This document shows, in pieces, positions 1 through 64,000 of a DNA stretch of 64,000 bases (the stretch's first letter is position 1; every line of letters begins with the position of its first letter). The stretch lies in assembly GCA_913062955.1 (NCBI GenBank), contig CAJXZP010000011.1, positions 1-64,000 on the forward strand, read 5' to 3'. The position numbers and the translations under genes were made by a program. This DNA is from an uncultured Flavobacteriales bacterium. Lineage in GTDB: Bacteria; Bacteroidota; Bacteroidia; Flavobacteriales_G; Salibacteraceae. Under the pieces are notes generated by a model. The model worked only from the letters and a program-made list of their open reading frames with translations. It had not been told where the DNA came from and made no database searches.

Positions 1-597
1 GATACCTCAGGGACTCAGGTTTTAAATGAGCCAAATGTAAACTCACCAATATTTGGATTAACACCATTTAATGTGACATTCGATGCATTGAATGTTGATC
101 CAAACGATACCATTACTTGGTATCACCATTGGGAGCAACAACCAACAAGCTCTACCACGATTAATAACAGTGGGGCATCTACGGTGAACTGGAATTATAT
201 TTTACCAAATATGGATAAGAATGGGAATCCAATCCTAGGTACTCTACCTTATGTAAACCAATTGGTAGTGACCAATGAGTTTGGATGTAGTGATACGGCA
301 CATGTCGCTATTTACAGTGTAGCCTCAGAGCAGTTCTATAACATCTTTACACCAAATGAGGATGGAATGAATGAAGTGTTTACTGTTCCGGTATTTGGAT
401 TAACAGATTACAAAGTGGAGATCTTTAATCGCTGGGGAAGACTAATCTACGAATGGACCGAGCCAAGTGGTGGATGGAATGGCGAAGGTCAACCGGATGG
501 TGTTTATTTCTATGTGGTAACAGGAAAGAACAACGATGTAACCAAATCGGAATACAAAAGACAAGGAACAGTTACACTTATCGGATCAAGCCAATAA
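1..597 (+). CDS. T9SS type B sorting domain protein, C-terminal part
   Basis: The frame is open from base 1, so this is the 3' end of a gene that begins outside the window (198 residues visible). The last ~85 residues form the gliding-motility-associated C-terminal domain (type B sorting domain of the type IX secretion system): IFTPNEDGMNEVF, then VEIFNRWGRLIYE, WNGEGQPDGVYFYV and a final G-T-V-T-L-I strand. Such domains send large adhesins or enzymes through the outer membrane. The upstream part is a beta-rich, PKD/Ig-like segment. The catalytic or adhesive region is not visible, so the substrate cannot be named. A terminator follows at once. Confidence 0.9.
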   Translation, partial: DTSGTQVLNEPNVNSPIFGLTPFNVTFDALNVDPNDTITWYHHWEQQPTSSTTINNSGASTVNWNYILPNMDKNGNPILGTLPYVNQLVVTNEFGCSDTAHVAIYSVASEQFYNIFTPNEDGMNEVFTVPVFGLTDYKVEIFNRWGRLIYEWTEPSGGWNGEGQPDGVYFYVVTGKNNDVTKSEYKRQGTVTLIGSSQ

Positions 598-631
598 GAT
601 CTAAGTAGCATATTTATTTTGACTATTTAAT

Positions 632-668
632 AAAAAGAGTGGGGAAGAAAACTTCCCGGCTCTTTTTT
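632..668 (+). terminator. Intrinsic terminator after the T9SS cargo gene
   Basis: A GGGGAAG / CTTCCC stem, extended by AAAAAGAG / CTCTTTTTT, closes on a four-A loop and ends in a T run about 35 nt past the stop codon. It is A-rich on the 5' side, so it may work in both directions. Confidence 0.85.
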
Positions 669-690
669 ATTATCCATTATTTTTAGAAAC

Positions 691-725
691 AAAAAAACCA
701 GCTTCGAGGTGGTCGAAACTGGTTT
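691..725 (-). terminator. Strong hairpin with minus-strand T run, no gene assigned
   Basis: AAACCAG / CTGGTTT and TTCGA / TCGAA arms with one mismatch close on a GGTGG loop. Read on the minus strand the hairpin is followed by seven T, the normal form of an intrinsic terminator. The nearest minus-strand gene ends at 1101 with its own terminator at 1048-1079, so this one would serve an unannotated short minus-strand RNA. Confidence 0.6.
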
Positions 726-737
726 CAGTTTTTTGTT

Positions 738-781
738 GGTGGTTAGACCTTCAAACGGTGGTTAGTGTTGTAAGTGGTTAG
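738..781. repeat. Three direct repeats GGTGGTTAG
   Basis: GGTGGTTAG occurs at 738-746 and 757-765, and GTGGTTAG at 774-781, spaced 19 and 17 nt. A looser copy (GGTGATAGTTAG) lies at 818-829. The minus strand reads CTAACCACC, an A/C-rich stretch with little structure of its own. Confidence 0.6.
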
Positions 782-792
782 CAGTTCAGTCG

Positions 793-816
793 TTTTTCAA
801 TGACTTAGTTTGCTAG
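793..816 (-). repeat. Non-coding motif, copy 1 (second copy at 19937-19960)
   Basis: On the minus strand this reads CCTAGCAAACTAAG followed by TCATTGAAAA. It matches the plus strand at 19937-19960 at 21 of 24 positions. Both copies sit in gene-free DNA beside a strong hairpin. Function unknown. Confidence 0.55.
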
Positions 817-1047
817 GTGGTGATAGTTAGTGAGAGAATCATCTTTAAAACTTTCCCCTTTTTTCTTGAAACAAATATGAGTCAGGAATATCATTTGTTT
901 TTACAATATTGATTCAATGGCTTTAAAAAAAGGAGTTTGTTTTAGAAATTGAGTCAATACCTTTAGGTGGATAGGTTTGAAGTATTGCGTAATGATCGTT
1001 AGTGAAATTTAATTTTATGAATGGTGTTGGGGTCAATAGTATGAGGA

Positions 1048-1079
1048 CAAAAAAAGCCGCTATATTTCTATAGCGACTT
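1048..1079 (-). terminator. Terminator of the dipeptidyl peptidase III gene
   Basis: On the minus strand GTCGCTATA / TATAGCGGC pairs around a GAAA tetraloop and is followed by seven T, about 20 nt past the stop codon of the M49 peptidase. Confidence 0.85.
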
Positions 1080-1100
1080 CTCAAAAATAGGATGATTTAA

Positions 1101-3137
1101 TTACAAATTCCCGTAGGTTGCACTGTAATATAACATTTGTTGTTCAAAAGAATTAGCATACTCAATTTCAAATCCAATAATTTTATCGCTTTCCAATACA
1201 GGGATAATAATTGGGTTTACAAAACCAGAAAATGCAGGGACGTTTAGTTTAGTCGAACGTGCCAATACTTCCTTGTGTAATTCAGTATCCACTTGTACAC
1301 CATAATTTTCTACTAAAGCTTTACCTGCCTCATAATCACCTTCCGATTTGATTCGTTGAATCTCACGTAATAAATCACCAAAAATTACTTGTAATGCTTT
1401 GTAGTCGTTAATCACGAAATACGTATTTCCTTCTTTCACTACTTTTTCAATGACACTTTTAGATGCACCTTGCTCAAACGCCCATGAAGCCACCAACTGA
1501 CGATTTCTCATGTGTGCTTCTTCTAGAACTTCTCCTTCTTTTAATCTTCTTAACTGAACCATCATTCCGTTACGGATATACGAATCGTATTCCGCCATAC
1601 CCACTTCAATAGTTGGCATAAGGTTAATTTCAATCAACTTGTCATTCATTAAGTAGAATAAGGCAACCAAATCTGCTCTGGCTTCTTCTAAAGTAGAAGA
1701 GTAGTTTTTTAAAGTCTCCTTTGGAGTACCTACCCCTTCATTAATTTGCCCGGAGGCATGACCTACAACTTCATGTAAAGCTGTATGTAATTTACCCCCT
1801 AAGGCTCCATAAGCTTTTGCTCTTTCAATTTCTTCCGGAGAATATCCAAAAGCTTCAATGTATGAACTCCCACTTGAATGATCGTAAGCACCAATAATAT
1901 TACCTAAACTAACGGATTTAGAACCATGTGTAGATCTAATCCAGTTGGCGTTTGGTAAATTCACTCCAATTGGAGTAGAAGGAGAAGAATCTCCTGATTC
2001 ACCAGCAACGGAAACTACTTTATAGGTTACTCCCGTTACTTTTTTCTTTTTGTGTTCATCCATAATAGATGAATTATCCTCAAACCATTGTACGTTCTCC
2101 GCAACAACGGCCATTTGTTTAGATGCATCAAAATCCTTGATTTGAACAACAGTCTCGTAAGACCCTTTGTATCCTAATGGATCGTTATATACTTCAATAA
2201 AACTATTGATGTAATCAATATCTCCTTCAGTAGCTCCACACCAGGCAATGTTATAGGCATCCCAAGTTTTTAAATCTCCCGTTTGGTAGTATTCAATTAG
2301 TAATTTTAAAGCATCCGCTTGTTCTTGATTCTCCGCAACCAAAGACGCTTTTTCTAACCAACCTATAGTTTTGCTAATGGCAGCACCATACATTCCGTCT
2401 GCTTTCCAAGAAACTTCCGTAATACCTCCATTTTCACCACGGACCAATTTAGTATTCAATCCATAAGAAATAGGTTCTTTGTCATTGGTATCAATGATAG
2501 ACTTATAATATGCTTCCGCTTCTGCCTGGGTAATATCTGGATCGTAAAAATTGATGGCTGAGTTTAATACTAAATCCGTATTAGAATCTAAGTTTACTTT
2601 TTTAGCATCCTTAGTTGAATCAAAAATTGCGGTTAGCACTTCATTACTAAGTTCAGTACCTGTAGCGGTCATCAAAGATTGAAAGTAATCTTGAGTAAAC
2701 TCAGGAGTAAACTTGTAATTTGCATAATGATGATGAATACCATTGGAGAACCATACACGTTTGGTATAGGTCATAAATTTTTCCCATTCCGGAGAAGTTT
2801 TGTCCCCATCATAGTTTTTTACGATATTTTCAATTCCTTTTCGGATGGTTAAGTTATGACGGTAATTTTGATCCCAAATAATATCTCTACCTTCATAGCC
2901 CGCCTGGGTTAAATAATATACATATTCTTGTTGTTTAAGCGATAATTGATCCCAACCTGGAATTTGATATTTCAAAATTCGTAGATCTGCAAAATCCTCA
3001 ACAATCCATTCAAAATTATCGACTTCTTTTGTCATTTCTTGCTCTTGTTTGGCAGGAGATTCGGCTGCTTTATCCGTGGCACATGCGCTCATGATAATAG
3101 CAGCTACTGCAGCTCCCATAAAAGTTTTAGTTCTCAT
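1101..3137 (-). CDS. Dipeptidyl peptidase III (M49 family), lipoprotein
   Basis: 678 residues, the length of bacterial DPP III. The zinc motif is HEVVGH (residues 455-460; family HExxGH), followed by LEEARAD (483-489), the counterpart of EECRAE/D whose second Glu is the third zinc ligand. The enzyme releases dipeptides from the N-terminus of oligopeptides. The N-terminus is a lipoprotein signal with lipobox M-S-A-C (Cys19), so the protein is probably anchored in the periplasm or on the outer membrane rather than cytosolic as in eukaryotes. A TACATTTG promoter box lies 27 nt upstream and a terminator follows. It is monocistronic by position. Confidence 0.93.
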   Translation of the reverse strand: MRTKTFMGAAVAAIIMSACATDKAAESPAKQEQEMTKEVDNFEWIVEDFADLRILKYQIPGWDQLSLKQQEYVYYLTQAGYEGRDIIWDQNYRHNLTIRKGIENIVKNYDGDKTSPEWEKFMTYTKRVWFSNGIHHHYANYKFTPEFTQDYFQSLMTATGTELSNEVLTAIFDSTKDAKKVNLDSNTDLVLNSAINFYDPDITQAEAEAYYKSIIDTNDKEPISYGLNTKLVRGENGGITEVSWKADGMYGAAISKTIGWLEKASLVAENQEQADALKLLIEYYQTGDLKTWDAYNIAWCGATEGDIDYINSFIEVYNDPLGYKGSYETVVQIKDFDASKQMAVVAENVQWFEDNSSIMDEHKKKKVTGVTYKVVSVAGESGDSSPSTPIGVNLPNANWIRSTHGSKSVSLGNIIGAYDHSSGSSYIEAFGYSPEEIERAKAYGALGGKLHTALHEVVGHASGQINEGVGTPKETLKNYSSTLEEARADLVALFYLMNDKLIEINLMPTIEVGMAEYDSYIRNGMMVQLRRLKEGEVLEEAHMRNRQLVASWAFEQGASKSVIEKVVKEGNTYFVINDYKALQVIFGDLLREIQRIKSEGDYEAGKALVENYGVQVDTELHKEVLARSTKLNVPAFSGFVNPIIIPVLESDKIIGFEIEYANSFEQQMLYYSATYGNL

Positions 3138-3163
3138 TATGTAGTTGAATTTTTATTATGTCC

Positions 3164-3171
3164 CAAATGTA
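3164..3171 (-). promoter_or_regulatory. -7 promoter box of the DPP III gene
   Basis: TACATTTG on the minus strand matches the Bacteroidota -7 consensus TAnnTTTG exactly. It would give a 5' leader of about 20 nt before the ATG at 3137. The -33 element is weak. Confidence 0.6.
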
Positions 3172-3418
3172 ATACACGCAACGGTATAAACATAAGATAC
3201 ATGGATCGAAGGTAAGTACGCTTTATTTGAAATCAGAATCAGGGTGTTCTTCTGATTTATTGCCTGCGGTTAGGGATAGAGTTGAATGGGTCGATTTAAT
3301 CCCAGGGTTAAGGGACGGATGAGTTTTGGGCCTGGAAACAATTAGAACGTACTAAAGATCAGATAAAATTGTAGTCTAAAAGAAAATGAATGCGTTTGAT
3401 CCTTTGGGACCTTTGCAT

Positions 3419-3751
3419 TTACCAGGAATCTTCTTCGGCATCTAAAAACATTAACGCTTCTGAAATTTCCCCTATTGATTTTTCATCTTTCATTTTATAG
3501 GCAATTTTTTGTCCTTTTAAATAAGTGGAAATTGCTTTGTCGCGTTTTTTATTGTTTTCATACATTTTTCCCAGCTTGGAATACGCTTGTGAATAATTTG
3601 GGTCGAAAGAAATAAGTCGTTCAATAATTTGAATGGCTTTTTGACGATTACCGGCCATTTGATTTTCTACGGCTGCTGCAAAAGCCAAATAAGAATCTTT
3701 AGGACTCTTTACATGCATGGTGTTAATTAGTTCTAGTCTGCTTTGTTCCAT
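3419..3751 (-). CDS. Small TPR-repeat protein
   Basis: 110 residues, all helical, with about two tetratricopeptide repeats: residues ~20-52 (ENQMAGNRQKAIQIIERLI) and ~53-86 (PNYSQAYSKLGKMYENN, then KRDKAISTYLKG). There is no signal peptide, so it is probably a cytoplasmic adaptor. TPR pairs of this size bind peptides or partner proteins, and nothing visible identifies the partner. An imperfect inverted repeat (AATCAGAA / TTCTGATT, 3231-3257) downstream could end the transcript. The start ATG is the first in the frame. Confidence 0.7.
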   Translation of the reverse strand: MEQSRLELINTMHVKSPKDSYLAFAAAVENQMAGNRQKAIQIIERLISFDPNYSQAYSKLGKMYENNKKRDKAISTYLKGQKIAYKMKDEKSIGEISEALMFLDAEEDSW

Positions 3752-3872
3752 TGTTTAGGTTTGATTGATTTGTATCAAAATTACCTTATTTGAATTTCGA
3801 AAAGAGACCAAAACAGCCTTTTTAGGTTTTTCTTATTAACATCACTTTATTCATTTCTTTTGCTTGGTTAAA

Positions 3873-6800
3873 CTAGTTTTTACCTTGTTTTTCAAATAGT
3901 TGTACTACTTTTTTGAAAATATCAAAGTACAAGGTAACCATCATAATTAGGCTCATTAACCAGATAATTCCTATGTTATACCAAAAGGTTTCAATTTTGT
4001 TTCCAAACAAGTATTTAGTAGAGGCATAAAAATGAGATCGTATCCCTTTGGCATCCCGAAACACAGGATCAACCATGGGAACGAGTTTTTCATCTACCAC
4101 AATGACCTTATCAAACTTGTTGTTTAATCGCACCATATCACTGACGGATTGATTCACGTATTTCTCCTTTAAAGTATTGAAGGTGACGTTATCTTCTAGT
4201 TCTTTTTCTATGCTGTAAATCACTTGGTCCCGAGCTTTTGAGGCAATAATAAATTCCTTATTCAAATGCTTTTTGAATTGTACTAAATACAATTGCATTT
4301 TAGCGATCCGGGCTCGTGTTAAGGTGAGGTGCGATAATTTTGAGCTAAACTGGTAGGATGGGAAGTCAATATCGGCATGATTAGTACTCAACTCATTTTG
4401 AATAATCTGAGCTAAATGATCCACCTTTTCTTTTGAGTTTTCATCATAAAGATGAATGTCTAAATACTGAAGTTCGGCCTCGAGTTCAGTGACCCAATAG
4501 GATTTTAGAAAACCAATATGACTAATTTCGTGATCTACCGGGAAAAGCTTCTGTTCTAATGGGTTGTGCTTGAACTGGTTTACCATTAAGGCTTCATATG
4601 ACCATCGAGAAGCCATAATTTCGCCAATTATGGGAACCACAATCCGGGAACCAACCGTTGGATTCAGTTTGTCAAAGCTTACAATAACGCCACTAAATAT
4701 TAATTGAGGGATGATCATAAACGGAATAAGAATGTAAATGGCTACCGCAGACTTGAAACTATTTGAAATATTAAGTCCAACCATATTGGCAAAGAAACTA
4801 GTAGAGAACATAACCAGCCAGTATCGGATATTCATATCCTCGATTTCTAAGATATTATTACCAATCCAAATGAATAGAAAAGTTTGAATAGCTGAAATAA
4901 TTAGAAGAATGACAAACTTGGAAAATAGGTAACTTCCTTTACTCAGGTTCAAGAATTTTTCACGCTTCAGAAGTTTGCGATCTTTAAATATTTCCTCCGC
5001 ACTTACCGTCATCCCAATAAAAAGAGCCACCACTACGGACATGAAAATGTATGCCGGAATGTTCTCATTAAAAAAGAACGTATAGGGTTGTTGGCCATGT
5101 CGGGTCCAAGCAGAATAGCGAACAAAATAGGCAATGAAAAAAGCCAATGCGGGTGCCTCTATCAAGTTGATAAACAAGTATTGCTTATTACTTGTTTTGG
5201 ATAATAAATCTCGAGTCAGAAAAATTTTGAATTGATTTAGCTTGTTGGGGGTAGAGAGCTGATTAGTTGGTTTATTCTCTTTGGTTACTTGCGGGTTCCG
5301 AACGTTTTCTGGTTCGTTTTTCTTGTGTTTTTTGAACCACTCTTGAGGGGCAGTTTTCCTACGGTCTGTTCGTTTACCATATTCATTGACAACCTTTTGG
5401 TCTATGATGTCAAAAATTAATTCGGAGTTGACATTTCCGCAAGTAGCACATTCATTTTCATCTGCATCTAGATGATGTGCGTGGGCTTTGAAATAGGATA
5501 TGCTCTCAATGGGCTCCCCATAATAAATCGTATACCCCCCATTATCCAACAACAATAAACGATCAAAAAGTTTGAAAATGTAGGAGGACGGCTGATGAAT
5601 AACAATGAAAATGAGTTTCCCTTTTAAAGCCAACTCTTTCATCAAATCCATGATTTTTTCGGAATCTCTAGAAGATAAACCGGATGTGGGTTCATCTACA
5701 TACAAAACGGAAGGTTCTCTAATTAGCTCCAAGGCAATGTTTAGTCTTTTTCGTTGCCCCCCTGAAATAACCTTCTCTATAGGGTTACCTACCTTTAAAT
5801 CTTTTGCTCGGTATAGGCCTAAAGAGTGTAAAATGGTATGAACTTTTTGCTTTAATTGTTCATCCGATAGATTCGCAAAACTAAGTTTCGCACTAAAAAA
5901 TAAATTTTGGTATACCGTTAATTCTTCAATTAATAAATCATCTTGTGATACAAATCCAATAACTCCTTGGAGCTGGTCTTTGTCTTTATGGATATCGTAT
6001 CCGTTTAAAGTAATATTTCCTGTGGTTGGAATATAGTTTCCATTCAAAACGTTGAGCATGGTGGATTTTCCCGATCCACTACCTCCCATAATCCCGACTA
6101 ATCTACCCGTTCGTTCTTTAAAACTGAATTCATGTAATCCGGTATCACCAGATGGAAAATTATAGGATACATTGTGTGCTTGGATGACTAGTTTTTCAGG
6201 CGCAGCATCATTTACAAAAACAGCTAAGATATCACTGAAATAAACGGGACTCATTTTATTTCCTCGCAGGGCAGAGCCGCTGTTAAATATATAGGTGCGT
6301 TCTGGAGTAACTGCGGTGCTATTTAAAAATAAGCTATCATTACCAACGTATCGGAATACGTACATATTGATATCTTTTATTTGAAGAACAGCTAAGGTGC
6401 CATCAAAATTGGCACCTGAAATATATTTGGCTTTCTTAAAATCTCGGTTTTTTTCTTTAGATACAATCATTAATTGATCTAAATCGGGGCAATAGGTTTT
6501 CGTAATTTGAGCAAATTTTACCGCGTTTATGAAATTCTCTTCCTTAATGCTAAATGTTTTACTTAGAATAAGTACAAATTCAGATTCATGGGCTGAAATG
6601 TTTCCATCGGCATAAATGTATTCTAACAATCTAAATAGAACGATGAACTTTTGAACTCGTGTCAGATTACTGTTAATGCTCTCGCAAATACCTCTAACAT
6701 TCTCTGGGTTCAGTGCTTCTTCGTAACTAGATTTCCCCGAATGAAACTCCTCCAAGTATTCGTCATACATGTTTAGGAAAATATCCACCCTTTTTTTACG

Positions 6801-6914
6801 AAGTTCAGAGTTGAGTGAGTGCTTAATAATTTCCCTGCTTTCTCGAGTAATATCTGCAGTATTAGACGCTAATGCAAATAGTTGCATCAGTGCCCTAAGT
6901 ATTTCTTCACTCAT
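3873..6914 (-). CDS. TerB-like / FHA-like / ABCG-type ATPase-permease fusion
   Basis: 1013 residues from the ATG at 6914. The frame stays open to 7058, but that would overlap the neighbouring gene's coding end by over 100 nt. Domains in order: a TerB-like helical segment (~85-135, LFRLLEYIYADGNISAHE), an FHA-like segment (~170-235, LFLNSTAVTPERTYIFNSGS), and an ABC ATPase of the ABCG type with Walker A GGSGSGKST (~277-285), signature VSGGQRKR (~383) and Walker B VLYVDEPTSGLSS (~400). A short linker with CATCG follows, then a membrane domain with several helices and a long soluble loop between the last two. Half-transporters of this type export lipids or hydrophobic compounds. The substrate is not identifiable. 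The gene lies 38 nt downstream of the flavoprotein gene and is probably co-transcribed with it. Confidence 0.85.
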   Translation of the reverse strand: MSEEILRALMQLFALASNTADITRESREIIKHSLNSELRKKRVDIFLNMYDEYLEEFHSGKSSYEEALNPENVRGICESINSNLTRVQKFIVLFRLLEYIYADGNISAHESEFVLILSKTFSIKEENFINAVKFAQITKTYCPDLDQLMIVSKEKNRDFKKAKYISGANFDGTLAVLQIKDINMYVFRYVGNDSLFLNSTAVTPERTYIFNSGSALRGNKMSPVYFSDILAVFVNDAAPEKLVIQAHNVSYNFPSGDTGLHEFSFKERTGRLVGIMGGSGSGKSTMLNVLNGNYIPTTGNITLNGYDIHKDKDQLQGVIGFVSQDDLLIEELTVYQNLFFSAKLSFANLSDEQLKQKVHTILHSLGLYRAKDLKVGNPIEKVISGGQRKRLNIALELIREPSVLYVDEPTSGLSSRDSEKIMDLMKELALKGKLIFIVIHQPSSYIFKLFDRLLLLDNGGYTIYYGEPIESISYFKAHAHHLDADENECATCGNVNSELIFDIIDQKVVNEYGKRTDRRKTAPQEWFKKHKKNEPENVRNPQVTKENKPTNQLSTPNKLNQFKIFLTRDLLSKTSNKQYLFINLIEAPALAFFIAYFVRYSAWTRHGQQPYTFFFNENIPAYIFMSVVVALFIGMTVSAEEIFKDRKLLKREKFLNLSKGSYLFSKFVILLIISAIQTFLFIWIGNNILEIEDMNIRYWLVMFSTSFFANMVGLNISNSFKSAVAIYILIPFMIIPQLIFSGVIVSFDKLNPTVGSRIVVPIIGEIMASRWSYEALMVNQFKHNPLEQKLFPVDHEISHIGFLKSYWVTELEAELQYLDIHLYDENSKEKVDHLAQIIQNELSTNHADIDFPSYQFSSKLSHLTLTRARIAKMQLYLVQFKKHLNKEFIIASKARDQVIYSIEKELEDNVTFNTLKEKYVNQSVSDMVRLNNKFDKVIVVDEKLVPMVDPVFRDAKGIRSHFYASTKYLFGNKIETFWYNIGIIWLMSLIMMVTLYFDIFKKVVQLFEKQGKN

Positions 6915-6952
6915 CGATGGCGGTTTTTGATCGTTTAATAGGTAGGGGCAAT

Positions 6953-8428
6953 TTATATATTTTTTATGGTCCCATCCGCTTTGACCACGTAACAAGTTAG
7001 GCCATTTGTAAACACCTCCGGTTTGGTTATTGAATTGCCCATTAACATCCTTGCACACTCTTGAATTCCTTCTGGTATGGACGGATGTGCATGAATCAAT
7101 TCGGCTAAAACGCGTACACTTTTTTTCATGGATATTAATAAAGCAATGGCTTCTATGGTACTCGAAGCATGGGTGCCTAAAACCCGCATACCCAAAATCG
7201 TCATCTCGTCATCATCGGTAACAATGAGCTTTATAAATCCTTCTTTTTGTCGCATTGCAATCGCTCGGTTTATATAATCATAACTCAGTTTGGCTACTTT
7301 ATAAGAGAGACCTCTTTTTTTAGCTTGGGTTTCATTTAGACCTACCGAAGCTACTTCCGGATTTAGGAACATAATGGTAGAAATATTATCGTAGTTTAGA
7401 GTTGGCGGGTCCGGGTTAAACATCAATTCCACAGCATGACGCCCTTCTAATTCAGCAATGTTAACCAACGCAATGTCGGCCGTAAAATCGCCTACCGCAT
7501 AAATGTTTGGTATACTGGTTTGAGTTTCTGTATCGATACAATAGCCCGCTTTGTTTAATTCCATTCCAATTTCTTTCAGACCTAAGTTTTCAAAATTGGG
7601 TACACGACCAACGGAGATCAAGGCCTTTTCAACAAATCGAATTTCTTTTGTTCCGTCATCAAAGGCGAGTGTGTATTTTACTTTACCATCCTCAATAACC
7701 ATACTTTCTAAACGGGCTTGCTTATGAATATGGACCCCTTTTTTTGTTAGGTTGGTAGCTACCATTCCTGAAATATCTGGATCTTCAAAAGGAAGAATTT
7801 GGGGTGCTTTATCAATAAGAAATACTTTCGTTCTTTCAAAGTTAGAAAAGATGGTGGCAAATTCGCACCCAATTACACCCGCACCTAAAATAACAATACT
7901 TTCGGGGTATTGGTCCATACTTAAGACCCCATCACTCGTATAAATTATTTTCTCATCGATGGGGATTTCGGGTAGATATCTAGGACGACTACCAATAGCC
8001 AAAATGGTGTGATCTGCTTTAATATTCAGTACCGGTTCATCGTCTGAAATAATTTTTATTTCCGTAGAAGAAACCATCGAAGCCGAGCCCTTGTAAAAAT
8101 CTAATTGCTTACTGTTTACAAAATAATCAATTTGTGATTTTAATTGTTGAAACCTTTCATTAACCGCATTTCTTGTTTCATGGACCACGGCCGAGTAACT
8201 CAGGTGGGAATCATATACATAATAACCAAATTTGGAAGATTTCATCGTTTGGTAATTTTGAGAAAGTTCCCACATCGTTTTAGAAGATAATGCGCCATTA
8301 AAAATTCCTGCACCTCCTATTTTTTTTCGTTCAATTAAACAGACCTTCTTTCCAAAATCAATAGCGCGCATAGCTGCGGCAAATCCAGAAGGTCCGGCTC
8401 CGATGATACATAAATCGTAATGTTTCAA
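6953..8428 (-). CDS. Dihydrolipoyl-dehydrogenase-like flavoprotein lacking the redox disulfide
   Basis: 491 residues with the full class-I pyridine nucleotide-disulfide oxidoreductase fold: FAD motif GAGPSG (10-15), NAD(P) motif GAGVIGCEF (~177) and second FAD motif YAVGD. The dimerisation domain ends in HAHPSIPEG, which keeps the His-Glu pair of LPD and glutathione reductase. Where LPD has the CLNVGC active-site disulfide this protein has GGAGIFNGALSSK (38-50), so both cysteines are gone while the following Ser-Lys remains. It therefore cannot do dithiol chemistry. A diaphorase, transhydrogenase or NAD(P)H oxidase role is inference. It is the first gene of a likely two-gene operon with the ABCG-type fusion. 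Confidence 0.85.
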   Translation of the reverse strand: MKHYDLCIIGAGPSGFAAAMRAIDFGKKVCLIERKKIGGAGIFNGALSSKTMWELSQNYQTMKSSKFGYYVYDSHLSYSAVVHETRNAVNERFQQLKSQIDYFVNSKQLDFYKGSASMVSSTEIKIISDDEPVLNIKADHTILAIGSRPRYLPEIPIDEKIIYTSDGVLSMDQYPESIVILGAGVIGCEFATIFSNFERTKVFLIDKAPQILPFEDPDISGMVATNLTKKGVHIHKQARLESMVIEDGKVKYTLAFDDGTKEIRFVEKALISVGRVPNFENLGLKEIGMELNKAGYCIDTETQTSIPNIYAVGDFTADIALVNIAELEGRHAVELMFNPDPPTLNYDNISTIMFLNPEVASVGLNETQAKKRGLSYKVAKLSYDYINRAIAMRQKEGFIKLIVTDDDEMTILGMRVLGTHASSTIEAIALLISMKKSVRVLAELIHAHPSIPEGIQECARMLMGNSITKPEVFTNGLTCYVVKADGTIKNI

Positions 8429-8598
8429 GGTATTATGGTGTTGGTTTAGTTCACTAAATTAAAAGGTATTCGAAGAAAACCTAATGTTGAACGGTAAAAT
8501 TTATTCAATTGTAATTATAGTTCCACGAAATTATTATTTTCGTGTGGTATCCATAAGTTGTGTATTATGGTGAAAAACATCAAATTAAAGATTTAAAG

Positions 8599-9441
8599 AT
8601 GAAGATAAAATCCGGATTAATAGGTGCCGTTATAGGAACCACCCTAATGGTTTCATGTGGTTCTGAACCCCAAGAAAAAGTGGCCGATACAAAGGAGGTA
8701 GAGGAAGTAGTTCAAGAGGTGGAAGAAACCGAATATTTTGTATTACCCTCCACCGTTCAAATTGGAGATTTATTTAGAAACTCAGGTCTAACGTACGTTA
8801 ATGGATATACGTTAGATCCAGCTAAATCATCGACTTACAATACCACCTTCGATAAGTATTTTGCATTTGGTGCTTATTGGACGGATATGACGTATTGTGC
8901 CTTGAATGGACAAAGTCAGGAGGCTAGAAAATACTTGAAGGTGATCAAGGAGGTTTCTACCGATTTGGGTGCTGGTGAGGTATTTAATGATGAAGATTTA
9001 TTAAATCGTTTCGATAGAAATTTGGATAATAGCGATTCAATATTGTCTATTTTAATTGAAATTGATGAAAGAACGGACGCCTATGTGGATGATAATGATC
9101 AGGATGAATTTGCCTTGGTTGCCTTTGTAGGGGGATGGGTTGAAGGAATGTACCTGGGTGTTTCTACCACAACTTACGAAACACATTCGGAATTAACTGG
9201 GAAAATAATTGAGCAAATGGTTATTTTGGATCAGTTAGTTATTGGAATGACAAAGTATGAAGGTTCCAGTAAAAGAGTAGATCAAGTACTGGTTTCATTG
9301 AAAGACCTACAAAAATTTTTCAATGAAATTCCAGCTATAGCGGATATGGAAGGTCGTATTTCGGAGGTGAAAATCCCTTCTGCGGATATGCAGGTATTGG
9401 GGAATAAAATACTTGAATTAAGAGCTCTAATTGTTCAATAA
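8599..9441 (+). CDS. Lipoprotein of unknown function
   Basis: 280 residues from the ATG at 8599, chosen because it begins a clean lipoprotein signal (MKIKSGLIGAVIGTTLMVSC, Cys20). The frame is open further upstream but that part has no signal features. After an acidic linker the mature protein is mostly helical (EYFVLPSTVQIGDLF, later FVGGWVEGMYLGVSTT). I do not recognise a named family, though proteins like it are common in Flavobacteriales. The next gene starts 25 nt downstream behind a nearly identical TTAAAGATGAA context, so the two are probably one operon acting in the envelope. Confidence 0.7.
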   Translation: MKIKSGLIGAVIGTTLMVSCGSEPQEKVADTKEVEEVVQEVEETEYFVLPSTVQIGDLFRNSGLTYVNGYTLDPAKSSTYNTTFDKYFAFGAYWTDMTYCALNGQSQEARKYLKVIKEVSTDLGAGEVFNDEDLLNRFDRNLDNSDSILSILIEIDERTDAYVDDNDQDEFALVAFVGGWVEGMYLGVSTTTYETHSELTGKIIEQMVILDQLVIGMTKYEGSSKRVDQVLVSLKDLQKFFNEIPAIADMEGRISEVKIPSADMQVLGNKILELRALIVQ

Positions 9442-9466
9442 TAGAATGCCATTAAAAACATTAAAG

Positions 9467-10090
9467 ATGAAAATTAAAATCCTATCTGTACTTATACTAG
9501 TGTTTACATTAGGCGTGTCTTTTTCCACTTCGGCCCAAGAGGAGGGTGGTGACTTTTGGAACGAGAATGATGGAAAAACGCCATCAGAAACACCCAAACA
9601 AGAAAATAAACCTAAAGGAGCTACGGCTACCGTTAAACCCGTTAGTAATAGTTGTTCAAATAGAAATGAATTACGAGAAGAGGTGCGTTTATTAATTAGA
9701 CCATACCGTTATAACTTGGCTAAAACATCTACCATTAGTTACAAAAGATACCCTCAAAAAATGAAGGTACTTGTTCCTATTTACAATGATCAAGAGCATC
9801 GGATTATTTTTAGTACAAGGGGTTTGCCTCAAGATATTTTAATTACGGTATACGATAAAGCTTCCACAGAAAAGAAACGGAAAGCATTGTTTACATCGAC
9901 TCCTGGTGAGGTGATAAGTACTTTTGAATTACCAGCGGATTATAAAGAGTCTTATTTATTTGTGGAGTATGCAATTCCTGCTTCAGAAGCCGAGGACAGA
10001 TCTACTACTGTAAGAGGTTGTGTGGTGATGATGATGGGGTATTTGTTTTTACCTCCAGGGGATGCAGAAGAAACAATTACATCAGAGTAA
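9467..10090 (+). CDS. Secreted protein of unknown function
   Basis: 207 residues from the ATG at 9467. It has a Sec signal peptide (ILSVLILVFTLGVSFSTSAQ, cleaved after SAQ), a short Pro/Lys-rich linker, then a compact domain of about 150 residues with beta strands (YPQKMKVLVPIYNDQEHRII, GEVISTFELP). The last ~25 residues are hydrophobic (CVVMMMGYLFLPPG). No family recognised. It is co-oriented with the preceding lipoprotein gene at 25 nt and followed by a terminator, which supports a two-gene operon. Confidence 0.65.
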   Translation: MKIKILSVLILVFTLGVSFSTSAQEEGGDFWNENDGKTPSETPKQENKPKGATATVKPVSNSCSNRNELREEVRLLIRPYRYNLAKTSTISYKRYPQKMKVLVPIYNDQEHRIIFSTRGLPQDILITVYDKASTEKKRKALFTSTPGEVISTFELPADYKESYLFVEYAIPASEAEDRSTTVRGCVVMMMGYLFLPPGDAEETITSE

Positions 10091-10105
10091 AAAATAATTA
10101 CGTAC

Positions 10106-10136
10106 AGAAAAGCAGCTTTTTAGCTGCTTTTTTTTT
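10106..10136 (+). terminator. Terminator between convergent genes
   Basis: AAAAGCAGC / GCTGCTTTT stem, small TTTTTA loop and nine T. It ends the lipoprotein/secreted-protein operon. The A run on its 5' side may also serve the convergent acetyltransferase gene, whose stop codon lies right beside it. Confidence 0.85.
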
Positions 10137-10138
10137 GG

Positions 10139-10780
10139 TTATTTTAACGGAAGAGAATCTATTTCATTTTGTAATATTTCAAAATATTGACCAAGATGAT
10201 AACCGTCTACAAAGGAGTGATGAACCTCTACAGAAATAGGCATTAACAGGTGATCCCCTTGCTTAAAGTATTTACCAAATACAATTCTCGGAATGCTGTC
10301 TTCTGTTTCCAACCTACGAGCGTGTTGAAACGAGGTGAATGATATCCAAGGAATAACGGAGTAGAAAATCATATTTGCATCTCCATTACGGGGAGTGAAA
10401 TCGGGGTTCGCTTTTAATTCCGTGATGGCTTGTTCTCCATATTGATGGAATTCAGCCACTTCGGAGGTAGGCTTGAAATAACAAAAGGCAAATGATTTGT
10501 TTTCTAATAAAATGGTGCAACCTGCTTGTGTTCTTTCATAGAGTCGAACCTGATCCTTTACCAATCGGTATCTGAAATTTGGAATTTGTGAAATTGTTTT
10601 TTGAGATAAAAACAAGGACATGATTAGAAATTGGAAATTGTTTTCTTTACAATACTGACGTAACCGACTGACGTCCACATTTGCAGTAATGTTGTAAAAT
10701 GGGACCTCAAATGTTTTAAAAAACTCGAAGGTAGATTTACGGTCCCAGTTCTCTGGTTGTTCAATAGTATATTTCTCCAT
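10139..10780 (-). CDS. Chloramphenicol acetyltransferase (type A) family protein
   Basis: 213 residues, the size of a CatA monomer. The catalytic motif HHSFVDG near the C-terminus (family HHxxxDG) is intact, with the preceding ISVEV strand. The N-terminal half contains the substrate-side segment (PFYNITANVDVSRLRQYC). CatA enzymes are trimers that acetylate chloramphenicol from acetyl-CoA. Chromosomal homologues in environmental bacteria often act on other substrates, and some do not confer resistance. No mobile element, second resistance gene or translation-attenuation leader is seen nearby, so it looks like a resident gene. A TAAATTTG promoter box sits 20 nt upstream. Confidence 0.88.
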   Translation of the reverse strand: MEKYTIEQPENWDRKSTFEFFKTFEVPFYNITANVDVSRLRQYCKENNFQFLIMSLFLSQKTISQIPNFRYRLVKDQVRLYERTQAGCTILLENKSFAFCYFKPTSEVAEFHQYGEQAITELKANPDFTPRNGDANMIFYSVIPWISFTSFQHARRLETEDSIPRIVFGKYFKQGDHLLMPISVEVHHSFVDGYHLGQYFEILQNEIDSLPLK

Positions 10781-10799
10781 ATTGGTGTTTTCAAGTGTG

Positions 10800-10807
10800 C
10801 AAATTTA
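10800..10807 (-). promoter_or_regulatory. -7 promoter box of the CAT-family gene
   Basis: TAAATTTG on the minus strand, an exact TAnnTTTG match placed 20 nt before the ATG at 10780. Confidence 0.55.
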
Positions 10808-10865
10808 AGGGCTGGGTAGAGTATACCAATTGAATTTTTGTATGTTCGTGTGAAATATTAAGTCT

Positions 10866-11318
10866 ATGAAAAAAATTATCGGTCTTGCGCTATTATTTGT
10901 GGTCTATTTTACCTCATGTACGCTGCAACCTTCAGAGGTAGAGGAAGGTAATTCTATAGCGAAGGAAATGGTGATTAGTGAGCTATTTCTACAGCAAGAG
11001 AGTTGGAATAATGGAGATATTGACGCGTTTATGAACGGGTATTGGAAGCACGATAGTTTAATGTTTGTGAGTGGAGATCGTATTTCTTATGGATGGCAAA
11101 AGGTAACCGATAATTACAAACGAAAGTATAGCTCCAAGGAATTGATGGGAGAACTGACCTTTAAAATAGAAAAAGTGGATGTTCTAGCTAATGATGCCGT
11201 AATTGTAATTGGCCAATGGGATATTAAAAATGAGGCATCCGAATTTGGAGGGAAGTTTAGCTTGTTATGGCGAAAAATAAACGGAGAATGGAAGATTGTT
11301 ATCGACCATACCTCCTAA
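10866..11318 (+). CDS. NTF2-like (DUF4440/SnoaL-type) lipoprotein
   Basis: 150 residues. A lipoprotein signal with lipobox F-T-S-C (Cys18) is followed by a single NTF2-like domain: QQESWNNGDIDAFMNGYW, then GDRISYGWQKVTDNYKRKY, then the C-terminal strand pair SLLWRKINGEWKIVIDHTS. This cone-shaped fold binds small molecules or serves as a simple enzyme (DUF4440 group). No catalytic residues can be assigned with confidence. It is convergent with the JmjC-type gene, 6 nt apart. Confidence 0.78.
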   Translation: MKKIIGLALLFVVYFTSCTLQPSEVEEGNSIAKEMVISELFLQQESWNNGDIDAFMNGYWKHDSLMFVSGDRISYGWQKVTDNYKRKYSSKELMGELTFKIEKVDVLANDAVIVIGQWDIKNEASEFGGKFSLLWRKINGEWKIVIDHTS

Positions 11319-11324
11319 TATTTT

Positions 11325-12197
11325 TTATAAACGAGCATTGACTCTATTAATACTCATTTTACGTTTGCGTTCAAACCATTTTTTTCCAAAAAGGATGTTC
11401 ATGGTTTTGTCAAATGGCATGGTAAACCCCATGAAAATCGCTCCTTTAAATAAGGTTAAAGGATTTCTAGCTAACATTCTGTAAGAAACAGAAATACCAC
11501 CGTTTAGATAGGTATTATAGTGCCAGTAGCCACTTGGCATAAATATACCATCACCCGCTTCTTGAATTATTTCATACCCTTGTGCCTTTTTTAGCCCCGG
11601 CCATTTTTCCAAATCAACATTATCCAAATCAGCTAAAGAATGGGTGTTAAAAGGGACCTGATACAAAAACTTACTTTGATCCGGAGGAAATAGAACTACT
11701 CTTTTACGCCCATAAATTTGGGTAAGTAGTACGTTCGAATTATCCACATCATAGTGCAAGCGTACCCCCGTATCTTTACCGCCTAAAAACATAAAACCAA
11801 AGGTTTTCATTAATCCCCTGTTAATGAATTTCGGACACGAAAAGTCTTTTTTAAGCATAGGGAAATGTTTGTACAAATCGTATCTAAACATTCGTATACT
11901 TGTCGGCTCGTCTTTGGTAATTAAATCCAAAAACTCTTTAAATGGCATTTTAAAATCGGGATTAACCGTAGTAGAATACGTATGGCTGATGTTGTTATCA
12001 TCAAATACACCGACTTTTATATCCCCCATTTCTTGCTTAAACCAATCCATAGTCCACTTTTCACCTGCAGGTTGTAGATTAGCTAATCCTTTTAATAGAA
12101 CTGGCTTTTGTGGAATTAAATATTTCTTACGGAAATCTTCAATACTTAGTTCACTTGCGTTTTCAACCGCACAAGTTAGATTTAAGTTTAATTTCAT
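11325..12197 (-). CDS. Cupin/JmjC-type Fe(II)/2-oxoglutarate oxygenase
   Basis: 290 residues from the ATG at 12197. The frame reaches 12212, but a promoter box (12210-12217) covers that first codon. Family features of cupin-8/JmjC hydroxylases: KPVLLKGL near the N-terminus, the H-x-D iron pair in VRLHYDVDNSN, YGRKRVVLFPPDQ, and the distal iron His in MPSGYWHYN. Members hydroxylate protein side chains or small molecules using Fe(II), O2 and 2-oxoglutarate. The target cannot be told from sequence. The gene stands alone, convergent with the NTF2-like gene. Confidence 0.85.
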   Translation of the reverse strand: MKLNLNLTCAVENASELSIEDFRKKYLIPQKPVLLKGLANLQPAGEKWTMDWFKQEMGDIKVGVFDDNNISHTYSTTVNPDFKMPFKEFLDLITKDEPTSIRMFRYDLYKHFPMLKKDFSCPKFINRGLMKTFGFMFLGGKDTGVRLHYDVDNSNVLLTQIYGRKRVVLFPPDQSKFLYQVPFNTHSLADLDNVDLEKWPGLKKAQGYEIIQEAGDGIFMPSGYWHYNTYLNGGISVSYRMLARNPLTLFKGAIFMGFTMPFDKTMNILFGKKWFERKRKMSINRVNARL

Positions 12198-12209
12198 ACC
12201 TCTTTCAAA

Positions 12210-12217
12210 CAAATTTA
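12210..12217 (-). promoter_or_regulatory. -7 promoter box of the JmjC-type gene
   Basis: TAAATTTG on the minus strand, exact TAnnTTTG, 13 nt upstream of the ATG at 12197. Its position argues against the upstream ATG at 12212. Confidence 0.6.
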
Positions 12218-12339
12218 TATTTCAGAATAAATGGATGGAAATTCGTCCAATTTTTCGGAAGCGAAATTACATGGAAAAGGAATACCAAACATCATTATTT
12301 GTGGTGAATTGTGAGTACTATTCACATAGTTTTTAACCA

Positions 12340-12373
12340 AAAATGCCGCCTTCTTGAAGAAGGAAGCATTTTA
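12340..12373 (-). terminator. Terminator of clpB
   Basis: Minus strand: ATGC, CCTTCTT, one-base turn, AAGAAGG, GCAT with small internal mismatches, then five T. It lies about 20 nt past the clpB stop. Confidence 0.75.
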
Positions 12374-12391
12374 TAAGGGTAATTGCGTCTT

Positions 12392-14986
12392 TTATTTATT
12401 AATGAAGAAAAATTGTTCGTCTTTAGCGTCAATAGAAATGGCGGATCCCGAATGAATTTCGCCCAATAAAATGCTCTTGGAGAGTTGATTTAGTATCTCT
12501 CTTTGAATAACCCTTTTTACGGGTCTCGCTCCAAATTGGGGATCAAAGCCTTGGGAGGATAATAGTTTTATTGCCGCATCGGTAGCCGATATTTTTACAT
12601 CTTGCTTAGCCAATGTTTTTCTTACGCTCTCAAATTGTAAACGAACAACTTCCGTGATATTTGACTCATTAAGAGGTAAGAACATGACGGTTTCATCAAT
12701 ACGGTTTAGGAATTCTGGTTTTAACGTTTTTTTCAGTATTTCCATCAACTTAATATGGGTAAATTTCACTATGGTTTCCGGGATTTCTTCGGTATACCCC
12801 GAAAACTCTTCCCTTATGGTATCTGAACCAATATTAGAGGTCATAATAATGATGGTGTTTTTAAAGTTGGCCACACGTCCTTTATTATCTGTTAACCTAC
12901 CATCGTCCAATACTTGAAGCAAGGTGTTGAACACGTCTGGATGTGCTTTCTCTATTTCATCTAATAAAACCACTGAATATGGTTTTCTTCGTACCGCTTC
13001 CGTAAGTTGACCTCCTTCATCGTAACCTACGTATCCCGGAGGGGCTCCAACCAAACGGGAAACGGAATGACGCTCTTGATACTCACTCATATCAATTCGT
13101 GTGATAGCATTTTCATTATCGAATAAAAATTCAGCTAAGGCTTTGGCTAATTCCGTTTTACCTACTCCCGTTGTACCCAAAAAGAGGAATGATCCTATTG
13201 GGCGGTCTTGATCTTGTAGTCCAGCTCTAGATCGTCTTACGGCATCACTTACCGCTCCTATTGCCTCTTCCTGTCCAACCACTCGTTTGTGGAGTTCGTT
13301 TTCTAAATTAAGGAGTTTTTCACGTTCGCTCTGTAGCATTTTACTCACGGGTATACCGCTCCATTTGGCTACTACTTCGGCAATATCTTCGGAATCTACC
13401 TCTTCTTTTATGAGTACAGATCCCTTTTCTTTAAGTGCATTAAACTTTTCCCCAAAGGATTTTAGTTGTTCTTCCGCCTCCACCAGTTTTCCGTATCGGA
13501 TTTCTGCAACCAGTGCAAAGTTTCCATCTCTTTCTGCTTTTGTAGCATCTAGTTTTAGTTGTTCCATTTGTTCCTTGGTATTTTGAATACCCGAAACCAC
13601 CTCTTTTTCACCTTGCCATTGGGCTTTCAATGCATTTCTAGAATCACTAATGTCGGCTATTTCTTTATTAAGACGTTTTAATTTTAGGGTGTCCTTTTCT
13701 CTCTTAATAGCTTCCCTTTCAATTTCTAATTGTCGAATTTTCCGTTCGAGTTCATCTAGTTCAGCGGGCATGGAATTCATTTCCATGCGCATTTTGGCCG
13801 AGGCTTCATCTATTAAATCAATGGCTTTATCGGGAAGAAATCGATCGGTAATATAGCGTTGAGATAATTCGACCGCTGCAATAATTGCTTCATCTTTAAT
13901 TCGGACCTTATGGTGGCTTTCATATTTCTCCTTAATACCGCGAAGTATAGAGATCGCATCTTCATCTGAGGGTTCATTAACAAGTATTTTCTGAAACCGT
14001 CTTTCCAAGGCTTTGTCCTTCTCAAAGAATTTCTGATACTCTTCTAGAGTGGTGGCACCAATAGCTTTTAATTCTCCACGAGCCAAGGCGGGTTTCAAAA
14101 TATTTGCAGCATCCATAGCACCTTCACCTTTACCGGCACCCACTAGGGTATGGATCTCGTCAATAAACAAGACGATTTCGCCATTGGCTGAGGTAACTTC
14201 TTTGATCACTGATTTGAGGCGTTCTTCGAACTCTCCTTTAAATTTCGCTCCAGCTATCAAAGCTCCCATGTCTAAAGAATAAATGATTTTGCTTTTTAGG
14301 TTTTCTGGTACATCACCATCAATAATTCGATGGGCAATTCCTTCGGCTATGGCCGTTTTCCCAACCCCAGGTTCTCCAATGAGAATGGGATTATTTTTTG
14401 TTCTTCTGGACAATATTTGAAGAACTCTTCTAATTTCTTCATCTCGGCCAATTACCGGGTCTAACTTACCATCCTTAGCTAACTGATTAAGATTTATAGC
14501 GTACTTGGATAAAGACTGGTAATTTGCTTCTGCATTTTGGCTGCTTACCTTTTCTCCTTTTCTTAATTCTGAAATGGCGGTGGCTAAATCTTTTTCATTT
14601 AATCCACTATCTTTCAACATACGAGAAATTTGATCATTACCTGCAAGTAAACCATAGAGAATGTGTTCAATAGAGGTGAACTCATCTCCCATTTTTGATG
14701 ATTTCTTTTCAGCGGAAGCCAGTGCCTTTGAGGCGTCATTGGAAAGGTAGGTTTTTCCGCCATCTACTTTAGGATAAGAATTGAGGATACTATCAACAGC
14801 CATTTGGAAGTGATTAAAATTTACCCCTAGTTTCTTTAACAGGAATGGGATCACATTTTCATCTACTTGAAGAATTGCCTTTAATAAATGCCCTGTTTCA
14901 ATGGCTTGATTTCCAATTGACAAGGTGATGTTTTGAGCAAATTGTGCGGCTTCTTGGGACTTTATGGTGAATTTATCGAAGTTCAT
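12392..14986 (-). CDS. clpB: ATP-dependent disaggregase ClpB
   Basis: 864 residues, standard ClpB length. An N-terminal Clp repeat domain (1-145) is followed by AAA+ module 1 with Walker A GEPGVGKT (204-211) and Walker [16 protein letters not shown] coiled-coil M domain (~410-530, rich in Glu/Lys) marks ClpB rather than ClpA/ClpC. AAA+ module 2 has [10 protein letters not shown] and the sensor GARPVKR. With the DnaK system it threads aggregated proteins for refolding. It has its own terminator and no co-oriented partner, so it is probably a single-gene unit. I could not pick out a heat-shock promoter with confidence. Confidence 0.97.
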
Positions 14987-15154
14987 ATTTCTTTTTTATT
15001 AGGATTTGATTGCACATGGTCAATTATTAATCCAACTAAAAAAAAAGGGTATACTAGGAAGATATGGCATTCAATAGCTTATAAATCAGAATTTATGTCG
15101 TGTTTTAGTAAATAAGGTATGTAATAATGGCGTGAACGGAGCGGAAAATAAATC

Positions 15155-15186
15155 AAAAAAAAAGCCTATCAGAAAACTGATAGGCT
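15155..15186 (-). terminator. Terminator of the Cys-rich lipoprotein gene
   Basis: Minus strand: perfect GCCTATCAG / CTGATAGGC stem with a TTTT loop followed by nine T, about 20 nt past the stop. Confidence 0.9.
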
Positions 15187-15206
15187 TCAATTAAGAATTT
15201 AATTTC

Positions 15207-15695
15207 TTAGTGACCACATTTGTGCTCACCGTTTTGGTCTTCACCACATTTGTGTGCTTCGGTGGAGTCAGCGTCCCCATGACCACATTTAGCTTCAGCG
15301 CATTTACCTTCACCACATTTCATAGAAGCATCCTTGGAACAACAAGCTTTTTTGCAGTCTTTTTCACAAGTTTTACTTTTTTTAGAACATTTCTTTTTGC
15401 ACGCTGCAGTTTTATCCGCACACGCTTTTTGACATTCATCATCACATTTGGTACAGTCTACACCACAAATGCCATCACATTCTATTTCACATGAAGAATC
15501 ACATTTAACCGTACATTTCGCAGATTTAGAACATTTTTTCTTACATGTTTTTTTCGTGTCAGTTTGGGTAGAATCTGATGTTTCTACTTTAGCAGGTTCT
15601 GGAGTTTCGGTTGGTTTTGTTTCGCTGGAACAAGAAGTTGCAATTAAACTAGTTACGAATAGAGTGCCTAAAAGGACAGATTTGAATAATTTCAT
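15207..15695 (-). CDS. Cysteine/histidine-rich lipoprotein
   Basis: 162 residues from the ATG at 15695, chosen because it begins a lipoprotein signal (MKLFKSVLLGTLFVTSLIA, lipobox A-T-S-C). A Thr/Glu/Pro linker follows, then a region of about 75 residues with Cys at nearly every fourth position (C-x3-C repeated), Lys-rich between the Cys. The C-terminal tail has KCGEGKC, EAKCGHG, HKCG and HKCGH. I count 22 Cys beyond the lipobox Cys. The spacing and the His-rich tail suggest metal binding at the cell envelope (Cu, Zn or Ni), but no named family is recognised. It is monocistronic with a strong terminator. Confidence 0.8.
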   Translation of the reverse strand: MKLFKSVLLGTLFVTSLIATSCSSETKPTETPEPAKVETSDSTQTDTKKTCKKKCSKSAKCTVKCDSSCEIECDGICGVDCTKCDDECQKACADKTAACKKKCSKKSKTCEKDCKKACCSKDASMKCGEGKCAEAKCGHGDADSTEAHKCGEDQNGEHKCGH

Positions 15696-15813
15696 TTTAT
15701 TTTTATTGATAGTTGGGGGTAAAAGTAAGTTGAAACCCTTGAACAAGCAGAGTTTTTAACTCAAAATTAAGTGGAAATGTTTCCTATTTCAAATAAATAT
15801 TTAATTTACCATT

Positions 15814-16818
15814 ATGAAAAATATATTCTATACTTTTTTGATGGTATTGCTTGTCTTGAACCTTCCTGCACAGGATACTATTTCTTTTATTAATGGAGAT
15901 CAAATTATGGGCGAATTGAAATCCTTAGATAAGGGGGTTATTCAATTTGAAACCGGTTATAGTGATTCCGACTTTAAAATAGTATGGGAGGATGTATCCC
16001 AATTAACTACGTCTACTATTTTTCTCATTACCCTTTCTAATGGAGAGCGGTTATCGGGTTCCATTTCTTCAACAGATTCCCTCGGATTAGTTTTAAATAC
16101 ATCCAATGGGTCACGAACGGTTAAGAGGGATGATATTGTTTATTTGAAATCTTTAGAAGATGGATTTTGGAGTCAAGTGTATGCAAATGTGGATGTCGGG
16201 TTTAGTATTACTAAGTCTAAAAATTTAAAACAAGTTACGGGATCAGCCGGAATGGGATATTTAGGTGAAATGTGGTCTTGGGATACTCGAATCAATACCT
16301 TGTACTCTAGTCAGGACTCTGTTCAAGATACCCGAAGAACAGATGGGATTGTTTCCGCTAATTTCTTTTTACCCCATGATTGGTTTTTACTGGGAGCTGT
16401 AGACTTCCTTTCTAATACCGAACAATTGCTGGATTTAAGAACCAATACTAGATTGGGTTTGGGATATTATTTGGTGCATAAAAATCACTGGTATTGGAAC
16501 GTGGCTTTAGGTGGTGCGTTTGTGGATGAGCAATACAGTAGTGGGGAGTCAGCCAAGCAATCTATGGAGTCCTTTTTGGGAACAGAATTGAATTTATTTG
16601 ATATGGGTGATTTTAGCTTGTTTACCAAGGTGACAGCTTATCCTGGGATTACCGAAAAAGGGAGGTTTAGAACGGATTTCAAAATGGATTTAAAATATAA
16701 TTTGCCGTTCGACTTTTATGTGAAAGGTGGATTTACGGTTAATTATGATAACCAACCTACTCTTGGTGCACCGGAAACGGATTATGTTTTAAATACAGGA
16801 CTGGGTTGGGAATGGTAA
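15814..16818 (+). CDS. DUF481 family outer-membrane protein
   Basis: 334 residues. A signal peptide (LMVLLVLNLPAQ) is followed by an N-terminal beta domain of about 100 residues that repeats 'D...FINGDQIMGELKSL' and 'LSNGERLSGSISSTDSL', then a DUF481 beta-barrel with alternating aromatic strands (WSWDTRINTLYSS, FKMDLKYNLPFDFYVKGGF) ending in W-E-W at the C-terminus, typical of barrels inserted by BamA. DUF481/YdiY proteins are induced by salt or acid in other bacteria. No other function is known to me. Single gene, convergent with miaA. Confidence 0.82.
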   Translation: MKNIFYTFLMVLLVLNLPAQDTISFINGDQIMGELKSLDKGVIQFETGYSDSDFKIVWEDVSQLTTSTIFLITLSNGERLSGSISSTDSLGLVLNTSNGSRTVKRDDIVYLKSLEDGFWSQVYANVDVGFSITKSKNLKQVTGSAGMGYLGEMWSWDTRINTLYSSQDSVQDTRRTDGIVSANFFLPHDWFLLGAVDFLSNTEQLLDLRTNTRLGLGYYLVHKNHWYWNVALGGAFVDEQYSSGESAKQSMESFLGTELNLFDMGDFSLFTKVTAYPGITEKGRFRTDFKMDLKYNLPFDFYVKGGFTVNYDNQPTLGAPETDYVLNTGLGWEW

Positions 16819-16848
16819 TCAAGTAAAATATGGAGTTATAGCCAGCTC

Positions 16849-17748
16849 TTAGGAATTGGCTTCTTTTAGCACCTCATAAATAGATTCGGGGTTAGTCGCA
16901 CTTACCCAACGGTAGGATGGATCTCGTCTAAACCAAGTAAGTTGTCTTTTCGCATAACGCCTTGAATTACGTTTTATGAGAGCAATTGCCGTTTCTTTAG
17001 TATGTACTCCTTTAAAATAATCAAACAACTCCTTATAACCTACGGTATTTAAAGAATTAAGATGTTGATATTCCATAAGGTCCTGGACTTCCTTTTCCAA
17101 ACCTTTTTGCATCATCAGATCTACCCGTTTATTAATTCTATCATACAATTCTTCTCTGGGCCTATCCAATACAAATTTCAAGATCTTAAAGGGTCTTTTA
17201 TCCTGTTGACCTTGTCTTAATTCGGTATAAGTTTTGTTAGAAGATAAGCAGATCTCCAGAGCTCGTATGACTCTCTGTGGATTGTCTAAATCTACTTTAT
17301 GGGCGTATTCAGGATCTAATTGTTGAAGTTTTTCGGTTAAAATGGCTAAACCATCTTCTTTAAATTGGTTTCTAAGTTCCTCTCTTATTTCCGTAGGAAT
17401 GATCGGCATATCATCAAAACCTTGAGTAATTGCATCAATAAATAAACCAGATCCACCCGTTAAAATAACGAAATCGTGTTTTTCAAAAAGGGTTTGGATC
17501 ACAGGAAGAGCCAAACGTTCAAATTTCCCTGCATTAATATCGTCCAACACAGAATGAGAGTCCACAAAGTGATGAATCACGCCATTCATTTCTTGGGGTG
17601 TTGGCTTGGCCGTACCAATGGCCATTTCTTTATAGAATTGACGAGAATCGCACGAAACAATATCGGATTGAAGTTTTTTGGCTAATGAAACACTTACCGC
17701 TGTTTTTCCACAGGCAGTAGGACCAGTTATGACAATTAGCGTTTTCAA
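16849..17748 (-). CDS. miaA: tRNA dimethylallyltransferase MiaA
   Basis: 299 residues. P-loop GPTACGKT (9-16), then SCDSRQFYKEMAIGTAKPT, GGSGLFIDAI and the C-terminal NSRRYAKRQLTWFRRD, all MiaA signatures. It adds a dimethylallyl group to A37 of tRNAs reading UNN codons. The start codon is TTG (17748), three nt after the stop of the upstream gene, and no ATG lies nearby in frame, so translation is probably coupled. It is the third gene of cca / PRiA4_ORF3-like / miaA. Confidence 0.96.
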   Translation of the reverse strand: MKTLIVITGPTACGKTAVSVSLAKKLQSDIVSCDSRQFYKEMAIGTAKPTPQEMNGVIHHFVDSHSVLDDINAGKFERLALPVIQTLFEKHDFVILTGGSGLFIDAITQGFDDMPIIPTEIREELRNQFKEDGLAILTEKLQQLDPEYAHKVDLDNPQRVIRALEICLSSNKTYTELRQGQQDKRPFKILKFVLDRPREELYDRINKRVDLMMQKGLEKEVQDLMEYQHLNSLNTVGYKELFDYFKGVHTKETAIALIKRNSRRYAKRQLTWFRRDPSYRWVSATNPESIYEVLKEANS

Positions 17749-17751
17749 GTT

Positions 17752-18300
17752 TTAGTACGAAGGATATTCATCGTTACCGAAATCGCTGGAGCTTCCAAAA
17801 TCATCCTCATCTTCCTCATCGAAGTTTTCACCACCAATGATTTCTGATTTCATAGCCCCAAATAAATCTTCGGCTGATTTTGAATCTTGTTCAGGTGCAT
17901 CTCCTACAGAAAGAAGAATGGTAGGGTAGGAGGTGTCCGAAGAAAGGCTTCCTAAAGACACTACTTCTACAAAAAAGGTCCACATGACTAAGAAATCGAA
18001 AATATATAACATCTTGTCTCCTGCTTCTTGTAACACATCGCTAAGCAGTGTATCCTTCATTAATCGAACCTGTTGCTTTTCATCCATACTCATGTCCATC
18101 AACATCAATTCGTCTCCACGTTCCCATGATTCATCCGACTCGTAGAAGGAGGCCATTTGAGAATTATCAAATTCAAAAGCTTCCTGAATAGCCAAGTGCA
18201 ATTCTTCAAATGAAGCGGTACTTGGCATTTCAATATCTCTAAAAACGTTTTTTTCTCCTTCCGTATCAACTAATACTCTTAACCTAAATGTAGCGCTCAT
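17752..18300 (-). CDS. PRiA4_ORF3-like (IS1096 passenger TnpR-type) protein
   Basis: 182 residues from the ATG at 18300 (an earlier ATG exists at 18321). The N-terminus FRLRVLVDTEGEKNVFRDIEMP, then TASFEELHLAIQEAFEF and the strand around DKMLYIFDFLVMWTFFVEVV follow the plasmid pRiA4b ORF-3 / IS1096 passenger fold. The tail is very acidic (EDLFGAMKSEIIGGENF, then DEEDEDD). Despite the family name there is no transposon here. In Bacteroidota these are resident genes of unknown role. It lies between cca and miaA with gaps of 35 and 3 nt, which points to a task linked to tRNA maturation. Confidence 0.75.
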   Translation of the reverse strand: MSATFRLRVLVDTEGEKNVFRDIEMPSTASFEELHLAIQEAFEFDNSQMASFYESDESWERGDELMLMDMSMDEKQQVRLMKDTLLSDVLQEAGDKMLYIFDFLVMWTFFVEVVSLGSLSSDTSYPTILLSVGDAPEQDSKSAEDLFGAMKSEIIGGENFDEEDEDDFGSSSDFGNDEYPSY

Positions 18301-18335
18301 GGTAATTTTATTGTGTGGCAAAAGTATTACGGATT

Positions 18336-19805
18336 TCAGATTTTCAAGCCCATTTCTACGCCTAATTTCAACATTAATTCTAAGGCTTCTTTTTTGTCGT
18401 TTTTTATTTCGCCTTCTAGAATGGCTTCTTTAATTTGAGTTTTAATAACTCCAATTTCTCGACATGGTTTTAGGTGGAATGCCTGCATAATTTCTTCCCC
18501 TGAAACTGGGGGTTGAAAGTTGGCTATTTGATCTCGTTCTTCCACTTCCTTCATTTTTTTTCGTACCCGAACAAAGTTTTGACGATACTTTCTTACGCGC
18601 ATTGGATTTTTGGAAGTGATATCAGCATCACATAAAATCATTAAATCGTCCATATCATCTCCCGCATCAAATAAAAGTCTACGTACTCCTGAATCCGAAA
18701 CATTTTCGTCAACCAATGCGATGGGACGTGAACTTAAATACACCATTTTTTTTACAAATTTCAACTTCGCATCCAGCGGGAGTTTTAACCTTGTAAATAT
18801 TTTGGTAATCATTTTGGCACCCACAGCTTCATGACCGTGAAATGAAAAACCTACCTTTTTGTTGAATCTTTTGGTAGGAGCTTTCCCAATATCATGAAAC
18901 AATGCAGCATATCTTAACCATACATTGTCGGTGCTTTTTGAAATATTATCCACCACTTCTAAAGTGTGGTAAAAGTTCTCTTTATGCGATTGCCCATCTT
19001 CTTCTGAAACTCCTTTAAGCGCAGTAAGTTCTGGAATTAAAATCTTTAATAGTCCGGTCTTTTCCAATAAATTGAATCCAATGGAGGGCTGGGGAGACAG
19101 CATTATTTTTTCCAATTCAACTACTATGCGTTCTTTGGAAACAATTTTGATTCGTTCTTTTTGAGAGGTGATGGCTTGAAATGATTCTTTGTCAATTGAA
19201 AAATTAAACTGACTGGCAAATCGAATAGCTCGCATCATGCGTAAAGGATCGTCACTATAGGTGGTAATAGGATCTAAGGGTGTTTTCAAAATGCCATTCT
19301 TCAGATCTTCAATTCCGTTAAATGGATCCAATAGTTTTCCTTGATTTGGTCCTGAAAGGCATATAGAAAGAGTGTTGATCGTAAAGTCACGTCTTTCTTG
19401 ATCCTCTTCAATGGTTCCCGGTTTCACTTCTGGCTTTCGAGAGTTATGAGAATAACTTTCCTTTCGAGCCCCAACAAATTCATATTCAATAGCATGGTCT
19501 TTTATCATCGCTGTACCGAAACTCTTGAAAATATTAACCTGGGTACTCCCCAAAATTTCAGCTGTTTTTTTTGCTAATTCAATGCCACTTTGAGAGGTAA
19601 CAATATCCACATCCTTACTGGTTCGATTTAAAAAAAGATCACGTACCCATCCGCCTACTACATAGGCATCGCTTTGAATAGATTCACCTGCAGATACAAC
19701 AGGTTTTAAAATGGGATGGGAAGCGACTATTTGATCAATACTTGAACTTTGAATCACTTCAAGCGCATTGTTGTCAAATTGGTAGTAAAATTTTGAATTG
19801 CTCAT
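18336..19805 (-). CDS. cca: CCA-adding enzyme / tRNA nucleotidyltransferase with HD domain
   Basis: 489 residues. The class-II nucleotidyltransferase head has GGWVRDLFLNRTSKDVDIV (GGxVRD and DxD metal ligands), RRDFTIN, and DPLRMMRAIRFASQFNF. It is followed by an HD domain (YAALFHDIGKAPTKR; HGHEAVGA) and a helical tail. It adds or repairs the 3'-CCA of tRNAs. The HD part may give phosphatase or phosphodiesterase activity. First gene of the tRNA-maturation operon, with a TAAATTTG box 18 nt before the ATG. Confidence 0.95.
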   Translation of the reverse strand: MSNSKFYYQFDNNALEVIQSSSIDQIVASHPILKPVVSAGESIQSDAYVVGGWVRDLFLNRTSKDVDIVTSQSGIELAKKTAEILGSTQVNIFKSFGTAMIKDHAIEYEFVGARKESYSHNSRKPEVKPGTIEEDQERRDFTINTLSICLSGPNQGKLLDPFNGIEDLKNGILKTPLDPITTYSDDPLRMMRAIRFASQFNFSIDKESFQAITSQKERIKIVSKERIVVELEKIMLSPQPSIGFNLLEKTGLLKILIPELTALKGVSEEDGQSHKENFYHTLEVVDNISKSTDNVWLRYAALFHDIGKAPTKRFNKKVGFSFHGHEAVGAKMITKIFTRLKLPLDAKLKFVKKMVYLSSRPIALVDENVSDSGVRRLLFDAGDDMDDLMILCDADITSKNPMRVRKYRQNFVRVRKKMKEVEERDQIANFQPPVSGEEIMQAFHLKPCREIGVIKTQIKEAILEGEIKNDKKEALELMLKLGVEMGLKI

Positions 19806-19822
19806 GTATAAAAATAACGCAG

Positions 19823-19830
19823 CAAATTTA
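19823..19830 (-). promoter_or_regulatory. -7 promoter box of the cca operon
   Basis: TAAATTTG on the minus strand, exact TAnnTTTG, 18 nt upstream of the cca ATG. It would drive cca, the PRiA4_ORF3-like gene and miaA. Confidence 0.6.
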
Positions 19831-19905
19831 ACGAAAGGGATTTGTTTTTTAAGAATTTAAAAGGAAGTTTGATTATTAGGAATGAAATCAAAATTTAGGG
19901 CATAA

Positions 19906-19934
19906 AAAAAGAGGAGTAACAAGCTCCTCTTTTG
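19906..19934 (-). terminator. Hairpin with minus-strand T run in gene-free DNA
   Basis: AAAAGAGGAG / CTCCTCTTTT stem around TAACAAG. Read on the minus strand seven T follow. It lies 100 nt upstream of cca and more than 600 nt past the mltF-like stop, so it would end a short minus-strand RNA of its own. Confidence 0.65.
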
Positions 19935-19936
19935 AA

Positions 19937-19960
19937 CCTAACAAACTAAACCATTGAAAA
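19937..19960 (+). repeat. Non-coding motif, copy 2
   Basis: CCTAACAAACTAAA followed by CCATTGAAAA on the plus strand. It matches the minus strand at 793-816 at 21 of 24 positions. If both flanking hairpins end minus-strand RNAs, the two RNAs would be partly complementary to each other through this motif. Confidence 0.55.
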
Positions 19961-20554
19961 TTAATCTATCAAACCCCTAAAACGTAAAATTTGATTAATT
20001 CGTACTGGTAATTGCGCTACAAATAACGCTCATCTTTTTCGTTTACATTTTAACTATTTAGTCAATAACTTTAAGCATTTGGTAGAATTTGAAAATGTTA
20101 CTATTCTAATTATTATTTAAACATTTATTGATTATGTCCGGATTGAAGTTTTAGGTGAAGGGTCCCTTGTTTTAAAAGCTTGTGTATTTTATAATTACGT
20201 AAATTGAAAGCTCTTTATTTGAGTTGCTCCAATATTGATCGCATTTGGATTCAAAATTAGGTTTATAATTCTATTTGTATATAATCCTTTGGACGGTATA
20301 CAAAAAGAGTGTGAATATTAATCCAGTCGGTACTGGCAATTTTTCTTCCTGTTTACCCAAAAAGTTAGGTAATGAAAAAAAGAAGGGCACTTAATGGCAA
20401 AAGTCATTAGGCTTAGGTATGTCACTCACACGCCATTCAACACACTTGAGAGAGCGGTTCAGGTATCCTCTATTATGGGTTTGATCTCAACCATTTTTTT
20501 GGGAGAAAAGGTATTAAGGTATCAAAACTCAGGTCTTGAATTACCTTTCATTTT

Positions 20555-22003
20555 TTATGGGGTTTTGGTTTGCGAAAAATTAGTGTAGTTAGCATATAAG
20601 CTAGTAATTCGGGAGACGTAATTTTTGGCTTCTATTCCTCGACAATAGCCGTGTCGTACCACTTTATCGTTGTAATAGCTGGATTTAGATAATTTCACAA
20701 TCATATTGGCCACATTTCCATCCCATTTGTAGGGGTCTAATCCAAATTTTACAGCCAATCGTTGCGCATCATAAACATGTCCTCGACCTATATTGTAAGA
20801 GGCTAACGAAAAGCGAATAGCCTCCAGAGAATCTGGAATTTCTGTTTTCCAGTATTTAAATAAAATCCCATCTAATTTTACACCCATCTGAATATTTAGA
20901 TGCGGATCATACATATTTTGGGTGTGGTTTGAAAGACTATTTGCAGTGGCAGGCATAATTTGCATTAAACCTTCGGCTCCAGCCCAGGAAGTTTTTTGAG
21001 GTTTAAATCCAGATTCCACCGCAATTTGTGCCGCAATGAGTTTCCAGTTCCAATCAATCTTTTTGGCTTCCTTTTTTATTATTTCATCGTAAGGTGAAAT
21101 TTTTCCATTTTCTATATTATAAGAACTTTTGACTTTAGAAACTACATCTTTGTTGTACTTAAAGTATCTATTATAAATCACTGCCCCAAAAAGCCCATGA
21201 ACATTTTTTTGTATCCAATGGTTGAGTGTGTCTTGTAGGTGTTTGGAGTTTTGAGGGACCGCTAAGGCAATGTTTTGGTTAAAACTAATAGGAGTTCCAA
21301 TATCCAAATTAGGAAAATAACGTAAAAAGAACTTAGCGGTATACTCATCCGTTATGGCATATTGAATCTCACCCATATCAATTAATGTCATGATACTATC
21401 CATGTCAATTTTACCACTATAGGTAACTACATGAATGGAATCCCCAATTTCATCTTGCAAACTAATGAGTCGTTTTACATAAGCCGAACCTTTTTCTACA
21501 TAAACCGTTTGATGGGCTAATTGAGTTACGTCTCGTAATAATTGTTTTTCAACTTTGGACCTCGATTGTTTTTCATATCCAGGAGGTTTTCTTTGGATAA
21601 GTACTTGACGTGTTTGAATAAGGGGGAGAGAGAAGTCAATGCTCTTTTTTCGGTTTCCCAGTACCGTTAAACCTGCGGCCAAAACATCCGCTTTTTTAGC
21701 CATTAAGGAATCAATGGCATCTGGGATAGACGCCACTACTTTGATTTCTAGTTCTAAGTTCATGTCACGACAAAACCGTTTCATTAAGTCATATTGATAG
21801 CCCATTGGAGTACCCCTATAAATGAAATAACTAGTAGGCGTATTGTTTACAATTACTCGTAGCTTACCTTTACGGAGTATTGAGTCCAGACTGATTCCTT
21901 CAATTACCTCGATATTATTTTCAATATCAGCAACGGTTTCGGTTTCCGGATTACAGGAAATCAATAAAGACGCTATAAAAAAAATAATATAACGTTTTAT
22001 CAT
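20555..22003 (-). CDS. MltF-like lytic transglycosylase with solute-binding domain
   Basis: 482 residues. Lipoprotein signal MIKRYIIFFIASLLISC, then a periplasmic solute-binding-like domain (~45-265: LRKGKLRVIVNNTPTSYF, then MGYQYDLMKRFCRDMNLEL), then a soluble lytic transglycosylase domain (~300-470: KLIAAQIAVESGFKP with catalytic Glu, WAGAEGLMQIMPATA, ASYNIGRGHV). This is the MltF architecture. It cleaves glycan strands to anhydromuropeptides at the outer membrane, and the N-terminal domain senses muropeptides. Its ATG overlaps the stop of the 63-aa gene by 4 nt, so it is translationally coupled. Confidence 0.93.
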   Translation of the reverse strand: MIKRYIIFFIASLLISCNPETETVADIENNIEVIEGISLDSILRKGKLRVIVNNTPTSYFIYRGTPMGYQYDLMKRFCRDMNLELEIKVVASIPDAIDSLMAKKADVLAAGLTVLGNRKKSIDFSLPLIQTRQVLIQRKPPGYEKQSRSKVEKQLLRDVTQLAHQTVYVEKGSAYVKRLISLQDEIGDSIHVVTYSGKIDMDSIMTLIDMGEIQYAITDEYTAKFFLRYFPNLDIGTPISFNQNIALAVPQNSKHLQDTLNHWIQKNVHGLFGAVIYNRYFKYNKDVVSKVKSSYNIENGKISPYDEIIKKEAKKIDWNWKLIAAQIAVESGFKPQKTSWAGAEGLMQIMPATANSLSNHTQNMYDPHLNIQMGVKLDGILFKYWKTEIPDSLEAIRFSLASYNIGRGHVYDAQRLAVKFGLDPYKWDGNVANMIVKLSKSSYYNDKVVRHGYCRGIEAKNYVSRITSLYANYTNFSQTKTP

Positions 22004-22191
22004 CCAGCTAATAATTTAACGGTTCCGTAAAATATAGCCATCACAAAAACGATTATGGCAAGTACTTTTAATGCGCCCTCAGATTGTGTTCCAAGTTGTT
22101 TAATATCTGATCTATAGGCGTAAATCATGACGCCTATAAAAAGTAATAAAAATACGATTGCAAAATTTAGTTGCCCTTCTGAAAATGCCAT
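22000..22191 (-). CDS. Small membrane protein (63 aa)
   Basis: 63 residues with two hydrophobic helices: residues ~8-24 (LNFAIVFLLLFIGVMIYAY) and ~43-61 (VLAIIVFVMAIFYGTVKL). A basic/polar turn (RSDIKQLGTQSEG) lies between them. No family recognised. It is real by context: its ATG shares one base with the nfeD-like stop codon (TAATG) and its stop overlaps the mltF-like ATG (ATGA). Such tight packing suggests made-to-order amounts with its neighbours, in the inner membrane. Confidence 0.75.
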   Translation of the reverse strand: MAFSEGQLNFAIVFLLLFIGVMIYAYRSDIKQLGTQSEGALKVLAIIVFVMAIFYGTVKLLAG

Positions 22192-23543
22192 TATGTGTGC
22201 TTCTTTACTATTAATTGTGGACCTTCGGTTCCGACTACAATAATAGGAATTCCTTTTTCAATATAAGCGCCAAGTGAAGACGCATCCATGGGAATATTGT
22301 TGATCAGTACCTTTCCCGAAGGTCTTAAGTCGGAGGCAACGGTTCCATATTGGCCAATAAATTGGTTCAAATTGGTTTCTACCCCAATAAAACCATCTTG
22401 TATATTTTGCTGAGCTTTTAAAACCATGACTCCCATTCGACCACTTTCCAATAATTTGGGTAAAAGAATGAACATGAGTATAGTGGATACGAGCATGGAA
22501 AAAATAACGACCGAAAAGGAGGTGTAAATACCTGTTAAACTTACTCTTGAAAAATCGAATTGTACATTTTCAATCATACTTAAAGTGAGTCCTGTTATGA
22601 CAAAAATGAATCCTAGAATACCGGCAATTCCCGTTCCCGGAATAACTAAAATTTCTGCGGCTAAAAGAAGGACTCCGACCACAAAAAGGATAATCTCCCA
22701 ATTCTCGGCCATCCCTTGTAGGTAATGAGGGGCAAAAAATATGAGTGCAGCAATCCCTGAAGCGGCAATTGGAAAACCAATTCCTGGCGATTGAAGTTCA
22801 AAATAAATTCCGCCTAACATAATCATAATAAGAACGCCACTCACGGCTGGATTTATTAACAAACTGATAAGTAGGTTCACTGGAGTGGGTTGGTAATGAA
22901 TGATTTTGGCATCCGATAGGTGTACTTTAGAAAGTAGTTCTTGTAGATCTTTTACTTCTCCATCACAATAGCCATTGCGAATGGCTTCCGTTACCGTGAA
23001 GGTTAATAATTTCCCCTTTTTTGTGATGCCTTCAATTTCAATATCTTGATCTACCATGGCTTCGGCAATATCGGGGTCTCTTCCTGTAACCTCAGCTGTT
23101 GCACGCATTTTACTTCTAAAATAGGACTGGTATTTATCAATGGCAGGCTCCCCGGCCTGGGTAACCACAGTTGCTGCTCCTATCGTGGAACCTGGGGTCA
23201 TGAATATTTTGGAGCACGCAATGGAAATTAATGCTCCAGCCGAAGCCGCATTATTATTTATGAGGACATATACCGGAATATCTGAGCGTAGGATGGAGGT
23301 TCGAATGGAGTCGGCCATGATAATCCCTCCCCCATAGGTGTTCAAATTGATAATAAACGTGGTGGCACCTGCTTCTTTGGCTTGTTCTTCGGCAATTTGT
23401 AAATTGTGCCAAATGGGCTCCGCAATTTCGTCCGCAATTTGAAAAACAAATACGGTGTTGGAATCCGTTGCAAATGAATTATTTGTATAACCGAAAACTA
23501 TTCCGATAAGGACACAGATATTAATAAGGTGTTTGAAACTCAT
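22191..23543 (-). CDS. NfeD family membrane-bound serine protease (ClpP class)
   Basis: 450 residues. Signal or first membrane segment, then a ClpP-type protease domain (~25-230) with NLNTYGGGI and the Ser motif NNNAASAGALISIA, then ATVVTQ. Next come four to five membrane helices (~235-365) and a C-terminal OB-fold NfeD domain (GFIGVETNLNQFIGQYG, GTVASDLRPSGKVLI). This long form (NfeD1b, STOPP/SPFH-associated) cleaves membrane proteins such as stomatin homologues. No SPFH gene is in the window. It heads a three-gene overlapping operon with the 63-aa membrane protein and the transglycosylase. Confidence 0.93.
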   Translation of the reverse strand: MSFKHLINICVLIGIVFGYTNNSFATDSNTVFVFQIADEIAEPIWHNLQIAEEQAKEAGATTFIINLNTYGGGIIMADSIRTSILRSDIPVYVLINNNAASAGALISIACSKIFMTPGSTIGAATVVTQAGEPAIDKYQSYFRSKMRATAEVTGRDPDIAEAMVDQDIEIEGITKKGKLLTFTVTEAIRNGYCDGEVKDLQELLSKVHLSDAKIIHYQPTPVNLLISLLINPAVSGVLIMIMLGGIYFELQSPGIGFPIAASGIAALIFFAPHYLQGMAENWEIILFVVGVLLLAAEILVIPGTGIAGILGFIFVITGLTLSMIENVQFDFSRVSLTGIYTSFSVVIFSMLVSTILMFILLPKLLESGRMGVMVLKAQQNIQDGFIGVETNLNQFIGQYGTVASDLRPSGKVLINNIPMDASSLGAYIEKGIPIIVVGTEGPQLIVKKHT

Positions 23544-23630
23544 AAGTTATAAATATAGGTAAATGAAATAGGATTAGAGATAGAAATTCGTTTTATGTTT
23601 TTTTATGTAAAACAGGATAAAGAAACTGTT

Positions 23631-23659
23631 TTGAATGCATCGGATATGCAGTAATTTTG
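23631..23659 (+). promoter_or_regulatory. tpx promoter
   Basis: TTG (23631-23633), an 18-nt spacer and TAATTTTG (23652-23659) match the Bacteroidota -33/-7 pattern. The tpx ATG is at 23691. Confidence 0.65.
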
Positions 23660-23690
23660 TAGGTAGAAAATTAATATAAATATTACCAAG

Positions 23691-24203
23691 ATGGATAAAA
23701 TAAATTTAAAAGGGTTTCCAATAAGTTTAGTCAATGACGTAACGGAACCAGGCAAAGAGGCGGAAGATGTAACCTTTGTAACCCATGATTTAAACGAAGT
23801 AAGTTTACATGACTTGGAGTCCAAAGTTAAAGTGGTTATTTCTGTGCCAAGTTTGGATACAGGAGTTTGTAAAGCGGAAGCTAGAAGGTTCAATGAGGAG
23901 ATTGGTAAGCGCAAAGATGTATTGGGAATTGTCGTTTCTAAAGATTTACCATTTGCATCAAAGCGTTTTTGTGAAACAGATGGTATTACTAATATCATGG
24001 CCGTTTCAGATTACCGTTATGGTGATTTTGGAAGAGAATTTGGGACGGAAATGACGGAAGGTGCGTTAAAGGGGTTGCTAGCGCGTGTGGTATTCGTTAT
24101 TGATGAGAACAACATGGTGGTTCATACTGAGATGTCCTCTGATATTTTGGAAGAACCGGATTATGATGCTATCTTAGCTAAAGTAGATTTATTACTGAAA
24201 TAG
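23691..24203 (+). CDS. tpx: Thiol peroxidase Tpx
   Basis: 170 residues. SVPSLDTGVC (51-60) carries the peroxidatic Cys60, and KRFCETDG the resolving Cys94, so this is an atypical 2-Cys peroxiredoxin of the Tpx group. It reduces H2O2 and alkyl peroxides with electrons from thioredoxin. A thioredoxin reductase gene follows two genes downstream, which fits one redox chain. The DUF4294 gene begins 3 nt after its stop. Confidence 0.95.
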   Translation: MDKINLKGFPISLVNDVTEPGKEAEDVTFVTHDLNEVSLHDLESKVKVVISVPSLDTGVCKAEARRFNEEIGKRKDVLGIVVSKDLPFASKRFCETDGITNIMAVSDYRYGDFGREFGTEMTEGALKGLLARVVFVIDENNMVVHTEMSSDILEEPDYDAILAKVDLLLK

Positions 24204-24206
24204 AAA

Positions 24207-24788
24207 ATGAGATTTGCGCTAACCATATTTTTTTTGTTGACCATCACTTTTGTGAATGGCCAGGAAGGTCATGTGGTTAGAGCAAATGTTGAAAATGGGG
24301 ATACCATAGCGGTTATTACTTTAGATAACTTTCAATTTTCTGCAAAACGTACTTGGAAAAGTCAGGTAAAGTATAACAGGTATAAAAGGTTGGAAAAAAA
24401 AGTAGTGAAAGTGTATCCCTTTGCCCATTTGGCCGCTCAAAAATTGGAGCAATATGCCATAGAGTTAGAACAAGTAGAGTCGGTGAAGGAAAAAAAGAAG
24501 TTTTATAAACGAATAGAACAAGAAATAAAGGAAGAATATGAAGGGGAATTGAAAAAACTGACTGTTTCTGAAGGGCGTATTCTAATCAAGTTGTTGGATC
24601 GAGAAACAGGAAATACGTCCTATGCTTTGGTGACAGAACTCAGGGGAAAGTTCTCTGCATTTTTTTGGCAAGGATTGGCGCGCATATTTGGTCATAATTT
24701 AAAGTCTATCTATGACCCTACGGGTGAAGATCGAGAAATTGAATTCATCGTTGAGCGTATTGAGAATGGATTGCTTTCTCTGAAATAA
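24207..24788 (+). CDS. DUF4294 family secreted protein
   Basis: 193 residues with a signal peptide (FALTIFFLLTITFVNGQ) and a basic, helical mature domain (LEKKVVKVYPFAHLAAQKLEQY; FYKRIEQEIKEEYEGELKKL; SEGRILIKLLDRETGNTSY). These are the landmarks of DUF4294, a Bacteroidota-only family of unknown function. The gene starts 3 nt after tpx, so the two share a transcript. Periplasmic by signal peptide. Confidence 0.85.
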   Translation: MRFALTIFFLLTITFVNGQEGHVVRANVENGDTIAVITLDNFQFSAKRTWKSQVKYNRYKRLEKKVVKVYPFAHLAAQKLEQYAIELEQVESVKEKKKFYKRIEQEIKEEYEGELKKLTVSEGRILIKLLDRETGNTSYALVTELRGKFSAFFWQGLARIFGHNLKSIYDPTGEDREIEFIVERIENGLLSLK

Positions 24789-24927
24789 TCCGTATCCATT
24801 ATTGATTTCTATTAAGTATAAATTTTTATAATAGTATCTTAAATTCTTTGATATACAATTCTGTATATAAAGGTACATTTGGTACGTAATAAATAATGCA
24901 AATTTGCATTTCAATTTGAAGGTTAAA

Positions 24928-24956
24928 TTGTCTATGGTAATGTAGAAATACATTTG
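24928..24956 (+). promoter_or_regulatory. trxB promoter
   Basis: TTG (24928-24930), 18 nt, then TACATTTG (24949-24956), 26 nt before the trxB ATG. One of the best -33/-7 pairs in the window. Confidence 0.7.
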
Positions 24957-24981
24957 ATTTTAGATATTAAATAATAAAAAA

Positions 24982-25926
24982 ATGTCAGAAGAAGTAGAGC
25001 ACTTAAAATGTTTAATTATTGGTTCAGGACCTGCGGGATATACAGCAGCTATTTATGCAGCTAGAGCTGATATGAGTCCGGTAATGTACACAGGGATGGA
25101 ACCAGGTGGGCAATTAACAACCACAACAGAGGTAGATAACTTTCCTGGATATCCCAATGGTGTGGATGGTCCTACAATGATGGAAGACTTAAAAACTCAG
25201 GCAGAACGTTTTGATACAGATGTTAGATTTGGACGAGTAACCGAAGTTGATTTTTCAAGTATACCGCATAAAGTGATCGTGGATGGGAAAAAACATATTA
25301 CAGCGGATACCGTAATTATTTCTACCGGTGCTTCTGCAAAGTGGTTAGGTTTAGAAAGTGAGCAAAGAATTAGAAAAGCGGGTGGCGGTGTTTCGGCATG
25401 TGCTACTTGTGATGGATTCTTTTACAAAGGTAAAGACGTAGCCATCGTTGGAGCGGGTGATTCTGCAGCAGAGGAAGCTACTTTTTTAGCGAAATTATGT
25501 AACAAAGTGTACATGATTGTAAGAAAAGATGCCATGCGTGCTTCTAAAGCGATGCAACACAGAGTGAATTCTACTCCAAATTTGGAAGTTTTATATAACA
25601 CAGAAACCGATGAAGTATTAGGTCAAGATGTGTGTGAAGGTGTGCGTGTAGTTAACAATGTAACGGGAGAGAAAAGGGATATTTCTGTCGATGGTTTCTT
25701 TGTTGCTATTGGTCATAATCCTAATACTGAAATATTTAAAGATTATATTGATTTAGATGAGGTAGGATATATAAAAAATATCCCGGGAACTTCAAGAACA
25801 AATGTAGATGGCGTTTATGTTGCTGGTGATGCAGCAGATAGTGTTTATCGTCAGGCAATTACCGCAGCTGGAACGGGGTGTATGGCTGCCTTAGATGCAG
25901 AAAAATATTTGGCAGAGTTCATCTAA
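24982..25926 (+). CDS. trxB: Thioredoxin-disulfide reductase
   Basis: 314 residues, low-Mr TrxR length. FAD motif GSGPAGYTAA (14-23), redox pair CATC (140-143) in the NADPH domain, NADPH motif GAGDSAAEEA, and the C-terminal FAD motif YVAGDAAD. It passes electrons from NADPH to thioredoxin, which serves Tpx, ribonucleotide reductase and others. It has its own promoter and a perfect palindromic terminator. Confidence 0.97.
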   Translation: MSEEVEHLKCLIIGSGPAGYTAAIYAARADMSPVMYTGMEPGGQLTTTTEVDNFPGYPNGVDGPTMMEDLKTQAERFDTDVRFGRVTEVDFSSIPHKVIVDGKKHITADTVIISTGASAKWLGLESEQRIRKAGGGVSACATCDGFFYKGKDVAIVGAGDSAAEEATFLAKLCNKVYMIVRKDAMRASKAMQHRVNSTPNLEVLYNTETDEVLGQDVCEGVRVVNNVTGEKRDISVDGFFVAIGHNPNTEIFKDYIDLDEVGYIKNIPGTSRTNVDGVYVAGDAADSVYRQAITAAGTGCMAALDAEKYLAEFI

Positions 25927-25962
25927 AAATATTCCATATTAATAAATTTAGGAGTAGATAAA

Positions 25963-25992
25963 AAAAAAGAAGGCAATTGCCTTCTTTTTTTT
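25963..25992 (+). terminator. Terminator of trxB, running into the next open frame
   Basis: A perfect AAAGAAGGCAATTGCCTTCTTT palindrome (self-complementary through AATT) followed by T residues. The longest reading of the downstream membrane-protein frame would start inside this hairpin. Confidence 0.9.
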
Positions 25993-26018
25993 ATAAATTG
26001 GTCGCAAACTGCGCACAT

Positions 26019-26858
26019 TTGAATTTATTTATTCTTTCACTCATTACTTTTCTGGTTCCGGTTGGAGCGGTCGCTATTGGATTATTGGATATAAATGCCA
26101 ATCGTAATAAAGGCATTTCAAGATATCTATTTAGCTCCTTTTTATTTGCTGTTCTCAGTTTCTTTCTTTTTAATTTGATGACAGAAGTAGAAATGGGTGA
26201 ATTTCAAATTTTAGGTTTTGTAGTCCTCTTTCCCTTTTCATTTTTGGCGGCTCCCTTTCTTTTGATGTATCAAAAGTCTTTAATGGGAGAAAAATCCAAG
26301 CTTCTTGGAGAGACGGGCGTAATTTGGAATTTTGTACCCTCTATATTTAGTGTTCTGATTCTTGTTATTGGATTAGCCATGTTTTCGGTACAGGAGGTCA
26401 ATGAGATATTAATTACGCAAAGATTAAACTCGGGAGATTCGATTAAGATTAACGCTAGACTGATTCTAATTTCCGCCCATTTAATGTGGTATGTGCAGTT
26501 ATTTTGGTACAATTTTAAGATTAGAAGTGTTTTTCGTGCACAAAAAAGAAAATTTGGTAAGTTTTACGCCCAGTACGAAGAACGAAATGAAAAGTTGATG
26601 AATAGAATAGTAATCATCTTTATGATGATCGGGGTTTATGACTTAATGTTCTGGATTGTTCGGGTTAGAAATCCGTATTTGATGATTTTAGTCAATGTCA
26701 TTTTTGGAATTGCTCTGGCTTATATGATTATGGCTGGAAGGGAACAAATAGATATCAAAAGATATAGAATGTATAAATTGGATTCTCATATGTATGAACT
26801 GGATGAAGCCCATCCTCCTGAAGGGTATAGGAAATCAAGAAAGAAAAAAATAAAATAG
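26019..26858 (+). CDS. Integral membrane protein, unknown family
   Basis: 279 residues from the TTG at 26019. Other in-frame candidates are TTG at 25998 and a TTG at 25977 inside the trxB terminator. No ATG occurs before about residue 55, by which point two obvious helices have passed. Seven hydrophobic helices can be seen (for example ILSLITFLVPVGAVAIGLL, VVLFPFSFLAAPFLLMY, LVNVIFGIALAYMIMA), with a basic cytoplasmic tail ending KKKIK. The layout is like a small 7-TM sensor or transporter module, but no family is recognised. The non-ATG start and overlap with a terminator are unusual. Confidence 0.65.
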   Translation: MNLFILSLITFLVPVGAVAIGLLDINANRNKGISRYLFSSFLFAVLSFFLFNLMTEVEMGEFQILGFVVLFPFSFLAAPFLLMYQKSLMGEKSKLLGETGVIWNFVPSIFSVLILVIGLAMFSVQEVNEILITQRLNSGDSIKINARLILISAHLMWYVQLFWYNFKIRSVFRAQKRKFGKFYAQYEERNEKLMNRIVIIFMMIGVYDLMFWIVRVRNPYLMILVNVIFGIALAYMIMAGREQIDIKRYRMYKLDSHMYELDEAHPPEGYRKSRKKKIK

Positions 26859-26899
26859 CCCAAAAAATGCCTTTGGACGTTTTTTTTTGTTCCCTTCTT

Positions 26900-27313
26900 T
26901 TAGAGATACTCGATCGTATACGTTATATCTGATGCTTTTTCGAGCATCGCAGTAACTCCGCAATATCTTTCCTGAGAATATTTAACCGCCTTTTCTATTT
27001 TAGTCGTATCCAAGTTATCCCCCCAGATGTAATAGGTTAAATGTATTTTATCGTAATATACAGGATGCTCTTCGGTTAAATGACCATTTGCGGTCACTTT
27101 TAGACTTTTAAAGTCAACTCGCATTTTCCTAAGTAAGGAAACCACATCCATAGAAGTACATCCGATTAAAGCGACTAAAATCAAAGGTTTTGGTCTAGGG
27201 CCATTATCGGAACCGCCAAAACTTTCGTCTGCATCGATGGTTATCGAATGCCCATTTACCTCGCCATTAAAGGCCATCCCGCCCTGATGTTCCATTGATA
27301 TTTCGTGATTCAT
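26900..27313 (-). CDS. OsmC family peroxiredoxin-like protein
   Basis: 137 residues of the OsmC/Ohr fold: PKPLILVALIGCTSMDVVSLLRK places Cys52 at the helix start, and SQERYCGVTAMLEKA gives Cys118, the usual Cys pair that reduces organic hydroperoxides. It belongs to the short YhfA-like subgroup rather than Ohr by length and by the GPRPKPLIL segment. Cytoplasmic. It stands alone, convergent with the membrane protein gene. Confidence 0.88.
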   Translation of the reverse strand: MNHEISMEHQGGMAFNGEVNGHSITIDADESFGGSDNGPRPKPLILVALIGCTSMDVVSLLRKMRVDFKSLKVTANGHLTEEHPVYYDKIHLTYYIWGDNLDTTKIEKAVKYSQERYCGVTAMLEKASDITYTIEYL

Positions 27314-27403
27314 TTTGTATGTTTTTTGTGAAAATGAGATACGAAGTTACAACCATTAGGTATGGTTGTTTCATGATAATTGTCAGTTATAAAAATAGCG
27401 CAA

Positions 27404-27432
27404 CAAAAAAAGGTGACCAAAGCCACCTTTTA
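27404..27432 (-). terminator. Terminator of the DUF4136/beta-barrel operon
   Basis: Minus strand: AAAGGTG / CACCTTT stem with a small loop followed by seven T, about 22 nt past the stop at 27455. Confidence 0.8.
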
Positions 27433-27454
27433 AAATTAGGAAATGAAATCTGTT

Positions 27455-28048
27455 CTAGTAAAAATAACTAAACCCTACATTGATGTTTAAATAAGAATGG
27501 GTAATTCCTCCATCTACAGGTAAAATGTAATGGTATTTTGAATTTACAAAGAAGTCAGCTGATCCTCCAGAGGGAATTAAAATTCCAACCTCCGGGTATA
27601 ATCCGAAGTTCCATGTATTTTGATCATAGGCGAAACCACTGATGTCAAATCGCTGTAAAACTCTATATAAACCAGCCCCTGCACCTACAAATGGGATGAT
27701 TTTTCCTTGCGGGTTAAAGTGGTAACTACCGGTTAATGTAAATGGGAAATAGTTAAAATAACGTAATTGACTTCCAGAGATAGAAGCGTTTAATTCCGGA
27801 ATTTCAATAGTACCGTGATCTACTTTTTGACTGAAAATTTGCCAAGATAAATTCACGCCAACAGCCACATTTTCATTGGTCATTTTTTTCCATTCCAATC
27901 CCATCGCACCCCAGCTGTATTTATCAATGAAATCAGCACTCTCCCCTAATGGTACGGCCATGTTATAGGTCATTCCAAAAAAATTGTCTTGGGCAAAAAC
28001 ACCTGTCGAAAGTACACAGGCAAATAAAAATAGGTATAAATTCTTCAT
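27455..28048 (-). CDS. Small outer-membrane beta-barrel protein
   Basis: 197 residues. Signal peptide ending VFAQ, then eight or so amphipathic strands in the style of OmpA-like / porin-family barrels (WGAMGLEWKKMTNENVAVGV, FPFTLTGSYHFNPQGK, IIPFVGAGAGLYRVLQ), and a final aromatic strand LNINVGFSYFY. Probably a structural outer-membrane protein. The gene lies 2 nt after the DUF4136 lipoprotein and shares its transcript. Confidence 0.8.
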   Translation of the reverse strand: MKNLYLFLFACVLSTGVFAQDNFFGMTYNMAVPLGESADFIDKYSWGAMGLEWKKMTNENVAVGVNLSWQIFSQKVDHGTIEIPELNASISGSQLRYFNYFPFTLTGSYHFNPQGKIIPFVGAGAGLYRVLQRFDISGFAYDQNTWNFGLYPEVGILIPSGGSADFFVNSKYHYILPVDGGITHSYLNINVGFSYFY

Positions 28049-28050
28049 CT

Positions 28051-28665
28051 TTAGTTTTTGTTTAAGTATTCGGATTGTAAAAATGCCTGATTAATGGAAG
28101 ATTCTAGCCTTGAACTTGTGGCGGATCCAGATAAAATTCCATTTAAACCACCGGTCCACATCACAATAGGAGGAGAATGATCAAATGGGTAGTTTTTTAC
28201 ATCCATGATATGCATCATTACGGTACCAGTAGTATAGGAGTAATAAGAAGTTCCATAACCGGGATAGCCCCAACCATAACCTGGATATCCGTATCCTGGA
28301 TATCCGTATCCTGGGTAATAAACAGCACCCACTATTTTGCTATTCCATGTAGAAGCTTCGATATATACATCTGGTGTATCGTTAGGCCCTGCTTCAATCC
28401 AACCATAATTATCTAGGTTAGTTCTCATGGTACGGAGTATAAGTGCAGCTTCCTCTATAGGGTAATCTGGTTTGTCATCTGCGCTATCATATACAATGAT
28501 TACAGAGTCGTAAAGCGTATACGTAGAATAGGATGCGAAATCTATTCCATCAGCAAATCTTGTCCCAACCAAGTCTAAATCGGCAACCGTACGGTCTTTT
28601 TCAGGGTAGCAAGAGGCCATAATCCCACCTATAAACAGGAAGGAAATCCATTTTGTTAGTTTCAT
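28051..28665 (-). CDS. DUF4136 lipoprotein with GYPGY repeats
   Basis: 204 residues. Lipoprotein signal with lipobox M-A-S-C (Cys19), then a DUF4136 domain: RFADGIDFASYSTYTL near the start, MRTNLDNYGWIEAG and DTPDVYIEAS in the middle, then MMHIMDVKNYP. Midway lies a low-complexity loop of G-Y-P-G-Y units (~125-148) encoded by a 15-bp tandem repeat. DUF4136 proteins are outer-membrane lipoproteins of unknown role. A paralogue sits at 43802. A TAAGTTTG box lies 29 nt before the ATG. Confidence 0.85.
   Translation of the reverse strand: MKLTKWISFLFIGGIMASCYPEKDRTVADLDLVGTRFADGIDFASYSTYTLYDSVIIVYDSADDKPDYPIEEAALILRTMRTNLDNYGWIEAGPNDTPDVYIEASTWNSKIVGAVYYPGYGYPGYGYPGYGWGYPGYGTSYYSYTTGTVMMHIMDVKNYPFDHSPPIVMWTGGLNGILSGSATSSRLESSINQAFLQSEYLNKN
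28280..28309. repeat. 15-bp tandem repeat in the DUF4136 gene
   Basis: Two perfect copies of CCTGGATATCCGTAT and the start of a third, encoding G-Y-P-G-Y units. Copy number could change by slippage without a frameshift because the unit is a multiple of three. Confidence 0.85.
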
Positions 28666-28693
28666 TTCTATCGATTAATTTTTGTTTGTTTAA

Positions 28694-28701
28694 CAAACTT
28701 A
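28694..28701 (-). promoter_or_regulatory. -7 promoter box of the DUF4136/beta-barrel operon
   Basis: TAAGTTTG on the minus strand, exact TAnnTTTG, 29 nt upstream of the ATG at 28665. It is embedded in a GTTTGTTTAACAAAC inverted repeat (about 28684-28698), which could be an operator. Confidence 0.5.
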
Positions 28702-28875
28702 ACTCTTTTTAAATACGCACCCAAAGTAGAACTTAAAGGATATTGACAGATATACGGAAAATATGTCATCGGATTTTCTTCTAACTTTTAAAAGTGGGTT
28801 TATTGACCGACACCTTGTCATAATAAAAGTTTTGGTACATCAATTGACATCCACAACTCACTAAAAAATTGAAAG

Positions 28876-30771
28876 ATGGCAAAAGGAAAAATAAAAGTGG
28901 AGTCTGGAAATATATTTCCAGTAATAAAGAAGTTCTTATATTCAGATCATGAAATATTTTTACGTGAGTTGGTCTCAAATGCGGTGGATGCATCTTTAAA
29001 ATTAAGGGCGTTAAAACAAGCAGGTGAGTTTACAGGGGATGTGGCTGATTTGCAGATTGAGGTTAAAATTGATAAAGAAGCTAAAACGGTTACTATTTCT
29101 GATCAAGGTATTGGGATGACGGAAGAGGAAGCGGATAAATATCTAAATCAAATGGCTTTTTCTGGGGCAGAAGAATTTCTAGAAAAGTATGAAAAGGAAG
29201 GTAAAGAAGCTGGAATTATTGGTCATTTCGGATTAGGTTTCTATTCCGCTTTTATGGTGGCTAAAGAAGTAACTGTTATTTCTAAATCGTATAAAGAGGA
29301 TTCCGCTGTTAAATGGGTATGTGATGGTGATCCGGAATATACGATGGATGCTGTAGAAAAGGAATCAAGAGGTACCGATATCATTTTACAGATTGCAGAT
29401 GATTCTTTGGAGTTTTTGGAAGAAGCACGACTTGAAGGAATCCTTACTAAATACTGTAAGTTTTTACCGGTAAATATCAAATTTGGGACTAAGTCAGAAT
29501 CTTATGATGACCCTAGTGGAGAGAAAGATGATAATGACCAGGTGAAGCAAATTCAAAAACAGGTTGATAATATCATTAATAACCCCGTACCAGCTTGGAC
29601 TAAAAAACCAGCGGATTTAGAGGATGCGGAATATAAAAAGTTTTACAAGGAATTGTATCCTGGTTCCTTTGAGGAACCATTATTCCATATTCATTTAAAT
29701 GTAGATTTTCCGTTCAACTTAACGGGGATTTTATATTTCCCTAGGTTGGCAAATAATATTCAGGTTCAGAAAAACAAAATTAACCTGTATTCAAACCAAG
29801 TGTATATTACAGATAATGTAGAGAACATTGTTCCTGAATTTTTAACCGTCCTACATGGTGTAATTGATTCTCCAGATATTCCATTAAATGTTTCTCGTTC
29901 TTATTTACAAGAAGATAAACAAGTAAAGCAAGTTTCGGCTCATATTTCTAAAAAGGTAGCGGACAAATTGGCTTCTATGTTTAAGAAAGATCGTGCTGAT
30001 TTTGAAAGTAAATGGGACGATATCAAAGTATTCATGGAATATGGTGCTTTAACGGATGAAAAATTCTTTGATCGTATCAAAAAATCGTTACTATTCAAAA
30101 ATGTAGATGGTTCATTTGCTACCTTTTCAGAATATGAAGATAAAATAAAAGAGACGCAAACGGACAAGAATAATAAGCTAGTTTATCTATACAGCGATAA
30201 CGTAGTTGACCAGCATGTATTTATTGAAAGTGCGAAGAATAAAGGATATGATGTTTGTGTTTTTGATACGCCATTAACTCCTCATTACGTACAGTTCTTG
30301 GAGTCAAAATTAGAAAATGCATCTTTTGTACGTGTGGATTCTGATACTATTGATAAATTGATTCAGAAGGAAGAAGAAGTGAAATCAAACCTTTCTGAAG
30401 ATCAAGAAAAAGAACTGAAAGAGGTAATTGAATCTATGGTGGATAAACAATCCTACACAGTTCATTTTGAGCCATTGACAGAAAATGATGCCCCAGTTAT
30501 TATTACGCAACCAGAATTTATGCGTAGAATGAAAGATCAACAAGCCATGGGCGGTGGAGGCATGATGGGAATGGGTAATTTCCCGGATATGTATAACTTG
30601 GTTGTAAATGCCAATCATCCATTAACGAGTAAGATTTTGGTGGAAGGTGATTCTAAAAAGAAATCAAATTTGGCTCAACAAGCTATTGATTTAGCACTAT
30701 TGTCTAAAAATTTATTGAAAGGCGAAAAACTTAGCGCATTCTTAAAACGTAGCGTGGAGTTAATTGATTAA
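28876..30771 (+). CDS. htpG: Molecular chaperone HtpG (Hsp90)
   Basis: 631 residues, HtpG length. GHKL ATPase motifs: FLRELVSNAVDASLK, DQGIGMT and GHFGLGFYSAF. The middle domain has LNVSRSYLQEDKQVKQV. The C-terminal region has a Gly/Met-rich loop (AMGGGGMMGMGNFP). It is an ATP-driven dimeric chaperone. A single gene between its own upstream region and a bidirectional terminator. I found no convincing TAnnTTTG box upstream, only TTG - 18 nt - TACATCAA near 28815-28842, so it may use a different sigma factor or a weak site. Confidence 0.97.
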   Translation: MAKGKIKVESGNIFPVIKKFLYSDHEIFLRELVSNAVDASLKLRALKQAGEFTGDVADLQIEVKIDKEAKTVTISDQGIGMTEEEADKYLNQMAFSGAEEFLEKYEKEGKEAGIIGHFGLGFYSAFMVAKEVTVISKSYKEDSAVKWVCDGDPEYTMDAVEKESRGTDIILQIADDSLEFLEEARLEGILTKYCKFLPVNIKFGTKSESYDDPSGEKDDNDQVKQIQKQVDNIINNPVPAWTKKPADLEDAEYKKFYKELYPGSFEEPLFHIHLNVDFPFNLTGILYFPRLANNIQVQKNKINLYSNQVYITDNVENIVPEFLTVLHGVIDSPDIPLNVSRSYLQEDKQVKQVSAHISKKVADKLASMFKKDRADFESKWDDIKVFMEYGALTDEKFFDRIKKSLLFKNVDGSFATFSEYEDKIKETQTDKNNKLVYLYSDNVVDQHVFIESAKNKGYDVCVFDTPLTPHYVQFLESKLENASFVRVDSDTIDKLIQKEEEVKSNLSEDQEKELKEVIESMVDKQSYTVHFEPLTENDAPVIITQPEFMRRMKDQQAMGGGGMMGMGNFPDMYNLVVNANHPLTSKILVEGDSKKKSNLAQQAIDLALLSKNLLKGEKLSAFLKRSVELID

Positions 30772-30798
30772 TTCGATGGTTTAATAAAATATATGTAA

Positions 30799-30835
30799 CA
30801 AAAAAAATCCCGGTGTGAACCGGGATTTTTTTTGC
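30799..30835 (+). terminator. Bidirectional terminator between htpG and the M1 peptidase gene
   Basis: AAAATCCCGG / CCGGGATTTT stem, TGTGAA loop, with a T run on both strands (A8 on the left, T8 on the right). Confidence 0.92.
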
Positions 30836-30844
30836 TTTAATTTT

Positions 30845-33202
30845 TTATTTATAAGACTCTTCTTCCAGGGCACGTTTTGCTTTTTGCATTGGATTTTCTC
30901 CAATGGCTTGTCTCTTATTCGCCTTTTTTGCTTTATATACATCAAAACGAGTAGGTTGAACTTGTGTTGGCCAGTAATTATTCCCTCGGTTAATATCCGC
31001 AGTTTCCAAATAAGGATCTAATACCACCCGAACTAACTCTTTATTAAAATAAAACACCTTAGTCGCAGTGGTGTTTCTTTTTCTCCAAATTTCGGCTGGA
31101 ATTTTTACCACTTCTTTCGAACCATCCGCAAATTCAAATTCAATAATTATTGGCATGACTAATCCACCTACTAATTCAAAACTCAGTTCATAATAATTGG
31201 TATTCGTATCCAATAAAGTTTTTTCAACTTCCGATAAACTGTTTTTGTAGATCTCGTATTTTTTTTGATCCAGTACATCAAACCCATAGGGATCATCTAG
31301 ATCATAAAAGTCTTTCATACTAGCGTCCATTTCAATAATTGATTTTGGAGCTCCAAGCGCTCTCATCGTCCCAATATCTTGAGTTTTTGATGCGTCTTCT
31401 GCTTTTTGGCGTTGGGCTTCAATTTCCGGGTTTTTGGTATTTACCTTAAACCACTTCACGCCATTTAAGGCAATATCTACGTTGTCTACACTGTAATACC
31501 AACCTCTCCAATACCAATCTAAATCCACGGCAGAGGCGTCTTCCATCGTTCGAAAGAAGTCTGCTGGAGTAGGGTGTTTAAATGCCCATCGTTCGGCATA
31601 GGTTTTAAAAGCATAATCAAACAACTCTCTTCCCATAATGGTTTCACGTAAAATATTTAGAGAAGTAGCCGTTTTTGCATAGGCATTGTTTCCAAATTGT
31701 AATAAGGATTCTGAATTCGTCATGATGGGAACCATTGAATTTTGTTCGCTACTCATATACGGAACAATGTGCTGAGCAGGTCCTCTTCTGGATGGATATT
31801 CCTTATCCCATTCTTGTTCTGTGAGGTATTGTACAAAGGTATTTAAGCCTTCATCCATCCACGTCCATTGCCTTTCATCGGAGTTAATAATCATGGGAAA
31901 GAAGTTATGTCCTACCTCATGAATGATGACAGATTGCATTCCATGTTTTGTACTTTCAGAATAGGTGCCATCTTTTTCGGGTCTTCCACCATTAAAACAA
32001 ATCATTGGATATTCCATTCCAATCCATTTGGAATGCACCGAAATAGCTACTGGATAAGTATAATCTATGGTGTATTTAGAATACGTAGAAATGGTATGTG
32101 CCACTACACGGGTAGAATATTGTTCCCATAATGGATTCCCTTCTTTAGGATAGTAACTCATCGCCATTACGGTTTTGTTACCCACTTTTACTCCCATCGC
32201 ATCCCATATGAATTTTCTAGAGGATGCAAAAGCGAAATCACGTACGTTTTCTGCATAAAATGTCCATGTTTTAGTTTTTGAGGCGTAGCTTTTTTCCGCT
32301 TCCTCCGCTTCCGATTGATTAACAATCATCACCGGAGTAGTAGATGTTTTTGATTCTTCAAATCTTTTACGTTGAATAGATGTCAATACTGAAGAGGGAT
32401 TTTGTAAGGAGCCTGTTGCTCCAATAACATGGTCTGCAGGAGCGGTAATACTTACCTTATAATTACCAAAGGTGAGTGCAAATTCTCCCCCGCCTAAGAA
32501 TTGTTTGTTTTGCCATCCTTCTACCTCATTGTAAACAGCCATTCTGGGGTAAAACTGAGCAATAGTATATAGGTAATTACTATCGTCCTTAAAAAACTCA
32601 TATCCACTACGACCACCAATTTCCATTCTGTTGTTGATGTTGTACCACCATTTGATAGAAAAACTCATTTTGGTCCCTGGCTTTAAGGGAGTGGTTAAAT
32701 CCACTCGCATCATGGTTTTATTGACAAAATAGCTTAGGTCATTTCCATTGGATGCTTTTACCTCTGTTAGATTGAATCCACCTTCAAAGTGGTTATGCAT
32801 TTTTTTTATCGTTCCAAAAGACATTCCATTTTTGGAAATGGAGGATTGGCTTATTTTTTTGCTATCCGAATCTGGAGCACGCATGTTTTGGTCTAATTGG
32901 ATCCATAAATACGATAAACTCTCTTTCGAGTTATTGTGATAAGTAATGGTTTCTTTCCCGGTAATCGTTTGTTTTTTATCATCCAATACGACCTCAATAA
33001 CATAATCAGCCTGTTGTTGGTAATATTCAGATCCAGGAGCTCCCGAAGCCGTTCTATAGGGATTGGGGCCCGGTAATTCCTCTTTTAACTGTTTGAATTT
33101 ATCTTCCGTATAGGAAGAGGAATTAGTGATAGTCTGGGCGTAACTATTAAATGCCAAAACGGTGAATCCAATTCCTAAAATTGACTTGAAAAATTTGTTC
33201 AT
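30845..33202 (-). CDS. M1 family metallopeptidase, secreted
   Basis: 785 residues. A signal peptide (LGIGFTVLAFNSYAQ) is followed by the M1 beta-saddle domain, then the catalytic domain with HEVGH (428-432) and the third ligand Glu in WMDEGLNTF (~451). The usual GAMEN exopeptidase motif is not evident: the equivalent stretch reads WIGMEYPMICFNGG, as in the Bacteroidota group of M1-like peptidases. Probably a periplasmic or surface zinc aminopeptidase. No T9SS C-terminal domain is visible. Single gene, with a terminator shared with htpG. Confidence 0.92.
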   Translation of the reverse strand: MNKFFKSILGIGFTVLAFNSYAQTITNSSSYTEDKFKQLKEELPGPNPYRTASGAPGSEYYQQQADYVIEVVLDDKKQTITGKETITYHNNSKESLSYLWIQLDQNMRAPDSDSKKISQSSISKNGMSFGTIKKMHNHFEGGFNLTEVKASNGNDLSYFVNKTMMRVDLTTPLKPGTKMSFSIKWWYNINNRMEIGGRSGYEFFKDDSNYLYTIAQFYPRMAVYNEVEGWQNKQFLGGGEFALTFGNYKVSITAPADHVIGATGSLQNPSSVLTSIQRKRFEESKTSTTPVMIVNQSEAEEAEKSYASKTKTWTFYAENVRDFAFASSRKFIWDAMGVKVGNKTVMAMSYYPKEGNPLWEQYSTRVVAHTISTYSKYTIDYTYPVAISVHSKWIGMEYPMICFNGGRPEKDGTYSESTKHGMQSVIIHEVGHNFFPMIINSDERQWTWMDEGLNTFVQYLTEQEWDKEYPSRRGPAQHIVPYMSSEQNSMVPIMTNSESLLQFGNNAYAKTATSLNILRETIMGRELFDYAFKTYAERWAFKHPTPADFFRTMEDASAVDLDWYWRGWYYSVDNVDIALNGVKWFKVNTKNPEIEAQRQKAEDASKTQDIGTMRALGAPKSIIEMDASMKDFYDLDDPYGFDVLDQKKYEIYKNSLSEVEKTLLDTNTNYYELSFELVGGLVMPIIIEFEFADGSKEVVKIPAEIWRKRNTTATKVFYFNKELVRVVLDPYLETADINRGNNYWPTQVQPTRFDVYKAKKANKRQAIGENPMQKAKRALEEESYK

Positions 33203-33348
33203 TTTGATTTATTTGAAAAGCAAAGAAAAAATTATCATTTACATGGGGTCTACCATTCATAAAAAAAACGAAACAAAATTGCATCGTAAATAACTCCTAT
33301 TCCAAGGACATGGAATAGGAATAGGGGATAGCAAGGATTTATGCCCCC

Positions 33349-33912
33349 TTATTTTATTTTCCAAGTAACACTTTTCTTATCGCTATTCAGCAAGGCTTTT
33401 TCTTTTGATGTACCATTTCTGAACTCTACAATGTTCTGTTGATCTTTAAATAGGGTAAGTAAAACCTCCGAATAAAAGGAAAAACTGGAAAAGGGAGGAA
33501 GATCGTTGTATTGAAAATAAATAACTGTACGGTCTGGATTACATTCTGATGGTAAAAAGGAAGCTCCTTTTAAAACGATGCCATCTATAAGAAGGGTTGT
33601 TTTATCAAGTATATATTTCTGAATCAATATTTCGGTTTCTGGTTTTAGAGAATCTGATCCCAAAAAGAATTTTTCGGGTTGATAGGTGAGTTTGATAGCA
33701 TTTTCTAAATCATCGGTAAATACCTCTATGGAAAAGGTTAAGGTTTTAGATTCTTTTTTGTACTCAATTTCTGTATAAGAAACATGGTAGGGGTGAGGTG
33801 CTAAGGATAAAAGTGAAATACATATCATACCCAAAAGAACAAAAAGTTCTTTATTTCTACCCTTTAAATAGGGCACAAACCCTTTTTCAAATAATTGCTT
33901 GTCATGAAACAT
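33349..33912 (-). CDS. DUF6702 family protein
   Basis: 187 residues from the ATG at 33912 (the frame extends two codons further to a GTG). One membrane or signal helix (ELFVLLGMICISLLSLA), then HPYHVSYTEIEYKKESKTL, the signature start of DUF6702, and a beta-sandwich to the end. Unknown function, conserved in Bacteroidota, often encoded beside M1 metallopeptidases as it is here (146 nt upstream of the M1 gene, same strand). Its promoter box lies in the leader of the divergent protease gene. Confidence 0.8.
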   Translation of the reverse strand: MFHDKQLFEKGFVPYLKGRNKELFVLLGMICISLLSLAPHPYHVSYTEIEYKKESKTLTFSIEVFTDDLENAIKLTYQPEKFFLGSDSLKPETEILIQKYILDKTTLLIDGIVLKGASFLPSECNPDRTVIYFQYNDLPPFSSFSFYSEVLLTLFKDQQNIVEFRNGTSKEKALLNSDKKSVTWKIK

Positions 33913-33927
33913 AATCACTGTATTTTG
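33899..33927 (+). promoter_or_regulatory. Promoter of the bleomycin-hydrolase-type protease gene
   Basis: TTG (33899-33901), 19 nt, TATTTTG (33921-33927). It overlaps the first codons of the divergent DUF6702 gene. The -7 box is one base shorter than TAnnTTTG. Confidence 0.45.
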
Positions 33928-33932
33928 CCGGC

Positions 33933-33940
33933 CAAATTTA
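33933..33940 (-). promoter_or_regulatory. -7 promoter box of the DUF6702 gene
   Basis: TAAATTTG on the minus strand, exact TAnnTTTG, 21 nt before the ATG at 33912, inside the 5' leader of the divergent protease gene. Confidence 0.55.
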
Positions 33941-33957
33941 TAACGAATAAAATAAAA

Positions 33958-35166
33958 ATGTCCATGTTTAAAAAAATTGCTTGTGTAGGAGCCTTAGTGG
34001 CTTCCTCAATGGGGGCTTTAATTGCTCAAGAAGCTGATACTGTAAGAAATACCGAAGATGGTGGTTACTTATTTACTATTCAAAATAGTATTGAATCTAC
34101 CGATGTAAAGAACCAATACCGCTCGGGTACGTGTTGGAGTTTTTCTGCATTGTCGTTTTTTGAAGCAGAAATTGAAAGAATGTCGGGTACTAGGTATGAC
34201 CTTTCAGAAATGTTTGTGGTTTGGCATACTTATTCCGACAAAGCAACGAAAACAGTTCGAATGTATGGTGAATTGAATTTTGGACCTGGAGGGGCATTTC
34301 ATGATGTGGTTTATGTAATGAAACATTATGGAATGGTTCCTGATACTGTTTATACAGGGCTTAATTATGGTTCTGAAAAGCACATGCATGGAGAACTAGA
34401 TAAGGTTTTAAAAGCGATGATTGATGTTATTGTAGAGAACCCGAATAAAAAATTATCTACGGCATGGCATCCTGCGGTGGAAGGTACTTTAAATGCTTAT
34501 TTAGGTGAACTTCCTGAAGAATTTGATTTTGAAGGAAAAAAATATACGCCTAAATCATTTCTAGAAAAGACCGGTTTAAATCCAGATGATTACATCGCTT
34601 TGACTTCATTTAACCATTATCCTTATTATACCGAGTTTCCTATTGCGGTTGCGGATAACTGGTTATGGAAAGATTTTTATAATCTTCCTCTGGATGAGTT
34701 TATGATGGTAATGGAAAATGCTTTGGAAAATGATTTGTCTATTGCTTGGGCGGCGGATGTTAGTGAAAAAGGATTTTCTTTTAGAGATAGACTTGCGGTG
34801 GTTCCTGCGGATTTGGATAATATTAGTGTAAAAGGGAAAGATAATGAGAACTTTAGCGATGCAGGTGCTGAAAAGAAAGGTTCTGCATTTGACGAACCGG
34901 TGGATGAGCTAGTTATTACACAAGAAAATCGTCAGGCTGCTTACGATAGTCAAGAAACTACCGATGATCACGGAATGCATATTACAGGAATGGCAAAAGA
35001 TCAATTTGGAACGAAATATTATATCGTAAAGAACTCTTGGGGTACGAAACATACGGATGGTTATTTCTTTGCATCTGAGGCATATGTAAAGTATAAAACA
35101 ATGAACATTTTAATTCATAAAGATGGGATTCCTAAAGCATTGAGAAAGAAGCTAGGGATTAAATAG
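33958..35166 (+). CDS. C1 peptidase of the bleomycin hydrolase / aminopeptidase C type, exported
   Basis: 402 residues from the ATG at 33958. The open frame reaches back to 33895, but those codons overlap the divergent gene and its promoter. The catalytic triad is intact: Cys59 in QYRSGTCWSFSALSFFE, His in DDHGMHITG and Asn in YIVKNSWGT. PepC/BLH enzymes are cytosolic hexameric aminopeptidases, but this one has a signal peptide (ACVGALVASSMGALIAQ), so it acts outside the cytoplasm. A strong terminator follows. Confidence 0.92.
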   Translation: MSMFKKIACVGALVASSMGALIAQEADTVRNTEDGGYLFTIQNSIESTDVKNQYRSGTCWSFSALSFFEAEIERMSGTRYDLSEMFVVWHTYSDKATKTVRMYGELNFGPGGAFHDVVYVMKHYGMVPDTVYTGLNYGSEKHMHGELDKVLKAMIDVIVENPNKKLSTAWHPAVEGTLNAYLGELPEEFDFEGKKYTPKSFLEKTGLNPDDYIALTSFNHYPYYTEFPIAVADNWLWKDFYNLPLDEFMMVMENALENDLSIAWAADVSEKGFSFRDRLAVVPADLDNISVKGKDNENFSDAGAEKKGSAFDEPVDELVITQENRQAAYDSQETTDDHGMHITGMAKDQFGTKYYIVKNSWGTKHTDGYFFASEAYVKYKTMNILIHKDGIPKALRKKLGIK

Positions 35167-35189
35167 ATTTTATAGTTACTTTAATAGCT

Positions 35190-35220
35190 TAGGAGTCCTA
35201 ATTTTAGGACTCCTTTTTTT
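35190..35220 (+). terminator. Terminator of the C1 peptidase gene
   Basis: TAGGAGTCCTAA / TTAGGACTCCT hairpin with a TT loop, then seven T. Confidence 0.9.
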
Positions 35221-35403
35221 ATGTCTGGCTCAATTTTAGGAGTTTAGCTGATTTTTCCTTAAAAACCAGTTTAGATAAAAAGTCAAAAATTTTATATATT
35301 TGGTAAATCATAATTTTTTGATTCGTTTATTCTGAAAATCCGATTGGTTATTGCCAAAGTGTTTAATTAGAGCGTCATACGTGTAACTATTGTGAAATTA
35401 TAG

Positions 35404-35433
35404 TTTGTTAGCTTAAATGAAGGGCTACCTTTG
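35404..35433 (+). promoter_or_regulatory. Promoter of the dienelactone-hydrolase-like gene
   Basis: TTTG (35404-35407), 18 nt, TACCTTTG (35426-35433): both elements match the Bacteroidota consensus. The ATG at 35455 is 22 nt further on. Confidence 0.7.
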
Positions 35434-35454
35434 TTTCACCAAATACACTACACT

Positions 35455-36258
35455 ATGAGATTAAAACACTTACTAACAGCATGTATTTTACCTTTTGCAC
35501 TAACCATGTATGCAGGAGATGAAAATACCCTAGGAACAGATAACTTATATCCATCGGTAGTTCCCTCTTCCGAAAAATTTGATGAAAGCGTTGGAGAGAT
35601 GGTAAATTTTTCCATTCCCGAAGAACATCCAGCTCAGGCCTATTTAATTCGATCAGAAACCCCATCTGATAATTGGTTGTTTATTTACCATGACCGTTGG
35701 GGATTAAGTTCTGAAGTAAAGGAAGAGGCATATACCCTTTGGAAGGACTTAAAGAATGTGAACATTTTAGCCATTGATCTTTACGATGGAAAAGTAGCCA
35801 AAAGTAGTGGTCAAGCGATGCGGTTTTTAATGTCGAGCGAGTATAATAGAAATATTTCGATTATCAAAGGTGCCATACGTTATGCCGGAAATGAAGCCAA
35901 AATTGGTTCTCTGGGATGGAGCGTAGGTGGTGCATGGTCCTTGCAAACGGCTATTTACGCAGGCGAAAAAGAAGTGGCTTGTGTTGTTTATTACGGGATG
36001 CCCGAATATGATGTGAATAAGCTTAAGCTGATCCAATCGGATGTATTAGCTATTTTCGCAGACATGGACACATGGGTTACTCCAGGTTTAGTATCCAAGT
36101 TTCAAACTCAAATGGATGAAGCGGGTAAAGATTTAAGAGAAATAGAATATAAAGGCCGTGGAGGTTTTGCCAATAAAAGTTCGGATAAGTACAACTATGA
36201 AAATGCTGAAAATGCATATACTCAAGTTCTGGCCTATTTAAATTCTAAGTATAACTAA
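35455..36258 (+). CDS. Dienelactone-hydrolase-like alpha/beta hydrolase, exported
   Basis: 267 residues from the ATG at 35455, which opens a signal peptide (LLTACILPFALTMYAG). Alpha/beta-hydrolase fold: LFIYHDRWGLSSEVK near the oxyanion strand, nucleophile elbow SLGWSVGGAW, and the acid strand FADMDTWVTP. DLH family enzymes use Cys in a G-x-C-x-G-G elbow. Here it is Ser. The position of the catalytic His (usually G-x-HGF near the C-terminus) reads GRGGFAN, so the His seems lost. It may be a binding protein or a hydrolase with an altered triad. It has its own promoter and terminator. Confidence 0.8.
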   Translation: MRLKHLLTACILPFALTMYAGDENTLGTDNLYPSVVPSSEKFDESVGEMVNFSIPEEHPAQAYLIRSETPSDNWLFIYHDRWGLSSEVKEEAYTLWKDLKNVNILAIDLYDGKVAKSSGQAMRFLMSSEYNRNISIIKGAIRYAGNEAKIGSLGWSVGGAWSLQTAIYAGEKEVACVVYYGMPEYDVNKLKLIQSDVLAIFADMDTWVTPGLVSKFQTQMDEAGKDLREIEYKGRGGFANKSSDKYNYENAENAYTQVLAYLNSKYN

Positions 36259-36279
36259 GAAAATTAGTTTTGTTTGAAG

Positions 36280-36310
36280 CCCGGAGTCAGTAATGACTAC
36301 GGGTTTTTTT
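36280..36310 (+). terminator. Terminator of the DLH-like gene
   Basis: CCCG-AGTCA / TGACT-CGGG stem with two single-base mismatches, GTAA loop, seven T. Confidence 0.85.
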
Positions 36311-36365
36311 GTGCTTTCTTGTTTGATTTGCAGGACCACAATTCAAGTGCTATTTTTACATAAGT

Positions 36366-36989
36366 ATGAAAACTATAAAAATGAAAAATTACGGGTTGTT
36401 TATAGTATTAATAACTATTATTTTAATGGGGTTTTCAGGGAATAATGACCGTGAAGTAGCCTATCAACACATTCAAAATCTGAAAGAGGGGGTTCTCCTG
36501 GTTCGATTGAATAAACAAGATGCGGTTTTAACTAAAATGAAGTTTCATGGATTGGATAAAGAACACCGGAAAAAGGAAGACGAATTACGTGTGAAAAATA
36601 AGGAAGCATATGAGGCCCTATCTAGAATATACGATTTCAGTGAAATCCATTTCTTTTACAGTAATTCTTCCAAAATGATTCGGGAGGGTAATTATTCAGG
36701 TGTGTTTTTGGGACCAAAATTAATAGTAGATACCGCTATAAAAATGACAGAAAATGTACCGGTATATATATTGGATGTCGGAGATATTTACTTTCCAGAA
36801 ATGAGTGGTCACCAAGAGGGCGTAATTGTATTGAATAATCAGTTTGAACCCCTAACAGATCCGTACCCTTATTTTGTACGGAGACGTACCGGCTTGGCTA
36901 TACTAGAACGAACGGATAGTGATATTGCAAAAATTTTAAATAATAAATTAAAGTCCTTTTATAACCAAAGCCTTGAATACGTCCCTTAA
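36366..36989 (+). CDS. Secreted protein of unknown function
   Basis: 207 residues. The signal or anchor segment is MKNYGLFIVLITIILMGFSG. The mature part has VLLVRLNKQDAVLTKMK, a charged helix (KEHRKKEDELRVKNKEAYEAL), then DFSEIHFFYSNSSKMI and LDVGDIYFPEMSG. Similar hypothetical proteins occur across Flavobacteriales, and I do not recognise a named domain. Single gene, convergent with aroE (11 nt between stops). Confidence 0.7.
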   Translation: MKTIKMKNYGLFIVLITIILMGFSGNNDREVAYQHIQNLKEGVLLVRLNKQDAVLTKMKFHGLDKEHRKKEDELRVKNKEAYEALSRIYDFSEIHFFYSNSSKMIREGNYSGVFLGPKLIVDTAIKMTENVPVYILDVGDIYFPEMSGHQEGVIVLNNQFEPLTDPYPYFVRRRTGLAILERTDSDIAKILNNKLKSFYNQSLEYVP

Positions 36990-37000
36990 GAGGAGACGTA

Positions 37001-37726
37001 CTAAGTATTCCAAATTTTCCAACTTTCTTCCGCTTGAATATGCAACATTTCTAATCCATTACGGGTATTACACCCTTGAGTATTCGCTTTGGATAGAAAC
37101 TTAGTTGTTTCTGGATTATATATTAAATCAAAAATAAAATGGTTCTCCGTTAAGAATTCGTATGGAATATCTGGAGATTCATCTACATTTGGAGCCATTC
37201 CTACCGGAGTACAATTTACAATTAGATTGTATTGTTCAAAAATACGTTTGGTCAAACCGGCATAAGTTAAATCTCCAATACGAGTATTTCTTGAAACGAC
37301 TAAATAGGGAATTCCCATGACTTCAAGAGCGCCCTTTACAGCGGCAGAAGCGCCTCCAGTTCCCAATACAATGGCTGCGGCCCTTTTGTAGCCTATTTGA
37401 TCTCTTAACGATTGACGGAAACCTAAAAGATCGGTATTGTAACCCACCAAGTCCCCGTTTTCTACATTAATACAGTTCACAGATTTTGCTCTGGATACTA
37501 ATGGATCCATTCGGTCCATGTATCGCATTATTGTTTTCTTATAGGGTATTGTAATATTTACTCCGTCCAATTTATTATCAAAGATGAATTCACGTAAGTG
37601 AGTGATATCCTCTAGGTCATAGGCTTCATAAACTGCATCGATGCCCTCAGCCTTAAACTTATCATTAAAAAAATTAGGTGAAAAGGTATGTGATAATGGA
37701 TGTCCTATTAAACCGTATTTTTTCAT
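37001..37726 (-). CDS. aroE: Shikimate dehydrogenase
   Basis: 241 residues, a little short for AroE (usually ~270) but complete. Substrate-site Ser pair in GHPLSHTFSPNFF, catalytic Lys63 in NITIPYKK, Asp99 in GYNTDLLGF, and NADP loop VLGTGGASAAV with SRNTR after it. It reduces 3-dehydroshikimate to shikimate with NADPH in aromatic amino acid synthesis. popT lies 51 nt upstream in the same orientation, so the two may share a transcript. Confidence 0.95.
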   Translation of the reverse strand: MKKYGLIGHPLSHTFSPNFFNDKFKAEGIDAVYEAYDLEDITHLREFIFDNKLDGVNITIPYKKTIMRYMDRMDPLVSRAKSVNCINVENGDLVGYNTDLLGFRQSLRDQIGYKRAAAIVLGTGGASAAVKGALEVMGIPYLVVSRNTRIGDLTYAGLTKRIFEQYNLIVNCTPVGMAPNVDESPDIPYEFLTENHFIFDLIYNPETTKFLSKANTQGCNTRNGLEMLHIQAEESWKIWNT

Positions 37727-37777
37727 TAGTGTGTGATTTTTTTGTGATTCAAAATTTAAATATTGTGAGAATTCAGT

Positions 37778-38788
37778 TTACTTCTTTACTGAAATTCGTT
37801 CAAGTACAAAAATAATAAGGAAACCGCCAATACCTAGCGCAATAGCTAAACCTATTTGTGGATTTGATGTTATTTGATCAATTACTTGTCCATTTTCAAT
37901 TACCGGAGTGGTAAAATCACTCGGAAGAACATTTGTTTCTACAATTGGAATAATTTTTTCTTTCGCCTCACCAGCATGTTTTATAAAAACCTCTTTTACA
38001 TGCTTCCATGGCCAAACTTTATTTAAGGATCCTATTAAAAAACCAGTTAAAAGCGCCAAGGTGCGAGACTCATACTTTTCAAACATCCATTTCAGAATCC
38101 TAGAAAAGCTTAATAGCCCAACGACTCCTCCTAAAGCGAAAATGCCAAGTTCAAATCCATTGGTAAGGATGATGGTAAAGTCCATAGCTTTTAAACCATC
38201 AAGTAACGAACTTACTTTTCCAAGAATAAGGTGGTAAGCTCCAAGTAATAGTAAAATAAAACTGCCTGAAATTCCTGGTAAAATCATCGCCACAAAGGCT
38301 AATACTCCCGACATGAATAAATACCAAAGTGCGTCTGGGCCTTGAGAAGGAGAAACTATGGTTACACCAAATGAAATAATTGCTCCAATGATTAATGCAG
38401 TCGTATTATCAGCCGTCCATTTGGGTACTCGTTGACCAATTAAGCTTACCGAAGCTACAATCAAACCAAAAAAGAAGGACCAAACCAAAATGGGGTGGGT
38501 GTTTAATAAATAGTTAAATACCTTCGCTAACGATAAAATGCTGATCGCAACCCCGGAGATTAATGCGACCAAAAACTTTCCGTTAATGGCATTAAATCCA
38601 GCTACAAGGCCCTGATCTTTTATAATTTTAATTACGTTAAAATTTAATGAGGAGATGGTATCAATTAACTCCTTATAAATACCTGCAATTAAAGCTATGG
38701 TTCCACCGGAAACACCGGGAACTACATCCGCGGCTCCCATTGCCAATCCTTTTAGAGTAATAATTCCGTAGTCTTTTAAAGATCTCAT
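37778..38788 (-). CDS. popT: DUF368 polyprenyl-phosphate transporter PopT
   Basis: 336 residues, about nine membrane helices. The DUF368 signature GAADVVPGVSGGTIALIAGIY sits in the first 40 residues, with a second inverted copy LPGISGSFILLLLGAY later on. DUF368 proteins have been shown to return undecaprenyl phosphate from the outer to the inner leaflet of the plasma membrane for reuse in wall and surface-polymer synthesis. The C-terminal soluble insert (~270-310) between the last helices is longer than I expect. Assignment is by family, not by gene context. Confidence 0.9.
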   Translation of the reverse strand: MRSLKDYGIITLKGLAMGAADVVPGVSGGTIALIAGIYKELIDTISSLNFNVIKIIKDQGLVAGFNAINGKFLVALISGVAISILSLAKVFNYLLNTHPILVWSFFFGLIVASVSLIGQRVPKWTADNTTALIIGAIISFGVTIVSPSQGPDALWYLFMSGVLAFVAMILPGISGSFILLLLGAYHLILGKVSSLLDGLKAMDFTIILTNGFELGIFALGGVVGLLSFSRILKWMFEKYESRTLALLTGFLIGSLNKVWPWKHVKEVFIKHAGEAKEKIIPIVETNVLPSDFTTPVIENGQVIDQITSNPQIGLAIALGIGGFLIIFVLERISVKK

Positions 38789-38805
38789 GTAGGTAAATTT
38801 TTTTG

Positions 38806-38843
38806 AAAAAAAAAGCTAGCTGACCCAATCGCCAAGCTAGCTA
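38806..38843 (-). terminator. Terminator of the TPR / phosphosulfolactate synthase operon
   Basis: Minus strand: AGCTAGCT / AGCTAGCT palindromic arms with a 13-nt loop, then nine T, 20 nt after the ComA-like stop. Confidence 0.75.
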
Positions 38844-38862
38844 TCATATATTATTTGTTAGA

Positions 38863-39645
38863 TTACATCATTTTATCGGCCAATTCTTTTGGCAAAAAAT
38901 TGAATAATGTATCCCCGCGTAATCCTAAACGTAACGTTTCTAATGGAATTACCTCGTGGGGAGAAATATTACCTAAGTTTACATTGGCTCCAAATTCATT
39001 AATAAACCAAACTTGTTGCGATTTTTGAGGAGCTTCCCATAGGACATTTCCATTACCAATTTCCTTGGAAATGTTTTCGATCATACTTTGTTTAGCATTA
39101 CCGTCTTTATCAAAAATTCCAATCGTACCACTTTCCCTAGCTTCTGCTATTACCTTCCATGCACCAGCTTCTAATTCTGCTTTCATTTTACGGATCCAAT
39201 CTTCTTCAGAAAGTAAATCCGCATCTGTTTTAGAACCTACCTCACTTAAAACGGTGAAATCCTTCGATAATTCTCTAATGAATTCTAATTTCTGATCTTC
39301 AGGAATGCGTATACAGCCGTCAGATACTTCCACATATTCCAATTTTAGATCTATTAATAGTTTTCTATAGTCCTCAAACATATTTCGAACAGCAAAAGCT
39401 TCAAACAAGGTACCTCCGAGGTAACATTTAATGTTTGCTTCTCGATACATGGCTAACTTAACACGTAAGTTCTTGGTAATGTAAGAAGTTCCAAATCCGA
39501 ATTTTACGATATCCATCAAATCACCGCATGATTCAATGAAGTATTCAGTTTGTCTGTTACTTAAACCTTTATCCATCATCATGGTTAGGCCTGTTTCTCT
39601 TGGTTTTTCTGTCCTACTAGGAAGAAACGGTAATTCAAAATTCAT
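38863..39645 (-). CDS. Phosphosulfolactate synthase (ComA family)
   Basis: 260 residues from the ATG at 39645, 2 nt after the TPR gene's stop. The frame stays open further upstream, which would overlap that gene. Family landmarks of the ComA TIM barrel are in order: VKFGFGTSYI, CYLGGTLFEAF, EVSDGCIRIP, LSEVGSK, EARESGTIGIFD, VNLGNISP and LRLGLRGDT. ComA adds sulfite to phosphoenolpyruvate to give (R)-2-phospho-3-sulfolactate, first step of coenzyme M synthesis in archaea and of sulfolactate synthesis in bacilli. No comB/comC homologue is nearby. A link to cysteate and sulfonolipids is inference. Confidence 0.88.
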   Translation of the reverse strand: MNFELPFLPSRTEKPRETGLTMMMDKGLSNRQTEYFIESCGDLMDIVKFGFGTSYITKNLRVKLAMYREANIKCYLGGTLFEAFAVRNMFEDYRKLLIDLKLEYVEVSDGCIRIPEDQKLEFIRELSKDFTVLSEVGSKTDADLLSEEDWIRKMKAELEAGAWKVIAEARESGTIGIFDKDGNAKQSMIENISKEIGNGNVLWEAPQKSQQVWFINEFGANVNLGNISPHEVIPLETLRLGLRGDTLFNFLPKELADKMM

Positions 39646-39647
39646 AA

Positions 39648-41060
39648 TTAGTTGTAATTTTCTAATAAGTCCAGAATAGTTGGGTAATTTATAGCTTCCG
39701 GACAAATGGTTAAAAACTGATCCTTAAATGCCGGATCCATTTCTAGTGCTATATATAAGATGGACTCTGCGTCCAAAATTTCACTTTGTTGAATTAGAGC
39801 AGCAGCATATTTGAAATACAAATTGCTCTCTTCTGGGTACTGGGTAATACCATCCATTAATACTTCTAAAGCTTGTTCAACCTTCCCATTTAAAATTAAT
39901 GTTTCTGCATAATCTGAAAATATTCCGGTATTATCCATTTTTGATTGGTAAACACGTTCATAAATTTTTTCAGCTCCTTCCGAATCGCCAATATTCACCA
40001 ACAAATCCGCATGGAAATAATGGTAATATTGATTTTCGGGGTTTAACTTTAAGGCCTTCTCTATATACAATAGTCCCTCCTTTGAGTTGTCTAAATTGGA
40101 ATAGGCCACTGCAAATCCTAACCATCCATCCGCATATTCTGGACTTTGGTCAATGGCTTTTTGAAAATAGGTAATAGCTTCTTCGTTTTTCTCCAGAACG
40201 ATGTAACAATGCCCAATAAAATTATACGTAATGGGATCGACAAACTCTGGATGAATAGAACTTTTATATGCTTCTATGGCCAATTCAAATTGTTCCTCTT
40301 TCATATGGGCATTACCTAAATTGAAAAAGGCTTCCGAAAAATCTTCATTGATTAATGTAGCATATTCGTAACCTACAATAGCTTCCGAATAATCCTCCAT
40401 TGTCATGTACATATTTCCTAAGAGGAACCATGCAAAATGGGAGTACGGATTATTGTTTATAAAATCATCCAGATGTTTTATGGCTAAATCGTATTGTAAA
40501 CTATGTTCACAACTTAAAGTAAGTTCCATTAATGCATCTTCGTTCGAACTCTCAAAATGGATGATTTCAAGATATACCTGGATGGATTCGTGATAATCAC
40601 CAATTTCTTGGTATTCTTTAGCTAAAGCCATTTTGGCATCTACTAAATCCTCATTATCCGATATTTTAATCAAATATTGAAGGGTTTCAATGGCTTTATC
40701 CTTTTGATCGGCCATACTGTAAATAGAGGCTTTACTGAAATAATGCTCTGGATTGGAATCAGCGAAGAGGGAAACGGATTCAATGATTTTTATGGCTTCA
40801 ACCGCTTTTTCGTTGTAAACTAATGACTCAGCTTCTTTTAACTGAATAGATATAGAGTCTGGATGTTGTCCTTTACCTAGTTCTATCAGGATCTGAACGG
40901 TTTCTAAATTAGCTTCAACTAAGTAGAAATCAATCAGTTCCTCAAATTCTTCCACGTCAAAATAATACTGAGCCCCTTGGGCTGTCATTTCTTCAAATTT
41001 CTCGATCAGTTGGTTGATATCACCGTTGTCGAAAGGCAGAAAATCAGGATGGTCTTCCAT
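39648..41060 (-). CDS. TPR-repeat protein
   Basis: 470 residues from the ATG at 41060 (MEDHPDFLPFDNGD). The frame extends to a TTG at 41087, but a promoter box lies inside that extension. About ten tetratricopeptide repeats run from ~residue 45 to the end (for example EAFFNLGNAHMKEEQFELAI, PITYNFIGHCYIVLEKNEEA, YADGWLGFAVAYSNL). No signal peptide, so a cytoplasmic scaffold. It is co-transcribed with the ComA-like gene, suggesting they act together or simply share regulation. Confidence 0.9.
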   Translation of the reverse strand: MEDHPDFLPFDNGDINQLIEKFEEMTAQGAQYYFDVEEFEELIDFYLVEANLETVQILIELGKGQHPDSISIQLKEAESLVYNEKAVEAIKIIESVSLFADSNPEHYFSKASIYSMADQKDKAIETLQYLIKISDNEDLVDAKMALAKEYQEIGDYHESIQVYLEIIHFESSNEDALMELTLSCEHSLQYDLAIKHLDDFINNNPYSHFAWFLLGNMYMTMEDYSEAIVGYEYATLINEDFSEAFFNLGNAHMKEEQFELAIEAYKSSIHPEFVDPITYNFIGHCYIVLEKNEEAITYFQKAIDQSPEYADGWLGFAVAYSNLDNSKEGLLYIEKALKLNPENQYYHYFHADLLVNIGDSEGAEKIYERVYQSKMDNTGIFSDYAETLILNGKVEQALEVLMDGITQYPEESNLYFKYAAALIQQSEILDAESILYIALEMDPAFKDQFLTICPEAINYPTILDLLENYN

Positions 41061-41067
41061 AAGCTGG

Positions 41068-41075
41068 CAAATGTA
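41068..41075 (-). promoter_or_regulatory. -7 promoter box of the TPR / phosphosulfolactate synthase operon
   Basis: TACATTTG on the minus strand, exact TAnnTTTG, only 8 nt before the ATG at 41060, so the message would be nearly leaderless. Confidence 0.5.
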
Positions 41076-41197
41076 CTGCTTAGTCAAAGATAATAAAACA
41101 AATGGACAGGTTTTAGCCGTCTTTTTTGAATTGTTAACAACGCTATAACAGTGGAAAATTACTTGCTATTACTTAGATTTTCAGTGGATTTTGTATA

Positions 41198-41205
41198 TAT
41201 ATTTG
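41198..41205 (+). promoter_or_regulatory. -7 promoter box of glmM
   Basis: TATATTTG, exact TAnnTTTG, 21 nt before the glmM ATG. A TTT run 17 nt upstream could serve as the -33 element. Confidence 0.6.
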
Positions 41206-41225
41206 CGCCCTAAAAATTAAAATAA

Positions 41226-42620
41226 ATGCCCCTTATAAAATCGATTTCAGGTATTAGAGGTACCATTGGTGGTCAGCCAAATCAAGGTTTAACACCAGTA
41301 GATGTGGTTAAGTTCACTTCCGCTTTTGGCTATTGGTTGTTGCAAAATTCAGAAAATGACAGCCCTAGCGTTGTGGTGGGTAGGGATGCTCGAATTTCTG
41401 GCGAAATGGTTTCTAATTTGGTTTGTTCCACCTTACAAGGTTTAGGAATAGATGTAATAGACCTAGGTTTATCCACAACTCCTACCGTGGAGATGGCTGT
41501 ACCTTATTATGCTGCGATTGGTGGAATAATTATTACGGCTAGTCATAATCCAAAAGAGTGGAATGCCTTGAAACTTTTAAATGGGAAAGGAGAGTTTATT
41601 AGTGCACAAGATGGTACGGATGTACTGGAACTGGCAGATACGGATGAAGTTGTTTTTGCAGATGTAAATAATTTGGGATCATTTGAAAAAGTGGACGGAT
41701 TTGGAGCCATCCATATTCAGAAGATCCTGGATTTACCATTGGTTAACGCAGATATTATCCGAAGTAAAAACTACAAAGTGGTTGTAGATGCGGTTAATTC
41801 TACCGGAGGGATTTTTGTTCCTCAATTATTAGACGCCCTTGGAGTAGAAGTAAAGAAATTATTTTGTGAACCTAACGGGAAGTTTCCACATAATCCAGAA
41901 CCATTGCCCGAAAATTTAACCGAAATTATTTCTGAAATAAAATCGGCAAAATATGATTTAGGGATTGTGGTAGATCCGGACGTGGACCGTTTGGCTTTAG
42001 TCAGTGAAACCGGTGAAGTTTTTGGAGAGGAATATACTTTAGTAGCCGTTTCGGATTATGTTTTAAGTAAAACCAAAGGGGATACAGTTTCCAATATGTC
42101 TTCCACACGTGCATTAAGAGATGTAACAGAAAAACATGGGCAAAAGCATCATGCATCGGCTGTGGGTGAGGTGAATGTAGTGGACAAAATGAAAGCGGTT
42201 AATGCCGTTATTGGCGGGGAAGGTAACGGAGGTGTTATTTATCCTGAATTGCATTATGGTCGTGATTCGTTGGTTGGAATTGCCTTGTTTTTAACCCATA
42301 TGGCGGAGCAAGATGCAAAAGCTTCTTCATTACGTGCTTCTTATCCAAATTATCATATTTCCAAAAATAAGATCAGTCTGACAGATGAAATTGACGTGGA
42401 TAAGATTTTAAGTTTGGTCGAAGAAAAGTATAAGGTACATCCCATGAATACCGAGGATGGTTTGAAAATTGAATTTGATAAGGAATGGGTCCATTTAAGA
42501 AAATCAAATACGGAACCAATAATTCGTATTTACTCAGAAAGTGAACATCAGACCACAGCAGAAGTTTTAGCTGAAAAGCTTATTTCTGATATGAAAGAAA
42601 TTATAAGAGAAACGAGATAA
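41226..42620 (+). CDS. glmM: Phosphoglucosamine mutase
   Basis: 464 residues of the alpha-D-phosphohexomutase family. Active-site Ser106 in TASHNP, metal loop DPDVDRLALVSETGE, sugar loop GEGNGG and the C-terminal phosphate-binding RKSNTEPIIRIY. GlmM converts glucosamine-6-phosphate to glucosamine-1-phosphate for UDP-GlcNAc. The short start (MPLIKSISGIRGTIGG) is the Bacteroidota GlmM form. Phosphomannomutase activity cannot be excluded from sequence. It lies 4 nt upstream of the desulfurase gene. Confidence 0.9.
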   Translation: MPLIKSISGIRGTIGGQPNQGLTPVDVVKFTSAFGYWLLQNSENDSPSVVVGRDARISGEMVSNLVCSTLQGLGIDVIDLGLSTTPTVEMAVPYYAAIGGIIITASHNPKEWNALKLLNGKGEFISAQDGTDVLELADTDEVVFADVNNLGSFEKVDGFGAIHIQKILDLPLVNADIIRSKNYKVVVDAVNSTGGIFVPQLLDALGVEVKKLFCEPNGKFPHNPEPLPENLTEIISEIKSAKYDLGIVVDPDVDRLALVSETGEVFGEEYTLVAVSDYVLSKTKGDTVSNMSSTRALRDVTEKHGQKHHASAVGEVNVVDKMKAVNAVIGGEGNGGVIYPELHYGRDSLVGIALFLTHMAEQDAKASSLRASYPNYHISKNKISLTDEIDVDKILSLVEEKYKVHPMNTEDGLKIEFDKEWVHLRKSNTEPIIRIYSESEHQTTAEVLAEKLISDMKEIIRETR

Positions 42621-42624
42621 TACG

Positions 42625-43746
42625 ATGACGCCCATTTATTTTGATAATGCAGCTACTACAGCTATAGGAACACGGGTTAAGAGTGTTATGGTGGAGGCTA
42701 TGGAATTGGATGGGAATCCATCTAGTTCACATGCTTTGGGTAGGAAATCAAAAGCGGCATTGGAGTCGGCAAGAAGTTCTGTCGCTAAATTATTGGGCTG
42801 TCAACCCGGTGAAATTATTTTTACATCTGGTGGCACGGAAGCGGATAATTTGGCTATTCTGGGGGTGGTGGAAACGGGGAAAGTGACCGCTATTATTTCC
42901 TCCCCTATTGAGCACCCTGCCATATTGGATAGCATAAAAAAGGCGGAAAGATTATATGGTGTTGAGGTGTATTGGGTAAAACATTTACCGAATGGAGATG
43001 TGAATTTGATCCATTTGGAAGAGTTGTTGAATTCTCATCCGAATTCCCTGGTGAGTTTAATGCAGGTTAACAATGAAATTGGGAACATTTTAGATGTGAA
43101 AACTGTTGGTAGTTTGTGTCAAACTTATGACGCTATTTTTCATTCAGACATGGTTCAAAGTTTTGGTCATTTCCCTATAGACTTATCTCAATTACCTGTC
43201 GATTTGGCCTCTTGTTCTTCGCATAAAATTCATGGACCTAAAGGAGTAGGGTTTTTGTACCGTAAAAAGGGCGTTTCATTAACGACACAATCCAATGGTG
43301 GAAAACAAGAACGAGAAGCAAGAGGGGGGACAGAAAACCTAATTGGTATACTGGGGTTTTCAAAAGCGTTAGAAATTGCAGTGACCGAAATGGATGAAAT
43401 TAATTCCGAAATTGGGGAGTTAAAGAAATACTTTATTCAAAAAATGGAAGCCAACTTCGATAATGTTTCGTTTAATGGGGCTAGTGGCGATCTGGATGGT
43501 TCGGTAAATTCTGTTGTCAATGTAAATTTCTCAGGTGCAAACAATGATATGGTCCTTTTTCAATTAGATTTGAAAGGTATTTACGTTTCGGGTGGTAGTG
43601 CTTGTAGTTCGGGAGCAATTTCTGGATCACATGTATTAAATGAATTGGGTGTGGAAGGAGCTTCTATTCGTTTTTCTTTTTGCAAGGAGAATACGAAGGA
43701 GGAAATTGATACGGTCATTTCAGTGTTGATGGAAACGATGACTTAA
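42625..43746 (+). CDS. Cysteine desulfurase (NifS/IscS family)
   Basis: 373 residues, class-V aminotransferase fold. YFDNAATT at the N-terminus, PLP Lys201 in SSHKIHGPKGVGFLY, catalytic Cys327 in GGSACSSGAISGSHVL. It takes sulfur from cysteine as a persulfide for Fe-S clusters or tRNA thiolation. No isc/suf scaffold genes are beside it, so a tRNA-thiolation or housekeeping role is possible. The gene is coupled to glmM by a 4-nt gap. Confidence 0.93.
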   Translation: MTPIYFDNAATTAIGTRVKSVMVEAMELDGNPSSSHALGRKSKAALESARSSVAKLLGCQPGEIIFTSGGTEADNLAILGVVETGKVTAIISSPIEHPAILDSIKKAERLYGVEVYWVKHLPNGDVNLIHLEELLNSHPNSLVSLMQVNNEIGNILDVKTVGSLCQTYDAIFHSDMVQSFGHFPIDLSQLPVDLASCSSHKIHGPKGVGFLYRKKGVSLTTQSNGGKQEREARGGTENLIGILGFSKALEIAVTEMDEINSEIGELKKYFIQKMEANFDNVSFNGASGDLDGSVNSVVNVNFSGANNDMVLFQLDLKGIYVSGGSACSSGAISGSHVLNELGVEGASIRFSFCKENTKEEIDTVISVLMETMT

Positions 43747-43801
43747 GGAGGGTACCAAAACAATTATTTAATTAATCCGTATACTATAAAAATAACTGCA
43801 T

Positions 43802-44392
43802 ATGAAAAGGTTTGCATGCAAAATAATGATGTGGATGATAAGCGTGATGGCATTTGCTGCATGTACAAGTACATTCACTATTATTTCAGATTACGATAGA
43901 ACAGCCAATTTCGCTAACTACAAAACATATAATTATCTACCTGGAGCAGATTCATTAATGGGGCCCGGAGCGAGTAGATTGAAGTCTCAGACCGAAGAAT
44001 ATTTACATTTATTGGGCTACCAAAAATCGGATACTCCTGATTTGTATGTTTCAATTTTGGGCCAAGTTCAGCAAAAGGTGGGATATACCACCAATAATAT
44101 GGGATATGGAGGCTATTACGGTGGTTACTATGGGTATAATGGATGGGATTCCTATACGACTTCATATGTGTATAATCAAACTACCATTATGATCGATTTA
44201 GTGGATGCCAAACAAAAAAAATTAGTTTGGCAAGGTGGAGCCACAGGCGAATTTGACCAATATTCCATTAAAGATTCGAAATTGACCAAAATGATAGATG
44301 AGATTTTTGCTCAGTATCCGTATGTAGCGGGAAGTAATGAACAAAGAGTGAAATTGTATGGTAGGTATTACCAAAAACCGGCTGTTAAATAG
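43802..44392 (+). CDS. DUF4136 lipoprotein, second copy
   Basis: 196 residues. Lipobox A-A-C (Cys21). DUF4136 landmarks: SDYDRTANFANYKTYNYL, LHLLGYQKSDTPDLYVSIL, TTIMIDLVDAKQKKLVW. A Gly/Tyr loop (GYGGYYGGYYGYNGW) stands where the 28051 paralogue has its GYPGY repeat. Outer-membrane lipoprotein of unknown role. It follows the desulfurase gene by 55 nt and is closed by a terminator. Confidence 0.85.
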   Translation: MKRFACKIMMWMISVMAFAACTSTFTIISDYDRTANFANYKTYNYLPGADSLMGPGASRLKSQTEEYLHLLGYQKSDTPDLYVSILGQVQQKVGYTTNNMGYGGYYGGYYGYNGWDSYTTSYVYNQTTIMIDLVDAKQKKLVWQGGATGEFDQYSIKDSKLTKMIDEIFAQYPYVAGSNEQRVKLYGRYYQKPAVK

Positions 44393-44408
44393 AAAAAATA
44401 TAGAATAC

Positions 44409-44436
44409 TAAAAGGCGCTTTAGGGTGCCTTTTTTA
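44409..44436 (+). terminator. Terminator after the second DUF4136 gene
   Basis: AAAAGGCGC / GTGCCTTTT stem with small mismatches, then T residues. It touches the stop codon of the convergent membrane-protein gene and may serve both. Confidence 0.75.
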
Positions 44437-45738
44437 ATGAAAGAAAATGTATCCAACCACAATGGCTGCAATTATCCCACCCAAATCAGCGAGTAACCCC
44501 GCTTGTACGGTATAGCGAGTTTTCTTGATGTTAACGGCACCGTAATATACCGCAATGGTATAAAATGTAGTTTCGGTGGATCCTTGAAAAATGGATGCCA
44601 TTTTAGAAACAAAATGATCGGCTCCGCGGTAGCCTAATTCCATAGAATCGTAATGTTGATAGGTTTCTAACATCATTCCTCGAGCTCCCGAACCACTCAA
44701 TGGTTTCATGAAAGCCGTAGGTAAGGCAGGTACAAAATCGGTGTTTATACCTAATAAGCCAACAAACCATCCTAAACCGTCTACCACATAATCTAAGGTG
44801 CCCGAAGCTCTGAAAACGCCAATGGCCACTAACATTCCTACTAAATATGGTATGATGGATACGGTCGTTTTAAACCCATCTTTAGCTCCTTCTATAAAGG
44901 ATTCATAGACATTCACTTTGTTCTTAAATGCCAGTAAAAAGAAGGAAACGATAATGGCGAGTAAAATAAAATTACCCACTACCGAAGTCACGCTTTCTAA
45001 TTGATGTTTGGGGAGTTGCATTAAGCCATAAACAGCCGCAAAAATGACTCCAGTGATGGCAACTAAATAGGTGGCAATTCCGTTTTTTATTAGGTTGATC
45101 TTTTGGTAAATGGAAACGGTAATTAATCCAATTAAGGTAGCTATATAGGTCGCAATCAGAATTGGAATAAAAACATCGGTTGGACTAGCCGCTCCGGCCT
45201 GTGCTCGGTAGGCCATTACGCTTATAGGTATAATGGTTAAACCAGATGTGTTTAATACCAAAAACATAATCATTGGGTTCGAGGCCGTATCTTTTTGGGT
45301 GTTTAATTCTTGTAACCCATTCATCGCTTTCAAACCCATTGGGGTGGCTGAATTATCCAGACCTAACATGTTGGCGGCAAAATTCATCATGATACTTCCG
45401 TTTACCGGATGATTTGCAGGTATTTCAGGAAATAACTTTCTAAAAAATGGATCGACCCAATTACTTAGTTTTTGTACGGCTCCACCATCTTCACCAATTC
45501 GCATAAAACCCAACCAAAGGGTCATAATCCCCATTAAATACAATACTATGCTAATTGAAGCTTCGGCCATATCGAAGGTGCTTTGTACCATATCAGAGAA
45601 AACGTGTAAGTCTACTTCCGTGAAAACGACCCCAAGAGAAGCTTCAAAGAAATCTCTGAAAAAATATCCAACAACACGAAGAATTGCGACTAAGAAGCCG
45701 ATCACGAAAAAGCCAATAAAAATGTAATTTAAAACCAC
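44434..45738 (-). CDS. Nucleoside-recognition (Gate) membrane protein, SpmA-SpmB fusion
   Basis: 434 residues starting at GTG. The N-terminal half matches SpmA (WLGFMRIGEDGGAVQKLSNW, MNFAANMLGLDNSATPMGLKAM), the C-terminal half SpmB (FKTTVSIIPYLVGMLVAIGVF, PTAFMKPLSGSGARGMM, QGSTETTFYTIAVYYG). Each half has four to five helices of the Gate fold. In Bacillus the two are separate proteins affecting spore dehydration. Here they are one chain in a non-spore-former, so a general transport role is likely but unproven. A 10-bp inverted repeat lies upstream. Confidence 0.9.
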   Translation of the reverse strand: MVLNYIFIGFFVIGFLVAILRVVGYFFRDFFEASLGVVFTEVDLHVFSDMVQSTFDMAEASISIVLYLMGIMTLWLGFMRIGEDGGAVQKLSNWVDPFFRKLFPEIPANHPVNGSIMMNFAANMLGLDNSATPMGLKAMNGLQELNTQKDTASNPMIMFLVLNTSGLTIIPISVMAYRAQAGAASPTDVFIPILIATYIATLIGLITVSIYQKINLIKNGIATYLVAITGVIFAAVYGLMQLPKHQLESVTSVVGNFILLAIIVSFFLLAFKNKVNVYESFIEGAKDGFKTTVSIIPYLVGMLVAIGVFRASGTLDYVVDGLGWFVGLLGINTDFVPALPTAFMKPLSGSGARGMMLETYQHYDSMELGYRGADHFVSKMASIFQGSTETTFYTIAVYYGAVNIKKTRYTVQAGLLADLGGIIAAIVVGYIFFH

Positions 45739-46086
45739 AGAAAATGCATTTGATTTGTCCGAGCAAGGTATATGGAATTCGGTGTTTTTTTTGAGTTTGC
45801 TATTCCTAATATTAACACAGGTATATTAGGAACTTAGTTAATTTCTCCTCTTCTTCCCCTAAAGTTAATAGGCCACTTAGCCCGTATTTGTGCTTCTCTA
45901 TTCGTGCAAGGATACTACAGATATTTGGAATGGTTTTTAATCAAAATCAATGGTAGTCCCCTAAAAGGGGTGTACATAATATTTAGCCTAGTATACTAAT
46001 TGTGGTGTAAAATTATTTGTGAAAAATGTTCCTGTAGTTTTGTTATAATTATCTTTACACCCTATTTACCAATCCCTTATTTAGTT
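45739..46086. other. Gene-free region between divergent genes
   Basis: Holds the inverted repeat at 45803-45832 and a short CCCCT / AGGGG hairpin near 45958-45971. Otherwise AT-rich with no gene seen. Promoters for both flanking genes should lie here but none matches TAnnTTTG exactly. Confidence 0.5.
45803..45832. promoter_or_regulatory. Perfect 10-bp inverted repeat, possible operator
   Basis: TTCCTAATAT and ATATTAGGAA, separated by 10 nt, 65-94 nt upstream of the GTG of the SpmA-SpmB fusion gene. The symmetry fits a dimeric regulator site, or a hairpin. Confidence 0.45.
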
Positions 46087-46557
46087 ATGATGATGAAGAA
46101 CTTAAATTTCCTTGCAATTCTGGTTATTGGAACTTTTACTTTTTTAAGTTTCCAAGGATGTGATAAGGATAAAGATGAAATTATTGAAGATATAACCCCT
46201 GAGATTTCCTGTAAATTAAGTGGTGTAGAATGGGAAACCAACGTTGCAGCAGGGCTAACGAGTTCTATCGTGGCTATTACTGCCACTAAAGGGAAAGAAG
46301 TTATCCTATTGTCAATTCCAGCTAAAGAGGTGGGTGATTACCCGATCGATATTATTACTACCAATGCCAGTTATACCCCCATTATTGATAGTATTTCAAA
46401 TACGTATTTAGCTTTTGAGGGAGAAGTGAAAATAACGAGTATTAATACCTTAAGAACTCAGATTCAAGGGAGTTTTAATTTTAAAGCAGCCAATGCAACT
46501 ACTTTAGATACCATCCATATTACGGAGGGTGTGTTAAAGAATATTCCAATGAAATAA
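46087..46557 (+). CDS. DUF6252-like lipoprotein
   Basis: 156 residues from the first of three consecutive ATG codons at 46087. Lipoprotein signal LNFLAILVIGTFTFLSFQGC, short acidic linker, then one beta domain: ISCKLSGVEWETNVAAG, KEVILLSIPAKEVGDYPID and IQGSFNFKAANATTLDTIHIT. This 'modify before function' layout (substrate-like NGVEW segment near the start) matches DUF6252, a Bacteroidota lipoprotein family of unknown role. Convergent with tsaC/sua5. Confidence 0.7.
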   Translation: MMMKNLNFLAILVIGTFTFLSFQGCDKDKDEIIEDITPEISCKLSGVEWETNVAAGLTSSIVAITATKGKEVILLSIPAKEVGDYPIDIITTNASYTPIIDSISNTYLAFEGEVKITSINTLRTQIQGSFNFKAANATTLDTIHITEGVLKNIPMK

Positions 46558-46587
46558 AATAGGAGTCTAGTGAGCTTATTTTTAAAC

Positions 46588-47208
46588 CTATACAACTAAT
46601 TCACCTAGTCCTTGTCTTATAATCTCGAAACCTTCATTCTGAACCAATACAATAGTGGAAGGAATATTATTCCCATAACCACCATCAATGACAATATCTA
46701 CTTTGTCCTGAAATCTTTCGTAAATCATATCTGGATCCATGGTGTATTCCAATAGTTCATCTACATCAATAACGGAAGTGGTCACAATGGGATTCCCTAA
46801 CTCTTCCACAATAGCTTGTGGAATTTTATGATCTGGAACACGAATACCTACTTCTTTCTTTTTGGTATTAAAAACTTTGGGTACACTGGTATTTGCTGGG
46901 AGAATAAAAGTAAAAGCCCCCGGTAATGATTTCTTTAATACTCGAAACACGGGATTTGAAATTGGCTTAACAAACGAAGAGAGATGACTTAGATTTTGGC
47001 AAACAATGGAAAGATTGGATTTTTTAGCTGGGGTTCCTTTTATTTGCGCCACACGTTCAATGGCCTTGGGGTTCATAATATCACAACCTACACCATAAAC
47101 AGTATCTGTGGGGAATACGATAACCGCACCATTTTTTAGTGCTTTGGCTATTTCTCCAATAACTTTGGGATCTGGATTTTCTGGATTTACTCGAATATAC
47201 TTGGCCAT
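46588..47208 (-). CDS. L-threonylcarbamoyladenylate synthase (TsaC/Sua5/YciO family)
   Basis: 206 residues: FPTDTVYGVGCDI, the KKSNLSIVC substrate strand, PGAFTFILPA and VGIRVPDH, all of the YrdC-like fold. TsaC/Sua5 makes threonylcarbamoyl-AMP for t6A37 of tRNA. The K-x-S-x-L-S-I segment is closer to the YciO branch, but in Bacteroidota such a protein can be the only copy. Its TACCTTTG promoter box begins only 2-3 nt past the stop of the upstream beta-helix gene. Confidence 0.88.
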   Translation of the reverse strand: MAKYIRVNPENPDPKVIGEIAKALKNGAVIVFPTDTVYGVGCDIMNPKAIERVAQIKGTPAKKSNLSIVCQNLSHLSSFVKPISNPVFRVLKKSLPGAFTFILPANTSVPKVFNTKKKEVGIRVPDHKIPQAIVEELGNPIVTTSVIDVDELLEYTMDPDMIYERFQDKVDIVIDGGYGNNIPSTIVLVQNEGFEIIRQGLGELVV

Positions 47209-47228
47209 GGCACGTTTTTTAGTACCCG

Positions 47229-47236
47229 CAAAGGTA
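47229..47236 (-). promoter_or_regulatory. -7 promoter box of the tsaC/sua5 gene
   Basis: TACCTTTG on the minus strand, exact TAnnTTTG, 21 nt before the ATG, placed in the 30-nt gap after the beta-helix gene. Confidence 0.55.
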
Positions 47237-47238
47237 CC

Positions 47239-48747
47239 CTACTTTTCGTAACAACCTAGATCGGGCAGGTGATCACGGGGATCTCCTTTTAAATCGTTTA
47301 ATAAGGTGTCTGTTAGATAGAGGTTGCCCTTATCAATGGCTCGTGAAGAATCGTTGAGTAAAAAATCATAATTGTAAGGATCAATAAATAAAGGATCATT
47401 TAAATCCGGTTGGGTGGATAAGGGTTTACTTGGGTTTAAAACTATGTTTTCAAACTTCCCTGTTAATCCAGAATCCAAGGTATCCTTTGTTGTTTTTAAA
47501 ACACAATTTTTGAAAAGATATTTGAATGGAGTCGAGGTAGTAGAGTCTGTACTGATCTCTTCGTCTGAAGTACCATAAATAATACAATTTACAAATTCGA
47601 CATCTAAACCACCAGCAACTTCCAGCTGACCTCCCGAAGTAGGTAAATAAAAATAATTACTTAAGAATAAGGATGCGTCACTTCTACTACCGGAAGAATA
47701 ATTGGCTATCGTGGTATGTCGGAAACGATGGGTACCCGCTCCTTGTAGACCTACTAAAACATTCCCTGAATTAGTAATCAATACATTCTCCGCTTGAATA
47801 TTATGATTTCGAACAAGCATGCCCAAGCCCCCACTGTTTTTAATGACGGTATTGTATAGTTTAACCTTGTTGGAAGCCAATTCGGGTACGCCATCCAAAT
47901 AAAATTCTTCGGCTTGAATTCCAATAAATGGATTTTTGATAATAACGTTATTAAACATATGATCGGCCGGTCCCTCATTTAAGATTATCCGATCCCATTG
48001 CCCGGGTAAATCGTCAAACCCAGCTTCTAAACGGGTTCCTTGAAAAACCACTTCATTTCCTAATTCACCCTGTACATTCAAAACGGAACCTCGGTAGGCC
48101 CATAGTCCCGATTGATCGTAAAAGTGTAATTGGGTTCCTGCGGGGATATTTAGAGTAATGGCAGAATCAATCATTAAGAATCCAAAAATTACATGTGGTT
48201 TATCGTTCGGTAAATTAACGGTCGACCCTACAGGGTAATACTCCGGATAATCACTTATATGTGAAATAGGAGGGAGACCATTGATGTATAAATTGGGTTT
48301 GTAGTAATACGCATTTTGCCCCCAAGCCGTTAATGCGAGAGATTGAACATTTCCATTAGTGGTAAATAAAACTTCTTCAATAATAACAAATGGATTGTTT
48401 TGATTGGTTGGATCTATTGTGACTTCTACAAAAACGAACATACTGTCATTTCCTCGAATTTCAATGTCGTTAAACGCCACTCCAGGTTGGCCATTAACAT
48501 TCATTCTAAAATTAGAATTACTTCCTGTTTTTAGTTTGATTTTTGAAATAATGATCGATTCTGGATTCTGGTTGTAAATCAAGAATCTTTTGGTGGTAGA
48601 ACCCAAAGTGGTGAAAACAGTATCAAATTTCAGGGTGTCTGTACTGAAGTTCAATTTATCCGAAGGGTCTTCTGTGAATTTGTTTTTTTTACACGAAATC
48701 ACTAAAAATAGTGACGCCATTAGAAGTATGGAAAGAAAGTTTTTCAT
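47239..48747 (-). CDS. Right-handed beta-helix lipoprotein
   Basis: 502 residues from the ATG at 48747. Lipobox V-I-S-C, then an Ig-like segment (~30-130: TLKFDTVFTTLGSTTKRFLI, the choice-of-anchor style), then a parallel beta-helix (~190-440) with repeated short coils (VFQGTRLEAGFDDLPGQWDR, VELASN-type turns, NTVIKNSGGLGMLVRNHNIQ). Short ending DPRDHLPDLGCYE, common in Bacteroidota 'choice-of-anchor Q' proteins. Such proteins bind or process polysaccharides on the surface. No catalytic residues can be assigned. Confidence 0.82.
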   Translation of the reverse strand: MKNFLSILLMASLFLVISCKKNKFTEDPSDKLNFSTDTLKFDTVFTTLGSTTKRFLIYNQNPESIIISKIKLKTGSNSNFRMNVNGQPGVAFNDIEIRGNDSMFVFVEVTIDPTNQNNPFVIIEEVLFTTNGNVQSLALTAWGQNAYYYKPNLYINGLPPISHISDYPEYYPVGSTVNLPNDKPHVIFGFLMIDSAITLNIPAGTQLHFYDQSGLWAYRGSVLNVQGELGNEVVFQGTRLEAGFDDLPGQWDRIILNEGPADHMFNNVIIKNPFIGIQAEEFYLDGVPELASNKVKLYNTVIKNSGGLGMLVRNHNIQAENVLITNSGNVLVGLQGAGTHRFRHTTIANYSSGSRSDASLFLSNYFYLPTSGGQLEVAGGLDVEFVNCIIYGTSDEEISTDSTTSTPFKYLFKNCVLKTTKDTLDSGLTGKFENIVLNPSKPLSTQPDLNDPLFIDPYNYDFLLNDSSRAIDKGNLYLTDTLLNDLKGDPRDHLPDLGCYEK

Positions 48748-48760
48748 CAATTTTGTGCTG

Positions 48761-48768
48761 CAAATGTA
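48761..48768 (-). promoter_or_regulatory. -7 promoter box of the beta-helix lipoprotein gene
   Basis: TACATTTG on the minus strand, exact TAnnTTTG, 14 nt before the ATG at 48747. It supports that ATG over the TTG at 48750. Confidence 0.6.
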
Positions 48769-48896
48769 ATCAGGGATTCCATACGTTAAAGCATTATAAA
48801 TATTGTTTTTTTTCTAAAATATATGTTGTTCACATTACGCTGTAAATAACTGCACGAAAGATTTTTAATAAAATTCGTATATCTATGGGATTTGAG

Positions 48897-48904
48897 TATA
48901 TTTG
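48897..48904 (+). promoter_or_regulatory. -7 promoter box of rpmE2
   Basis: TATATTTG, exact TAnnTTTG, giving a leader of about 70 nt before the L31 ATG, which is long for this genome and could host ribosomal-protein feedback. Confidence 0.6.
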
Positions 48905-48979
48905 CATCCCCAAAACGGGTTGACTTTACCAATCGCTCAAAGGGTTATTAATAAGAATAGAACATAAAATTTATATAAG

Positions 48980-49237
48980 ATGAAAAAAGACATTCATCCA
49001 AGTGAGTACAGATTAGTAGTGTTTAAAGACATGTCTACTGAAGATACTTTTTTAGGTAAATCAACTACTAATAGTGCAGATACTTTGGTTTGGGAAGATG
49101 GAAATGAATATCCGTTAATAAAACTAGATATTTCTGATAAGTCTCATCCATTTTATACTGGTAAAATGCAATTCGTTGATACTGCAGGTAGAATTGACAA
49201 GTTCAAGAACAAATACGCGAAATTCAATAAGAAATAA
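48980..49237 (+). CDS. rpmE2: 50S ribosomal protein L31 type B
   Basis: 85 residues: [18 protein letters not shown], then [20 protein letters not shown]. There are no Cys, so this is the zinc-free type B form with the internal insertion. In Bacteroidota this is usually the only L31. A single gene between its promoter and a strong terminator, with an unusually long 5' leader. Confidence 0.97.
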
Positions 49238-49258
49238 GAATTTGCAATCATTTTATTT

Positions 49259-49291
49259 AAAAGCTCCTTTCGAAAGATTGGAGCTTTTTTT
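49259..49291 (+). terminator. Terminator of rpmE2
   Basis: AAAGCTCC / GGAGCTTT stem, inner TTTCGAAA palindrome in the loop, then seven T. Confidence 0.85.
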
Positions 49292-49351
49292 ATGCATCAT
49301 AAATTGATAGGATTTGATTAGTATTTTACATTTCAAATCTATTTGCTGTAC

Positions 49352-49359
49352 TACATTTG
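49352..49359 (+). promoter_or_regulatory. -7 promoter box of the GlmU-like gene
   Basis: TACATTTG, exact TAnnTTTG, 16 nt before the ATG at 49375. It overlaps the upstream TTG at 49357, ruling that codon out as the start. Confidence 0.6.
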
Positions 49360-49374
49360 GAAAAAAGTAAACAC

Positions 49375-50565
49375 ATGAACATTATTTTATTCGATGGGGA
49401 AGTAAGATCACAACTTTTACCTTTAACATATACACGCCCAGTAGGGAATCTTCGTATCGGAATTTTAACTATTAATGAGAAATGGGAGCGAACACTAAAT
49501 GCATCGGTATCTTATAAAACGGAAGAGTATTTAACTCCTAAATTTCCAATGATTGTGTCCTCTGAAAATATTTTAATTCATGGAGGGCTTTGTCCGGACG
49601 GAAAGGTAGAAGGTGAAATTGAAAAATTAAAACTGGGTGAACGTTTAGTTTTTGAAGAAAAAATTATTGCGGTACACATAGCTGAAAATGATATGGGTAA
49701 TTTCTTTGAAGGAAGTTATTCCTTTACCAAGGATGTGATTTATACGGATTCCATATTAATAATTGAGCACCCGTGGGATTTATTTGCAAAGAATGCAGAA
49801 GCTTTGGAAATTGACTTTGCCAGGATAACTAATGGACGTGAATCTCAACCCATTTCTTCCACAAATACCTTAATAGGTAACCGTGTTTTCTTGGAAGAAG
49901 GAGCAATAGTAGAAGGCGCCATTTTGAATTCTAAGTCGGGACCTATATATGTAGGGAAAGAGGCGGAAATTATGGAAGGCTGTTTGGTGAGAGGAGGATT
50001 GGCACTTTGCGAACACGCAGGATTGAAAATGGGTGCTAAAATATATGGGGCGACTACAGTTGGTCCGCATAGTAAAGCTGGTGGAGAGGTAAATAACTCT
50101 ATTATTTACGCATACTCTAACAAAGGGCATGATGGCTTTATTGGAAATACGGTTATTGGGGAGTGGTGTAATTTGGGGGCAGATACCAATACGTCAAATC
50201 TTAAAAATAACTACGCTAAAGTAAGGGTATGGGAGTATGATTCGGGTAGATTTGCCGATACCGGATTGCAGTTTTGTGGATTAATAATGGGTGATCATTC
50301 AAAATCGGGAATTAACACCATGTTTAATACCGGTACTGTTATAGGGGTCAGTGCCAATGTTTTTGGAGGTGGATTCCCAAGAAATTTCATCCCTTCATTT
50401 TCGTGGGGCGGAGCTTCCGGAATGATTGAATTTAGATATAACAAAGCAGCAGAAGTGGCGCAAGCCATGATGGGGCGAAGAGGTTTATCTTATGATGAGG
50501 TAGAAGAAGGAATAGTGAAAACTGTTTTTGACAATACTGCCATTTATCGTAAGAACTTAAAATAA
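49375..50565 (+). CDS. GlmU-like sugar nucleotidyltransferase
   Basis: 396 residues from the ATG at 49375. The N-terminus MNIILFDGEVRSQLLPLTYTRPVGNLRIGI is the Bacteroidota 'GlmU family' start, in which the usual GxGxRL-x-P-x-x-x-KP nucleotidyltransferase loop is replaced. The C-terminal ~200 residues are a left-handed beta-helix acyltransferase-like domain (GPIYVGKEAEIMEGCLVRGG, HDGFIGNTVIGEWCNLGADT). Probably binds a sugar-1-phosphate. UDP-GlcNAc synthesis is possible but canonical GlmU residues are not all present. Single gene. Confidence 0.82.
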   Translation: MNIILFDGEVRSQLLPLTYTRPVGNLRIGILTINEKWERTLNASVSYKTEEYLTPKFPMIVSSENILIHGGLCPDGKVEGEIEKLKLGERLVFEEKIIAVHIAENDMGNFFEGSYSFTKDVIYTDSILIIEHPWDLFAKNAEALEIDFARITNGRESQPISSTNTLIGNRVFLEEGAIVEGAILNSKSGPIYVGKEAEIMEGCLVRGGLALCEHAGLKMGAKIYGATTVGPHSKAGGEVNNSIIYAYSNKGHDGFIGNTVIGEWCNLGADTNTSNLKNNYAKVRVWEYDSGRFADTGLQFCGLIMGDHSKSGINTMFNTGTVIGVSANVFGGGFPRNFIPSFSWGGASGMIEFRYNKAAEVAQAMMGRRGLSYDEVEEGIVKTVFDNTAIYRKNLK

Positions 50566-50682
50566 GTCGGACATAATTTCCGATAAAAGTGACGTAGTGG
50601 TATCCAAAATGAAATGGCATTACAATTGACTTTTGGCAAACCAGAATCTTGTAAGAAGATTGCATACTTAAAGTAGACACAA

Positions 50683-53145
50683 ATGAATTTAGATATATTA
50701 GGATTGAGTGGCGTAATTGATCAGGACACCGAGTTTATTCCATTGTTTTCGAAAGATGACGAGAACCGAATGAACAATGAAGAAGTACCTGAATCATTAC
50801 CGTTACTTCCATTAAGAAATAATGTTTTGTTTCCTGGGGTAGTTATTCCAATTACCGTAGGAAGAGACATGTCCATAAAGTTAATTGAGGATGTTATGCA
50901 ATCCACCAAAACCATTGGTGTGGTCGCTCAAAAAGATCCGAAGACCGAAAACCCAACACCAGAAGACTTAAATGAAATTGGTACGGTAGCTCGAATAATT
51001 AAAATGTTGAAAATGCCCGATGGGAGTAAAACAGTTATTATTCAAGGTCAACGTAGATTTCAAATTACAGAAATGGTTCAGACCGAACCCTATTTTGTTG
51101 CAAATGTAGATGCCTTACCTAAAGAAGAAATTATTGAAGATAAAAGGTTTAGTGCCTTAATTGAATCGATAAAAGATTTGGCAAATCGTATTATTCATGA
51201 ATCACCAAATATTCCATCGGAGGCTTCTGTAGCCATTAAAAACATCGAAAGCCCGTCTTTCTTGGTGAATTTTATTGCGAGTAACTTAGATAGACCTGTG
51301 GATATTAAACAAGGACTTCTGTCTACATTAGATCTTGTAAAACGTGCGGAAAAGCTATTGGAAATCTTAACGGAAGAGCATCAAATTCTTGAATTAAAGA
51401 ATGATATTCAAAGTAAGGTCAAGGTAGATATTGACAAACAACAACGGGAGTATTTCTTGAACCAACAAATGCGTCAAATTCAAGAAGAATTAGGTGGCAA
51501 TCCAGTAGATCAAGAATTACAGGAATTTAAAAAACGTGTCAAAACGAAAAAACTTCCAAAAAACGTAAAGGAGACCATCGAAAAGGAGTTATCTAAATTG
51601 GAAAGGTTAAATCCATCTGGGGTGGAGTATTCGGTTCAATCCAATTACATTGATACCATTTTAGAATTACCATGGGGTGAATTTACAAAAGATAACTTCG
51701 ATTTAAAACGTGCCACAAAAGTTTTAGATGAAGATCATTTCGGTTTGGAGAAAGTAAAAGAGAGAATCTTGGAGCATTTGGCCGTCCTGAAAATTAAGAA
51801 GGACATGAAAGCGCCTATTCTTTGTTTGGCAGGACCTCCGGGAGTTGGTAAAACCTCATTAGGGAAAAGTATCGCAAAGGCTTTAGACAGAAAATATGTT
51901 CGTATGTCCTTGGGTGGTTTACGGGATGAGGCCGAAATTAGAGGGCATCGTAAAACCTATATCGGTGCAATGCCCGGACGAGTTATTCAAAGTTTAAAGA
52001 AAGCAGGTTCTTCAAATCCAGTATTTATTTTGGATGAAATTGATAAGGTTGGACATAGTGCGCAGGGAGATCCATCTTCCGCTTTATTGGAGGTATTAGA
52101 CCCCGAGCAAAATTCATCTTTTTACGACAATTTTGTGGAAATGGATTATGATTTGTCTAAGGTCATGTTTATTGCCACAGCGAATAACTTGGCTGATATT
52201 CAACCTGCATTGCGTGATCGTTTAGAGATTATTGAAGTAAGTGGATACACGGTAGAAGAGAAATCGCAAATTGCTAAAAAGCATTTGATACCCAAGCAAC
52301 TGAAAGAACACGGTATTACCAAAGCCCAATTCCAAGCGCCAAATAAAACGATTGTGAAATTGGTGGAAGAATATACCAGAGAGTCGGGTGTACGTAATTT
52401 GGAAAAGCGCATTACTAAGTTGATTCGCCAAACGGCCAAGCATATTGCTTTGGAAGAGGAATATGATACAGAGGTTAAGCCAGATCACTTAAAAGGAATT
52501 ATTGGTCCTGGACACGCTCGTAATAAATACGAAGGAAATGAGATCGCTGGTGTCGTAACGGGATTGGCTTGGACTTCCGTTGGTGGGGATATTTTGTTTA
52601 TTGAAACTTCTATTACTCCGGGGAAAGGTCTGATCACTTTAACGGGGCAATTGGGGAGTGTGATGAAAGAATCGGCTACCGTAGCCATGCAATACTTGAA
52701 AGCACATGCAGCAGACTTAGGTTTAGAAGCCAGTATTTTTGAAAAATGGAATGTGCATTTACACGTGCCTGCAGGAGCTATTCCCAAGGATGGACCATCG
52801 GCAGGTATTACTATTTTTACGGCTTTAGCTTCTTTGTTTACCCAAAGAAAGGTGAGAAATAAAATGGCCATGACCGGTGAAATTACTTTGAGAGGTAAGG
52901 TTTTACCCGTTGGAGGAATTAAAGAGAAAATACTAGCTGCGAAAAGAGCGAATATTACCACTATTATGTTATGTGAAGATAACCGTCAGGATATTGAAGA
53001 TATTGATGAAAAATACTTGAAAGGTTTAACCTTCCATTTTGTGGAAGAAATGAAGCAAGTTATGGACTTTGCTTTATTAAATACTAAAGTGAAGAATCCA
53101 ATTCAAATCGTGAAGAAGGAAGAGAAAAAAGAAGAAAAGAAATAA
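50683..53145 (+). CDS. lon: ATP-dependent protease La (Lon)
   Basis: 820 residues. LON substrate domain (~38-240: [18 protein letters not shown]), helical linker with [23 protein letters not shown]+ with Walker A GPPGVGKT (384-391) and Walker [13 protein letters not shown], then the protease domain with catalytic Ser in [10 protein letters not shown] and Lys in [13 protein letters not shown]. Degrades misfolded and short-lived regulatory proteins. The Lys/Glu tail ([10 protein letters not shown]) is typical of Flavobacteriales Lon. A terminator follows. Confidence 0.98.
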
Positions 53146-53172
53146 AATAGGGATAGGTTTTATTGAACGAAA

Positions 53173-53207
53173 TAAGCGGAGAAGGTGATTTCTCCGCTTT
53201 CTTTTTG
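53173..53207 (+). terminator. Terminator of lon
   Basis: AAGCGGAGAA / TTCTCCGCTT stem with a GGTGAT loop, then TCTTTTT. Confidence 0.9.
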
Positions 53208-53222
53208 CTTTAAACTTTTTTT

Positions 53223-54251
53223 CTAAAACAATCCTTTCAATGTTTCCAATAACTGGTCATACATAGCATCACTAATGTCTAAATGGGTAACCATTCGAAG
53301 TTTTCCAGGTCCCATACTTGAAATCAGAATACCTTGATCTTTTAGTTTTTGGGTAATGATCGTATCTTCAAAACCCTGCTTTGGTTCGAAAATAACAATG
53401 TTGGTTTGTACCGGAATGACTGATTTGACCCAATGCAGGGAAAGTAAAGTTTCTTCAATGGTTTTGGCATTTGCATGATCCTCAGCCAAACGATCTACAT
53501 GGTGATCCAAGGCGTAAATACCTGCGGCAGCTAGAAATCCTGCTTGTCGCATTCCGCCACCAAAAGCTTTTCGGTAACGTAAGCCCATATGAATATCTTT
53601 TTTAGAACCTAATAACAAGGACCCTACTGGAGCTCCTAAGCCTTTTGACAAACAAATCGAAATGGTATCGAAAATTGAACCGTAATCTTCCGGAGATTGT
53701 TTGCGGGCTACTAAGGCGTTAAACAGCCGTGCACCATCTAAATGGAAATCTAATTTATGGGTATCACATACCTGTTTAATTTCCCGTAGTGGTTCTAAAT
53801 CCCAGGTAGTTCCTCCTCCCTTATTACAGGTGTTTTCGGTAGATACCATTCGAGAAATCGGTTTGTGAATATCATCTGGGTATATAAATGACGCCACATC
53901 CTTTGCCGTGAATTGGCCTGATAACGTAGGGATGAGACTCGTAGAACATCCTGCGTTCAATCCAATGCCTCCACCTTCATATTGGTAAATATGAGAATAA
54001 GCATCACATATAATATCTTCTCCTGGTTGGGTATGAATTTTAATCGCAATTTGATTAGACATCGTTCCAGAAGGAACAAATAGAGCTGCTTCCATACCAA
54101 ACATGTGGGCTGCCTTTTCTTCCAAAGCGTTAATGGTTGGGTCTTCACCAAAAACATCATCTCCTACATGTGCTTCAAACATAGCTTCCATCATTGGAGG
54201 AGTTGGCTTAGTTACGGTGTCACTTCTTAAGTCGATCTGTTGCTTTTTCAT
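53223..54251 (-). CDS. Low-specificity L-threonine aldolase
   Basis: 342 residues from the ATG at 54251 ([16 protein letters not shown]). The frame stays open for 60 further codons, but that part has no family match and runs into the typA promoter. PLP-binding Lys in [17 protein letters not shown], with [10 protein letters not shown] and the glycine-rich [13 protein letters not shown]. It splits threonine to glycine and acetaldehyde. Divergent from typA, convergent with lon. Confidence 0.93.
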
Positions 54252-54415
54252 AGGATAAAATTGAGGGTGCGAAATTACCTTTTTAGGAACAATTTGAACT
54301 AGAATAAGGGCAAAACTGATCCGCCAATATGGATAATTGATATACAAACTATTAGCCGTGAATTCGTTCATGAATGAATAAGCCCAAATTAATCTGAATA
54401 ATCCGTTTTTAATAG

Positions 54416-54423
54416 TACTTTTG
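54416..54423 (+). promoter_or_regulatory. -7 promoter box of typA
   Basis: TACTTTTG, exact TAnnTTTG, 19 nt before the typA ATG. Confidence 0.6.
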
Positions 54424-54441
54424 CCGCTCAAAATTTAAAGA

Positions 54442-56208
54442 ATGCAATCAATAAGAAACATAGCAATTATTGCTCACGTAGATCACGGGAAAACTACATT
54501 GATGGATAAAATCATCCACGAATGTCAGGCAATGGGTGATCACAAGGAAACTGGTGATTTAATTTTAGATAACAATGACCTTGAGCGAGAACGAGGAATT
54601 ACAATTGTTTCTAAAAACGTATCAGTAAATTACAAGGACGTAAAAATCAACTTAATTGACACTCCAGGTCACGCGGATTTTGGTGGGGAAGTGGAACGTG
54701 TTTTGAAAATGGCTGATGGTGTATTGTTATTAGTAGATGCATTTGAAGGGGCTATGCCTCAAACACGTTTTGTTTTAAGTAAAGCTTTAGAGTTAGGTTT
54801 GAAACCAATCGTTGTAGTAAATAAAGTAGATAAAGAAAACTGTACGCCTGATGTGGTGCATGAGCAAGTTTTTGATTTGATGTTTAACCTAGAAGCTACC
54901 GAAGATCAATTAGATTTCACTACGCTTTACGGTTCCTCAAAACAGGGATGGATGAGTACGGATCATACGATTAAAACAGATAATATTCGTCCATTAATGG
55001 ATGCTATTATTGATGTGATTCCTGAATCTCCTTATAGAGAGGGAACTCCTCAAATGCAGATTACATCTTTGGATTTCTCTTCATTCGTGGGGCGTATTGC
55101 CATTGGACGTGTTTTCAGAGGAGATTTAGAAGAAGGTAAGGATTACATGTTATGTAAGAAAGACGGGACGAAGAAAAAAGTTAGAATTAAAGAATTACAG
55201 GAATTTGTAGGTCTTGGAAAATCAAAAATTTCTAAAGTTCGTTCGGGTGATATTTGTGCGGTTGTAGGAATAGATGGATTTGAAATTGGGGATACGATTG
55301 CCGATTTGACGGAGCCAGAAGAATTGAAACGTATTTCTATTGATGAACCTACAATGAGTATGTTGTTTACTATTAACAACTCTCCATTCTTTGGTAAAGA
55401 AGGTAAGTTTGTTACTTCTCGTCACCTAAGAGATCGTTTGTTTAAAGAAACGGAAAAAAACTTAGCATTACGTGTTGAGGAAACAGATACGGAAGATAAA
55501 TTCAACGTTTTTGGTAGAGGAGTTCTGCATTTATCAGTACTTATTGAAACCATGCGTAGAGAAGGGTATGAGCTTCAAGTAGGAAAACCTCAAGTAATTG
55601 TTAAAGAAATTGACGGTGTAAAATGTGAGCCATATGAAGTGATGGTTATTGATGTACCGGAAGAATCTTCAAGTAAAGCCATTAACTTGGTGACCCAACG
55701 TAAAGGGGATTTAATGATCATGGAACCTAAGGGTGATTTACAGCATTTAGAGTTCTATATCCCTTCGAGGGGGATTATTGGTTTACGTAACTTAATGTTA
55801 ACGGCAACCTCTGGTCAAGCAATCATGACTCACCGTTTTAAGGAGTTTGCTCCTCATAAAGGTAATATCGTTGCACGTAGTAAAGGTGCTTTCATTTCAA
55901 TGGAACAAGGTGCGGCCACTTCATTTGCACTAAATAAATTGCAAGATAGAGGGTCCTTCTTTGTAGAAGCAGGGGATGTTATCTATAAAGGTCAAGTTGT
56001 AGGAGAACACTCTAGAGACAATGATTTAGAGATTAACTTGGTGAAAGGAAAACAATTAACCAACATGCGTAAATCTGGAACGGATGATGCCATGAAAATT
56101 GCTCCGAAAATCTTATTCTCTTTAGAAGAAGCGATGGAATATATTAAGGATGATGAGTACTTAGAAGTGACTCCGCTTAGTTTAAGAATGAGAAAAATTA
56201 AGTTCTAG
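54442..56208 (+). CDS. typA: Ribosome-associated GTPase TypA/BipA
   Basis: 588 residues. G1 HVDHGKTTL, effector loop RERGITIVSKN, G3 DTPGHADFGGEVER, G4 NKVDKENC, then domain 2, the EF-G-like III and V domains and the TypA C-terminal region (RSKGAFISMEQGAATSFAL, LREKIRQ-type replaced by SGTDDAMKIAPK). It binds the 70S ribosome and helps 50S assembly at low temperature. Single gene between its promoter and a bidirectional terminator. Confidence 0.98.
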   Translation: MQSIRNIAIIAHVDHGKTTLMDKIIHECQAMGDHKETGDLILDNNDLERERGITIVSKNVSVNYKDVKINLIDTPGHADFGGEVERVLKMADGVLLLVDAFEGAMPQTRFVLSKALELGLKPIVVVNKVDKENCTPDVVHEQVFDLMFNLEATEDQLDFTTLYGSSKQGWMSTDHTIKTDNIRPLMDAIIDVIPESPYREGTPQMQITSLDFSSFVGRIAIGRVFRGDLEEGKDYMLCKKDGTKKKVRIKELQEFVGLGKSKISKVRSGDICAVVGIDGFEIGDTIADLTEPEELKRISIDEPTMSMLFTINNSPFFGKEGKFVTSRHLRDRLFKETEKNLALRVEETDTEDKFNVFGRGVLHLSVLIETMRREGYELQVGKPQVIVKEIDGVKCEPYEVMVIDVPEESSSKAINLVTQRKGDLMIMEPKGDLQHLEFYIPSRGIIGLRNLMLTATSGQAIMTHRFKEFAPHKGNIVARSKGAFISMEQGAATSFALNKLQDRGSFFVEAGDVIYKGQVVGEHSRDNDLEINLVKGKQLTNMRKSGTDDAMKIAPKILFSLEEAMEYIKDDEYLEVTPLSLRMRKIKF

Positions 56209-56223
56209 AAATATTTATTACTC

Positions 56224-56263
56224 AAAAAAAATCCGATGAAGAAATTCATCGGATTTTTTTTTG
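56224..56263 (+). terminator. Bidirectional terminator after typA
   Basis: AAATCCGATGAA / TTCATCGGATTT stem with a GAAA loop and a T run on both strands. Shared with the convergent twin-lipoprotein gene. Confidence 0.92.
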
Positions 56264-56274
56264 AGTCATTTTAT

Positions 56275-57093
56275 TTAGTTACGTCTAGAATATACCTGTA
56301 AGCCTTTCTTAGTACTTGTAATGTCATAAATGATATACAGTTGACCCGTGCTTTGGCTGCACGAGATATACATTTCGCCATTCTTTTCCTTCATTTCAGT
56401 CCAGCCCTCATATTGGAAAATTTTCACGTTTTCTGAGGTGTGAAGTAACCGATCACAACTGTATTGGTTGAATACCATGGGAGGAATGAAAGAACCGTAT
56501 AGGATGTTAGGCGAGTTTTTACACATTAGCTGACCTTCATCTATATGCATGCTTAAGTCTTTACCAAAGTGAATGGAATTATCCTTTTCGCAGTTATTAG
56601 AGGTGACCCAATTTGATTTCCATTCAGCCGAGCCTACTGCTGACTTGGAATATTCTTCTAGGGTATTCGAAAGTTCCCAAGAAGTGTTTGCCAATAATCC
56701 CATGTTACTGGGTTCTACGTTTTGGATCGTTCTATTTCCTAGAGGTAAATGAATCATCGGATAAATTCCCTTTTCAACATCTCTAATGTTCCAATTGCTT
56801 GTATCGTATTTTTCGACAAAAATGTAATAATCCCCTTCTTCGAAAATTTTTGCGCTCTTAAATTCACCTATCAAATCAGACTTCATGGTTGCCACTACAT
56901 GTAGGCCAGTCAGCCAATCGTCCGGGTTATTGAAAACCTCCACTTTCGCGTTTACCACTGGAGAACCGGTAGGGTCGAGCACAATGCCCTCTATCTTATA
57001 GAACTCTTTTTTGGAACATGAAGTTATGATTACTGGAATGGATAGGAATAGCGCACCTAATATAATGGTGATTGTTGAAGGTAGTGACTTCAT
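56275..57093 (-). CDS. Lipoprotein with carboxypeptidase-regulatory-like domain, twin 1
   Basis: 272 residues. Lipobox T-S-C (Cys26), then a CarboxypepD_reg-like beta domain (~33-110: IEGIVLDPTGSPVVNAKVEVF; SDLIGEFKSAKIFEEGDYYI), then a second beta domain (~130-270) with paired Cys (NNCEKDN, QLMCKNS, YSCDRLL, ISCSQST) and a lipocalin-like strand pattern (WELSNTLEEYSK ... MYISCSQSTGQLYIIYDI). No function known to me. Its neighbour at 57227 is a close paralogue of the same length, so this is a tandem duplication. Transcribed away from the sigma factor gene. Confidence 0.8.
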   Translation of the reverse strand: MKSLPSTITIILGALFLSIPVIITSCSKKEFYKIEGIVLDPTGSPVVNAKVEVFNNPDDWLTGLHVVATMKSDLIGEFKSAKIFEEGDYYIFVEKYDTSNWNIRDVEKGIYPMIHLPLGNRTIQNVEPSNMGLLANTSWELSNTLEEYSKSAVGSAEWKSNWVTSNNCEKDNSIHFGKDLSMHIDEGQLMCKNSPNILYGSFIPPMVFNQYSCDRLLHTSENVKIFQYEGWTEMKEKNGEMYISCSQSTGQLYIIYDITSTKKGLQVYSRRN

Positions 57094-57226
57094 GGTAGTG
57101 TGTTTAGTACCACGAAATTACGTTGTAGGTTTAGATTTTATTTTGTAATAGTTTGCAAAATGTACGACTATAACGTCAAGTAATGATACAATACGCTATT
57201 GGGTCATTTTATTAAAATAGATGTTC

Positions 57227-58045
57227 TTATCTCGATCGAGTATACACTTCCAATACCTTAAGACCATTATCTCCAGTATATAGAATGTAGGTTTGTCCGA
57301 CTGAGGAATTACAACTTAGATACATTTTGGCCCCTTTGGCCTCCATTTCTGGCCAATTGGAATATTCAAATTGCTTCACGGGAATTTTGGTAAATGGTAA
57401 AGTCTCACATCCTAATATGTTAAAGATCATTGGAGGAACAAAAGTTCCAATTATTTCTGTCGCATTCCCTCTACATACGGTGGCTCCTTCAGAAAAACGC
57501 ATGGATAAATCTTTATTGAAAAATAACTGGTTATCACGTTTACAATTATTTATTCCTGACCAAATGGACTGCCACTCTACCGCAGTAGCTCCAGGCTTGG
57601 TGAATTCTCGGTGTACATTCGTTAATTTCCAAGCAGTTTCAGCCATAGCTGACATATTATTAAACTCAATGGTATGGGTAAGGTCCGTTTCTTCAGGTAC
57701 CGTAATTTGGGGATATATTCCTTGTTCTACTTTTCTGATTTCCCAGTTGCTAGAGTCATATTTTTCAATGAAAATATAGTATTCTCCAGCTTCGTAAATC
57801 GCCTCAGATTCGAATCTTCCCGAAAGGTCAGTTACCATGGTGGTAAGAACATTAAGTCCCGTGAGCCAATCTTCTGCATTTCTGAAAATCTCCACTTTGG
57901 CTCCAGAAATTTGAGTGTTGTCCACACTGACTACGTTTCCAGTAAATGCTACAGATTCTTCCTTCTTATTACAAGAAGAAAATGAGACAATCAATAGCGT
58001 TGGTATTGAAAGAAAAATTAGCTGTAAGAATACCTTTAATTTCAT
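57227..58045 (-). CDS. Lipoprotein with carboxypeptidase-regulatory-like domain, twin 2
   Basis: 272 residues, the same as twin 1, with the same order of features: lipobox F-S-S-C, FTGNVVSVDNTQISGAKVEIFR, DLSGRFESEAIYEAGEYYIF, SNWEIRKVEQGIYPQI, then a domain with AETAWKLTNVHREFTK and the matching Cys (NNCKRDN, ATVCRGN, LGCETLP, YLSCNSS). The mature parts are clearly homologous by eye while the DNA is diverged. It is 133 nt upstream of twin 1, same strand, and divergent from the ECF sigma operon with a 285-nt gap. Confidence 0.8.
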   Translation of the reverse strand: MKLKVFLQLIFLSIPTLLIVSFSSCNKKEESVAFTGNVVSVDNTQISGAKVEIFRNAEDWLTGLNVLTTMVTDLSGRFESEAIYEAGEYYIFIEKYDSSNWEIRKVEQGIYPQITVPEETDLTHTIEFNNMSAMAETAWKLTNVHREFTKPGATAVEWQSIWSGINNCKRDNQLFFNKDLSMRFSEGATVCRGNATEIIGTFVPPMIFNILGCETLPFTKIPVKQFEYSNWPEMEAKGAKMYLSCNSSVGQTYILYTGDNGLKVLEVYTRSR

Positions 58046-58226
58046 GCTGCAATATTAGTTGTTATAATAAGTGAGTGAAAAAATTTCATCCCATTATTAT
58101 CAATACAACAACAAAAACTATAACTATTTGGTCAAAAACCACTAATCGTAGCTTTTTTTCGAATTTTGGATGAAAAAACGTGTAAATGTTGGACGCTTTT
58201 TTCCATCCATGATTTTATGATCTTAG

Positions 58227-58234
58227 TATATTTG
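58227..58234 (+). promoter_or_regulatory. -7 promoter box 1 of the sigma factor operon
   Basis: TATATTTG, exact TAnnTTTG, about 96 nt before the sigma factor ATG. Confidence 0.55.
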
Positions 58235-58250
58235 AAAGGAATTAGGCCCC

Positions 58251-58258
58251 TATATTTG
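58251..58258 (+). promoter_or_regulatory. -7 promoter box 2 of the sigma factor operon
   Basis: A second identical TATATTTG, 24 nt downstream of the first and 72 nt before the ATG. Tandem start sites are possible. Confidence 0.55.
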
Positions 58259-58271
58259 AACATTATTTCTG

Positions 58272-58294
58272 GAGGGTTAGGCAACCTTCTTTTT
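58272..58294 (+). promoter_or_regulatory. Terminator-like hairpin in the sigma factor leader
   Basis: GAGGGTT, a four-base AGGC loop and AACCTTC pair over 7 bp (one G-U), followed by five T, all inside the 5' leader. It has the form of a weak intrinsic terminator and could attenuate the operon. Confidence 0.45.
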
Positions 58295-58330
58295 AAAAAA
58301 TGCATCTATAAGTAGAACCTGAGAAGTGGA

Positions 58331-58870
58331 ATGACAGAGGAAGAATTAATTAAAGCATGTAAACAAAATAATGCACGTGCTCAAAAGCTATTTTTCGAGA
58401 GGTACTCGCCAAGATTAATGGGAGTTTGTATCAGATACTCTAATAGCCAGGATGAGGCCAATGACATGCTTCAAGATGGGTTCATAAAGATCTTTCAAAA
58501 GTTAGGCTCATTTAATGGGACAGGATCCTTCGAAGGTTGGATGCATAGAACTATGTCGAACACCTGTTTAGATAATATTCGAAAAAATAAGAAGTTTAAA
58601 TTTGGTGTGGAAATTGAAAATGCGGAAAGTGAAGTTCATGTTCCTGAAAATGCGCTTTCCGAAATAAGAACCAAAGAGCTTTTGGAACTAATCGCAAGAT
58701 TACCAGAAGGGTATAGAATAGTTTTTAACATGTTTGCCATTGAGGGTTATGGACACAAGGAAATTGCAGATGAACTTGGGATTACAGAAAACACTTCTAA
58801 ATCTCAATATAGAAAAGCAAGACTTTGGCTACAGAAAGAATTAGTGGAATTGGATAAAATATTACAATAG
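58331..58870 (+). CDS. ECF-type RNA polymerase sigma factor
   Basis: 179 residues. Sigma region 2 (~20-90: FFERYSPRLMGVCIRYSN, DEANDMLQDGFIKIFQKL, FEGWMHRTMSNTCLDNIRK) and region 4 (~115-172: ARLPEGYRIVFNMFAIEGY, GHKEIADELGITENTSKSQ) with no region 3 and no extra domain. It directs RNA polymerase to a regulon in response to an envelope signal. Its TAG overlaps the GTG of the next gene by one base, the usual coupling of an ECF sigma factor to its anti-sigma factor. Confidence 0.93.
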   Translation: MTEEELIKACKQNNARAQKLFFERYSPRLMGVCIRYSNSQDEANDMLQDGFIKIFQKLGSFNGTGSFEGWMHRTMSNTCLDNIRKNKKFKFGVEIENAESEVHVPENALSEIRTKELLELIARLPEGYRIVFNMFAIEGYGHKEIADELGITENTSKSQYRKARLWLQKELVELDKILQ

Positions 58871-59997
58871 TGGAAGAAAGCGATAACATAAAAAAACTCT
58901 TTAAGGAGAGGTTTGAGTCTTTTGAGGCTCCCGTTGATCCAAAATTATGGAGCGGTATCGAATCAGCTATCAGTGGCTCTGCCCCTATAGCTGGTGCGTC
59001 AATACTATCTACTAAGGCTATTATTTCCTTGGTGGTGGCTGCTACGGTTGTGGCAACTATTGCTACCATTTCTTTAACGGATGGGGTAAAGGATAGGAAT
59101 ATTAACACCCCAATTGCTATTGAAAATGAAATTATTGAACGGAATACGATTTCGGATGAAAATATTGAAAATGTATTATCTGTTGAAGGGGATGACTCCA
59201 ATAACCGAATTACTCCAGTTGAACCAGAAGTTTCCAATGGATCGGTTACCATGGAAAAGAAAGATTCAAATAATGATCTCATTAGGAATACTTCTAAAAA
59301 TAATGAATTAGCGGAAGTGGAATCTGGAAAGGAAGAATCTCTGGTGGAAGAAGTTAATTCTCAGGAAATACGAAGTGAAGTAAGTATTTCAGATGTTAAT
59401 AAGGATACCGAAATTATTAGTAATGCTCCAAAAACAATTATTGTTAAGGATCAATCACGAGTTGAGGCTTATCCATCTGGGGGTGTTGCTCCTTTATTCG
59501 TAACCTTTAGTTCAATAGCTGAGATTCAGGATATCAAATGGAAATTTGATGATGGCACGGAAAGTACAGCGTTAAATCCTACACATGAATTTACAGAACC
59601 TGGAATTTATTTTGTCACCATGTTGGCCAAATTAAAAGATGGTTCGGTGGTTATGGATAAGGCCGTAATTCAGGTGAAAGAGGATCTTAGAGAAAAAGAG
59701 AATTCTTATGCGGTTTCTGAAATAAAGGTGCATAATATTATTACTCCGAATGGAGATGGTAGTAACGATGAGTTAATTGTGGAGATGAAAGGAATTCACT
59801 CTTATTCGATCTCTATATACTCCAAAGGAGGACAATTAGTTTACCAAAGTGAAAACCCAATGCAAAACTGGGATGGGACTAATTTGAATGGAAGTAGAGT
59901 TTTGGATGGCACTTACTTTTACTTAATTAATGCGTTAGGTGAAGATCAAAAAGTATATAGTCCTAAAGGATATATTACAGTAAGAGGTTCCAGATAA
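58870..59997 (+). CDS. Putative anti-sigma factor with PKD domain and T9SS type B sorting domain
   Basis: 375 residues from GTG. Residues 1-45 are cytoplasmic and helical (IKKLFKERFESFEAPVDPK, then LWSGIESAI) in the way of Bacteroidota anti-sigma factors. One membrane helix follows at 49-68. An acidic, Asn/Ser-rich linker (~72-195) leads to a PKD domain (~197-270: VEAYPSGGVAPLFVTFSS, KWKFDDGTES, HEFTEPGIYFV). A gliding-motility type B sorting domain closes the protein (~286-375: NIITPNGDGSNDELIVEMK, WDGTNLNGS, GTYFYLI, KGYITVR). A T9SS signal on a membrane-anchored protein is unexpected. It is coupled to the ECF sigma gene. Anti-sigma activity is inferred from position and N-terminus. Confidence 0.8.
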   Translation: MEESDNIKKLFKERFESFEAPVDPKLWSGIESAISGSAPIAGASILSTKAIISLVVAATVVATIATISLTDGVKDRNINTPIAIENEIIERNTISDENIENVLSVEGDDSNNRITPVEPEVSNGSVTMEKKDSNNDLIRNTSKNNELAEVESGKEESLVEEVNSQEIRSEVSISDVNKDTEIISNAPKTIIVKDQSRVEAYPSGGVAPLFVTFSSIAEIQDIKWKFDDGTESTALNPTHEFTEPGIYFVTMLAKLKDGSVVMDKAVIQVKEDLREKENSYAVSEIKVHNIITPNGDGSNDELIVEMKGIHSYSISIYSKGGQLVYQSENPMQNWDGTNLNGSRVLDGTYFYLINALGEDQKVYSPKGYITVRGSR

Positions 59998-60425
59998 GTC
60001 TAAATATAGCTCGGTGAGAAATACGGTTATTAGGGGTATGGCTGTCTAATCTGAAAAAAAAACAACCCTTTAGGATAACAAAATTATAAACCTATATCAT
60101 TAATTTGATATAGGTTTTTTTTTGGCGCAACCCGAGGGTTTTAGGATGGATTAAATGGTTCGTTTACTACATGATGAGGTTAGGATGTGTTTGGAATAGG
60201 GAAGGGGATTCTCCTCTTTGTTTAGGGATCAGAGAACCGGAAAGGAAAAATAAATCTGGCCTCAAAAAAAGGGGAGGTAAATTTTACCAAAGGGTTTCTT
60301 ATAAATTTGAAATAGTCCTTTGTTGGTAACAAAGGCTACCTGAAATATAATTAAACTACTGTAACAGGATCGTATTTAAATATCGTTTAGTTGGGTGTTT
60401 CGTTATGGAGGTTGCAAATGGAACC
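59998..60425. other. Gene-free region between convergent genes
   Basis: Holds the terminator at 60089-60123. Apart from an A7-GGGGAGG stretch near 60265-60280 I see nothing I can name. Confidence 0.5.
60089..60123 (+). terminator. Terminator of the sigma factor operon
   Basis: AAACCTATATCA / TGATATAGGTTT perfect 12-bp stem, TTAATT loop, nine T. Confidence 0.92.
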
Positions 60426-60911
60426 TTAGTTTTCCATCCTCTTTCTCGTGAATATTGCGACTATTGCGGTGGTCAAAACCCCCATTACCAGGGAGCCAAT
60501 AAATCCTTGAACAATATAATTATTAAGTTTGAAAAAATCCTGAGCCTCTTCTTTATTCATTTCGCCACTTTCAACAGTATAGTTAATGGCATTCGTAAAA
60601 TAATCGGGTGTTATAATTGTGGAAGTGATATATTGCGAAAATGGGATAAGTAGAGCAATAATTAGGGTGATAATTGATCCTGAAATAAACCCGTGTTTAT
60701 AGGTCATTATTCCCCGATAATAATTTTTTCTTTTGTCGAGTAGGGCCAAAACATATATAAGAATTGCGGGTATGGCAATAAAGTTGGTATACATCGCATG
60801 TTTTGAAATATGTTCATCGTGAAGACCGAAAAGTCGTTCCATAAACATCCAAATCAAGCCCATTAGAATAAAAATGAAAGCCCACTTTATTTCAATTTTA
60901 ATTTTATTCAT
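60426..60911 (-). CDS. DUF4199 membrane protein
   Basis: 161 residues from the ATG at 60911; the frame extends upstream, but that part has no membrane features. Four helices: KWAFIFILMGLIWMFMERLF, FIAIPAILIYVLALL, GFISGSIITLIIALLIPF and a C-terminal FIGSLVMGVLTTAIVAIF, with the conserved 'YF' segment (PDYFTNAINYTV). DUF4199 is a Bacteroidota membrane family of unknown function. It follows the GDCCVxC gene by 79 nt on the same strand and may belong to the mer-like operon. Confidence 0.85.
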   Translation of the reverse strand: MNKIKIEIKWAFIFILMGLIWMFMERLFGLHDEHISKHAMYTNFIAIPAILIYVLALLDKRKNYYRGIMTYKHGFISGSIITLIIALLIPFSQYITSTIITPDYFTNAINYTVESGEMNKEEAQDFFKLNNYIVQGFIGSLVMGVLTTAIVAIFTRKRMEN

Positions 60912-60990
60912 CCTTCTTTTTTTGGGGATATATGGACCAATGTATGTGGTTCTAATCCTATTTTTATTTGGAGCTAATATAAGAGCAAAA

Positions 60991-61212
60991 TTAAGAAGAT
61001 GGTGTGTTTCCACAACTTTTGTTTTCTTGGATAGGGGGACAGGGAACGGTTCCATAGGAACAATAAACGCAACAATCTCCTTCCTTGGGTTTTACAACGG
61101 TGTTACAATGCTCACATTTATAGAAAAATTGACACGCATTAGTTGGCATTTCTTCTTCTTTTTTATATCCACATTCGGGGCAGGTAATTTCTGATTTTAG
61201 TTGGACTTTCAT
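60991..61212 (-). CDS. GDCCVxC domain protein
   Basis: 73 residues. An N-terminal zinc-ribbon-like pair (CPECG at 11-15, YKCEHC at 32-36) and the signature GDCCVYCSYGTVPCPP (45-60) match the family named for GDCCVxC, some members of which carry selenocysteine. Here all positions are Cys codons. The family is commonly encoded beside mercury transport genes. Its ATG overlaps the merTP stop by 4 nt, which fits a shared task in binding Hg(II) or another thiophilic metal in the cytoplasm. Confidence 0.85.
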   Translation of the reverse strand: MKVQLKSEITCPECGYKKEEEMPTNACQFFYKCEHCNTVVKPKEGDCCVYCSYGTVPCPPIQENKSCGNTPSS

Positions 61213-61817
61213 TCGTTTTCTTTGTTGTCGATTACTTTGTAGCCGGTAGCGTTAATGGCTTTCTCTATTTCGTTTACATTGGTTTTGGTTTTGGTTTTGT
61301 CAAATTCAATGATTACCATCTTATTTTCGTACAAAACTTGTGTGTTTACAATTCCGTTAAGTTTATTTACCGAGTGATAAATATGTTCTTCGCAACTGAT
61401 ACAGGTCATTCCACTGACTCTAAATAAAGTGGATTGAAGGTCTGATTTGTTAATTTCGCTTATGGCCTTTTCTGTATTTCCATAAAAATTATTGGAAAAG
61501 TATGGAAAAGCTAACATCATAATTGCCGTTGCAGTGATAATTCCTAAAAATGATTTGGATTGGAAAAAATGAGGGGTTTCATCCGTTTCACATTCACAAT
61601 CCGAAATTTCAGGTGCTTTAAGTTTTTGATACCAACCAAACCCAAGAACCAAAATTGTCATTCCAATTAAATAGGGCCTGAAAGGTGCGATCCAGGAGAA
61701 TGTGGAGGCTACCCCACTTGTTCCAGTAATTAGAGCCAATACGGGTGTTATACAGCATAAGGAAGCTGAAATGGCGGTAAGTAAACCGACTCCGATTAAT
61801 CTCTTATCCGTTTTCAT
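61209..61817 (-). CDS. MerT-MerP fusion, mercuric transport protein MerTP
   Basis: 202 residues. The MerT part has three membrane helices with the Cys pair SLCCITP (Cys21-Cys22) in the first and a second cytoplasmic Cys pair (SDCECE, Cys74/76). A C-terminal heavy-metal-associated domain follows (~125-197) with GMTCISC (Cys139/142). It brings Hg(II) across the inner membrane, MerP-like domain first. No merA or merR/arsR is next to it, so detoxification would need a distant reductase, or the pump may handle another metal. An inverted repeat lies just upstream. Confidence 0.88.
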   Translation of the reverse strand: MKTDKRLIGVGLLTAISASLCCITPVLALITGTSGVASTFSWIAPFRPYLIGMTILVLGFGWYQKLKAPEISDCECETDETPHFFQSKSFLGIITATAIMMLAFPYFSNNFYGNTEKAISEINKSDLQSTLFRVSGMTCISCEEHIYHSVNKLNGIVNTQVLYENKMVIIEFDKTKTKTNVNEIEKAINATGYKVIDNKENE

Positions 61818-62136
61818 ATCGATTAATAAAATACATTATTATTCAATAATAGGAAGTAATAATGTTGGAAATCCTACCATCAAGGAGTTAAAAATTGTTA
61901 GCATTCCCTTTCGCAAATTTTAGATTTCGGTCTTTCATTTGTATAGAATAGGAAGAGATGACAGAAATGTTCCGCTTAAGAACCTTACTTAATTCAAAAA
62001 GTTGAAGTTTTATTTCATCCTAAATTTGGTTTTGGATTTTAAATCCTACGCTCTTTCTTACCGTTAAAATCTAATTGTTAGATAATCAAACGATTCATTT
62101 AATTCATAAACGGTGTCTAGGCAAAGATTTATTTCA
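61818..62136. other. Gene-free region between the DUF3667 and merTP genes
   Basis: Apart from the candidate operator next to merTP, AT-rich DNA without a recognisable gene or clear terminator for the DUF3667 gene. Confidence 0.45.
61833..61865. promoter_or_regulatory. Nested inverted repeats, candidate operator of merTP
   Basis: ACATTATTA (61833-61841) and TAATAATGT (61857-61865) are perfect 9-bp arms 15 nt apart. Nested inside is ATTATTCAATAAT (61838-61850), a perfect palindrome of the kind bound by ArsR/SmtB repressors. It sits 16-48 nt upstream of the merTP ATG. Confidence 0.5.
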
Positions 62137-62877
62137 TTACAACTGTTGAATCGCAAAAAGAACAAATAAAATTCCAGAACTAAATACCATAAAAAGAACG
62201 TAGGTTGCAATGGAGCGTATTATATTCATGGTTCGATTTCCTTCTGAGAAAAATTGCCAAAACACCCAAAGGGCATACGCAATAGAAATAAGGAGAGGTA
62301 CTAATTCTAAATAGTCACTTTCGATGAATAATTTGAGGATGATAAATACCGAATAAAATATTGCCTGTTGACCGGTGATATAAGAGTTTAAAACGAAATG
62401 CTCTAGGTAATTTCGCCCCAATCCTTTAAATGAGAGGTAGGAAGCAAAAGAAAAAACGGGTAGAAGAAGCAAGGTTGCATACGCAAAGTTTTCAGAAATC
62501 CAAGTCAAAAACAAGGGCATTTCGAGCCTGCTTTCGGTAGAATTCGAGACCTTTGAAAACCCGGATATAAATTCATTCATCCAAGTATGTTCTCCTACTA
62601 TACGAGAAATGATAAAATAGAGCGTTGAAAATGTAAGTACATAGGCTATGGGTTTAAAGTGACTTTTTCTTTTTCCGTTCAAAAAATCTCTGATGCTGGC
62701 TCCTGGTCTGACCAATAATTCAATAAGGGTGTAAACAAAACCTTTATTGACCTGAAATACGCTACCCGAAATTTCTTTCAAAAAAGTAGCCCGATTGATT
62801 TTACCAACTTTTGAATTTTGCCCACAGTAACTGCAAAAATTCCCCGCCACTATTTGTCCACAGTTTTTACAATTCAT
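62137..62877 (-). CDS. DUF3667 membrane protein with zinc ribbon
   Basis: 246 residues. An N-terminal zinc ribbon CKNCG ... FCSYCGQ (residues 3-20), then the DUF3667 signature (LLVRPGASIRDFLNGKRKSHFKPIAYVLTFSTLYF) and five or six membrane helices to the end. DUF3667 is common in Bacteroidota, with unknown function. The neighbouring merTP gene is on the same strand but 320 nt away, so a link is not shown. Confidence 0.88.
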   Translation of the reverse strand: MNCKNCGQIVAGNFCSYCGQNSKVGKINRATFLKEISGSVFQVNKGFVYTLIELLVRPGASIRDFLNGKRKSHFKPIAYVLTFSTLYFIISRIVGEHTWMNEFISGFSKVSNSTESRLEMPLFLTWISENFAYATLLLLPVFSFASYLSFKGLGRNYLEHFVLNSYITGQQAIFYSVFIILKLFIESDYLELVPLLISIAYALWVFWQFFSEGNRTMNIIRSIATYVLFMVFSSGILFVLFAIQQL

Positions 62878-63381
62878 GCTTTACTAATATTTAATGCAAC
62901 GGTCAGAATGGGAACCATAATCTGCCTTTGGGCATCCATTAATTAATCGCAAGGTAAATTATTTTGCAAAAGGATGAAACATTCTCTGGACCTGTCTTGA
63001 TACGCTAGTAGGCCATTTCTTAGCATTCATGCCTTGGAATAGATGAGAAGCCGGCAAAAGTCTTAACATTTCTGATTGAACGGAAAAGGAGGAAACATAA
63101 TCTAACGATGTAGTATCCTGTTTTGTTTTTAGACGAATAATTATATGGAGTAGGGAGGCTTGGAATTTTCAATGTGGCTCCTATACGCCTTTGATAGGAT
63201 GGGGTGGTTTTTTTTAGGGATCCTGACATTCATGCCTACTTGCGGGTACAAATTCATTAAATAACCGTGTCGAAAAGCGTTGTTAATTACCGGGTGTTGA
63301 GGTCATTAACACGTGTTTTTTATTGCTGGCATCATTATTGAAATCTTGGGTCATCTATACTAATTTAAATAACTTAAATCG
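62878..63381. other. Gene-free region
   Basis: About 500 nt. CATTCATGCCT occurs twice (63025 and 63229 regions). A 69-codon minus-strand frame here has no homology by eye. A promoter for the secreted protein gene at 63382 is expected near 63340-63370, but no exact TAnnTTTG is present. Confidence 0.45.
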
Positions 63382-64000
63382 ATGAAAACTCACCTTTTAA
63401 TTTCAGCTCTAACATTATGGAGCTTTTTAGGAAGTACACAAACATGGCAATGGTCAAAATCTGAAGGGAATACTGGATCTGATCAGGCGATGAGTGTGGT
63501 TACGGATCTGAATGGAAATATTTTGATGACTGGGCAATATGGTAGCCCAACCCTTACTTTTGGAAATAATACCTTAACAAATGCAATGACTAACGGTGCT
63601 GCGGATGCATTTGTGGTTAAATATAATTCTTTGGGTAATGTACTTTGGACTCAAAATATTTCAGGTAAACTACAAGATATTGGTCATTGTATAATTACGG
63701 ATGCTTTAGGGAATGTATATGTTTCTGGAAAGTTTGAAAGTGACACATTAACCATTGGCAGTACTCTGCTTTTCAATTCGCAAGGAACGGATATTTTTCT
63801 TCTTAAATTTGATTCTAATGGAAATTTACTTTGGGCAAAAAATGCGGGAGGAGCCTATCATGTAACGGGGGGGAGTTTAGCGGTTGACCCTTTAGGAAAT
63901 GTGGTGATGACGGGCTCTTTCAATAGCCCTGATATTACTTTTGGAAGCACGATATTATTTAATTCTAATCCTTCTTCACATGATGTATTCATGGTGAAAT
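63382..64000 (+). CDS. Beta-propeller (SBBP-type) secreted protein, N-terminal part
   Basis: 206 residues visible from the ATG at 63382; the frame is still open at the window edge. A signal peptide (LLISALTLWSFLGSTQ) is followed by repeats of about 45 residues, each carrying 'D..GN....TG.F...LTFG' and 'FV.KYNS.GN.LWT': SVVTDLNGNILMTGQYG, FVVKYNSLGNVLWTQN, FLLKFDSNGNLLWAKN, LAVDPLGNVVMTGSF. These are SBBP/beta-propeller blades. Proteins like this in Flavobacteriales usually end in a T9SS sorting domain, as the gene at the other window edge does. The C-terminus is not visible. Confidence 0.88.
   Translation, partial: MKTHLLISALTLWSFLGSTQTWQWSKSEGNTGSDQAMSVVTDLNGNILMTGQYGSPTLTFGNNTLTNAMTNGAADAFVVKYNSLGNVLWTQNISGKLQDIGHCIITDALGNVYVSGKFESDTLTIGSTLLFNSQGTDIFLLKFDSNGNLLWAKNAGGAYHVTGGSLAVDPLGNVVMTGSFNSPDITFGSTILFNSNPSSHDVFMVK

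Follow-up and report, generated by a model that had tools for sequence, protein, structure and literature searches.

A putative Dma-like anti-sigma factor in an uncultured Flavobacteriales bacterium ends in a type B sorting domain without the Arg-Trp pair of exported domains

In the 64,000-nucleotide stretch of DNA analyzed here (the window), an ECF sigma factor gene is followed by the gene of a membrane protein that very probably is its anti-sigma factor and that ends in a domain related to the type B sorting domains (CTDs) of T9SS cargo, but without the Arg-Trp pair of their [ND]RWG strand. The explanation to which we give slightly better than an even chance is that this protein is a Dma-like anti-sigma factor in which a repurposed, probably non-exported T9SS domain senses the state of the outer membrane or of the T9SS, and that the sigma/anti-sigma unit regulates itself. 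The features of the locus are collected in Table 1.

Table 1. Features of the sigma factor/partner locus in window coordinates
Feature	Position	Strand	Basis
ECF sigma factor gene, 179 aa	58331..58870	+	PF04542, PF08281, TIGR02937
Membrane partner, putative anti-sigma factor, 375 aa, GTG start	58870..59997 (including stop)	+	
Cytoplasmic head, two helices, residues 1-48	58870..59013	+	AlphaFold2 model; alignment; hhalign
Single membrane helix, residues about 51-69	59020..59076	+	hydropathy; AlphaFold2 model (helix 45-68)
Disordered linker, about residues 70-196	59077..59457	+	pLDDT <50 as far as residue 192
PKD domain, about residues 197-272	59458..59685	+	PF18911, PF00801; modelled strands 198-270
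Type B CTD-like domain (CHU_C), residues 285-371	59722..59982	+	PF13585 E 7.7e-20
SKGG, residues 318-321, in place of [ND]RWG of exported type B domains	59821..59832	+	
Putative autoregulatory ECF promoter	58280..58306	+	GGCAACCTT-N14-CATC; ends ~25 bases 5' of sigma ATG
Intrinsic terminator hairpin, then U run	60088..60117	+	folded stretch -18.3 kcal/mol, z -4.2

The sigma ORF matches Sigma70_r2 (E 1.4e-17) and Sigma70_r4_2 (E 8.8e-16), and its stop shares one base with the GTG start of the partner (TAGTG, at 58870), as had been noticed from the sequence alone. Given the promoter motif 5' of the sigma gene and the terminator 3' of the partner gene, the two genes form an isolated unit. Two similar lipoprotein-like neighbors with a CarboxypepD_reg-like domain (56275-57093 and 57227-58045, both on the minus strand) lie divergently from the sigma operon.

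The AlphaFold2 model and Pfam agree with the head, single membrane helix and PKD domain that the sequence-only reading had assigned to the partner. The head helices are placed at residues 3-16 and 24-35, and V22 and W27 of the head are invariant in a nine-member alignment. Hydropathy and the model reveal no N-terminal Sec signal peptide, the first hydrophobic stretch coming after the 48-residue head. Model confidence is low over residues 39-192 and high in the PKD domain and CTD (pLDDT 91-97), and the identity to the nearest relative is 26% in the linker compared with 69% in the head. Across 36 members, the distance from the membrane helix to the CTD is 124-232 residues, with a median of 175, a length with which the linker could cross the periplasm. 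The PKD_4 match is significant (E 1.6e-9), the CHU_C model is covered in full (1-86/86), and TIGR04131 also exceeds its cut-off. A Foldseek search with the full partner returned matches limited to generic Ig-like and PKD domains.

The type B domain had been described as complete, which is correct with respect to the profile match but not to the signature, where S318-K319-G320-G321 stands in place of the strand with the Arg-Trp. In an alignment of partner CTDs with cargo CTDs from 13 genomes (20 from the window genome, and 30 top-scoring and 20 mid-scoring ones from 12 other genomes), the Trp of this strand is present in 0 of 43 partners compared with 58 of 69 cargo domains, so that ∼16% of the cargo domains likewise lack it. 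This position is the most different column between the two sets; the Arg that precedes it is frequent in cargo (63) and mixed in partners. The TPNxD, WxG and GxY signatures are retained in 35 of 37 members. TPNxD is degenerate in three members (L014, L048 and L049). The window CTD ranks fourth by score among the 32 CHU_C matches in its genome (Pfam). Secretion depends on each of five conserved type B motifs (PMC12618676); the [ND]RWG strand may be one of these, which would tie the Arg-Trp pair to export. Type B domains reportedly escape cleavage and stay bound to PorP-like barrels (PMC9143113). The same genome contains a second sigma/CTD-ended pair (contig C8, about 82300-83980; L137, L150), with a sigma factor of another group (SVGTSKSNL type) and also without the RWG strand.

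The pair is not unique. Of 41 relatives, 22 have a gene of this kind by a head-only search, and among 80 Bacteroidota sigma loci gathered by sigma alignment, blind to the partner, 79 have an adjacent downstream ORF of the same plan, a coupling beyond chance, the exception being at a contig end. By inspection, the C-termini of the 79 partners are type B-like in 28, beta-barrel or undefined in 33 (mostly barrels, some of them not called by Pfam) and short in 18. Pfam calls CHU_C in all 29 CTD-ended partners (the 28 and that of the window); of the 51 remaining ones, 25 have an OMP_b-brl_2 match. PKD is called in only 9 of the 29 and is, therefore, optional. CTD-ended and other partners align over the head and membrane helix only (hhalign 96.6%, E 6.6e-10), and by this sequence comparison their heads are homologous. 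In the sigma tree, the C-terminus types are strongly clustered, with 9 changes compared with 43.9 upon shuffling, a pattern still compatible with a single origin, and the CTDs are too short for their own tree to separate one origin from several.

Several further observations pertain to this family. In the window genome, 2 of the 21 sigma loci have a CHU_C-ended partner, and two more (L153 on contig C41 and L166 on contig C32) are sigma/head-membrane-helix pairs with partners that, by eye, probably end in barrels, both of which run past the locus sequence. The partners in L042, L050, L054 and L109 apparently have two tandem anti-sigma heads before the membrane helix. In 12 of the 28 CTD-type loci, the sigma gene has a divergent neighbor that encodes a secreted protein (L036, L037, L039, L041, L044, L048 and others, at about 3670-4900 on the minus strand), an arrangement that is probably general synteny.

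The assignment of the partner as an anti-sigma factor, already implicit in the sequence-only reading, draws on this conserved coupling, on the homology of the head to those of barrel-ended partners and on a confident model of the sigma factor with the head. In the homologue L091, both genes are in one frame, so that sigma factor and head could be modelled as one chain (pTM 0.81, with the head helices at pLDDT 85-93). The nearest PDB chains are ECF sigma factors solved with their anti-sigma factors, namely SigW-RsiW (TMt 0.60-0.66), sigmaE-RseA, AlgU-MucA and CnrH-CnrY, and SigG1 and SigJ match as well; because free ECF sigma factors are often compact in AlphaFold2 monomer models and also match, the docking of the head on the sigma factor is only suggestive. 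Against the NCBIfam anti-sigma model NF052375, a few family members give weak scores, far under the cut-off.

The overall design is already known, Dma/Das being its barrel-ended version. Dma proteins consist of an anti-sigma head, a membrane helix, a disordered tether and a beta-barrel, and the sigma factor, once freed, induces the operon that encodes it (PMC13088901); M0N98_03760-61 of Phocaeicola vulgatus, a pair of similar design, responds to envelope stress (PMC9308784), and strong self-induction is characteristic of the published barrel-ended pairs (PMC13088901, PMC9308784). With Dma/Das of Bacteroides thetaiotaomicron and M0N98_03760-61, all from Bacteroidota, the window pair shares the adjacent sigma factor, the N-terminal head, the single membrane helix, the long disordered tether and, probably, self-induction by the free sigma factor, but the C-terminal outer-membrane beta-barrel of Dma is replaced by the PKD and type B CTD-like domains. 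Lacking a barrel, the window partner is considered Dma-like and is not filed as Dma. The Das sigma factors belong to group ECF21; the likeness drawn here is one of layout. The window head is homologous to the heads of barrel-ended and short Bacteroidota partners, whereas its likeness to the Dma1/2 heads is by description.

The partner resembles T9SS type B substrates (SprB, Fjoh_3952, PG1035) in having CHU_C/TIGR04131 at the extreme C-terminus next to a PKD domain, but differs from these in its inner-membrane anchor and cytoplasmic head and in the lack of a signal peptide, the Arg-Trp pair and an adjacent PorP/SprF gene. There is prior art for a CTD-bearing protein that feeds an ECF sigma factor: PorA of Porphyromonas gingivalis, a CTD protein, acts upstream of PorXY-SigP (PMC7712824). 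PorA, however, is a surface protein that works indirectly, via a two-component system, whereas the window CTD sits on the putative anti-sigma factor itself. In the open-licence literature searched, no description of CTD-ended anti-sigma factors was found. The short two-helix head is shared with CnrY-type class II anti-sigma factors, a likeness of predicted shape only. The putative sensor of the window partner has a parallel in the RsgI anti-sigma factors of Clostridium thermocellum, whose extracellular sensor domains derive from secreted proteins; these anti-sigma factors differ in their Gram-positive host, sigma-I and carbohydrate modules.

The sigma factor likely induces its own operon, to judge from the promoter sequences. 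The motif is found with exact spacing 5' of the sigma gene in 13 of 13 family loci examined, and related TGCAAC...CATC/GTC versions precede many loci across the phylum. Strict and relaxed patterns yield 13 versus 10 and 4 versus 3 matches (genome versus control) in the window genome, where the sigma operon is the only match in promoter position, the others being mostly inside genes, and where none of the T9SS genes has the motif. Among the ∼70 motif loci read across 35 family genomes, the identified genes at promoter distance are sigma operons, except for L208 and L234, which adjoin unrelated ORFs; most other matches fall inside genes, and several of these ‘inside' matches are in stop-to-stop frames of the sigma gene itself. 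Such a search may overlook targets that have weaker sites. Matches beyond the sigma operon are at chance level; self-induction is likely, and direct control of T9SS genes by this sigma factor is unsupported.

The window genome does encode a T9SS, with SprA (E 3.9e-148) and 150 scored type A sorting-domain matches. SprA is present in 28 of 28 genomes of CTD-type members compared with 15 of 22 others, a contrast confounded by phylogeny, and Cytophagales and Sphingobacteriales members have SprA without the CTD, so that a T9SS does not require a partner of this type. None of the 28 CTD loci has a PorP/SprF gene within 5 kb. This is a weak criterion, given that orphan type B substrates exist and can use a distant carrier (PMC12618676). 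The window genome has six PorP/SprF genes, none on the contig of the window; with more than 20 type B domains in the same genome, most of these domains are orphans.

Under the favored explanation, the 48-residue head would keep the sigma factor bound at the inner membrane, which the single helix would span, and the disordered tether, which exceeds 100 residues, would be long enough for the PKD and repurposed type B domains to act as the sensor at the outer membrane, in place of the beta-barrel of Dma. The docking site of the type B domain would be a component of the outer membrane or of the T9SS, such as a PorP/SprF-like carrier, and the domain would be neither exported nor cleaved; retention of the fold and of TPNxD, WxG and GxY along with the loss of Arg-Trp suggests such docking without export or cleavage. 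Altered docking or a perturbed envelope would then free the sigma factor, with its own operon induced first. The pairing, the architecture, the head homology, the loss of Arg-Trp and the promoter motif are backed by sequence and models; sigma inhibition, the docking site, non-export and the signal are what we infer. It is possible, although doubtful, that the partner is, more specifically, an inner-membrane-anchored pseudo-substrate, with the type B domain sitting untransported on the T9SS or a PorP/SprF-like carrier by virtue of its missing export residues, and the occupancy or state of this site setting sigma activity. If true, the partner would gauge the secretion machine, or the carriers of that machine, directly.

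Other readings of the CTD fit the same observations less well. That the PKD and CTD-like domains form a periplasmic Ig-like sensor of a ligand or envelope stress, with no T9SS link left, would account for the lost Arg-Trp, the degenerate TPNxD of three members and the barrel or absence of a domain in the same slot in other lineages, but is unlikely given the TPNxD and WxG signatures kept in nearly all members, the confinement of CTD-type members to SprA-positive genomes among those tested and a linker of at least 124 residues in every case. Quite improbable, too, is a true T9SS signal, with SprA exporting the C-terminus, a PorP/SprF-like carrier retaining it at the surface and the N-terminus remaining in the inner membrane, a trans-envelope tether like the barrel of Dma. 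The above-threshold profile matches, the retained signatures, the persistence of uncleaved type B domains on PorP-like barrels and the availability of distant carriers speak for such export; the absence of Arg-Trp from all partners, of neighboring PorP/SprF genes and of a signal peptide speaks against it, and a substrate anchored in the inner membrane might jam the translocon. The sequence-only reading had taken the CTD for a feedback probe that the T9SS engages or cleaves; in this model, the sigma factor would then adjust T9SS expression. A sensor role is reasonable, the CTD being kept in a large conserved class, but the role of an ordinary sorting signal is unsupported. The pairing of a CTD with a sigma factor, the PorA precedent, and an ECF-type motif at T9SS genes together with one ECF/anti-sigma pair in F. 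psychrophilum (PMC9723704) are in line with cleavage and feedback; nevertheless, this model is very improbable, as type B domains are reportedly uncleaved and the sigma motif occurs at no T9SS gene.

In many Bacteroidota, then, the slot of the Dma beta-barrel is filled by a T9SS-derived domain that differs from exported domains at a specific residue pair. This provides a handle on two questions, namely, to which signals dual-membrane anti-sigma factors respond and which type B residues confer exportability, and may help name sigma factor partners that a CTD profile would call secreted cargo.
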